The position numbers were made by a program, and so were the translations under genes. From assembly GCA_004213835.1 (NCBI GenBank), contig SHAE01000009.1, positions 1 through 33,195 on the forward strand: a stretch of 33,195 nucleotides of DNA, in the 5' to 3' direction. Origin of the DNA: OM182 bacterium (GTDB taxonomy: Bacteria; Pseudomonadota; Gammaproteobacteria; Pseudomonadales; Azotimanducaceae). The notes under the pieces were generated by a model that had not been told where the DNA came from, searched no databases, and worked only from the letters and a program-made list of their open reading frames with translations. This document shows positions 1 to 33,195 of the stretch, piece by piece (position 1 is the stretch's first letter; each line of letters opens with the position of its first letter).

Positions 1-1569
1 GATGGGCGATCCGATGGTGTTGTCCTCGATAAAATCACCCAGATGCGAATCTTCGTCGTCACCGATGGGTGTCTCCATGGAGATCGGTTCTTTGGCGATT
101 TTCAGCACCCGACGCACTTTTTCTTCGGGCATTTCCATGCGTTCGCCCAGCTCTTCAGGCGTAGGCTCTCGGCCCATCTCCTGCAGCATTTGCCGCGACA
201 CACGGTTGAGCTTGTTGATGGTCTCGATCATGTGCACAGGTATACGAATGGTTCGAGCTTGGTCTGCGATGGAGCGGGTAATTGCTTGGCGAATCCACCA
301 TGTCGCATAGGTCGAGAACTTGTAGCCGCGTCGGTATTCAAATTTATCGACCGCCTTCATCAAACCAATGTTGCCTTCTTGAATCAGATCGAGGAACTGC
401 AAACCGCGGTTGGTGTACTTCTTGGCAATGGAGATAACCAAACGTAGGTTGGCTTCCACCATATCTTTCTTCGCGCGTCGCGCCTTGGCTTCGCCCAATG
501 AGACGCGGCGATTGATGTCCTTGATCTCTGATACCGTCAGTTCAGTGATCTTACTGAGTGCTTTCAGCTTCTTTTGGCAGCGCAGAATATCTTCGCGCTG
601 AGCCTCTAAACCCGTGGCATATTCCTTCTTCAGCTTGCCGATCTTGTTGATCCAAGTAACGCTTACCTCGCTACCCATATACTCCTTACGGAAGATATCT
701 CTGGGCACTCGGGCGCGGCGCACAACGGCGTTTTGGATCAAGCGCTCTTGATGCCGCACGACTTCCTGTGAGTCTCTTGCCAGCGACACCATGTAGTCGA
801 AGTGCTTAGGTACCAACTTGAAGCAGCAGTAGGCCTCCGCCAACTTGATCTGCTGCGCTTGTGCCTCTTTGCTGTTCTTGCCCTTTTCCTCGACCAGTTT
901 GTTGAACTTATTGAACTGGCGCTTGAGCAGTGAAAAGCGTTTTTTCGCTTCGACGGGATCTGGCCCCTTGGGCTCATCGTCTTCGTCGTCGTCATCGTTC
1001 TTAATCGGGCCATCTGCGCCGATTTGCGTTGCCGCTGGTACATGATCCGTTGGGTCTAAATATCCGACCAACAGGTCTGCCAGCTTCTCCTCTTTCACCA
1101 CCTCGGCATAGGTTTCCAGCAAGTACTCGACCGTGCCGGGATAGCTCGCGAGCGCAGTGAGCATGTCGCGCAGGCCTTCTTCAATACGCTTAGCGATGGC
1201 GATTTCGCCTTCGCGGGTCAACAACTCCACCGTACCCATTTCGCGCATGTACATGCGCACCGGGTCTGTCGTACGACCCGCCTCTGTTTCAACCGCGGCC
1301 AGCGCAGCGGCGGCCTCTTCTGCCGCTAACTCGTCGGCGGTGTTCTCTTCGTTCGACAACAAGTCATCGGCGTCAGGTGCGGTTTCGTACACCGTGATGC
1401 CCATGTCGTTGATCATGCGGATGATGTCTTCAATCTGTTCGGGATCAGAAATGTCGTCAGGCAGGTGATCGTTGACTTCACCATAGGTTAGATAACCCTG
1501 CTCCTTACCCTTGGCGATCAGTTCTTTCAGACGAGATTGCTGCTGCGCAGTAGCGATTTGTTTATTCAT
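1..1569 (-). CDS. rpoD: RNA polymerase sigma-70 factor RpoD (partial, C-terminus beyond left edge)
   Basis: Primary (housekeeping) sigma factor that directs RNA polymerase to most promoters. The ATG at 1569-1567 opens a frame that stays open to the left edge, giving 523 codons. Visible in order: an N-terminal region 1.1-like segment; region 1.2 ([16 protein letters not shown], about residues 97-112); an acidic non-conserved insert ([11 protein letters not shown], about residue 190); region 2 ([16 protein letters not shown] from about residue 368, then [16 protein letters not shown] and [12 protein letters not shown] near 423), which melts and binds the -10 element; and region 3 ([13 protein letters not shown] onward). 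The visible part ends at [15 protein letters not shown], so region 4 (-35 recognition, roughly the last 90 residues) is off the window. It is the last gene of rpsU-yqeY-dnaG-rpoD but is separated from dnaG by 390 nt that carry its own promoter. Family assignment is secure. Confidence 0.98.
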
Positions 1570-1959
1570 ATCTTCCCAACTTTTTGCAACGACGTTTGCT
1601 TAGCTTGAGGGATGACCTTGGACTGGATCACGAACGTTAGATCGTACCTAGCCCGCCTCGAGCGTTTCAATGTGATCAGGCTTCGCGACTTTCTCCGCAT
1701 GCCTTTATGCGCAATGTGTTTATGCTCCTTTGCATTGCAGGAGCTTTGACGCAAATGGCGGCTGAGTGAGGTGGACGGGGAAGCTCGCCAAAGTCCTTAC
1801 TTAACGTCTTGGCGGTTGGTCCGAAGCCTGTCGAATTGTCCGATTTGCGTGAGCCGGCCGTGGATTATAACAACGGCATTAAGGCTGCGCCACATCCGTG
1901 CACCCATACCGGCGCAGATTGGCGCAGCAACATAGCAATAACTTTGGCAGCAAACAGTT
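1570..1959 (-). other. dnaG-rpoD intergenic region: rpoD promoter and long 5' leader
   Basis: This 390-nt gap holds no convincing gene. On the minus strand it contains an extended -10 promoter (see 1864-1872), leaving an rpoD leader of about 290 nt. A perfect 6-bp inverted repeat (GCTCCT / AGGAGC, 1724-1729 and 1739-1744, 9-nt loop) lies in the leader and has no T-tract, so it is a leader hairpin rather than a terminator. A 62-codon TTG-initiated frame (1754-1566) ends in an ATGA overlap with the rpoD start. Its composition is strongly basic and it has no family resemblance, so I do not call it a gene. Confidence 0.6.
1864..1872 (-). promoter_or_regulatory. extended -10 promoter for rpoD
   Basis: On the minus strand the sequence reads TGTTATAAT: a perfect -10 hexamer TATAAT preceded by the TGn extended -10 motif. 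The -35 region 17 nt upstream is poor (TGGCGC), which extended -10 promoters tolerate. Predicted transcription start is near 1857. This fits the known habit of rpoD having promoters of its own downstream of dnaG in addition to rpsU read-through. Confidence 0.6.
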
Positions 1960-3702
1960 TCAAACCTCGCTTGCGCTATCGCCAGATCGCGTCTTGCTGG
2001 GCAAAAGATCGCGCAATTTGTCCTCTTCGCCAGAGGCCTTCAGTTCGGCAATACGTTGCTGGCGCACGGAGCGTTCACGCAGGCGCAGCAGGTGCATCGA
2101 ACCGTCAAGCAATTCCTGCTGCCAAGCTTGGGCATTGGATGCCATGGGCTTTTTCGCCAACTCAATGAGCCTGTGCTGTTCGACCTCTTCTGGCCAAGCG
2201 ATGAGTATCTCGTTGGTATCTGCCTGAGGCTGGGCGTTGAGCAAACTGACCAAACGCCCAAGCGCGCCGAGTTCCTGCTGATGAGCCAACAATTGCTTTT
2301 GCACATCGCTGTTGAGCGTTTGCCATAGGTTCGGTGCCTTCAACAGCATAGCGATCAAACGCTGAGCCAATACCGAGCCAAATTGAGCATCGTTACTGCT
2401 ATTCGCCCGAGGTCTTGATTCGACTCGTGCGGGCCTTACCGACCCAAAATCCATACCACCGATCTCCCGTACGCGCTTTTTCACTAAGTCTTGCAGGATG
2501 CCTGCAGGAATTTTCTCCACATAAGGGTTGGCCAAGCCCATAAAGCGCGCACGGCCATCGAGGCTCTGCAGATCAAGCCCCTCACCCAGTTTGCTGAACA
2601 AGTATTCGATACCCGGTGTGGCGTTTTGCAGGAACGTGGCAAATGCCTCAGCGCCTTGATCCCGCACCAGCGAGTCTGGGTCTTCGCCGTCGGGGAGGAA
2701 TACGAATTTCAATTGTCGATGCTCATTCAATACCGGCAAGGCACTTTCGAGCGCACGCCAAGCTGCTGCTCGGCCGGCCTTATCGCCATCGAAACAACAA
2801 ACGACCTCGTCGGTGTAGCGATAGAGTTTTTGATAGTGCGCTTCACCAGTCGCCGTGCCGAGGGTGGCGACAGCGTTGGGGAATCCTCGCTGCGCCAAGG
2901 CGACCACATCCATGTAACCTTCAACCACGAGCAAACGATCGATATTGCGCAACGCTTTACGCGCCTCATAAAGGCCGTACAACTCTTGGTTTTTTGCAAA
3001 TACAGGCGTTTCTGGAGAGTTGAGGTACTTGGGTCCTTCTTCGTCACCCAGCTTGCGTCCGCCAAAGCCGATCACACGTCCTCTGACGTCACGGATGGGA
3101 AACATGATGCGATGCCGAAAGCGGTCATAAACTCTGCCGCTGTCGTTTTTTATGGTCAGACCCGCCTTAAGCATCACCTCAGCGCTGACGCCTTTCTCCT
3201 GCAGGATCTCACTGAGGCAGTGCCAGCCTTCTGGCGCGTAACCGATACCAAAGTCTCTGGCAGTTACGCCGGTAAGACTGCGCCCTTTCAGGTAGTCGAC
3301 GGCGGCGGGCATGGTTCGTAGTTCCTGCTTGTAGACTCGCTCAGCCTTTTCGAGGGCTTGGAAAATGCGCTGATCGACTTCCACATAATTGCGATTGGAT
3401 TTTTCTCTGGGCACGGCTAATCCCAAATCCTTGGCCAGCGCCTCCACTGCCTCGACAAACTCCATACGCTCATACTTCATCAGGAAGGTCAGGGCGCTAC
3501 CACTCTCCTGGCAGCCAAAACAGTGGAAGAACTGTTTGTCAGGGCTGACCGAGAAGGAGGGTGATTTTTCATCGTGGAAGGGGCACAGACCGGAGTAGTT
3601 CTTACCGCTTTTTTTCAAGGTAACGCGGCTGCCGACAACATCGACAATATCGGCACGGTCGATTAAGTCGTTTATAAAAGACTGTGGAATTAGGCCAGCC
3701 AC
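1960..3702 (-). CDS. dnaG: DNA primase DnaG
   Basis: Synthesises RNA primers at the replication fork, working with the replicative helicase. Its 580 residues match the usual length of about 580. The N-terminal CHC2 zinc-binding domain shows C40-x2-H43 and C61-x2-C64. The catalytic core has the basic motif around YDRFRHRIMFPIRD (about 192-205). The TOPRIM acidic residues are in EGYMDV (E261, D265) and FDGDKAG (D305, D307). The C-terminal third is the weakly conserved helicase-interaction domain. The start is GTG at 3702: the protein then begins MAGLIPQSFI, exactly the family N-terminus, and an in-frame TAA lies a few codons upstream with no ATG between. It lies 101 nt downstream of yqeY in the rpsU-yqeY-dnaG-rpoD cluster. 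Confidence 0.98.
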   Translation of the reverse strand: MAGLIPQSFINDLIDRADIVDVVGSRVTLKKSGKNYSGLCPFHDEKSPSFSVSPDKQFFHCFGCQESGSALTFLMKYERMEFVEAVEALAKDLGLAVPREKSNRNYVEVDQRIFQALEKAERVYKQELRTMPAAVDYLKGRSLTGVTARDFGIGYAPEGWHCLSEILQEKGVSAEVMLKAGLTIKNDSGRVYDRFRHRIMFPIRDVRGRVIGFGGRKLGDEEGPKYLNSPETPVFAKNQELYGLYEARKALRNIDRLLVVEGYMDVVALAQRGFPNAVATLGTATGEAHYQKLYRYTDEVVCCFDGDKAGRAAAWRALESALPVLNEHRQLKFVFLPDGEDPDSLVRDQGAEAFATFLQNATPGIEYLFSKLGEGLDLQSLDGRARFMGLANPYVEKIPAGILQDLVKKRVREIGGMDFGSVRPARVESRPRANSSNDAQFGSVLAQRLIAMLLKAPNLWQTLNSDVQKQLLAHQQELGALGRLVSLLNAQPQADTNEILIAWPEEVEQHRLIELAKKPMASNAQAWQQELLDGSMHLLRLRERSVRQQRIAELKASGEEDKLRDLLPSKTRSGDSASEV

Positions 3703-3803
3703 GACATCATCCGTAGTGTGTTAAGAAAAAGCATAGCACAGGGATTGGGCCGCGCTGCCAGTTGCCGCGTCGACCAACACAGATCAAGCGTTTTTGGTGC
3801 GAA

Positions 3804-4256
3804 TCAAAGATTCGCCAATTGAGCCTTCACCAAGGCGCTGGCCTTACCCATATCCACCCGGCCCTGACCTTCGCTTTTAAGCAATCCCATAACCTTGCCC
3901 ATATCCTGCATACCCTGCGCGCCAGACTTTGTAACGAGGGCAGCAACGAAATCTGCCAACTCGTCGCCGTCCATTTGCGCAGGTAGAAACGCTTCGATCA
4001 CGCTGATTTCGTAGGCTTCTACCGCTGCTAAGTCTTCGCGATCAGCATCGCGAAACTGTGTCATCGCATCCTTGCGCTGTTTCAGCATTTTGTTGAGGAC
4101 CACAAAGACATCTTCGTCACATAGGTCACGTCGCTCATCAACCTCTATGCGCTTGAGCTCGGCATTAACCATTCGCAGGGTGGCCACCCGGTCTTTGTCT
4201 CGAGCCTTCATGGCTTCCTTGGTGGCTTGATTCAGTGTTGCTTTCAGCGCGGACAT
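3804..4256 (-). CDS. yqeY: GatB/YqeY domain protein
   Basis: A 150-residue protein of the YqeY family, which resembles the C-terminal tRNA-interacting domain of the GatB amidotransferase subunit. Its physiological role is not established; it probably contacts tRNA. The family pattern is clear: an N-terminal helical block (KEAMKARDKDRVATLRMVNAELK), KQRKDAMTQF in the middle, EAFLPAQM, and a C-terminal block with MGKVMGLLK and ASALVKAQL. The ATG at 4256 is preceded by a good Shine-Dalgarno sequence (TTGGAGG, 6 nt spacing). It sits between rpsU and dnaG, its usual place in Pseudomonas-like genomes, and downstream of the rpsU terminator, so it is transcribed by read-through or an unseen local promoter. 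Confidence 0.93.
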   Translation of the reverse strand: MSALKATLNQATKEAMKARDKDRVATLRMVNAELKRIEVDERRDLCDEDVFVVLNKMLKQRKDAMTQFRDADREDLAAVEAYEISVIEAFLPAQMDGDELADFVAALVTKSGAQGMQDMGKVMGLLKSEGQGRVDMGKASALVKAQLANL

Positions 4257-4337
4257 ACCGCCTCCAATCGTGTGGTGGGTCGTCTTCTATTCTAGGCCAT
4301 AGCACTGAAATCGACAGGCAAAATACTCCGCCCACAA

Positions 4338-4362
4338 AAAAGCCCCTGCGTAAGGGGCTTTT
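4338..4362 (-). terminator. intrinsic terminator downstream of rpsU
   Basis: Perfect 9-bp stem AAAAGCCCC / GGGGCTTTT with a 7-nt loop. On the minus strand the stem runs into TTTTTT (4341-4336). It lies 38 nt past the rpsU stop and before yqeY, analogous to the partial terminator known between rpsU and dnaG in E. coli, which makes S21 more abundant than primase. The A-tract on the other side means it could also act on plus-strand transcripts. Confidence 0.9.
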
Positions 4363-4399
4363 CCATTCTTGCGGCCAAGGCCGACACAACGCAGCCCTG

Positions 4400-4615
4400 C
4401 TAGTAGGATCGCTCGAACTTGCGCGCTTCGCGCTGCAGCTTTTTGATGTGCCGCTTAACCGCTGCCGCGGCCTTGCGCTTACGCATCGCCGTGGGCTTTT
4501 CGTAAAACTCCCGACGTCGGACTTCACTCAGCACACCGGCTTTTTCACAGGAGCGCTTGAAGCGTCGCAATGCGATGTCGAAGGGCTCGTTCTCTTTGAC
4601 TCTGACGTGAGGCAT
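4400..4615 (-). CDS. rpsU: 30S ribosomal protein S21
   Basis: Small basic 30S subunit protein of 71 residues, the standard length. The N-terminus [21 protein letters not shown] and the C-terminal [15 protein letters not shown] region are nearly identical in type to other gammaproteobacterial S21 proteins. It heads the rpsU-yqeY-dnaG-rpoD cluster, has a sigma-70 promoter about 23 nt of leader upstream (4645-4673), and is followed by a strong intrinsic terminator, so most transcripts should be monocistronic. It is divergent from tsaD, the usual gammaproteobacterial arrangement. Confidence 0.98.
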
Positions 4616-4644
4616 GTTTCAACTTGTATCCAATGAGGGCGCGG

Positions 4645-4673
4645 ATTCTACACAGTGGTCAATAGCGCAGCAA
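4645..4673 (-). promoter_or_regulatory. sigma-70 promoter of rpsU
   Basis: Minus strand: -35 TTGCTG (4673-4668), 17-nt spacer, -10 TAGAAT (4650-4645). Predicted start is near 4638, giving a leader of about 23 nt to the rpsU ATG at 4615. Four of six bases match consensus at -35 (TTGACA) and five of six at -10, with ideal spacing. Confidence 0.7.
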
Positions 4674-4750
4674 CCCCGTCAACGGCCTGTTATTGGCAGC
4701 GCGTTGCCGGGTTAGCTCACCCTGATGCAGCAGCGCGGTCGGCAATTTTG

Positions 4751-4756
4751 TATCAT
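4751..4756 (+). promoter_or_regulatory. -10 element of tsaD positioned for a leaderless mRNA
   Basis: TATCAT at 4751-4756 is followed by exactly 6 nt and then the tsaD ATG (4763). A -10 hexamer normally ends 6 nt before the first transcribed base, so the predicted start of transcription is the A of the ATG. There is no Shine-Dalgarno sequence upstream. The -35 position (CAGCAG) is weak. Confidence 0.5.
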
Positions 4757-4762
4757 GCGCCG

Positions 4763-5776
4763 ATGTTAGTTCTTGGCATCGAAAGCTCCTGTGACGAGAC
4801 CGGTTTGGCGCTGTACGACAGCGACCTTGGCCTGCTCACGCAAGCACTGCATAGCCAGGTCGCCGTGCACGCAGACTATGGCGGTGTCGTTCCCGAGTTG
4901 GCCTCTCGAGATCATGTCCGCAAAATCACGCCTCTCACTCACCGGGTGCTAGACGATGCGGGCAAGACACTCCAAGACCTAGACGCTATCGCTTACACCG
5001 CTGGGCCGGGGCTGATGGGGGCGCTATTGGTTGGAGCGTCGTTCGCCAAAAGCCTGGCCTGGTCTTTAAACATTCCCGCCCTTGGCATTCACCATATGGA
5101 AGCCCATTTGCTGGCCCCGCTGATCAACCGCGGCGCCCACGACCTAGGCTTACCCCTCGTCGCGCTGCTGGTTTCGGGAGGGCATACACAACTGGTTCAT
5201 GTCAGAGGCTTGGGTGACTACGACATTCTCGGCGAATCCGTTGATGACGCCGCCGGAGAGGCCTTCGATAAAACTGCCAAGCTACTCGGGCTGGGATATC
5301 CCGGTGGCCCTAAGATTGCCGCCGAGGCCGAACGGGGCGATGCGAACAGATTCCGCTTTCCTCGTCCAATGACAGACCGACCAGGATTGGATTTCAGCTT
5401 TAGCGGCCTCAAAACCTTTGCGCTCAACACTGTGCAAAGCCTGACGCCAATGACGCAACAAGATATTGCCGATGTCTCCGCCGCCTTTGAAATTGCCGCT
5501 GTCGACACCTTGGTGATTAAGTGCCGTCGAGCCATTGCACAAACCGGAGCAACGCAGCTGATCATTGCCGGCGGTGTCAGTGCCAACAAACGCTTACGAA
5601 CAGAGCTCGAAGATAAACTGGCGGCTGAAGTGGTCTACGCGCCGCTGGAATTGTGTACCGATAATGGCGCCATGATCGCCTACGCTGGAGCCCTGCGACT
5701 GCAGGCGGGGACACGAGAAAGTTTGGGTATTCATACCCGGCCCCGCTGGCCTATGACTGAGCTAACACCCCTATGA
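4763..5776 (+). CDS. tsaD: tRNA N6-adenosine threonylcarbamoyltransferase TsaD
   Basis: Catalytic subunit that transfers the threonylcarbamoyl group to A37 of ANN-decoding tRNAs (t6A), acting with TsaB and TsaE. It is an ASKHA-fold protein; the 337 residues equal the E. coli length. Key signatures: [11 protein letters not shown] at the N-terminus, metal-binding H111 and H115 in [17 protein letters not shown] (about 133-140), [12 protein letters not shown], and [12 protein letters not shown] near the C-terminus. The frame is open further upstream (to 4655), but the first 36 extra residues resemble nothing and the family N-terminus starts at the ATG at 4763. That start has no ribosome binding site and a -10 box 6 nt upstream. 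Its stop overlaps the folB start by 4 nt (ATGA), so the two are coupled. Confidence 0.97.
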
Positions 5777-6150
5777 GCATTGATTCTGCAAGGCAAGACA
5801 AAGTGCTGATACGCGAACTAAAGGTGGAGGCGATACTTGGCATACTGCCGCAGGAGCGCGTCACGCCGCAGCCGGTACTGATCAACATCACCGTGTTCAC
5901 GGATACAAGGCGCGCTGCACGCAGCAAAGATATTGTCGATGCCGTGAACTATGCCGCCTTAGCAGATGCGGCCACCAAGCTGACAATCGATGGTAAGTAC
6001 CTGTTGATCGAAACCCTGGTGGAGGATTTGGCTGCGCTATCTTTGTCTCTAGCGCATGTCGAGGGCGTTTCAGTGAGGGTAGAAAAACCCCAAGCAGTGC
6101 CCGCAGCTGGTGCGGTTGGCGTGGAAATTTACCGCACCAACAAGAGCTGA
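5773..6150 (+). CDS. folB: dihydroneopterin aldolase FolB
   Basis: Cleaves 7,8-dihydroneopterin to 6-hydroxymethyl-7,8-dihydropterin and glycolaldehyde in folate synthesis. At 125 residues it is close to the usual 118-125. Recognisable features: [15 protein letters not shown] near the N-terminus (E and the IG..ER turn), DAVNYAAL (family D-x-x-x-YA), [10 protein letters not shown] containing the conserved glutamate, and [21 protein letters not shown] containing the catalytic lysine. It overlaps the tsaD stop codon (ATGA). In Pseudomonas relatives plsY and folK often lie near here; neither is present. It converges on cca with only 15 nt between stop codons. Confidence 0.93.
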
Positions 6151-6171
6151 AATAGCCGATGCAGCCTATTT
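6150..6171. terminator. possible weak bidirectional terminator between folB and cca
   Basis: Inverted repeat AAATAG / CTATTT (6150-6155 and 6166-6171, 10-nt loop) with T residues continuing after the plus-strand arm and A residues after the minus-strand arm. It overlaps both the folB stop end and the cca stop codon. The stem is AT-rich, so activity is uncertain. Confidence 0.3.
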
Positions 6172-7278
6172 TTGCCTGTCCAATAGGTAGTGTGCCAGGT
6201 GCGCTTGCCTGCGCTCGCTCAACGCCTCGCCATAAGCGGCTCCACGCAATGCCTTTGCTTCTTCGGCAGACAGACTGATTTGCCGAAGCTGCGCAATCAG
6301 CTCTGGCAGTTCCGCCCTAAGCCGCAGGCGAATTGCCGCCGCTGCAATGAGATCCACAAGCTGCAGCAATCGTTCTTCTGCGTGGGTGACGCGCAACTGC
6401 TCGAGCATCCGATAGCATTCTGACGGCTCCACCATGGGCCACTGCTCAAGCATCGACAGGTAGGCGTGTCGATCCGCCGCCAACTGAGCAAAACGACTTG
6501 GACCGCGCAGACGAGCGAGTATGGCCGCTAAACCCATCGCCGATATTGGCAGTAAGGCAAAGCTAGCTGCTGGATCTAAGGGGTACGCGGGTAAGGAATC
6601 CAACGACATGTCCGCGCACTCGGGCAGCCAATACGCAAGACCCCCGCAAGCCTCTAGCACTGCAAAAAACCGGCCGGGATTCGGCGCGGCAAGAGCCTTA
6701 ACAAACTCCTGCCAGACCCGCTCGGCGGACAGTGTCTCAAGGTCACCAGCGTCGCACATGCGCATCAGCAGGACTTGAGTTTCGTCAGCCACCTTAAACC
6801 CGGGTAGCTGCGCCGCAAATCGGGCAACGCGAAACACTCGCAGCGGGTCCTCCGTAAACGCTGCCGAAACATGCCTAAGCAACCCAGCAGCGATGTCGGC
6901 TTGACCTTGGTGCGGATCAATTAACTGACCGTTGGCATCCTGGGCAATGGCATTAATGGTCAGATCGCGGCGGCTCAGGTCTTGGTGCAGGGTGACCGAT
7001 GGGTTTGCGTCAATGCTGAAACCTTTGTGGCCAGCGCCTTGCTTACGCTCGGTTCGGGCCAGCGCGTACTCCTCCTTGCTGTCGGGGTGCAAAAATACAG
7101 GGAAATCCTTACCCACCGGGGTGTAACCAAGGTCCAGCAACTGTTGAGGGGTTGACCCGACCACTACCCAGTCACGGTCGCTTGCAGCGGCCCTGACCTT
7201 GAGATCCAAGCGCTGTTCAGCGATCAGCGCATCGCGCACCGCACCACCGACCAGATAGACCTGTAATTCGTCGTTCAT
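6166..7278 (-). CDS. cca: CCA tRNA nucleotidyltransferase, short form without HD domain
   Basis: Adds or repairs the 3'-CCA of tRNAs; class II nucleotidyltransferase. The catalytic head is very E. coli-like: [11 protein letters not shown], the DxD pair in [12 protein letters not shown] (D34, D36), [21 protein letters not shown], the [12 protein letters not shown] motif (about 103-113), and the nucleotide-selecting [15 protein letters not shown] (about 143-156). About 10 extra residues sit between VRDAL and DRDW. After residue 220 the E. coli-type HD phosphohydrolase domain is absent: no HD pair is visible and the protein is 370 residues rather than about 412. The frame extends upstream into apaH, but homology starts at [12 protein letters not shown], so the ATG at 7278 is chosen. 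Last gene of the lptD operon, 4 nt after the apaH stop. Confidence 0.95.
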
Positions 7279-7282
7279 CACA

Positions 7283-8119
7283 CTACGATTCAGTAAGCGC
7301 GGCTTGAGTGATTTTGCGCTGCTGCACCAGTTCATAGGCGGTGAGCTGACGGCCCCAAACGCATCCGGTATCCAGCGCGATGCATTTGCTTGTGCCAGTC
7401 TCGCCATCCAGCGATGCCCAATGTCCAAACAACAGGGTTTCATCAAAGGCCTGAATGCGTGCATCGTCAAACCATGGCATTAGACCGGCAGGTGCATCCT
7501 GCAGCGCGCCTTTTTGTGCAAAGTCCATGGCCCCTGAACTGTCCAGTAGGCGCATGCGCGTCAAATAATTGACGACACAGCGAAGTCGATCCATGCCCAC
7601 TAGGTCATCAGACCAAGCAGCGGGTTTGTTACCGTAAATGTCAGCGAAAAACTTGCGATAAGAAATTTCTGCCGTCTTTGCCTTTTTATCGGACTGCCCG
7701 ATAACCGATTCAACCTCCCGAGCCAAGTCCTGGGCTTGCCCGACGGTCCAGCATCCGGGTAAACCAGCATGAGTCATGACATGGCCATAATTGCGATGGA
7801 AGAGCTTTTGTGTGCGCAGCCAATGGGCGAGATCCTCAACATCGTCAGCGCCCAGCAGCTCTGCAAAGGTGTCCTTGGCGCCGGCGTTATGACCACCAAA
7901 CACGATGGCCAAAAAGTGCAGATCATGGTTGCCCAGCACGATATGTATCTGCTGATCCATGGCACGCAACTTGCGCAGTACCTTAAGTGAATCGGGACCC
8001 CGATTAATCAGATCTCCAGCCAACCACAGCTCATCACTGTCTCTAAACCGGAGCTTTTTCAGGAGTGCCTTTAGCTCTCGCCAGCAGCCTTGGACATCAC
8101 CTATTGCATAGACCGCCAT
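7283..8119 (-). CDS. apaH: symmetrical bis(5'-nucleosyl)-tetraphosphatase ApaH
   Basis: Hydrolyses diadenosine tetraphosphate to two ADP, and also removes Np4-type caps from bacterial RNA. It is a calcineurin-like metallophosphatase of 278 residues (E. coli 280). Metal-binding motifs in order: YAIGDVQGC (about 4-12), [12 protein letters not shown] (about 34-45), [11 protein letters not shown] (about 61-71), and the His of [10 protein letters not shown]. An in-frame extension upstream to 8227 lies inside apaG; the ATG at 8119 gives the family N-terminus [11 protein letters not shown]. It lies 4 nt downstream of apaG and 4 nt upstream of cca. Confidence 0.97.
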
Positions 8120-8123
8120 CGGT

Positions 8124-8510
8124 TCAATGCACCATGTTGGCGACCCGCAACGAAAATACGGGTATGGGCACGTCAAAAAGCTCACCGCTGTCGGTGCAAA
8201 ACTCATAGCTGCCTTGCATGGTTCCAACCGGTGTTTTCAGCACAGCCCCGCTGGTATAGGTGAATTGCTCACCCTGACTGAGCCGTGGTTGTTGGCCTAC
8301 TACGCCGGGACCGGCAACTTCCTGCACTTCACCGCGGCCGTCGGTGATCACCCAGTGTCGATTCAGCAGCTGGCTGGGCGCTGCGCCATGATTGCTGACG
8401 GTGATGGTGTAGGCGAAGGCATATCGCTCTTCTTCACTGGACGATTCACTCTCCAAATAGTGCACTTGCACCGACACCTCGATGGCTTGCTGCAGATCCT
8501 TATCGGTCAA
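8124..8510 (-). CDS. apaG: ApaG (DUF525) protein
   Basis: A 128-residue protein of the ApaG family, an immunoglobulin/fibronectin-III-like beta fold whose biochemical role is unresolved. Typical signatures are VHYLESESSSEEERYAFAYT, then SQLLNRHWVITDGRGEVQEV, GPGVVGQQPRLSQGEQFTY and GTMQGSYEF near the end. The start ATG overlaps the rsmA stop (ATGA) and has a GGGAG ribosome binding site. In gammaproteobacteria apaG is almost always placed between rsmA and apaH, as here. Confidence 0.95.
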   Translation of the reverse strand: MTDKDLQQAIEVSVQVHYLESESSSEEERYAFAYTITVSNHGAAPSQLLNRHWVITDGRGEVQEVAGPGVVGQQPRLSQGEQFTYTSGAVLKTPVGTMQGSYEFCTDSGELFDVPIPVFSLRVANMVH

Positions 8511-9331
8511 TGTGCTACTCCCGCCTCGCCCTTGCTGTCCATACTGGGTTGCATTGCCTGAGACTGCTTGGCAATGGCTAGAAACTCATCAATGCTCACA
8601 TCGTCTGCTCGTTTTCCTGGGTCCACGGCCAAAGCAGTCCAATCCAGCTGTAGTGTTTTGAGTGCATTAGACATGCGTTTACGACGACCCGCAAAGGCCA
8701 GCCGCAGCACTTTATCCAGACTCTTGCGCGGTACCGTCAAAGCAGCAGGCGCACGTGGTGTTAACCTCAGGATGGAGGAATCCACCTTGGGCGGCGGATG
8801 AAAGCTCTGTGGTGGCACATCGAACAAATACTCGGCACGGACGGTTATCTGAGTCATCACGCTCAGCCGACCCCACGCCTTACTGCCTGGCTGAGCGCTA
8901 AGACGTTCGGCCATTTCTTTCTGCAGCATGAAGTGCATATCTTGAACATTGCCGGGGTGAGCAAGTACATGATCGAGCAGACGCATGATCAATGGCGAGG
9001 AAATATTGTAGGGAAGATTGCCTACGACTCGCCACGCTGGGTTCGTGGCTCCCGTCACCAGCGCTGCATTCAAATCCATGCGCAGAACATCTTGTTGCAG
9101 TACTTCGATGCCGGGAAATCTTGCAGGCAGCAATGGCGCTAAGTCACGGTCGATCTCCACGGCGAGGTAGCGAGCCAACGACGGTTGATGCAAGTACTCG
9201 GTGAGCGCCCCTTGGCCCGGACCAATCTCAAAAACATGGTGTTTTGGCTGCAAAGCCACAGCGTCAGCAATGCGCTGCAGGATCGATGCATCGTTTAAAA
9301 AGTGCTGACCAAATCGTTTACGCGGCTGCAT
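8507..9331 (-). CDS. rsmA: 16S rRNA (adenine1518/1519-N6)-dimethyltransferase RsmA (KsgA)
   Basis: Dimethylates A1518 and A1519 in helix 45 of 16S rRNA late in 30S assembly, using S-adenosylmethionine. At 274 residues it matches the family length. N-terminus PRKRFGQHFLND; SAM-binding motif I EIGPGQGALTEYL (about 36-48); acidic residue in VEIDRD; catalytic motif IV NLPYNISSPL (about 105-114); LQKEMAERL; SFHPPPKVDSSILRLTP. The C-terminal small domain carries AFAGRRKRMSNALK. It starts inside pdxA (14-nt overlap) and its stop overlaps the apaG start by 4 nt, consistent with one translationally coupled transcript. Confidence 0.98.
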   Translation of the reverse strand: MQPRKRFGQHFLNDASILQRIADAVALQPKHHVFEIGPGQGALTEYLHQPSLARYLAVEIDRDLAPLLPARFPGIEVLQQDVLRMDLNAALVTGATNPAWRVVGNLPYNISSPLIMRLLDHVLAHPGNVQDMHFMLQKEMAERLSAQPGSKAWGRLSVMTQITVRAEYLFDVPPQSFHPPPKVDSSILRLTPRAPAALTVPRKSLDKVLRLAFAGRRKRMSNALKTLQLDWTALAVDPGKRADDVSIDEFLAIAKQSQAMQPSMDSKGEAGVAH

Positions 9332-10292
9332 GGCTTCGCTTGATCAATTCAGCCGCATTGGCCATGGCGGCCCTGAACGAACCCGCATCGGCGCCGCCGC
9401 TACCTGCAAGGTCCAGCGCTGTGCCATGGTCCACCGAGGTGCGAATAAAGGGCAGACCCAGCGTGATGTTCACCGCGCTGCCAAAGCCAGAGTACTTCAG
9501 TACTGGCAAGCCTTGATCATGAAACATGGCCATGACCGCATCAGCGGCATCAAGATACTGCGGCGTAAACAGCGTATCCGCAGGCAGCGGTCCCTGTATC
9601 GCCCAACCCATAGCGCGCAGGCGTTCGCATACTGGTGCGATGACATCGATCTCTTCGCGACCCATGTGGCCAGATTCGCCAGCATGAGGGTTCAGGCCGC
9701 AGACCAATATCCGCGGATTCGGCAAGCCAAACTGAGCTTGCAGTGCCGCATAGAGAATACGCAACCGTCGCTCCAAAAGGGTTTCAGTCAGCTGTGCTGA
9801 AACTGCCTGCAGCGGTAGATGAGTGGTCGCCAAGGCAACGCGCATAGCATCGCTTGCCAGCATCATCACCACGTCCTCAACGCCTGCGCGCATGGCTAAG
9901 TGTTCAGTGTGTCCAGAAAAGTCGAAGCCTGCGTCCATCATCACGGACTTTTGCATAGGCCCGGTGACTAGCGCCGCGAACTCTCCATTCATGCAGCCTT
10001 GGACGGCGCGATCCAGCGCCTGCAGCGTGCCATCGGCATTTGCGATGCTCAGGCAACCCGGGACAACGCTCTCAGCCAGCGGGATATGCTGCACTGTGAG
10101 TTGCCCTGGTCGGTTACTCGGTGAGTCGATGCGCTGATCAATTTCCAGTGGCAATCCAAGCAGGTCTGCGCGCTGCTGCAGCATGTTGGCGTCGGCGATG
10201 ACCACCTCGGCAAGGGCTCTATCCCGCTGAGCCGCCTGAATGACCAAGTCCGGACCGATCCCGGCAGGTTCACCCGGCGTTATGGCGATCAT
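9318..10292 (-). CDS. pdxA: 4-hydroxythreonine-4-phosphate dehydrogenase PdxA
   Basis: NAD-dependent oxidation of 4-phosphohydroxy-L-threonine in the DXP-dependent pyridoxal phosphate pathway. 324 residues (E. coli 329). Signatures: ITPGEPAGIGPDLV at the N-terminus, NGEFAALVTGPMQKS, SGHTEHLA with a metal-ligand His, ATTHLPL, LVCGLNPHAGESGHMGREE, AMFHDQGLPVLKY with a second metal His, and LPFIRTSVDHGTALDLAG with the third. The start is only 2 nt downstream of the surA stop. Confidence 0.97.
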   Translation of the reverse strand: MIAITPGEPAGIGPDLVIQAAQRDRALAEVVIADANMLQQRADLLGLPLEIDQRIDSPSNRPGQLTVQHIPLAESVVPGCLSIANADGTLQALDRAVQGCMNGEFAALVTGPMQKSVMMDAGFDFSGHTEHLAMRAGVEDVVMMLASDAMRVALATTHLPLQAVSAQLTETLLERRLRILYAALQAQFGLPNPRILVCGLNPHAGESGHMGREEIDVIAPVCERLRAMGWAIQGPLPADTLFTPQYLDAADAVMAMFHDQGLPVLKYSGFGSAVNITLGLPFIRTSVDHGTALDLAGSGGADAGSFRAAMANAAELIKRSHAAA

Positions 10293-10294
10293 CG

Positions 10295-11623
10295 TTAACT
10301 CTCGTTAAGGCGCAGTTCTACGAAGGCTTCATCGCGAATTTCTTTGAGCCACTCCTGACGCTCTTCCTCGAATCGCCGTCGAAACAGCAAATCCATGGCC
10401 ATGTTACGTCGAGCCTCATCGCTCATGTCTTGTTCGCGTCGGTCCTCGACCAGCAGCAGGTGCCAGCCGAACTCGCTCTCAAACGGTGTGCTGACTTCAC
10501 CGATACCCGCCGCCATCATCACTTGGGCAAATTGGGGTACGAACTGATCTGGAGTTGACCAACCTAGGGTACCGCCATTAAGCGCACTGGCTGGATCCTC
10601 GGAAAACTCCCGCGCCAGCTCGGCAAAATCCTCGCCCGCCTGAATACGCTCATAGACGGCTTGTGCCTGGGCCTTCGCTTGCTCATTTGTGACGATTTCT
10701 GAAGGCCGAATCAGTATGTGACTGACATTGGTTTGAGCCATACGCTCGGTACCGGCGCCACGTTGATCGAGCAGCTTGATGATGTGAATGGTGGCACCAG
10801 ACGCTATAGGACCGACAATGTCGTCCACCTGCATATCAAGTACTGCATCAGCAAACAGTGTGGGTAACTCACCGGCACGACGCCACCCTAGGTCACCGCC
10901 CTCTAGTGCGGTGCTGGCTGATGACTTGGCAATCGCCATTTGTGCGAAATCTGCGCCATCGCGCAGCTCTTGCACAAGATCCTGTGCCTGCGCCACAGCG
11001 GCCTGCGCATCGGCATCGGAGGCATCGTCGGCTAACGTGCGCATGATGTGGCCCACGCGATATTCATCTGAAAACATTTGTTGGTAAAAGGGCGAGTTCA
11101 GCAGCGCCTGCACGTCTTGCTCGCTGATGGAAATACGCCGGTTAATCATGGCTCGCTGCAAACGCGTGATAATCAGCTCCGACCGGATCTCCTCGCGAAA
11201 CTGGCGGTAGTTGGTGCCATCTGCCGCTAAGGTTTGGCGGAATTCCTCCATGCTCATATTGTTGTTGTTAGCAAAGCTGCTAACAGCACGGGCGAGGGTT
11301 TCGTCGTCTACGGTTACACCTCTTTTTTCAGCTTCTTGCAGCTGGATATTCTCGATGATCAATCGCTCCATGATCTGGTTGATCAGGACATCGCTTGGTG
11401 GCATCTGCACGTTATTTTCGATCATGGAGGTACGCACCGTGTCGAGTCGCGCCATCAATTCACTTGCGAGCACCACGTCATCGTCCACAACCGCGACAAT
11501 GGCTTCGAGACGCTGGTAGTCGGCGGCGACGTTACATGACAACAATGAAAACAGTGCCATCGCACCCCAGTTACGCAGTTGGGCGATCGCACAGCGCGTC
11601 GTGAAGAATTTCAGCTTTTGCAT
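10295..11623 (-). CDS. surA: periplasmic chaperone/peptidyl-prolyl isomerase SurA
   Basis: Periplasmic chaperone that escorts outer-membrane beta-barrel proteins (including LptD) to the BAM complex. 442 residues. A signal sequence is visible (hydrophobic MALFSLLSC about residues 22-30, cleavage likely after NVAA before DYQRL). It is followed by the SurA N-terminal domain (EAIVAVVDDDVVLASELMARL), a first parvulin domain with GGDLGW, a second parvulin domain (VSHILIRPSE ... GGTLGW ... FGWHLLLVEDRR), and a C-terminal helix. The LLSC within the signal resembles a lipobox, though a type I cleavage also fits. Ribosome binding site AGGAAAA. It is directly downstream of lptD, the common lptD-surA-pdxA order. 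Confidence 0.97.
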   Translation of the reverse strand: MQKLKFFTTRCAIAQLRNWGAMALFSLLSCNVAADYQRLEAIVAVVDDDVVLASELMARLDTVRTSMIENNVQMPPSDVLINQIMERLIIENIQLQEAEKRGVTVDDETLARAVSSFANNNNMSMEEFRQTLAADGTNYRQFREEIRSELIITRLQRAMINRRISISEQDVQALLNSPFYQQMFSDEYRVGHIMRTLADDASDADAQAAVAQAQDLVQELRDGADFAQMAIAKSSASTALEGGDLGWRRAGELPTLFADAVLDMQVDDIVGPIASGATIHIIKLLDQRGAGTERMAQTNVSHILIRPSEIVTNEQAKAQAQAVYERIQAGEDFAELAREFSEDPASALNGGTLGWSTPDQFVPQFAQVMMAAGIGEVSTPFESEFGWHLLLVEDRREQDMSDEARRNMAMDLLFRRRFEEERQEWLKEIRDEAFVELRLNES

Positions 11624-11684
11624 AATCTAAGTTTTCCTGATGTGTGTTGGCGGATACACCTGAGCCTGCAACCGCCTATCGATG

Positions 11685-14186
11685 CTAACGGCTTCCCATC
11701 GGTGCACCGTAACCGTAGATGCTGCGACGCAACAAGGTCTCTACCTTACTGCCGATACCCGCAAGCCCCTTTAACTCAACCTCTAACAACACCCCTCGAT
11801 CGGTGCGCAATTCGTTTACCGGCAAAAGCGCTTGCGGTAAGCCAAAGTCTCGATAGCTCGGGTTTTCCAAATACTGGCGAGCGATGAGCCTTAGCTTGAT
11901 GCAGCAGTCGTCGTACTCCACACCGACAAAGGCTTCTAGGGTGCGCTGGCTTGCCAAATCGTAGTGCCAACGGCCGGTGACCGCCAGATGCTGACTGAGC
12001 GGTGCATATGTCGACAACTCGGCCTGCTTAATATTCACCACGTCGCGCTGGTTGAAACCCATATTATAAACCCTGCGACCTGACCCGCGCAGGTGTAATG
12101 AGGCACGCACCTCTTCCCATTCGCCTCGATCCCGATGCCAAAGCTGCCAGCCGCGCAGCTGTATGTTAGGCGACACCTCAACGGTTTGCTCCGCCGCGAT
12201 TAGATCCCCTGTGCCGATATCGGCTTGCCCAAACAATTGCACGCGAGGATTCGATAGATGCTGCAAGTAGCCGAGACTGAGCGCTGCGCGCTCGCGCCCA
12301 CTGTTCTGCAGCAGACGAGTTGTCGCGGCCAATGTCAGGCGGTCAGCATCGCCAATCCGGTCGAGACCCACATATCGGTTGTCGGCAAATAGGGCATCGA
12401 AAGCCAGACTTCGAGGAATGGTATCAAACCCCGGCAGGTCATCTTGGTCTTCATACTCTTGGTAGAGATAAAACACGCGAGGCTCTAGGGTTTGCGTCCA
12501 TTGCCGATCAGCCCACTTCAAATCGCGCTCGAAAATCAGGCCGGTATCTAGACTGAAAAATCCCACGCCACGATCTGGTTCAGTATTTGCGAGGTCACCC
12601 GATGGGCTGGTGCCTACCAATTGGTCGAGATCGTACTGGGTAAATTTATACCCACCCTGCAGCGACCAATAACCCCCTTTACCATCTCGACGATAGCCAA
12701 TTGACGGTTGCAGGTGGGTTCTACGACCTTCAACGCCGGGTGATGCATTGGCAAATCCAGACAAACGGCCCTGCCGTTGATCGAACTCGGCGACCTGTGC
12801 TTGCAAAGCCCAGCCGAAACCTCGACCCATGGGATTGCTGCGGTAGTTCAGCTGCAGCGCCGGGCTAACCTTGTAGTCTGAAATATTCAGTTCATCCAGG
12901 CGCTGAAAGCCTACGGCATATAGGCTTAAGTCAAGATGGTCGGTTACATAGGCAACCTCGGCAAACTGCTGTAGCGCGTTCGGGTTGGTTAGGCCCACAT
13001 AGGAGTCTAGATCGCGGAAAAAATCTCGATCGCTGCTACGGGCAAAATCTACGCGTGTACTCAGCGATCCCATCTCTCCCCGCTGCTGCAAAGCAAACAA
13101 CCAACGATCTGCAGGTTCAAACGGCCCAGCTACGCGATCACCGCCCAGAGCCTTGTAGATGTCGCGATCAAAATAACCGTTGTACAAATCATCCGAGGGA
13201 AGGAACGAGACGTTGGCTTCTGCAACGTTGCTTTGTTTGGCATAGCTCAGCTGCCCGTCAATGCCGACGCCTCGTCGACTGACCCATCGAGGTGCCAGCG
13301 TGGCACTGAGCGCGTCATCAAGCTGCCAGTAATACGGAAACTGGGCTTCCAAACCGTCTTGGCTGCTCAGACCACCCGTTGGCATTTGCCATCCCGTCGT
13401 CCGACTACCGTCCATCGACACCCGCATGCGCGGCAGATAGGCAACCGGGATCGACCTCACTTTAAGCACCGCGCCGTTGGCCTGGGCGAAACCCTCGCCC
13501 TGGTTAATCTCCAGTCGGTCAACACCCAGCGACCAACCCTGATTGCCGGGTGAGCAACGAGTCAGCTCCGCGTCTTTCAGCACCACTTGGCCTGACTCGC
13601 CCTGTACCAAGGATGCCGCCGACCCACGCAATTGCTGCTCCAGCAACAACCACTGCACACCACCAAGCTGCAATGTCTCTCCCTGCAGGCCGATCTCTGC
13701 GCGCTGACCTTGAACGATCAAGTTCGGCTCAGTCACCAACAAGCCCTGGGGAAAGCGTATTTTTTGGTCTGCTTGCTCAAGCAAGGCACTGTCAGCCTGC
13801 AACAATCGCTGGCCATCGCGAATCAACACGTTGCCCTGCAGCGCAACTTGTCCGTCGCGTTGACCTGTCAAACGATCGAGCTCGGCAGTAATCAGGCGTT
13901 CACCAGCGTTATCAGTCTTTGCGTTAGCGGCCGGTGGGGTAACTGGCGCAATGTAGCCCCCTAAGCACTGACCGAAATGCTCTGCACTTGGCATCAAGGC
14001 GGGTCGGTAAAGACGCAGCGCTAGGTCACTAGCGAGATCCCGCGCAGACGCGTCAGCCCGCGTTGCCGGCATGGTGCTTGCTGAGCGATCGGCACTTGTC
14101 TCGCGTTCTTGTGCTACGGAAATTCCAGTGCACAGAAGGAGTACTAGCGAGATAGACCGTTTGCAACGGCTAAGGGAGGATTTCAT
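11685..14186 (-). CDS. lptD: LPS-assembly protein LptD
   Basis: Outer-membrane beta-barrel that, with LptE plugged inside, inserts lipopolysaccharide into the outer leaflet. 833 residues from ATG 14186 (a GTG one codon upstream is the alternative). N-terminal signal (hydrophobic ISLVLLLCTGISVAQ), then an OstA/LptA-like jellyroll (about 95-250, e.g. LQGNVLIRDGQRLLQADSA and CSPGNQGWSLGVDRLEIN) and the barrel. All four disulfide cysteines known from E. coli have counterparts: FGQC (C75 with the GTG start), TRCSPG, and the adjacent pair in VEYDDCCIKL near the C-terminus, so oxidative maturation is likely conserved; DsbD encoded in this window supports periplasmic thiol chemistry. No ribosome binding site; a TATCAT box stands exactly 6 nt upstream of the ATG. 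Confidence 0.96.
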   Translation of the reverse strand: MKSSLSRCKRSISLVLLLCTGISVAQERETSADRSASTMPATRADASARDLASDLALRLYRPALMPSAEHFGQCLGGYIAPVTPPAANAKTDNAGERLITAELDRLTGQRDGQVALQGNVLIRDGQRLLQADSALLEQADQKIRFPQGLLVTEPNLIVQGQRAEIGLQGETLQLGGVQWLLLEQQLRGSAASLVQGESGQVVLKDAELTRCSPGNQGWSLGVDRLEINQGEGFAQANGAVLKVRSIPVAYLPRMRVSMDGSRTTGWQMPTGGLSSQDGLEAQFPYYWQLDDALSATLAPRWVSRRGVGIDGQLSYAKQSNVAEANVSFLPSDDLYNGYFDRDIYKALGGDRVAGPFEPADRWLFALQQRGEMGSLSTRVDFARSSDRDFFRDLDSYVGLTNPNALQQFAEVAYVTDHLDLSLYAVGFQRLDELNISDYKVSPALQLNYRSNPMGRGFGWALQAQVAEFDQRQGRLSGFANASPGVEGRRTHLQPSIGYRRDGKGGYWSLQGGYKFTQYDLDQLVGTSPSGDLANTEPDRGVGFFSLDTGLIFERDLKWADRQWTQTLEPRVFYLYQEYEDQDDLPGFDTIPRSLAFDALFADNRYVGLDRIGDADRLTLAATTRLLQNSGRERAALSLGYLQHLSNPRVQLFGQADIGTGDLIAAEQTVEVSPNIQLRGWQLWHRDRGEWEEVRASLHLRGSGRRVYNMGFNQRDVVNIKQAELSTYAPLSQHLAVTGRWHYDLASQRTLEAFVGVEYDDCCIKLRLIARQYLENPSYRDFGLPQALLPVNELRTDRGVLLEVELKGLAGIGSKVETLLRRSIYGYGAPMGSR

Positions 14187-14192
14187 CACGGC

Positions 14193-14198
14193 ATGATA
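14193..14198 (-). promoter_or_regulatory. -10 element of the lptD operon positioned for a leaderless mRNA
   Basis: Minus strand TATCAT (14198-14193) followed by GCCGTG and then ATG (14186). Spacing predicts transcription starting at the A of the ATG. No ribosome binding site is present. The -35 window (14221-14216) coincides with the amgK -10 box on the other strand. Confidence 0.5.
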
Positions 14199-14217
14199 AA
14201 AGAATTGGCTCTAGGGA

Positions 14218-14223
14218 TATAAT
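14218..14223 (+). promoter_or_regulatory. -10 element of amgK-murU positioned for a leaderless mRNA
   Basis: Perfect TATAAT at 14218-14223, then CAAATC and the GTG start at 14230. The 6-nt spacing puts transcription start on the GTG itself. The -35 window (14195-14200) overlaps the lptD -10 box, so the two divergent promoters are interlocked. Confidence 0.55.
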
Positions 14224-14229
14224 CAAATC

Positions 14230-15279
14230 GTGTCATCACTCAAACCTACAGCTCATTCACTCCGCGACTGGTGTGCCCGGCAGCTGCACACGCTGTCGCC
14301 GTCCTCTGACCAGATTGCGCTGCAGCCGCTGCGAGTGGAGGCCAGCCATCGCGCGTTTTATCGCCTAGAGGACACCTCAACGGACAGCTCTTGGGTCGCC
14401 ATGTCGAGCCCACCCGAGCTCGAAAATAATGCGCAATTCGTTGCCCTGGCCGAGCTATTTCACGGCCTCGGCACCCCACGACTTTTGGCCGGCGATCACG
14501 ACCACGGTTTTTTCCTGATGGAAGATTTGGGTTCAGACCACTTATCCGATGCCTACGCGCGAGTAGGCGGCAATCAGGAGGCGCTGACAGCTATCCTCGA
14601 TCTTGCACTCGACACCCTGCAGCCGTGGCAGCAATTCACCGACGCGCAAATACCGCCCTATACCGAAGACCGGCTCATCATGGAATTTGACCTATGCGCT
14701 GAATGGTTTGCGGCTAGCCTCATGTCGCTACCGCCATCTGTGCAAGACGAGACCACCTTGGCAGCAACTCGATCCACTTTGATTGACGCCATGCTCGAGC
14801 AGCCACAAGTGTGCGTTCACAGGGACTACCACTGCCGGAATTTGTTATTGACTGACGAGGCTCGCAATCGCCGCATTGGCATTGTGGATTTTCAGGATGC
14901 GCTTATTGGCCCAGTGCTCTACGACGTAGCTTCACTGCTACAGGACTGTTATGCGCTGCACGATAAGACAGTGATCGCGGCTGCGCTGCATCGATTCGCG
15001 TCAAAGAGTCCGCTGTTGACCGCGATAGCACCCGAGCAGATTGCGTGGTGGCATGATGCCTGCGCCATTCAACGTCAGATTAAAGCTGCGGGTATTTTTG
15101 CGCGCCTGCATCTGCGTGACGGCAAATCCAGCCATCTACATTACATTCCTTCTGTGCTCACCCGAGCAGCGGCGCTTGCTGCAACTCACGAAGCAACGCA
15201 GGGGCTCTCGCCATTGCTGATCCATTGGGCTGAAGAAGCGGCCACCAACCCTTTGCTGGCAAAGAGTCCCGCCACATGA
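14230..15279 (+). CDS. amgK: N-acetylmuramate/N-acetylglucosamine anomeric kinase AmgK
   Basis: Aminoglycoside-phosphotransferase-fold kinase of 349 residues. By homology and by pairing with murU it phosphorylates MurNAc (and GlcNAc) at C1 in peptidoglycan recycling. The phosphotransferase loop VCVHRDYHCRNLLL (about 195-208, catalytic Asp and metal Asn) and the metal-binding IGIVDFQDALIGPVLYD (about 217-232) are clear. The N-terminal lobe has VEASHRAFYRL in place of the kinase glycine-rich strand. The start is GTG; the next in-frame ATG is 57 codons in and would remove the N-lobe. It overlaps murU by 4 nt (ATGA). Divergence from lptD matches Pseudomonas. The kinase fold alone would allow other small-molecule substrates; the neighbour makes AmgK the best call. 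Confidence 0.88.
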   Translation: MSSLKPTAHSLRDWCARQLHTLSPSSDQIALQPLRVEASHRAFYRLEDTSTDSSWVAMSSPPELENNAQFVALAELFHGLGTPRLLAGDHDHGFFLMEDLGSDHLSDAYARVGGNQEALTAILDLALDTLQPWQQFTDAQIPPYTEDRLIMEFDLCAEWFAASLMSLPPSVQDETTLAATRSTLIDAMLEQPQVCVHRDYHCRNLLLTDEARNRRIGIVDFQDALIGPVLYDVASLLQDCYALHDKTVIAAALHRFASKSPLLTAIAPEQIAWWHDACAIQRQIKAAGIFARLHLRDGKSSHLHYIPSVLTRAAALAATHEATQGLSPLLIHWAEEAATNPLLAKSPAT

Positions 15280-15941
15280 AGACCATGGTACTGGCCGCCG
15301 GTAAGGGCACGCGCCTAGCGCCGCTCACCGACAAAACGCCCAAACCCTTGCTGCCAGTAGATGGCAAGCCACTGATTTTTCATCTACTGACGCAGCTGCG
15401 GCAAGCGGGAGTCAACGAGGTGGTGATCAATACCCACCATCTTGGCGAGCAAATCGAGCAGGCCCTCGGCGGCCTCGACCCTTCCGGCATACGCGTGCAC
15501 TTCAGTCGCGAAAACCAATTGTTAGAAACGGGCGGCGGCATCAAAAAAGCGCTGCCAATTCTGCAGCAACCCATGTTTTGGTTATGCAATGCCGACATCT
15601 TTTCCGACTTTGATTTCAACACCTTGCCGACACAGCTACTTGGAAACGATCTTGCACACCTAGTGCTGGTGCCGAAACCTGCCAGCCGGGATGCCGGCGA
15701 TTTCGACTATGCCGATGGACGCATCACTTCCCGAGACGGCGACTACGTCTATGCCGGCATCGCGCTGCTTCATCGAGATCTGTTTAAAGGCTCACCCGAT
15801 GGCCCGTTTTCAGTGCGGGATCTACTATTTGCAGCCACGGCGCAGAACAGGGTCGCCGCGCAAGTGCATTCAGGAGCGTGGACAGATATCGGCACGCCAG
15901 ATGACTATCAGCGCATCAAGGGGCCAACTCAAACACCCTAG
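15276..15941 (+). CDS. murU: N-acetylmuramate alpha-1-phosphate uridylyltransferase MurU
   Basis: Nucleotidyltransferase that makes UDP-MurNAc from MurNAc-1-phosphate and UTP, the second step of the recycling shunt that bypasses MurA (and so reduces dependence on the fosfomycin target). 221 residues (Pseudomonas putida enzyme about 223). N-terminal signature LAAGKGTRLAPLTDKTPKPLLPV (GxGxRxxP...KP), INTHHLGEQI, LLETGGGIKKAL, the metal-binding NADIFSD (about 109-115), and GAWTDIGTPDDY near the C-terminus with the second metal Asp. The ATG overlaps the amgK stop. Confidence 0.9.
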   Translation: MKTMVLAAGKGTRLAPLTDKTPKPLLPVDGKPLIFHLLTQLRQAGVNEVVINTHHLGEQIEQALGGLDPSGIRVHFSRENQLLETGGGIKKALPILQQPMFWLCNADIFSDFDFNTLPTQLLGNDLAHLVLVPKPASRDAGDFDYADGRITSRDGDYVYAGIALLHRDLFKGSPDGPFSVRDLLFAATAQNRVAAQVHSGAWTDIGTPDDYQRIKGPTQTP

Positions 15942-16018
15942 CGCCCGGTGTCAGATGAAAAAGCCACGCATCTGCATAAAGCTCAGTTAACATAACGTTT
16001 TTCGTCGCAAAGATTGCT

Positions 16019-16696
16019 ATGACACCTCCCACACCCCCTTGGATATGCCCGTCCATATTGGCCGCAGACTTTGCCCGCCTCGGCGAGGAAGTCTCTGATG
16101 TGCTGGCGGCTGGCGCCGACACCATTCATTTTGATGTGATGGATAACCACTACGTACCCAATCTATCCGTTGGGCCACTGGTGCTCAGCGCCCTACGTAA
16201 AGCTGGCATCGACGCCTGCATCGATGTGCACTTGATGGTCAAACCCGTTGACCGATTAGTGGAGGATTTTCTGGCCGCCGGTGCAGACTTTATTACCGTG
16301 CACCCCGAATCGAGTGAACACCTACATCGCACGCTCTCGATGATCCGCGATGGCGGTGCAAGGGCAGGATTGGTCTTTAATCCGGCGACACCTCTACAAG
16401 CCTTGGAACCGGTCATCGACCTCGTTGATCTGGTGCTCATCATGTCAGTCAACCCAGGGTTCGGCGGCCAAGCCTTTATTCCGTCGAGTCTGGAAAAACT
16501 TCGGCAAGCTCGAGGCATGATTGATGCCTGTGGTCGAGATATTCGGCTGCAGATCGACGGCGGAATCAAGATCGACAACATTGGCGCAGCGGCAGCGGCG
16601 GGAGCGGACGCCTTTGTGGCGGGCACCGCCATATTCGGTGCGGACAACTATGCGGCCACCATCAGCGCCATGCGCAACGAAATAGCCGACGCCTAG
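16019..16696 (+). CDS. rpe: ribulose-phosphate 3-epimerase
   Basis: Interconverts ribulose-5-phosphate and xylulose-5-phosphate in the pentose phosphate pathway. 225 residues, TIM barrel. Conserved elements in order: [14 protein letters not shown] with the catalytic Asp, [14 protein letters not shown] with the metal His and Asp, DVHLMV with the second His, [20 protein letters not shown], and [11 protein letters not shown] with the second catalytic Asp. Located 77 nt after murU and 5 nt before gph; rpe-gph-trpE is the order in Pseudomonas. Confidence 0.97.
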
Positions 16697-16701
16697 CCTT
16701 C

Positions 16702-17364
16702 ATGTTGCGCCAATACGATGCCTATCTTTTCGATCTAGACGGCACCCTAGTTGATACCGCGCCAGATCTCGGTCAGGCACTTAACGCCAGCTTGCGCAAT
16801 GCCGGTTTCCCCGGCGTCACCACCGATCAGGCAAGACAGTGGATTGGCTTCGGCGCGCGCTACTCACTCAGCCAAGCCATTGAGCACCACCAACTTGTGC
16901 TCACAACATCTGCAACAGATGAGCTGCTTGAAGAGTTTCTAAACTTCTATGCAGGGCATGTCGCCGACGCGAGCACGCCCTATGACAGTGTCATCGACAC
17001 GTTGGACGCATTGCACGATGCCGACGCAAAGCTTGCTGTGGTTACCAACAAACCCGCGCGCTTTACGCTGCCTTTGCTGTCCGCTCTATCTTTGGATGGC
17101 TACTTCGAGTCGGTCATCAGTGGCGATACCGCCCCTCAGCCTAAGCCTGCCGCAGACCCCATACTGCTGTGCTTAAAGGAACTGAACATTGGCATAGACC
17201 AAGCATTGATGGTGGGAGATTCCAGCGCTGACGTTGGCGCAGCCAAGGCCGCAGGTGTTGATGTCGCCTGTTTTCGCCATGGCTACAACCACGGTATGGA
17301 TGTGCATGCCATGGAACCCAACTTCGTCTTTGATCGGATGCGCGAAATACTGCCAACCATTTGA
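16702..17364 (+). CDS. gph: phosphoglycolate phosphatase (HAD family)
   Basis: Dephosphorylates 2-phosphoglycolate, a product of oxidative DNA damage repair. 220 residues. HAD motif I FDLDGTLVDTAPDL (nucleophile and acid Asp, about residues 10-23), motif II VVTNKP, motif III Lys in QPKPAADP, and motif IV MVGDSSADVGAAKAAG (about 170-185). A Gph/MupP ambiguity exists: in Pseudomonas the neighbouring recycling pathway uses MupP (MurNAc-6-phosphate phosphatase), also a HAD protein of about 220 residues. Its position next to rpe favours Gph, but the nearby amgK-murU pair makes MupP activity worth considering. Confidence 0.87.
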   Translation: MLRQYDAYLFDLDGTLVDTAPDLGQALNASLRNAGFPGVTTDQARQWIGFGARYSLSQAIEHHQLVLTTSATDELLEEFLNFYAGHVADASTPYDSVIDTLDALHDADAKLAVVTNKPARFTLPLLSALSLDGYFESVISGDTAPQPKPAADPILLCLKELNIGIDQALMVGDSSADVGAAKAAGVDVACFRHGYNHGMDVHAMEPNFVFDRMREILPTI

Positions 17365-17380
17365 TCATTGGCGCGCCCTT

Positions 17381-17431
17381 GGATTCTGCCAAGACAGGGA
17401 TTCCGCCAAGACAGGCATGCTGCCAAGTCTC
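17381..17431. repeat. 17-bp tandem repeat upstream of the trp leader
   Basis: Two nearly identical 17-bp units, GGATTCTGCCAAGACAG (17381-17397) and GGATTCCGCCAAGACAG (17398-17414), differ at one base. A degenerate third copy, GCATGCTGCCAAGTCTC, follows (17415-17431). The core CTGCCAAG recurs in each. CTTGG just before the array pairs with CCAAG of the first unit. The array lies in the gph-trpE gap, upstream of the predicted leader peptide, where a trp promoter or operator would be expected. Confidence 0.85.
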
Positions 17432-17488
17432 CACATCATAGAAATCTCGTGTTAGCCTGCGCGTGAATTTGCAGACAGAATCAATGCT

Positions 17489-17548
17489 ATGTCTTGTGTG
17501 GACTTGAACAGAAATGAAAAACGCTGGCGAGGTGGCTGGCGACGCTAA
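17489..17548 (+). CDS. trpL: probable trp operon leader peptide
   Basis: A 19-codon frame, MSCVDLNRNEKRWRGGWRR, ending in TAA 86 nt before trpE. It carries two Trp codons four apart close to its stop, as expected of an attenuation leader. An alternative frame from ATG 17484 (MLCLVWT) has a single Trp. Downstream the sequence can form competing hairpins and ends in a T-tract at 17611-17620. The ribosome binding site is weak (AGACAGAA), so the call rests on position, Trp codons and the downstream attenuator-like region. Confidence 0.6.
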   Translation: MSCVDLNRNEKRWRGGWRR

Positions 17549-17620
17549 ATGCGTATGAGGCAGACGGCCGACACTAGCGTGATGGCGTCCAAAAGCCTTG
17601 GGTAATCCCCTTTTTTCTTT
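17542..17620 (+). promoter_or_regulatory. candidate trp attenuator
   Basis: ACGCTA (17542-17547, end of the leader peptide frame) is perfectly complementary to TAGCGT (17575-17580). The latter can instead form a local hairpin GCC..CAC-TAGC-GTG..GGC (17567-17586). A third element, AAAAG..GGG-TAAT-CCC-CTTTT (17591-17614, with a 4-nt bulge), runs into TTTTTTCTTT (17611-17620). This pattern of mutually exclusive pairings ending in a T-tract resembles Trp-codon attenuation, but the terminator stem is not a clean one, so the exact pairing is tentative. Confidence 0.45.
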
Positions 17621-17634
17621 CTGCGGAATGACAC

Positions 17635-19125
17635 ATGACTGATTCAAATCCTATCTATCGACGTATTCCAGTCGTCCACGAAGCCCTCGCTGATCTCGAT
17701 ACACCGCTCTCGGTTTATCTGAAACTCGCTCGAGGCCCCTACAGCTATTTGTTGGAGTCTTCCCAGGGCAGCGAAAAGTGGGGCCGTTACTCGATCATTG
17801 GTCTGCCCGCTCGGACCATTCTCAAGGTCAATCAAAACCGCATTCAGGTGATCACTGACCATGAGGTGGTCGAAGAGGTAGTGACCGACGACCCGCTGTC
17901 CTTTATCGAAGCCTTTCAGGCGCGTTTCGACGTTGCCAATATCGACCAGCTACCCCGGTTTTTTGGTGGCCTGGTGGGTTACTTTGGCTACGACACCGTG
18001 CGCTACGTTGAGCAACGTCTGCAGCCGAGTATTGCTGGCGACCGCTTAGATACGCCAGACATCGTGCTGATGGTGAGTGAGGAGGTTGTGGTCTTCGACA
18101 ACCTTGAGGGTCGCATGAAGATGATCAGTTTGGTCGATGCCGACGACGTTAGCGCCCAAAATCAAATGCGTCGCAGTCTCCAGGAGCGCGAAGCCGCGCT
18201 AGCCGCTCCTGTGACCGGCCTTGAACACGGCAATGCCAACCAAACCCTGCGCGAGAGCGACTTCGTTTCTGAGTTCGGCGAAGAGGCTTTCCAAGAAGCG
18301 GTGGAAACCATCAAGGAATACACGCGAGCCGGTGACGTTATGCAGGTGGTGCTAGCCCAACGCATGCACATTCCATTTCAGGCGCCCTCGATCAATATGT
18401 ACCGAGCTTTGCGTAGCCTGAATCCATCGCCCTATATGTACTTTATGGATCTCGACGATTTTCAAATTGTCAGTTCTTCGCCAGAAATTCTGGCCCGAGT
18501 CGAAGATGGTGTAATCACCAATCGACCGCTAGCGGGCACCCGTCGTCGCGGTCACAGCGAAGAGGAGGATCTGGCGCTAGAGCAAGAACTGGTCACAGAT
18601 CCTAAGGAAATCGCCGAGCATCTGATGCTGATTGATCTCGGGCGCAACGATGTCGGACGAGTTTCTCAGGCTGGGTCAGTAGAGGTCGTTGAACGCTTTA
18701 TCATTGAGCGCTACTCCCATGTCATGCATCTATCCTCCACCGTAGAAGGCAAGCTACTGCCCGGCAAGTCCGCCATGGACGTGCTGCGCGCGACCCTGCC
18801 TGTTGGCACGCTATCTGGCGCCCCGAAGGTTCGCGCCATGGAGATCATCGATGAGTTAGAGCCGGTGAAGCGCGGCATCTATGGTGGCGCCGTGGGATAT
18901 CTGGCCTGGAATGGCAACATGGATACTGCCATCGCCATTCGCACCGCGGTCATTAAGGACGGCTACCTCTACATCGAGGCAGGCGGTGGCATCGTCCATG
19001 ACTCGGTGCCGAGGCTGGAGTGGAAGGAAAGCCTGAATAAAGGCCGAGCCATCTTCCGCGCAGCGGCTATGGCCGAAAACCGCATGGTACATCCCGAGCT
19101 TGAGAACGCCGGAGGTCAGTCATGA
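17635..19125 (+). CDS. trpE: anthranilate synthase component I
   Basis: Makes anthranilate from chorismate, using ammonia from TrpG, as the first committed step of tryptophan synthesis. 496 residues. The N-terminal feedback-inhibition motif [15 protein letters not shown] (about 38-52, Trp-binding LLES) is intact, so the enzyme should be Trp-inhibited. Catalytic-domain signatures: [28 protein letters not shown] (about 300), [42 protein letters not shown] and the C-terminal [14 protein letters not shown]. It follows a 270-nt gap with a probable leader peptide, and its stop overlaps trpG by 4 nt. Confidence 0.98.
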
Positions 19126-19697
19126 TTTTAATGATCGACAACTATGATTCGTTCACCTTCAACGTTGTGCAGTATCTGCTCGAGCTAGGCGCCGAGGTGA
19201 CGGTAAAGCGCAACGATGAAGTAACCGTAGCCGACATCGAGGCCATGGCACCGCAGAAAATTGTCATCTCGCCAGGGCCCTGTACCCCCAACGAAGCCGG
19301 TGTGTCCCTAGATACCGTGGCTTATTTCGCCGGCAAAATACCGCTGCTTGGCATTTGCCTAGGGCATCAAAGCATCGGCCAAAGCTTTGGCGGTGACATC
19401 GTTCGAGCCAAAGCGGTGATGCACGGCAAAACCTCCATGATTCACCATAACGGTAGCGGCGTGTTCGCAGAGCTGGCGAACCCCTTTGAGGCAACGCGCT
19501 ATCACTCCCTAGTCGTCGCACCGCAGACTTTGCCCGACTGTTTGGAAGTCACGGCGTGGACGGAAGAGGATGGCGAAGTGGATGCGATTATGGGGCTGCG
19601 TCATCGAGAGCTCGATGTCGAAGGTGTGCAATTTCACCCCGAGTCGATTCTCACGGAGCATGGCCACCAATTGTTAAACAATTTTCTCCAGCGATAG
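19122..19697 (+). CDS. trpG: anthranilate synthase component II (glutamine amidotransferase)
   Basis: Glutaminase subunit supplying ammonia to TrpE. 191 residues, class I amidotransferase. [14 protein letters not shown] at the N-terminus, [12 protein letters not shown] (oxyanion region), nucleophile Cys in [13 protein letters not shown] (about residue 79), RYHSLVV, and the catalytic His-Glu in [14 protein letters not shown]. In many bacteria the same subunit also serves PabB; a dedicated pabA is not visible here. The ATG overlaps the trpE stop (ATGA), which favours equimolar synthesis of the two subunits. Confidence 0.97.
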
Positions 19698-19706
19698 GAA
19701 GCAGTC

Positions 19707-20741
19707 ATGAATATACCGGAGGCGCTCGCTCGAATCGTCGAGGGCAATAATCTCAGCCAAGCTGATGCTGCGACGGTTTTTCAGCAAATCATGTCTGGCG
19801 AGGCCACCCCGGGGCAGATCGGAGCGCTGCTCGCCGCACTTCGCGTCAAAGGAGAGACCGCTGAAGAGATCGCTGGGGCGGCGCTTACCATGCGCGCGCT
19901 GTCCACCAAGGTGCCTGCCGTGAGTGAAACCTTGGTAGACACCTGCGGTACCGGCGGAAGTGGCAGCAAGCTGTTCAACGTCTCCACCGCAGCCGCCTTT
20001 GTCGCTGCCAGTGCCGGCGCCAAAGTAGCCAAACACGGCAATAGAAAGATGACCAGTTTTAGCGGCAGCGCTGACGTCCTGGAAGCCGCCGGAGTCTCTT
20101 TGTCGCTGACTCCCCAGCAGATTGCCACCTGCATTGACGAGATCGGCGTGGGTTTTATGTTTGCTCAGGCCCACCACTCGGCCATGCGCTTTGCCGGCCC
20201 TATTCGACAAGAGATTGGCATTCGCACCCTGATGAATGTGCTTGGACCCATGACCAACCCTGCGGGCGCGAAGCGTCAAGTCATTGGCGTATTTTCCAGA
20301 GCCTGGCAGCACAAAATGGCGGAAGTGTTGCAGCTCCTAGGATCCGAACACGCCATGGTCGTGCACAGTGATGGCTTGGATGAAATTCGCCTAGATGCAC
20401 CCACACATGTGGTAGAACTAAAGAATGGCGCCATCACCGAATACGACATCTCGCCTGGCGATCTTGGGCTAGCGCCTCGAACCGATGCCGACCTTGCTGG
20501 CATCGTCGCTGACTCCGCGGCGTCGAGTCTTGCTCTGGTGCGACAGTCACTCACAGATGACAGCAGTGCCGCGGCGGATATTGTCGCGCTCAACGCTGGC
20601 GCCGCGATTTACGTCAGCGGCGTTGCCAACTCCTTGTCAAACGGCGTGGCGATGGCCCAAGACGCCATCTCCAGCGGCCAAGCCAAGGAACGACTGGCAG
20701 AACTGGTGCGCATCACGTCACTGATGTCTGAATCATCATGA
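19707..20741 (+). CDS. trpD: anthranilate phosphoribosyltransferase
   Basis: Transfers the phosphoribosyl group of PRPP to anthranilate, the second step of tryptophan synthesis. 344 residues. PRPP-binding [25 protein letters not shown] (about 77-101, GTGG motif), [21 protein letters not shown] (about 110-130), [34 protein letters not shown] (anthranilate pocket) and HSDGLDEI. It starts 9 nt after trpG with a GGAAG ribosome binding site and overlaps trpC by 4 nt. Confidence 0.98.
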
Positions 20742-21538
20742 GCACTATCCTCGACCGCATCCTTGCGACCAAGGCAGGCGAACTGGTGCAGCGCAAGGCT
20801 CAACGGAGCCAAGCAGATCTCGAGTCGGCGCTGGCTAACGCCTCTATGACCGATCCACGAGGCTTTGTTGCCGCGCTGCGTCGACAGGCTGAACAGAAAC
20901 AACCGGGCGTCATTGCCGAGATCAAAAAAGCATCACCAAGTAAGGGCGTTATTCGCGCCGACTTTGATCCTGCAGCCATTGCTAAGGACTACGCAGCTAA
21001 CGGCGCGAGCTGCTTATCGGTTTTAACCGACGAAGAATACTTTCAGGGGAGTGACGCCTACTTACGCGAGGTACGCGGGGCGGTGGATCTGCCAATTATC
21101 CGTAAAGACTTCACCATCGATTCGTACCAGATTTATGAGGCGCGACTGATGGATGCTGATTGCATCTTGCTCATCGCCAGCGCCCTAACCAAAACCGAAC
21201 TTGCTACCTTGCATGGAACGGCTAGAGACCTAGGTCTCGACGTGTTGATTGAGGTGCACGATCGCGCGGAACTTGAGATTGCGCTGTCCCTCGACCCCAA
21301 TTTGATTGGCATCAACAACCGCAATTTAAAAACCTTCGAAACATCCCTCAACACCACGCTGGAGCTGCTCAGCGAAATACCCGTGGGTACGACAGTGGTG
21401 ACGGAAAGTGGCATCGGTACGCGGCAAGATGTCGAAGCCATGCTTAGCCAAGGCGTCTACTGTTTCTTAGTGGGGGAGGCGCTGATGCGGCAACCCAGTC
21501 CGGGTGCCGCACTGTCAGCGTTATTTGATCAGCACTAA
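20738..21538 (+). CDS. trpC: indole-3-glycerol phosphate synthase
   Basis: Cyclises CdRP to indole-3-glycerol phosphate. 266 residues, TIM barrel, monofunctional (no fused TrpF domain as in E. coli). Signatures: [13 protein letters not shown] at the N-terminus, [21 protein letters not shown] with catalytic Glu and Lys, [43 protein letters not shown] and [13 protein letters not shown]. Together with trpE, trpG and trpD it forms a compact trpEGDC unit; trpF, trpB and trpA must be elsewhere. It converges on the Crp-like gene with only 22 nt between stops and no clear terminator there. Confidence 0.98.
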
Positions 21539-21560
21539 CTGATCGGCGCAGACCCTGTTG

Positions 21561-22397
21561 TTAGCGGGTACCGCGAACAACAATGTTCTTGCCATTCACT
21601 TCTATGTCGCCTTGATGAGCGAGAACCTTGATCGCACGGCCAACCATTTCGCGCGAACAACCGACAATGAGCCCAATTTCCTGACGGGTCATGCGAATCT
21701 GCATGCCATCTGGATGCGTGATGGCACATGGCCCCTTGGCTAGATGCTGCAGAGCATTGGCGACACGACCGCTGACATCCAAAAATGCTAGGTCGCAAGC
21801 CTTGTGATCTGCCGAGTGCAGGCGCTGTATAAGCTGGTTGGTCAGTGCCCGCAACAACGCTGGATGCGTCATGCCAACCTCCATAAAGCGCTCTCTCGAA
21901 ATGGAGGCTACAGCGCAGCCCCCCTTTAAGTTAGCCCAAAAATCTGATCCTTCAGGATCGGTTAAGGCCGTCTCACCAAAGAAATAGCCGCGACCGAGGT
22001 AATCGTTAATGATTTGCCGACCGTTTTCTGTGTAGGTGTGCAGGGTGACTACCCCATCCACTACCATATAAATGCGATCATCATTATCGCCGGGCTGCAG
22101 CACGATCTCTTTTTGCTTGAAAGTATGAATGGTCGCGTCTTGCAGCAGCGCGACCAACAAGCCCTCATCCAATTTGCTGACGGCCGACAAGCACTTAAGG
22201 GATACCGGAAGGGATGCTTCGAGATGCGCGCGGCGCTCCTCTGGATTGAGGCTTGGCTCTTGAGCAGCAGCCCTATCTGATATCTCCTCCGCCATGGATG
22301 GGGAGGCTATCTGTGAGGCAAATGCATCATGCCGGGCAGATGCATTTTGACTGTGCATTGCGGATCTGTGGTAACCATTATTTTCTGTCGCCTTCAT
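21561..22397 (-). CDS. Crp/Vfr-family transcriptional regulator with altered nucleotide pocket
   Basis: 278 residues. A cyclic-nucleotide-binding fold (about 80-200) is followed by the dimer helix (LAFLDVSGRVANALQHLA, about 203-220) and a C-terminal winged helix-turn-helix (MTRQEIGLIVGCSREMVGRAIKVL, about 236-259). The recognition helix keeps the Crp residues R249, E250 and R254 that read TGTGA half-sites. In contrast, only one canonical cAMP contact is kept: E142 equals Crp E72, but the R82-S83 position reads SDF (151-153) and T127-S128 reads A196-D197. The N-terminal extension of about 65 residues is unusual; the start at 22397 is supported by AGAGGAGAG just upstream, while the internal ATG at 22295 has none. 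Genomic position next to trpC matches vfr in Pseudomonas. Confidence 0.9.
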   Translation of the reverse strand: MKATENNGYHRSAMHSQNASARHDAFASQIASPSMAEEISDRAAAQEPSLNPEERRAHLEASLPVSLKCLSAVSKLDEGLLVALLQDATIHTFKQKEIVLQPGDNDDRIYMVVDGVVTLHTYTENGRQIINDYLGRGYFFGETALTDPEGSDFWANLKGGCAVASISRERFMEVGMTHPALLRALTNQLIQRLHSADHKACDLAFLDVSGRVANALQHLAKGPCAITHPDGMQIRMTRQEIGLIVGCSREMVGRAIKVLAHQGDIEVNGKNIVVRGTR

Positions 22398-22698
22398 CGA
22401 GTCTCTCCTCTAAAGATCTTCAGCGCTGGTTCCTCAACAACCGCCAGACTTTTGTTCTGCCGAATTTGCTTACCCTTGGATTGACCCAGGAAGGTAATGC
22501 TTAACTATGTGAACCAGTCGCTTTTTATGCTTTCTGGATGCTATGCCTACCCTCCGAAATCGCGCCTGTGGGATGACAAACGGTAGTAAAATCCCTACCA
22601 AATGCATTTTTTGGGAATTGGTTAGGAGGTTTCACCACCGATTGCGGAGCAAAACCAAATCTCAGCAGCCTTTAGCGAGCCACTAAGCGAGGAGATTT
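22398..22698. promoter_or_regulatory. divergent intergenic region between the Crp-like gene and the OsmC gene
   Basis: 301 nt without a gene. A Crp-type half-site TGTGA (22509-22513) lies in ATGTGAACCAG, about 110 nt before the Crp-like start, so autoregulation is possible. A -10-like TAAAAT (22587-22592) points toward the OsmC gene, without a clear -35. Immediately downstream lies a nested inverted repeat: inner CCAAA...TTTGG (22598-22614) and outer CCTACCAA / TTGGTTAGG (22594-22601 and 22618-22626, one-base mismatch by insertion). This may be an operator or a leader hairpin. Confidence 0.4.
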
Positions 22699-23121
22699 AT
22701 GCAGGTCACGGTAGATTGGCAGGAGAATGTTCACTTCGTTGCCACCAACGATTCCGGGCATAAGATCGCAATGGATGGACCGCCTGATCAAGGCGGCGAA
22801 GACCGGGGCAGTCGTCCCATGGAGCTGATGTTGATGGGTTTAGGCGGCTGTACGGCCTTCGATGTTGTCGATATTTTGCGCAAGAGCCGACAACAGGTAG
22901 CGGGGTTTTCAGTTGCCCTCAGCGCCACGCGCGCAGACGCCATTCCTGCCGTATTTGAAACCATCAACATCCATTTTCAAATTACCGGCAAAGCTCTCGA
23001 TGCGGCGAGAGTACAGCGCGCCATCGACCTGACTGCCGAAAAATACTGCTCCGCCTCGATCATGCTCGAGAAAGCCGGTGTGATGATTTCGCATTCTTTC
23101 GAATTGCTGGAGGAAAGCTAG
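22699..23121 (+). CDS. OsmC family protein (YhfA-like)
   Basis: 140-residue OsmC/Ohr-fold protein. The family uses two cysteines to reduce organic hydroperoxides; here they are the Cys of GLGGCTAFDVVDILRK (about residue 51) and the Cys of EKYCSASIMLEK (about residue 116), both preserved. The opening HFVATNDSGHKIAMDGPPDQGGEDRG and the lack of OsmC/Ohr-specific signatures place it with the YhfA subgroup, whose substrate is unknown. Good ribosome binding site (GAGGAGA, 6 nt). It is divergent from the Crp-like regulator, a frequent pairing (E. coli yhfA lies next to crp), so control by that regulator is plausible. Confidence 0.88.
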   Translation: MQVTVDWQENVHFVATNDSGHKIAMDGPPDQGGEDRGSRPMELMLMGLGGCTAFDVVDILRKSRQQVAGFSVALSATRADAIPAVFETINIHFQITGKALDAARVQRAIDLTAEKYCSASIMLEKAGVMISHSFELLEES

Positions 23122-23145
23122 GCCGGCGGCGATAGTCGCCCGGCC
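23121..23145. terminator. GC-rich hairpin between convergent osmC-like gene and coq7
   Basis: GGCCGG(CG)GCGA / TCGCCCGGCC with a TAG loop: a 10-bp stem with a 2-nt bulge, beginning at the last base of the OsmC stop codon. No T-tract follows on either strand, so it may block or stabilise transcript ends rather than act as a classical intrinsic terminator. Confidence 0.4.
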
Positions 23146-23159
23146 GCTACAACTTGCTG

Positions 23160-23819
23160 CTACAAACGGTAGGTGGTTGTCGTCATAACCTTAGCCAGTC
23201 CACGCATAAACTGCTTCACCGGCTGGGGAAATTCTTCACCCCCATCTGCCAACGCTTGCGCGCCATGACGACTTTCGTCAGCTCGCATAGCTTCTAAAAC
23301 CCTGCGACTTTTTTCATCTTGCTCTGGCAGGGTTTGCAAGTGTTCGTCGAGGTGCTGCACCACCTGATCTTCTGTCGCCTCGACAAAGCCAAGGCTCACA
23401 CGGTCGCCCAGCAAACCCGCTGCAGCACCCATGGCGAAGGACAGCCCGAAAAACACCGGGTCAAGAATACTCGGCCGAGCATCTAGCTCACGCAGACGAG
23501 ACCGGCACCACACCAAGTGATCTTGCTCTTCGGCAGCTGCAGACATCAGCGAATCCTTGGCATTAGCGTCTGACGCTGTCAGCGCCTGCCCCTCGTAGAG
23601 TGCTTGGGCGCAGACCTCACCGGTATGATTGACCCGCATCAGACCCGCCACATGCGCACGTTCTTGTGCAGTCATATCTGCTTCAGCCACCTCAGCTGCC
23701 GGGTTAGGCCGAGCAGCCTGATGTACACCGGTCAGGGTGCGCAGCCCGCGATCGAAGCCACTGATCCACTGATCCAATCCATGACTTGTGCGATGACGGC
23801 CCGATTTTGTTCTATCCAT
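23160..23819 (-). CDS. coq7: ubiquinone biosynthesis hydroxylase Coq7 (2-polyprenyl-3-methyl-6-methoxy-1,4-benzoquinol hydroxylase)
   Basis: Di-iron monooxygenase for the penultimate step of ubiquinone synthesis, replacing the flavoprotein UbiF found in enteric bacteria. 219 residues. The six iron ligands are visible in two repeats of E...ExxH: HTGEVCAQALYEGQ, AAEEQDHLVWC, EATEDQVVQHL and MRADESRHGAQA, with a hydrophobic hairpin VFFGLSFAMGAAAGLLG that probably associates with the membrane. The start ATG lies within a 13-bp tandem duplication just past the purD stop; no ribosome binding site is evident, so translation may be coupled to purD. Placement beside an OsmC-like gene and vfr/trp matches Pseudomonas. 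Confidence 0.95.
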   Translation of the reverse strand: MDRTKSGRHRTSHGLDQWISGFDRGLRTLTGVHQAARPNPAAEVAEADMTAQERAHVAGLMRVNHTGEVCAQALYEGQALTASDANAKDSLMSAAAEEQDHLVWCRSRLRELDARPSILDPVFFGLSFAMGAAAGLLGDRVSLGFVEATEDQVVQHLDEHLQTLPEQDEKSRRVLEAMRADESRHGAQALADGGEEFPQPVKQFMRGLAKVMTTTTYRL

Positions 23820-23834
23820 GAGTTCTATCCATGT
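23809..23834. repeat. 13-bp tandem duplication across the purD stop and coq7 start
   Basis: GTTCTATCCATGA (23809-23821) is followed directly by GTTCTATCCATGT (23822-23834), 12 of 13 bases identical. On the minus strand the upstream copy supplies CAT GGA TAG (the purD end) and the downstream copy supplies ATG GAT AGA AC (the coq7 start). Confidence 0.9.
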
Positions 23835-25120
23835 GTTGCCTCATTCTCTCTTGCCACAGCTCGATACCCAATGTCCTTGCGAAAGTAGCGGCCGCGCCAG
23901 CCGATGGATTCGATACGCTCGTAGGCCCGCACCTGGGCCATGGCCGCAGTATCGCCAAGACCAACGACACATAGCACCCGTCCGCCAGCCGTCACCACAG
24001 CATCATTTTCCATGCGCGTACCGGCATGAAACACCTTTGTGTCCTCGAGATTCTTGTCTAGGCCAGAAATGGCATCCCCGCTGTCATAGCTGCCGGGGTA
24101 GCCTCCTGCCGCCATAACAACACCCAAGGCAATACGCGGATCGAACTGCAAGCTGTCCGTTTGCAAATCTCCTACCGCGGCTTGCTGGAGTAAGGGCAAT
24201 AAATCGCTTTGCAGGCGCATCATGATTGGCTGAGCTTCTGGATCACCAAAGCGGCAGTTAAACTCTACTACCTTGATGTCGCCCTCGGGACTAACCATTA
24301 AACCGGCATACAAAAAGCCGCGATAGGGTGAACCCTCGGCCTCCATGCCTTTTAGGGTTGGCAAGATCACTTGCTTCATGGCGAGTTCGTGTACCTGTTC
24401 GGTCACCACCGGGGCTGGGGAATAAGCACCCAACCCACCGGTATTTGGCCCGCGGTCGCCATCGTCCCGCGCTTTGTGGTCTTGTGAAGAAGCGAAGGGA
24501 ATGGCCTTAGTACCATCACACAAGCAGATGAAACTCGCTTCTTCGCCGGGCAGAAATTCCTCAATCACTACCCGATGACCTGCCTCACCAAAACCGTTGC
24601 CGCTGAGCATATCGTCAATGGCGCCAGCCGCTTCCTCTTCGGTTTGGGCGACAATGACGCCCTTGCCCGCAGCAAGCCCATCTGCCTTTATCACGATGGG
24701 CGCACCTTGCGCGCGTACATAGGCTTTTGCGGTGGCGGCATCGCTGAACGTTTCATGGGCAGCTGTAGGAATGTTGTAGCGACGCATGAAGTCTTTGCTG
24801 AAGGCTTTTGAGCCTTCGAGTTGGGCCGCCTGCGCCGTTGGGCCGAAACAGGTCAAGGAGGCCTTCGCAAACGCGTCCACAATTCCGGCAACCAGCGGCA
24901 CTTCTGGGCCAACCACCGTAAACGCAATGCTCTCGCGCTGACACAGTGTAATCAGACCCGCATTATCGGTGACGGCAATTTCTACATTGCGTACCCCCGG
25001 TTCTTGCTGCGTGCCCGCATTGCCCGGCGCCACCAATACCTCTTCCACACCAGCACTTTGCTTAAGCTTCCAAGCCAGCGCATGCTCGCGTCCGCCCGCA
25101 CCAACCACCAGTACTTTCAT
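23825..25120 (-). CDS. purD: phosphoribosylamine-glycine ligase PurD
   Basis: ATP-dependent ligation of glycine to phosphoribosylamine, the second step of purine synthesis. 431 residues, ATP-grasp fold. N-terminal VLVVGAGGREHALAWKL, VGPEVPLVAGIVDAF, ATP-grasp segment APIVIKADGLAAGKGVIVA (about 134-152), GLGAYSPAPV, GFLYAGLMV and EFNCRFGDPEAQPIMMRL with metal-binding Glu and Asn. It is 30 nt downstream of purH, and coq7 follows 5 nt later on the same strand. Confidence 0.98.
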   Translation of the reverse strand: MKVLVVGAGGREHALAWKLKQSAGVEEVLVAPGNAGTQQEPGVRNVEIAVTDNAGLITLCQRESIAFTVVGPEVPLVAGIVDAFAKASLTCFGPTAQAAQLEGSKAFSKDFMRRYNIPTAAHETFSDAATAKAYVRAQGAPIVIKADGLAAGKGVIVAQTEEEAAGAIDDMLSGNGFGEAGHRVVIEEFLPGEEASFICLCDGTKAIPFASSQDHKARDDGDRGPNTGGLGAYSPAPVVTEQVHELAMKQVILPTLKGMEAEGSPYRGFLYAGLMVSPEGDIKVVEFNCRFGDPEAQPIMMRLQSDLLPLLQQAAVGDLQTDSLQFDPRIALGVVMAAGGYPGSYDSGDAISGLDKNLEDTKVFHAGTRMENDAVVTAGGRVLCVVGLGDTAAMAQVRAYERIESIGWRGRYFRKDIGYRAVARENEATHG

Positions 25121-25150
25121 TCGCTCTACACCTCGTCTTACGTGACGGCG

Positions 25151-26695
25151 TCAGTGCCGGAAGTGTCTTACGCCAGTGAACACCATGGCAAGACCGTGCT
25201 CGTTAGCAGCGTCGATGACTTCTTGATCTCGCATCGAACCCCCGGGCTGGATCACCGCAGCGATGCCCGCCTCGGCTGCCGCGTCGATACCATCGCGGAA
25301 CGGCAAGAATGCATCCGAGGCCATGACAGCGCCTGGCACCGTAAGACCCTCTTCTGCGGCCTTAAGCCCGGCTATTTTTGCACTGATGACTCGGCTCATT
25401 TGACCGGCGCCAACACCAATCGTCTGCAGATCTCGGGCGTAAACGATGGCATTTGATTTAGTAAACCAAGCGACCTTCCATGCGAAAAGCAGGTCACGCA
25501 TTTGCCCCTCATCGGGCTGCGCTTGGGTAACGACTTTCAGTGCCTGCTCATCCAAACACAGCTCGTCCGCGTCTTGCACCAACAGACCCCCACCGACCCG
25601 TTTGAGCTCTCGGCCTCGCGGCCCAGCATCCAGCACACCGCAAGCCAGCAAGCGCACATTTTTTTTCTGTTTCGCTACCTCAACGGCGGCTTCGTCCACC
25701 TCAGGCGCAATTACCACCTCGACAAACTGCTTGGCCAAAATAGTATCAAGCAGCGGGCCGGACAAAGATTGATTGAAAGCGATGATGCCGCCGAAAGCCG
25801 AGGTTGGGTCGCTGGCAAAGGCCTTGTCATACGCCTCGGCAAGATCAGCCCCAAGCCCAACACCGCAGGGGTTGGCATGCTTCACAATCACGCAGGCTGG
25901 GGTATCGAACACTTTGACGCATTCCAGCGCGGCGTCAGTGTCTGCGATGTTGTTGTAGGACAGGGCCTTGCCCTGCAGCTGCTGATAGTTGGCGATGGTG
26001 CCCGGCATGGGCTTACCCGCTTCGCGATAGAATCCGGCAGCTTGATGGGGATTTTCGCCGTAACGCATGTCATCAATCTTGCTATAAGTCAGCGTCAGGG
26101 AATCGGGCAACGGTTCTTGCGCACCTAGGTAGCCTGCAACCGTGGCATCGTATTGCGCCGTGTGTCGGAACGCTTTAATGGCAAAAGCGCGACGCATCTC
26201 TTGGTCAATTTGGTCTGCCTGCATCGCGGCGATAACCTGCGCATAGTCCTCAGCACTGGTAACGGTCAGCACGTCGGCATGATTTTTAGCGCCAGAGCGC
26301 ACCATGGCGGGCCCGCCTATGTCGATATTCTCTATCGCCATGGCGTCAGTGCAATCGTCTCGGGCAATCGTTTCAGCAAAGGGATAAAGATTCACCACGA
26401 TCAGATCAATAGGGGCGATGTGGTTAGCAGCCATCACGGCATCATCGGTACCGCGTCGGCCGAGGATCCCGCCATGAATTTTAGGGTGCAGGGTCTTTAC
26501 CCGGCCATCCATCATCTCTGGAAAACCGGTGTGACTGGCCACTTCCGTGACCGCAATACCAGCATCCTGCAGCGCCTTAAACGTGCCGCCAGTCGAAAGC
26601 AGCTCAACACCAGCCGCAGCCAGTGCTTGGCCAAATTCTACAATCCCGGATTTATCCGAAACGCTGATCAGCGCTCGACGAATCTGCAATGACAT
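25151..26695 (-). CDS. purH: bifunctional AICAR transformylase/IMP cyclohydrolase PurH
   Basis: Last two steps of IMP synthesis: formyl transfer to AICAR and ring closure. 514 residues. The N-terminal IMP cyclohydrolase (MGS-like) domain has [41 protein letters not shown] and VNLYPF (about 1-140). The transformylase domain has [40 protein letters not shown] (catalytic Lys-His) and [18 protein letters not shown] with IQPGGSMRD at the end. Ribosome binding site CAGGAGAG. In enteric bacteria fis lies upstream between dusB and purH; here only 45 nt separate dusB and purH. Confidence 0.98.
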
Positions 26696-26740
26696 TTGCT
26701 CTCCTGCATTGCGGCGGCGGCCGCATTTATTCCAACGGTT

Positions 26741-27772
26741 TTAGGCCGCCACGGCGCCCTGGGTGACGACGTACTCGGACCGCTGCAGCATTTGTTGGCG
26801 CCGCGCCAGCAGCCATGCATGCTGCTGTTTGGCATCCGCAAGAGTCATAAAGTCGCCGATCAACTCCGGTGTCCCCCAGCGCTGCAGATAGGCCTGAATG
26901 TGTTTTCTCGCGATACGCACGCCAGCTTCTGCACCGTAAAAGCCGTGCATCGCATCCAAGTGTTCGCGAATCAAATCAAGCCTCGCTTCACCGCTTGGAA
27001 GACTGTGGCCCAGCAGCTTGGCGAAAATCCAAGGCTGGCCCATGGCGCCCCTTCCTACCATCACGCCATCGGCTCCACTGCGCTGCAGTGCGCGCTCTGC
27101 CGAGGCCAGATCGACAATGTCGCCATTCACCAGCAGGGGTACACGCAGTTTGTTGCGCGCTTCATGCAATCGCTCTGGACATGCATGTCCTTTGAACCGA
27201 CAAGCGCGACTGCGCCCATGCATGACGATGAGCTGCGCACCGGCTTCTTGGGCCGCGACCGCAGCCTGCGTGCCTGCGTTGTCGTCGAGGGTTAAGCCAA
27301 TTCGCGTTTTAACCGAAACGGGTACGTCTACGGCTGATGCCACGGCAGCGACGATGCGCGAAATCTGATCGATATCAGCCAACAACGCCGACCCTGCTGC
27401 CTTGCGACAAACCTTCTTGGCGGGGCAACCAAAGTTGATGTCAATCCATTCAACACCGTCGTCCACTAGGCGGCGCGCAGATTCCGCCATAACGAGGGGA
27501 TCATGCCCGGCGATTTGAACGGCCTGCGGCTGCACATGGGGAATCAGCACCCGCCGCGCGCGACTCTTACCGGTGTCCCAGAGTTCGGGTTTCGAGGTCA
27601 CCATCTCGCTGACCATATGACCGGCCCCAAATCGCCAAGCCAGGGTGCGAAACGGCACATCGGTCATTCCCGCCATGGGCGCTAGCGCAACGCGGTTGCG
27701 CAACGTCTGTCCATCCCAGGCGACGGGCATTGGGCGATTTAGGAATGCAGCTACAGGCAGAGTTGGCGTCAT
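26741..27772 (-). CDS. dusB: tRNA-dihydrouridine synthase DusB
   Basis: FMN-dependent reduction of uridine to dihydrouridine in the tRNA D-loop. TIM barrel: LAPMAGMTDVPFRTLAWRFG, VSEMVTSKPEL, VQIAGHDP, IDINFGCPAKKVCRK with the catalytic Cys, VSVKTRIG, VMHGRSRAC, PLLVNGDI and GADGVMVGRGAMGQPWIF, then the C-terminal helical domain. The DusB-type CR.AGSALL after the Cys supports the B subtype. The start is uncertain: ATG 27772 is chosen, but GTG 27820 and ATG 27730 are in frame and none has a clear ribosome binding site; the 27820 start would prefix a four-residue repeat encoded by a 12-bp tandem array. A possible -10 TATTAT lies at 27875-27870. Confidence 0.92.
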   Translation of the reverse strand: MTPTLPVAAFLNRPMPVAWDGQTLRNRVALAPMAGMTDVPFRTLAWRFGAGHMVSEMVTSKPELWDTGKSRARRVLIPHVQPQAVQIAGHDPLVMAESARRLVDDGVEWIDINFGCPAKKVCRKAAGSALLADIDQISRIVAAVASAVDVPVSVKTRIGLTLDDNAGTQAAVAAQEAGAQLIVMHGRSRACRFKGHACPERLHEARNKLRVPLLVNGDIVDLASAERALQRSGADGVMVGRGAMGQPWIFAKLLGHSLPSGEARLDLIREHLDAMHGFYGAEAGVRIARKHIQAYLQRWGTPELIGDFMTLADAKQQHAWLLARRQQMLQRSEYVVTQGAVAA

Positions 27773-27808
27773 GGTTAGAGGGTTGGTTAGAAGCTTAGTT
27801 AGAAGCTG
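27773..27808. repeat. 12-bp tandem repeat at the dusB 5' end
   Basis: On the minus strand three 12-bp units precede the ATG at 27772: CAGCTTCTAACT, AAGCTTCTAACC and AACCCTCTAACC. A more degenerate fourth (GTGTCGTTAACC) lies before them. If translated from GTG 27820 they encode MSLT-QLLT-KLLT-NPLT. Confidence 0.8.
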
Positions 27809-27864
27809 GGTTAACGACACGATAGATCAGTATGAGCGCCCATTCTCAGCGAGGCGCCGTCGAT

Positions 27865-27879
27865 GGGCGATAATAGCCC
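27865..27879 (-). promoter_or_regulatory. possible promoter with inverted repeat upstream of dusB
   Basis: Minus strand GGGC-TATTATC-GCCC: a -10-like TATTAT lies inside a 4-bp inverted repeat. A partial -35, TACAGA (three of six bases), stands 17 nt upstream. It is the best promoter candidate in the gap between the VOC gene and dusB, so dusB-purH-purD-coq7 could start here. Confidence 0.35.
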
Positions 27880-27967
27880 TTAGCAGGGTAAATCTGTAGC
27901 GAATCCCCAAGGCTAGGCGGTCGCCGCAGATGGCGACCTGCCAGTACAGGGGTGACCAGTTCGCGGG

Positions 27968-28336
27968 TTAGAAAGTCATTTCATAGAAGCAGATTTTATT
28001 GCCGTCCGGGTCGCGGATATAGGCACCATAAAACACTGGCAGCCTTTCACCGGGCTCGCCTTCGTCTGTTGCGCCAAGCTCAAGCGCCTTGCGATAAACC
28101 CGATCAATGTCGTCTCGTTTAACCGGCAATGCGAGCATGTTGCCATTGCCGGGATGCTGCGCTTGCTGATCATAAGGAACGCATATCGCTACCATGGGTT
28201 GCCCTGGGCCAGTGCCGTAAAACTTGATGCGGTCTTGACCGAACATCTGTTTACCGCCCAATTCGCCGAACAACCCATCGTAGAACGCACAGGCTTTCTC
28301 CATATCACTTACACCAATGGTGACGTATCCAATCAT
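27968..28336 (-). CDS. VOC-superfamily (glyoxalase-like) protein
   Basis: 122-residue protein with the vicinal-oxygen-chelate fold: two beta-alpha-beta-beta-beta modules, IGYVTIGVSDMEKACAFYDGLFGEL at the start and GAYIRDPDGNKICFYEM at the end (the typical DPDGN-KI.F turn). Function unknown; this subgroup is common and annotated as glyoxalase or dioxygenase-like. The first-strand metal ligand of true glyoxalase I (His in the VTIGV position) is replaced here, so lactoylglutathione lyase activity should not be assumed. The ATG at 28336 is chosen because GGGAGGG stands upstream. It separates prmA from dusB, which are adjacent in many gammaproteobacteria, so it is probably an insertion in this lineage. 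Confidence 0.85.
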   Translation of the reverse strand: MIGYVTIGVSDMEKACAFYDGLFGELGGKQMFGQDRIKFYGTGPGQPMVAICVPYDQQAQHPGNGNMLALPVKRDDIDRVYRKALELGATDEGEPGERLPVFYGAYIRDPDGNKICFYEMTF

Positions 28337-28409
28337 CGCGCCCTCCCGACACAAACGAGTCTAAACAGTTTGGCTAAGCTGTTGCTTGCCGTCGTCTACG
28401 TTAGTCAAA

Positions 28410-29342
28410 CTAGGACGATCTAGCCAGCGTTCCCGTCAAACATACCCACTCGTCTTCGGCGACCGTTGGGCCAAACTCTACGTCTGGATAAGCTTGTATG
28501 ACCTCGGTGGCCTGATCATCGAGGACGCCCGCAAGCACTAGCGAGCCACCTTGACGCAGGCTGCGTGAAAAAGTAGGTGCCAACTCGATAAGTGGCGCTG
28601 CAAGAATGTTGGCAACGACGACGTCGAAATGATCGGGTGCCTGATGGCTCCCGTCACGCTCCCACTGCGCCAGCGTCAGGGTCTGAATTTGCTCGCTCAC
28701 ACCATTGAATTGCGCATTTTCACGAGTGGCTAGAATCGCCTGATCATCGTGATCTACCGCGATGACTCGTGCACCCAAAAGCGCCGCGCCAATCGCCAAA
28801 ATGCCGGACCCGCAGCCAAAGTCCAACACGACTTGGTCGGTTTTGATATGACGGGCCAGCCACTCCAAACACATGCGCGTAGTGGGGTGACTACCACTGC
28901 CAAAGGCGAGCCCGGGTTCCAGATAGAGTGCCGCTTTCCCGGTTTTGGACATCACCGCACCTGCTGCATCGACCCGCTGCTCGACGGCCTCGATTTTCGG
29001 TAGCAACAACAAACGCCCACCGAACTCGGCGCTAACCGTGTGGTTAGCTAAGCGTTGTTGCCAATCTTCTTCGGCCACAAATGCCACATCAAGGCGCTCA
29101 TGAACCTTGGCATCCAACACGCGGAGGGCTTCGTTTAGTCCGGCGATGTTTGTATCAATGGAAAATAGCGCGACAAGATTGATGTGCTGCCAGAGCGGAA
29201 TTTCACCGGGTTTGGGCTCTAATACCACCTCATCGGCTTGGCTTTCGTAGGTTACGGCGACGGCGCCATGGGCCTGCAAAACTGTCTCAAATTCAGCAGC
29301 CTCTTGGGTACCAAGCGCCAATGATATCTGCAGCCAATTCAC
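28410..29342 (-). CDS. prmA: ribosomal protein L11 methyltransferase PrmA
   Basis: SAM-dependent trimethylation of ribosomal protein L11. 310 residues. The N-terminal L11-recognition domain begins MNWLQISLALGTQEAAEFE, with GEIPLWQHINLVALF. The linker is followed by LEPGLAFGSGSHPTTRMCLEWL and the methyltransferase core VLDFGCGSGILAIGAALLGA (about 165-184), AVDHDDQAI, and the catalytic-loop NILAAPLIEL. The start is GTG overlapping the accB stop (GTGA). In most gammaproteobacteria accC lies between accB and prmA. Confidence 0.97.
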   Translation of the reverse strand: MNWLQISLALGTQEAAEFETVLQAHGAVAVTYESQADEVVLEPKPGEIPLWQHINLVALFSIDTNIAGLNEALRVLDAKVHERLDVAFVAEEDWQQRLANHTVSAEFGGRLLLLPKIEAVEQRVDAAGAVMSKTGKAALYLEPGLAFGSGSHPTTRMCLEWLARHIKTDQVVLDFGCGSGILAIGAALLGARVIAVDHDDQAILATRENAQFNGVSEQIQTLTLAQWERDGSHQAPDHFDVVVANILAAPLIELAPTFSRSLRQGGSLVLAGVLDDQATEVIQAYPDVEFGPTVAEDEWVCLTGTLARSS

Positions 29343-29761
29343 GAAATGGCGAAGAGAGGGGTGCCTGTGGCGACCGCTTCAGCATTGGTCACGAAGACCT
29401 GCTCGATCACACCAGAAACAGTCGCCGTTACTTCGTTCATCATTTTCATGCTCTCGATGATGCACAGCACATCGCCGACATTGACCTGTTGACCAATACT
29501 CACGAAGGGCTCCGCCTCGGGGCTGGATGCTTGATAGAAAACACCTGCCATGGGGGCTTTCATGGTTTGCGAAGCAGCTTGAGGCGACGCAGCAATGGTG
29601 GTTGGGGGCGGCGGCGCCACGGGTGCTGCCTCAATCACTTGAGCCTGAGATTGTGCGGTCATCGATATACGGATGGACTCATCGCCGCTGCTGACTTCTA
29701 GCTCTGCAACGCCTGACTCTTCCACCAATTCAATCAATTTCTTAATTTTGCGCAAATCCAT
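29339..29761 (-). CDS. accB: biotin carboxyl carrier protein of acetyl-CoA carboxylase
   Basis: Carries biotin between the carboxylase and carboxyltransferase halves of acetyl-CoA carboxylase, the first step of fatty acid synthesis. 140 residues. N-terminal MDLRKIKKLIELVEESGVAEL is the typical AccB opening, then a Pro/Ala-rich linker (VAPPPPTTIAASPQAAS) and the biotinyl domain with KAPMAGVFY and VGDVLCIIESMKMMNEV. The biotinylated Lys is in ESMKM rather than the usual EAMKM. Ribosome binding site AAGGA. It is downstream of aroQ; the stop overlaps prmA, and accC, its usual partner, is absent. Confidence 0.95.
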   Translation of the reverse strand: MDLRKIKKLIELVEESGVAELEVSSGDESIRISMTAQSQAQVIEAAPVAPPPPTTIAASPQAASQTMKAPMAGVFYQASSPEAEPFVSIGQQVNVGDVLCIIESMKMMNEVTATVSGVIEQVFVTNAEAVATGTPLFAIS

Positions 29762-29802
29762 TGTCGATTCCTTTTTGTGTCCGTCAGCGGGCTACCTAGC
29801 GG

Positions 29803-30258
29803 TTATACGTCCGGCTGCTGCGTTGCGCTGGCCAGTGCAAAGGCCAGTGCGAAGTCGTAGCCCTTGGAGCCTAGACCGGCAATCACGCCAACCGCCACAT
29901 CGCTCAAATAGGAGTGATGGCGGAATTCCTCGCGAGCATGCACATTGGAAATATGCACTTCGATAAACGGTATGGCCACGCCCAGCAGGGCGTCGCGAAG
30001 CGCGATGCTGGTATGCGTGAAAGCGCCAGGGTTTATGAGAATGTAGTCCACCTGCAGCAACTTCGCTTGATGGACGGCATCCACCAGCTCGTGTTCCGCA
30101 TTGCTTTGTATGCAGGTGACTTGAGCACCTTGGGTATCCCCAGATGCTATAAGGCGTGCCTCCACATCCGCCAAGGTCTCGTGTCCATATACCGAGGGTT
30201 CTCGGGTGCCCAGAAGATTCAAATTTGGACCATTCAGCAGGAGAATGTGTTTTGCCAT
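29803..30258 (-). CDS. aroQ: 3-dehydroquinate dehydratase, type II
   Basis: Third step of the shikimate pathway: anti elimination of water from 3-dehydroquinate. 151 residues, flavodoxin-like dodecamer family. [20 protein letters not shown] carries the Arg and catalytic Tyr lid. [34 protein letters not shown], and [18 protein letters not shown] with the catalytic His follow. Ribosome binding site GAGG. It supplies chorismate used by the trpE product upstream in the window. It lies 139 nt downstream of dsbD across a palindrome-rich gap. Confidence 0.97.
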
Positions 30259-30333
30259 GTTGTCGCCTCGTTATCGTCTCAGGAGTATCGTCGCTGGGTT
30301 GTGGATCGCCTGTGCAAAACTGTCTTAATCGTG

Positions 30334-30406
30334 AATTCGCGAATTTTAACGCCACGTTCGACGAACTTTAACCTTTCATCAGGTCTGATGGTAAGCGCTA
30401 TAGCGC
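30334..30406. repeat. cluster of four palindromes between dsbD and aroQ
   Basis: Within 73 bp: AATTCGCGAATT (30334-30345), GTTCG-A-CGAAC (30356-30366), CATCAG-GT-CTGATG (30377-30390) and GCGCTATAGCGC (30395-30406). All arms are perfect. The last one spans the dsbD stop codon (30400-30398). They have different sequences, so they are not copies of one element. They could act as terminator, operator or RNA structure between dsbD and aroQ; no T-tract follows on the minus strand. Confidence 0.75.
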
Positions 30407-32359
30407 CAGCACTTGTGCGAGGTGGGTTTCTAAACGATCTGCGGAAACCTCCCCTTGCACTCTAAATTCGTCGATTTCGCTGCCATCTTCGGCAAAAAAC
30501 ACCAAACTAGGCGGACCGAATAACCCAAACTGCTTTAACAAGGCTTGATCTTGCGCATCGTTGGCCGTCACATCTGCTCGCAACAACGTAAATTGGGCCA
30601 ATTGTCGAGCAACCTCGGGCTCGGGAAAAACAGATCGCTCCATGACTTTGCATGAAATGCACCAATCTGCGTACAAATCTAGCAGTACCGGTCCTGATGA
30701 CGAGGCCATCAGCCGCTCCACGTCGGCAACGGTTTTAACCGCCTCCCAGCGCACGGACTCCACCTGTGCTTGCTCTGCAGTCCCGATGCTGGAAAAGCGA
30801 TGCATCGGTTTGAGGGGATCAACGCCACCGGCACTCGCGCCAAGCAAACAGGCGCCACCCCAGACACTGAGGGTTAAACCGAGCACCTGCGCAAAGCGCC
30901 GACCTGCGGCTTTTGGCACGAACTCGAAAGCACCCAAGTACACGCCCGCAGCGATTAACCAGACTGCCCAGAGCACTAAGGCCACCGAACCCGGTACTAG
31001 CCGCTCCAGCAACCAGATCGCAACTCCCAACAAACCGAAGCCAAATACACCCTTTACCGTATCCATCCAAATGCCAGCGCGCGGCAGCCAATGACCACCG
31101 CTGCCACCCACCACCATCAACGGCACACCCATACCCAAACCAAGGGCAAATAACGCGGAGCCGCCGAGCACCGCGTCGGCGGTATTCGATAGGTAAATCA
31201 GTGCTCCGGCCAGCGGTGCAGAAATACAGGGAGACACGACCAAACTGGACAAGGAGCCCATGACAAATACGGACGGATGACGTCCACCCTGTTGCTGGGC
31301 GCTACGCTGGTTAATCCATTGCTGCATGCCCTGTGGCAGTGCCAGTTCGTAAAAGCCAAACATGGCGCCAGACAACAGCACAAAAACCACAGCAAAGACG
31401 CTGAGCACCAGCGGGCTTTGCAAGGTTGCCTGCAGATTAAGCTCAGCTCCGAACAGTCCCACCAGCAAACCAACCAACGCATAGGTCAGGGCCATGCCGA
31501 GCACGTAGGCTAGGGAGAGGGTAAAGGCGCGGGTCTTGGTCAGACCCTCACCTTCACCAACAATAATGGTCGATAGAATCGGCACCATGGGAAAAACGCA
31601 GGGCGTAAACGCCAAACCGATTCCAGCGATGAAAAATAACCCCAAGGCGACCAGAAAGCTGCTGCCTTGCAGTACGTCTGCCATGGCGCGATCTTCACTG
31701 ATGCTTCGCGCCGGCAACGCCGCCCTCGCAGCACCGTCATCACTTGGCGCCGCCGAGGTTAAGTTTTCCGCAAGCACGGCGTTCGCTGGCAACAGCCCGC
31801 CTGCAGACACCACAAATTTTCGTACTTCGGGCGGATAGCAAAGACCGGCATCCGCGCAGCCTTGATAGCTGATACTCAGTTCGGCCCCATCGGGTAGGGT
31901 GCCAACGACCGGGAGCTGCACCGCAGCAGAGCCGTAGTACACCTCAACATCACCAAAGAACTCATCAAACTTTGCCTTGCCTTCAGGAATGCGCATGGCC
32001 CCAAGCGCGGCGCCACTGTCGAATGCGTTAAGGCTGGCATCGAACTGATGTCGATACAGGTAGTACCCTGCGGGCATTTCCCAGCGCGCCACAACAACGC
32101 GGTTTGGTTGTAAGGTTGCGGTGAGCACGAAGGCCTCGTCCACGGGCAAAAACTGTGGTTCTTCGCTGAGCCAAGCGCCCGCCTCGCTGGTGCTTGAGGA
32201 CACCGGCGATGCCAGAATGGTGTCGTCACTCTGGGCGAACACTGGCGAGCCGCAAGCCAAGATCAGGCAGGTGATCAGGCGCGCATAAAACCGCGCGATC
32301 GCTTGCAATCCTTCAGCAGATATCGAATTCAACAATCGAAATACTCCTTCGCGACTCAT
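30398..32359 (-). CDS. dsbD: protein-disulfide reductase DsbD
   Basis: Membrane protein that passes electrons from cytoplasmic thioredoxin to periplasmic thiol reductases. 653 residues. Periplasmic N-domain with Cys pair YQGC(168)ADAGLC(174)YPP; a transmembrane domain of about eight segments with FTPC(254)VFPMVP and SPC(378)ISAPL, the redox-active pair; and a C-terminal thioredoxin domain with DLYADWC(567)ISC(570)KVME. An N-terminal signal (ARLITCLILACGSPVFA) is visible. The start is uncertain: ATG 32359 has no ribosome binding site, whereas AAGGAG lies inside the frame about 8 nt before TTG 32335 (codon 9), which keeps the signal peptide. DsbD in this window may support disulfide isomerisation of substrates such as LptD. 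Confidence 0.95.
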   Translation of the reverse strand: MSREGVFRLLNSISAEGLQAIARFYARLITCLILACGSPVFAQSDDTILASPVSSSTSEAGAWLSEEPQFLPVDEAFVLTATLQPNRVVVARWEMPAGYYLYRHQFDASLNAFDSGAALGAMRIPEGKAKFDEFFGDVEVYYGSAAVQLPVVGTLPDGAELSISYQGCADAGLCYPPEVRKFVVSAGGLLPANAVLAENLTSAAPSDDGAARAALPARSISEDRAMADVLQGSSFLVALGLFFIAGIGLAFTPCVFPMVPILSTIIVGEGEGLTKTRAFTLSLAYVLGMALTYALVGLLVGLFGAELNLQATLQSPLVLSVFAVVFVLLSGAMFGFYELALPQGMQQWINQRSAQQQGGRHPSVFVMGSLSSLVVSPCISAPLAGALIYLSNTADAVLGGSALFALGLGMGVPLMVVGGSGGHWLPRAGIWMDTVKGVFGFGLLGVAIWLLERLVPGSVALVLWAVWLIAAGVYLGAFEFVPKAAGRRFAQVLGLTLSVWGGACLLGASAGGVDPLKPMHRFSSIGTAEQAQVESVRWEAVKTVADVERLMASSSGPVLLDLYADWCISCKVMERSVFPEPEVARQLAQFTLLRADVTANDAQDQALLKQFGLFGPPSLVFFAEDGSEIDEFRVQGEVSADRLETHLAQVLAL

Positions 32360-32421
32360 AACTGTGGTCAGTAGAGGTTTGGCGGCCGCGCCAATGATAA
32401 CGGATCAGCATCAAACAGTGG

Positions 32422-32460
32422 TGTAGATCGCCTCTGTAGATCGCCTCTGTAGATCGCCTC
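32422..32460. repeat. 13-bp perfect tandem repeat, three copies
   Basis: TGTAGATCGCCTC occurs three times without a mismatch at 32422-32434, 32435-32447 and 32448-32460. A degenerate fourth copy with a one-base insertion (GATCATCCTC) follows to 32473. It lies in the 259-nt divergent gap between dsbD and the lipoprotein gene; otherwise that gap holds no gene I can support. Confidence 0.95.
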
Positions 32461-32618
32461 ATGGATCATCCTCTGGAGCACCAGAACCTTGGCACGTTAT
32501 GCTACCCTGCGGCCCGCGATATTCGCCTATCATCCTTTGTGTAAATCTGCATGCTCGATGACCCGTTTAGCCACCGTTGAATCGCTTTGCGTAATCTCAC
32601 CACGTAGCCAAGACCGTG

Positions 32619-33195
32619 ATGCACACGAATAAGCCAACCTTGAACGAAGCTACCCACGCGCCGTCAGCGCAGAGCGCGAACCCGCTGCTTGCCATCGCCG
32701 TGACGATCATGCTGCTACTCAGCAGTGCCTGTGAGACCCTACCCAAACCATCCAGTGCTGAGCCAGCGCGCTCGCTCAATGCTGCGGAAAAACGCGAGGT
32801 TCAAGCACTCATCTATGCTGCCGAGGATGCTATGGCCAATAGCCACCTTAGTTTTCCTGACGACGGCAGTGCGCTGAACTTGTATCGGCAAGCGCTGCGC
32901 CTCGATCCCAAGAGTGCTCACGCACAAAGAGGATTGGAAACCATTATTGAGCATTACGTCGCGCTGGCGCTGAAAGCCGCCAACCGTGGCGACACGGCTA
33001 CCGCCCGAGCACTGCTGAACCGCGGGCGTGACATTGATCCGACGCACCCTTCGATAGGGCCAACCGAACAATTCGTGCAAACCATTGACACTTCTCGTCG
33101 CGAAATCGTTACCCTGCGCGGGCTCTCCGAGAGCAAGTTGCGCGCGACCATTGAGGCCATGGTTCAAGGCATGGTGCAGGGCATCCAACCTAACT
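32619..33195 (+). CDS. TPR-like lipoprotein of unknown function (partial, C-terminus beyond right edge)
   Basis: The frame opens at ATG 32619 and is uninterrupted to the right edge (192 codons). A hydrophobic segment (LLAIAVTIMLLLSSAC, about 24-39) ends in a lipobox LSSAC, so the protein is probably a lipoprotein with a Cys at residue 39. After it come helical repeats resembling tetratricopeptide units: SALNLYRQALRLDPKSAHAQRGLE and ALKAANRGDTATARALLNRGRDIDPTHPS. An alternative start is ATG 32709 just before the lipobox. No ribosome binding site is clear. It is divergent from dsbD. Composition and codon use look like its neighbours. Confidence 0.85.
   Translation, partial: MHTNKPTLNEATHAPSAQSANPLLAIAVTIMLLLSSACETLPKPSSAEPARSLNAAEKREVQALIYAAEDAMANSHLSFPDDGSALNLYRQALRLDPKSAHAQRGLETIIEHYVALALKAANRGDTATARALLNRGRDIDPTHPSIGPTEQFVQTIDTSRREIVTLRGLSESKLRATIEAMVQGMVQGIQPN

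Follow-up and report, generated by a model that had tools for sequence, protein, structure and literature searches.

The window, a stretch of 33,195 nucleotides from an OM182 bacterium, encodes at 21561..22397 on the minus strand a 278-residue orthologue of CRP/Vfr in which, as confirmed by alignment, the DNA reader is present while the contacts to cAMP are lost. Judging from its residues, the protein probably acts without cAMP. With moderate confidence, we favour an explanation in which a single ancestor of a subgroup within the genus lost cAMP sensing, with the protein kept as a cAMP-independent dimeric regulator in the conserved crp/vfr locus.

Loss or change of the signal in allosteric switches is usually inferred across distant families. 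Here, canonical CRP, CRP lacking the cAMP contacts, damaged copies and clean deletions are all encountered within a single genus, at one locus flanked by the same genes, and one subgroup bears exactly those substitutions that free E. coli CRP from its need for cAMP. The order of events in the loss of cAMP sensing is hence directly testable with natural variants. The system appears to be an instance, from nature, of a sensor-switch that has become a simple DNA-binding regulator, and it warns that a CRP-like gene need not imply cAMP control.

The window protein and its locus

Among PDB structures, E. coli CRP and the Vfr of Pseudomonas match the window protein best (E about 1e-46), with 41% identity to E. 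coli CRP over the aligned positions, and both a Crp-type helix-turn-helix and a cyclic-nucleotide-binding domain are recognized by Pfam. The NCBIfam CRP equivalog NF008732 also matches, at 204.4 bits, under its cut-off of 266. The gene sits between two conserved neighbours, trpC (20738..21538, plus strand) and an OsmC-family gene (22699..23121, plus strand; 140.3 bits, cut-off 138), followed by a third, encoding a COQ7-type monooxygenase (coq7; 23160..23819, minus strand), and then by purD, purH and a tRNA-dihydrouridine synthase gene. In the E. coli region compared, crp likewise adjoins an OsmC-family gene (yhfA), a neighbour common to both. As far as gene comparisons go, the ORF is shown to be the ordinary crp/vfr gene of the clade in its conserved locus. 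In the 90%-identical sister (the gammaproteobacterial MAG G028), coq7 is split across frames (L091:9401-9882), perhaps an assembly error.

From its ATG start, the minus-strand frame encodes an N-terminal extension (residues 1-63, boundary approximate; 22209..22397), the cyclic-nucleotide-binding domain and C-helix with the altered pocket (residues 64-208, boundaries approximate; 21774..22208; PF00027 match of 54.2 bits at residues 91-176) and the DNA-binding domain (residues 209-278; 21564..21773; PF13545 and PF00325). The preliminary description had proposed a Crp-like regulator with DNA reading intact and cAMP contacts lost, a view borne out by the alignment, by 12 altered relatives and by the selection described below, as well as, weakly, by candidate operators. 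In the alignment to E. coli CRP, E72 and R123 correspond to E142 and R192, while R82-S83 of the phosphate-binding cassette are replaced by S151-D152 (21942..21947, minus strand), and T127-S128, the C-helix contacts with adenine, by A196-D197 (21807..21812, minus strand). The stretch equivalent to D68-A95 of CRP, encompassing the phosphate loop, is one residue shorter, so that the retained glutamate, both replaced pairs and the nearby deletion all agree with the initial reading. It had also been raised that shifted residues might supply the Arg, Ser and Thr contacts; no arginine able to replace R82 is found in the alignment between E142 and W154.

The recognition helix CSREMVGR (21636..21659, minus strand), previously noted as Crp-like, indeed has R180, E181 and R185 of CRP, and positions 156-164 of AR1 are unchanged save for M157I. 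Measured against a cAMP-activated CRP, the window protein thus possesses the orthology (CRP branch and conserved locus) and the DNA-reading residues, but not the phosphate-binding Arg82-Ser/Thr83 pair or Thr127 with Ser/Thr128 on the C-helix. It shares domain order, recognition helix, most of AR1, E72 and R123 with E. coli CRP and Vfr, whereas R82, S83, T127 and S128 are lost and an extension of about 63 residues is present. AlphaFold2 models were poor (mean pLDDT 42.6 for the window protein alone and 40.6 with the sister), and a structural argument was dropped.

The extension, described at the outset as Ala/Ser-rich, has 13 Ala and 9 Ser in its 63 residues, and the Shine-Dalgarno sequence AGAGGAG (22405..22411, minus strand) lies 7 nt 5' of the ATG. 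The extension is probably translated, since its alignment with the sister shows neither insertions nor deletions and the open frame has a dN/dS of 0.19 in its first 84 codons, 4 of which precede the ATG. A stop codon lies inside the extension of the relative G029; the extension may be dispensable, or the draft sequence may be wrong at that stop.

Ligand-free CRP is already known as a kind of protein. DdrI of Deinococcus and SdrP of Thermus have likewise lost part of the cAMP contacts, and DdrI is reported to bind DNA without cAMP, setting a precedent for such binding by a CRP-family protein (PMC11253593). DdrI is also reported to retain Glu and Arg in its phosphate cassette but to differ in the last two residues of the recognition helix (PMC11253593); the window protein, unlike DdrI, sits inside the CRP/Vfr branch, has lost the Arg and has the whole recognition helix intact. 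What is new is that such a protein, probably ligand-free, arose within the CRP/Vfr line, and that its sister group bears natural CRP* residues. A literature search covering few subscription papers returned, among the matches listed, none on the CRP of this clade and none on CRP* alleles fixed in nature.

Origin, selection and decay of the altered genes

A CRP homologue is found in 77 of the 97 genomes searched, the source genome (G000) included. R82, S/T83, T127 and T128 are all present in 62 genomes, that is in 63/63 canonical rows, as G084 carries two copies; one of these rows has D for E72 and two are without R123. The broken crp of G024 and that of G057, split over two contigs and left unscored, were excluded from the CRP alignment and tree. 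A family-wide search recovered homologues in 100/206 genomes, with the 6 newly scored all canonical.

Altered CRPs occur in 13 genomes, the window and 12 others, all within the genus of the window. R82 and S83 are lost in 13/13, and T127 and/or S128 are changed in every one. Both C-helix positions differ in 12/13, T127 merely becoming Ser in four of these 12, while G039 retains T127 with E128. By contrast, R123 is present in 13/13 and E72 in 12/13 (G015 has G), and the DNA-reading helix is present in all but the truncated G011. Subgroup A (G000, G028, G023, G011, G001, G038 and G029) has S/A/T-D in place of R82-S83 and A-D in place of T127-S128, subgroup B (G005, G015, G016, G020 and G039) has Y/H-K and S-D (T-E in G039), and G036 has L-D and A-N.

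In the CRP tree, a quick one in which a long branch meets theirs, the 13 altered rows group on one branch, with an SH-aLRT of 98. In a tree built for 22 genomes from eight neighbouring genes, the same 13 again come together (98); G024 and G019 fall within this group, and G013, G022 and G035 fall outside it. One branch of 13, against 63/63 canonical rows with intact contacts, confirms at the level of the alignments that the loss is not due to chance.

Comparisons of dN/dS by the Nei-Gojobori method, dS being saturated in many other pairs, show the altered gene to be under purifying selection. Between the window and its sister, the cAMP (sensor) domain has a ratio of 0.063 and the DNA domain one of 0.010; in the remaining subgroup A pairs for which dS could be measured, the two domains have 0.07-0.12 and 0.014-0.029, respectively. 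When G015 is left aside, subgroup B pairs range over 0.07-0.16 and 0.009-0.036; the G015-G016 pair, left out of this range, has 0.28 and 0.31, and the comparison of G023 with the truncated G011 yields 0.075 and 0.088. Canonical pairs with measurable dS reach 0-0.036 in the sensor domain and 0-0.026 in the DNA domain. The sensor domain of the altered proteins is thus relaxed but far from neutral, as its ratios are above those of canonical pairs, yet low.

Decay is nevertheless apparent in some tips. The crp of G024 contains six in-frame stops as well as indels, with nine neighbouring genes free of either in their matches, that of G011 ends before the recognition helix, and that of G015 has one stop. 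Damaged copies are found in 4/14 altered-group genomes (G024, G011, G015 and G029) versus 1/63 of the non-altered (G084; p 0.003), or in 3/14 if G029 is not counted (p 0.018), with the split G057 scored as not damaged. Elsewhere in the genus the gene is gone: about 44 bp separate the trpC and osmC matches in G013, crp being absent, and neither crp nor osmC lies between trpC and coq7 in G022 and G035. Taken together, the cAMP signal appears to have been lost once, with the gene kept under selection as a DNA-binding regulator and discarded in some tips.

CRP* substitutions and candidate operators

Selections in E. coli without adenylate cyclase have yielded CRP* alleles, reported as S62F, T127I, G141D/S, A144T/E and L195R, also A144K, with early alleles at 53, 62, 141, 142 and 148 (PMC6603298); L148R and L148K are named as CRP* alleles in PMC6157895. 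Changes at position 195 are reported to act on top of other changes in cAMP-independent CRP, and T127A to suppress the CRP* phenotype of G141S (PMC6603298). Canonical rows have G141, A144 and L/M/I148 in 63/63 and L195 in 62/63. In subgroup B, on the other hand, E144 is found in 4/5 and S141 in the fifth, with K195 in 5/5, and G036 has K144. Here, unlike in the E. coli selections, the substitutions have become fixed in natural proteins whose cAMP site is destroyed as well. Subgroup A has Q148 in 7/7, with G141 and A144 unchanged and T127A present, so that 148 is the sole CRP* position changed in the window protein, the published alleles there being R and K. Since T127A suppresses G141S in E. 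coli and G141 and A144 are retained, the substitution argument is weaker for the window protein than for subgroup B; the operator argument is the stronger one for subgroup A.

We counted TGTGA-N4..8-TCACA sites in 23 genomes, with the backwards sequence as control. The nine A-type genomes (subgroup A, G036 and G024) contain 31 sites versus 11 in the control, subgroup B 26 versus 28 and nine canonical genomes 61 versus 52. Sites were then classed as intergenic or coding with reference to ORFs of 130 aa or longer rather than annotated genes, leaving out G012, G014, G032 and G037. In the eight genomes of subgroup A and G036, sites with the spacing of 6 are intergenic in 9/11 cases and those with other spacings in 2/16 (Fisher p 0.0005; 27/28 sites used, one G038 site omitted, and G024 moved to a mixed set), against a background intergenic share of 16%. 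With one of each orthologous pair removed, the figures are 8/10 versus 2/15 (p 0.0015).

As a positive control, six canonical genomes (G021, G034, G003, G004, G002 and G008, with G017, G031 and G025 left out) gave 5/9 versus 4/24 (p 0.039) once completed to 33/33 sites, the first 20 having given 2/5 versus 3/15. In the crp-deleted G013, G022 and G035 (18/18 sites), the shares are 2/7 versus 0/11 (p 0.14), and in the mixed set of G019, G033, G024 and G010, in which crp is broken or unfound, 5/12 versus 1/8 (p 0.19; 20/21 sites). Subgroup B, represented by all 11 sites of G016 and G039 with G005, G015 and G020 left out, displays no enrichment (1/4 versus 2/7, p 0.79), although two of its three spacing-6 'coding' sites overlap an ORF start. 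For spacing-6 sites alone, subgroup A differs from the deleted set at p 0.039 and from the deleted and canonical sets joined at p 0.055. This small test, with its mixed controls, suggests operators in intergenic DNA for the subgroup A-type CRP.

Candidate intergenic sites in the source genome and its sister are TGTGAAGCGCCTCACA and TGTGATGCGCATCACA. In G000, G028 and G019 (L136:2501, L140:2501 and L208:2134), a TGTGA-N6-TCACA site with a varying spacer is shared, flanked in each genome by the same pair of orthologous ORFs, neither of which has a Pfam match above cut-off; another such site adjoins one and the same ORF in G000, G019 and G033. The candidates fit an operator kept in the subgroup of the window, as a small set of sequence matches not tied to this protein. 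No sign of autoregulation was seen, as no TGTGA-N6-TCACA-like site with at most 2 mismatches lies beside crp in the window, which has 5 in total versus 13.1 expected. In G023 (L144, about 2501), a TGTGA-N6-TCACA site precedes by 126 bp the gene of a second protein with a cyclic-nucleotide-binding domain, which is a candidate for an alternative receptor of cAMP.

Cyclases, the ligand pocket and competing readings

A second, canonical Crp and an adenylyl cyclase were looked for in the source assembly (a 1.6 Mb draft, 70% complete), which yielded no second CRP homologue, no other cyclic-nucleotide-binding domain and no match to a class I or III cyclase. Among the relatives, the class I cyclase (PF01295) has no match in any altered genome, while the class III domain (PF00211) is found in 13/14 altered or broken genomes, all but G000, with half a domain only in G028. 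A Lys with Asp (class IIIa) or with Thr (IIIb) marks the adenylyl type. Such residues are readable in 11/14 of these genomes (with a stop inside the domain in G016); no motif was found for six loci (one each in G011, G028, G039 and G093, two in G023), and three weak matches (G023f, G036d and G038b) carry other residues. Close relatives of the G024 IIIb cyclase, scoring over 500 bits, occur in 9/14, as well as in G019 and G033, and are absent in G000, G028, G011, G029, G016, G013, G022, G035, G002 and G021. As these relatives encode class III cyclases with adenylyl-type residues, cAMP is probably made in them, where it may act through other receptors. Two ideas were abandoned on these data: that the contacts were lost following loss of the cyclase, as altered genomes mostly have class III matches, and that a guanylyl cyclase supplies cGMP, as the readable motifs are mostly of the adenylyl type.

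Clr is reported to hold cAMP and cGMP by the same Arg-Ser pair (PMC10127613). This pair is missing here, and we infer activity without ligand as well as a pocket filled by salt bridges. Following loss of cAMP sensing in the ancestor, the dimeric CRP would bind TGTGA-N6-TCACA-type operators without ligand, with the kept AR1 surface probably contacting RNA polymerase, and the output would be set by the amount of protein, or by the new N-terminal extension, rather than by cAMP. The pocket would be occupied by salt bridges among E72, R123, the new D83 and D128 of the partner (D128'), and the gene would be dying in some tips while deleted elsewhere in the genus. Ligand-free FNR/CRP members such as DdrI and SdrP are described as filling the old cavity with salt bridges (PMC12937710). 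Against this ligand-free reading stand the class III cyclases of the relatives, the conserved pocket of subgroup A, its retained G141 and A144 together with T127A, and the small size and mixed controls of the operator test.

The conserved pocket points to a tentative alternative, with a lesser but real chance of being correct, namely that it was rebuilt for a different ligand, with the subgroup A acids D62, E72, D83 and the partner's D128 placed around R123. Four such acids would be expected to keep cyclic phosphates away, and the pocket could accommodate a cation, an amine or some other metabolite; N61, D62, E72, D83, F84, A86, R123, A127 and D128 are invariant in 7/7 subgroup A rows. Over 16 pocket positions, picked by hand and partly from recall, 12/16 are conserved in subgroup A versus 47/103 in the rest of the domain (p 0.026), and position 128 is acidic in 12/13 altered rows. 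However, in subgroup B, where position 83 is Lys, conservation (with G015 left out) is no higher in the pocket than elsewhere in the domain (10/16 versus 58/103, p 0.43), D62 also occurs in 10/63 canonical rows, and non-allosteric relatives such as DdrI and SdrP are reported to have a salt-bridged cavity (PMC12937710). The narrower proposal that the acidic pocket (D62, E72, D83 and D128') senses something positively charged, for example a metal ion or a polyamine, with the old operators kept and cAMP serving other receptors, strikes us as unlikely; if true, an ancestral cAMP switch would have been rewired to a new signal within one genus. That the altered CRP still answers cAMP or cGMP through contacts from other residues is very unlikely: E72 and R123 are present and adenylyl cyclase genes are common in the subgroup, but the phosphate Arg and Ser are both gone with no Arg in the loop, the same pair is reported to serve both nucleotides in Clr (PMC10127613), both C-helix positions are changed in 12 of the 13 altered rows, and the source assembly, at its 70% completeness, returns no cyclase.

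The surplus of damaged copies in the altered group, and the absence of the gene from the locus in G013, G022 and G035, could instead mark the window gene as a dying remnant, functionless in this genome. We deem this decidedly unlikely, as the window copy is open and has the low ratios against its sister given above for both domains, and some of the damage in draft genomes may be assembly error. The preliminary description had left the choice between another ligand and none, with Xanthomonas Clp and c-di-GMP as the model for the former; our favoured ligand-free reading retains 'none', whereas the Clp analogy is not upheld. Clp, a homologue of CRP, acts without cAMP, as proposed for the window protein, and is released from DNA by c-di-GMP; its binding to DNA is reported to need no ligand (PMC12937710), and one GGDEF match each is found in the altered G001, G038, G011, G036, G016, G039 and G005. 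Yet the pocket Arg that Clp is reported to keep (PMC12937710) is lost here, and GGDEF has no match in the altered G000 (70% complete), G028, G023, G029, G020 and G015, nor in the broken G024, rendering control by c-di-GMP highly improbable.

The reverse of the expected pairing was also encountered, with five genomes having canonical contacts (G002, G003, G017, G021 and G034) and no PF01295 or PF00211 match at E 0.001. Their class I cyclase may be too diverged to be detected; class I matches were recovered in G007 (E 1.9e-15) and G018 (E 1.4e-9). Finally, the IIIb adenylyl cyclase gene of G024 adjoins an ORF with a DUF6272 domain (L116:568-1227 and 1312-2367), which we take to be SiaB-like, an arrangement as if the cyclase had joined a Sia-type module.
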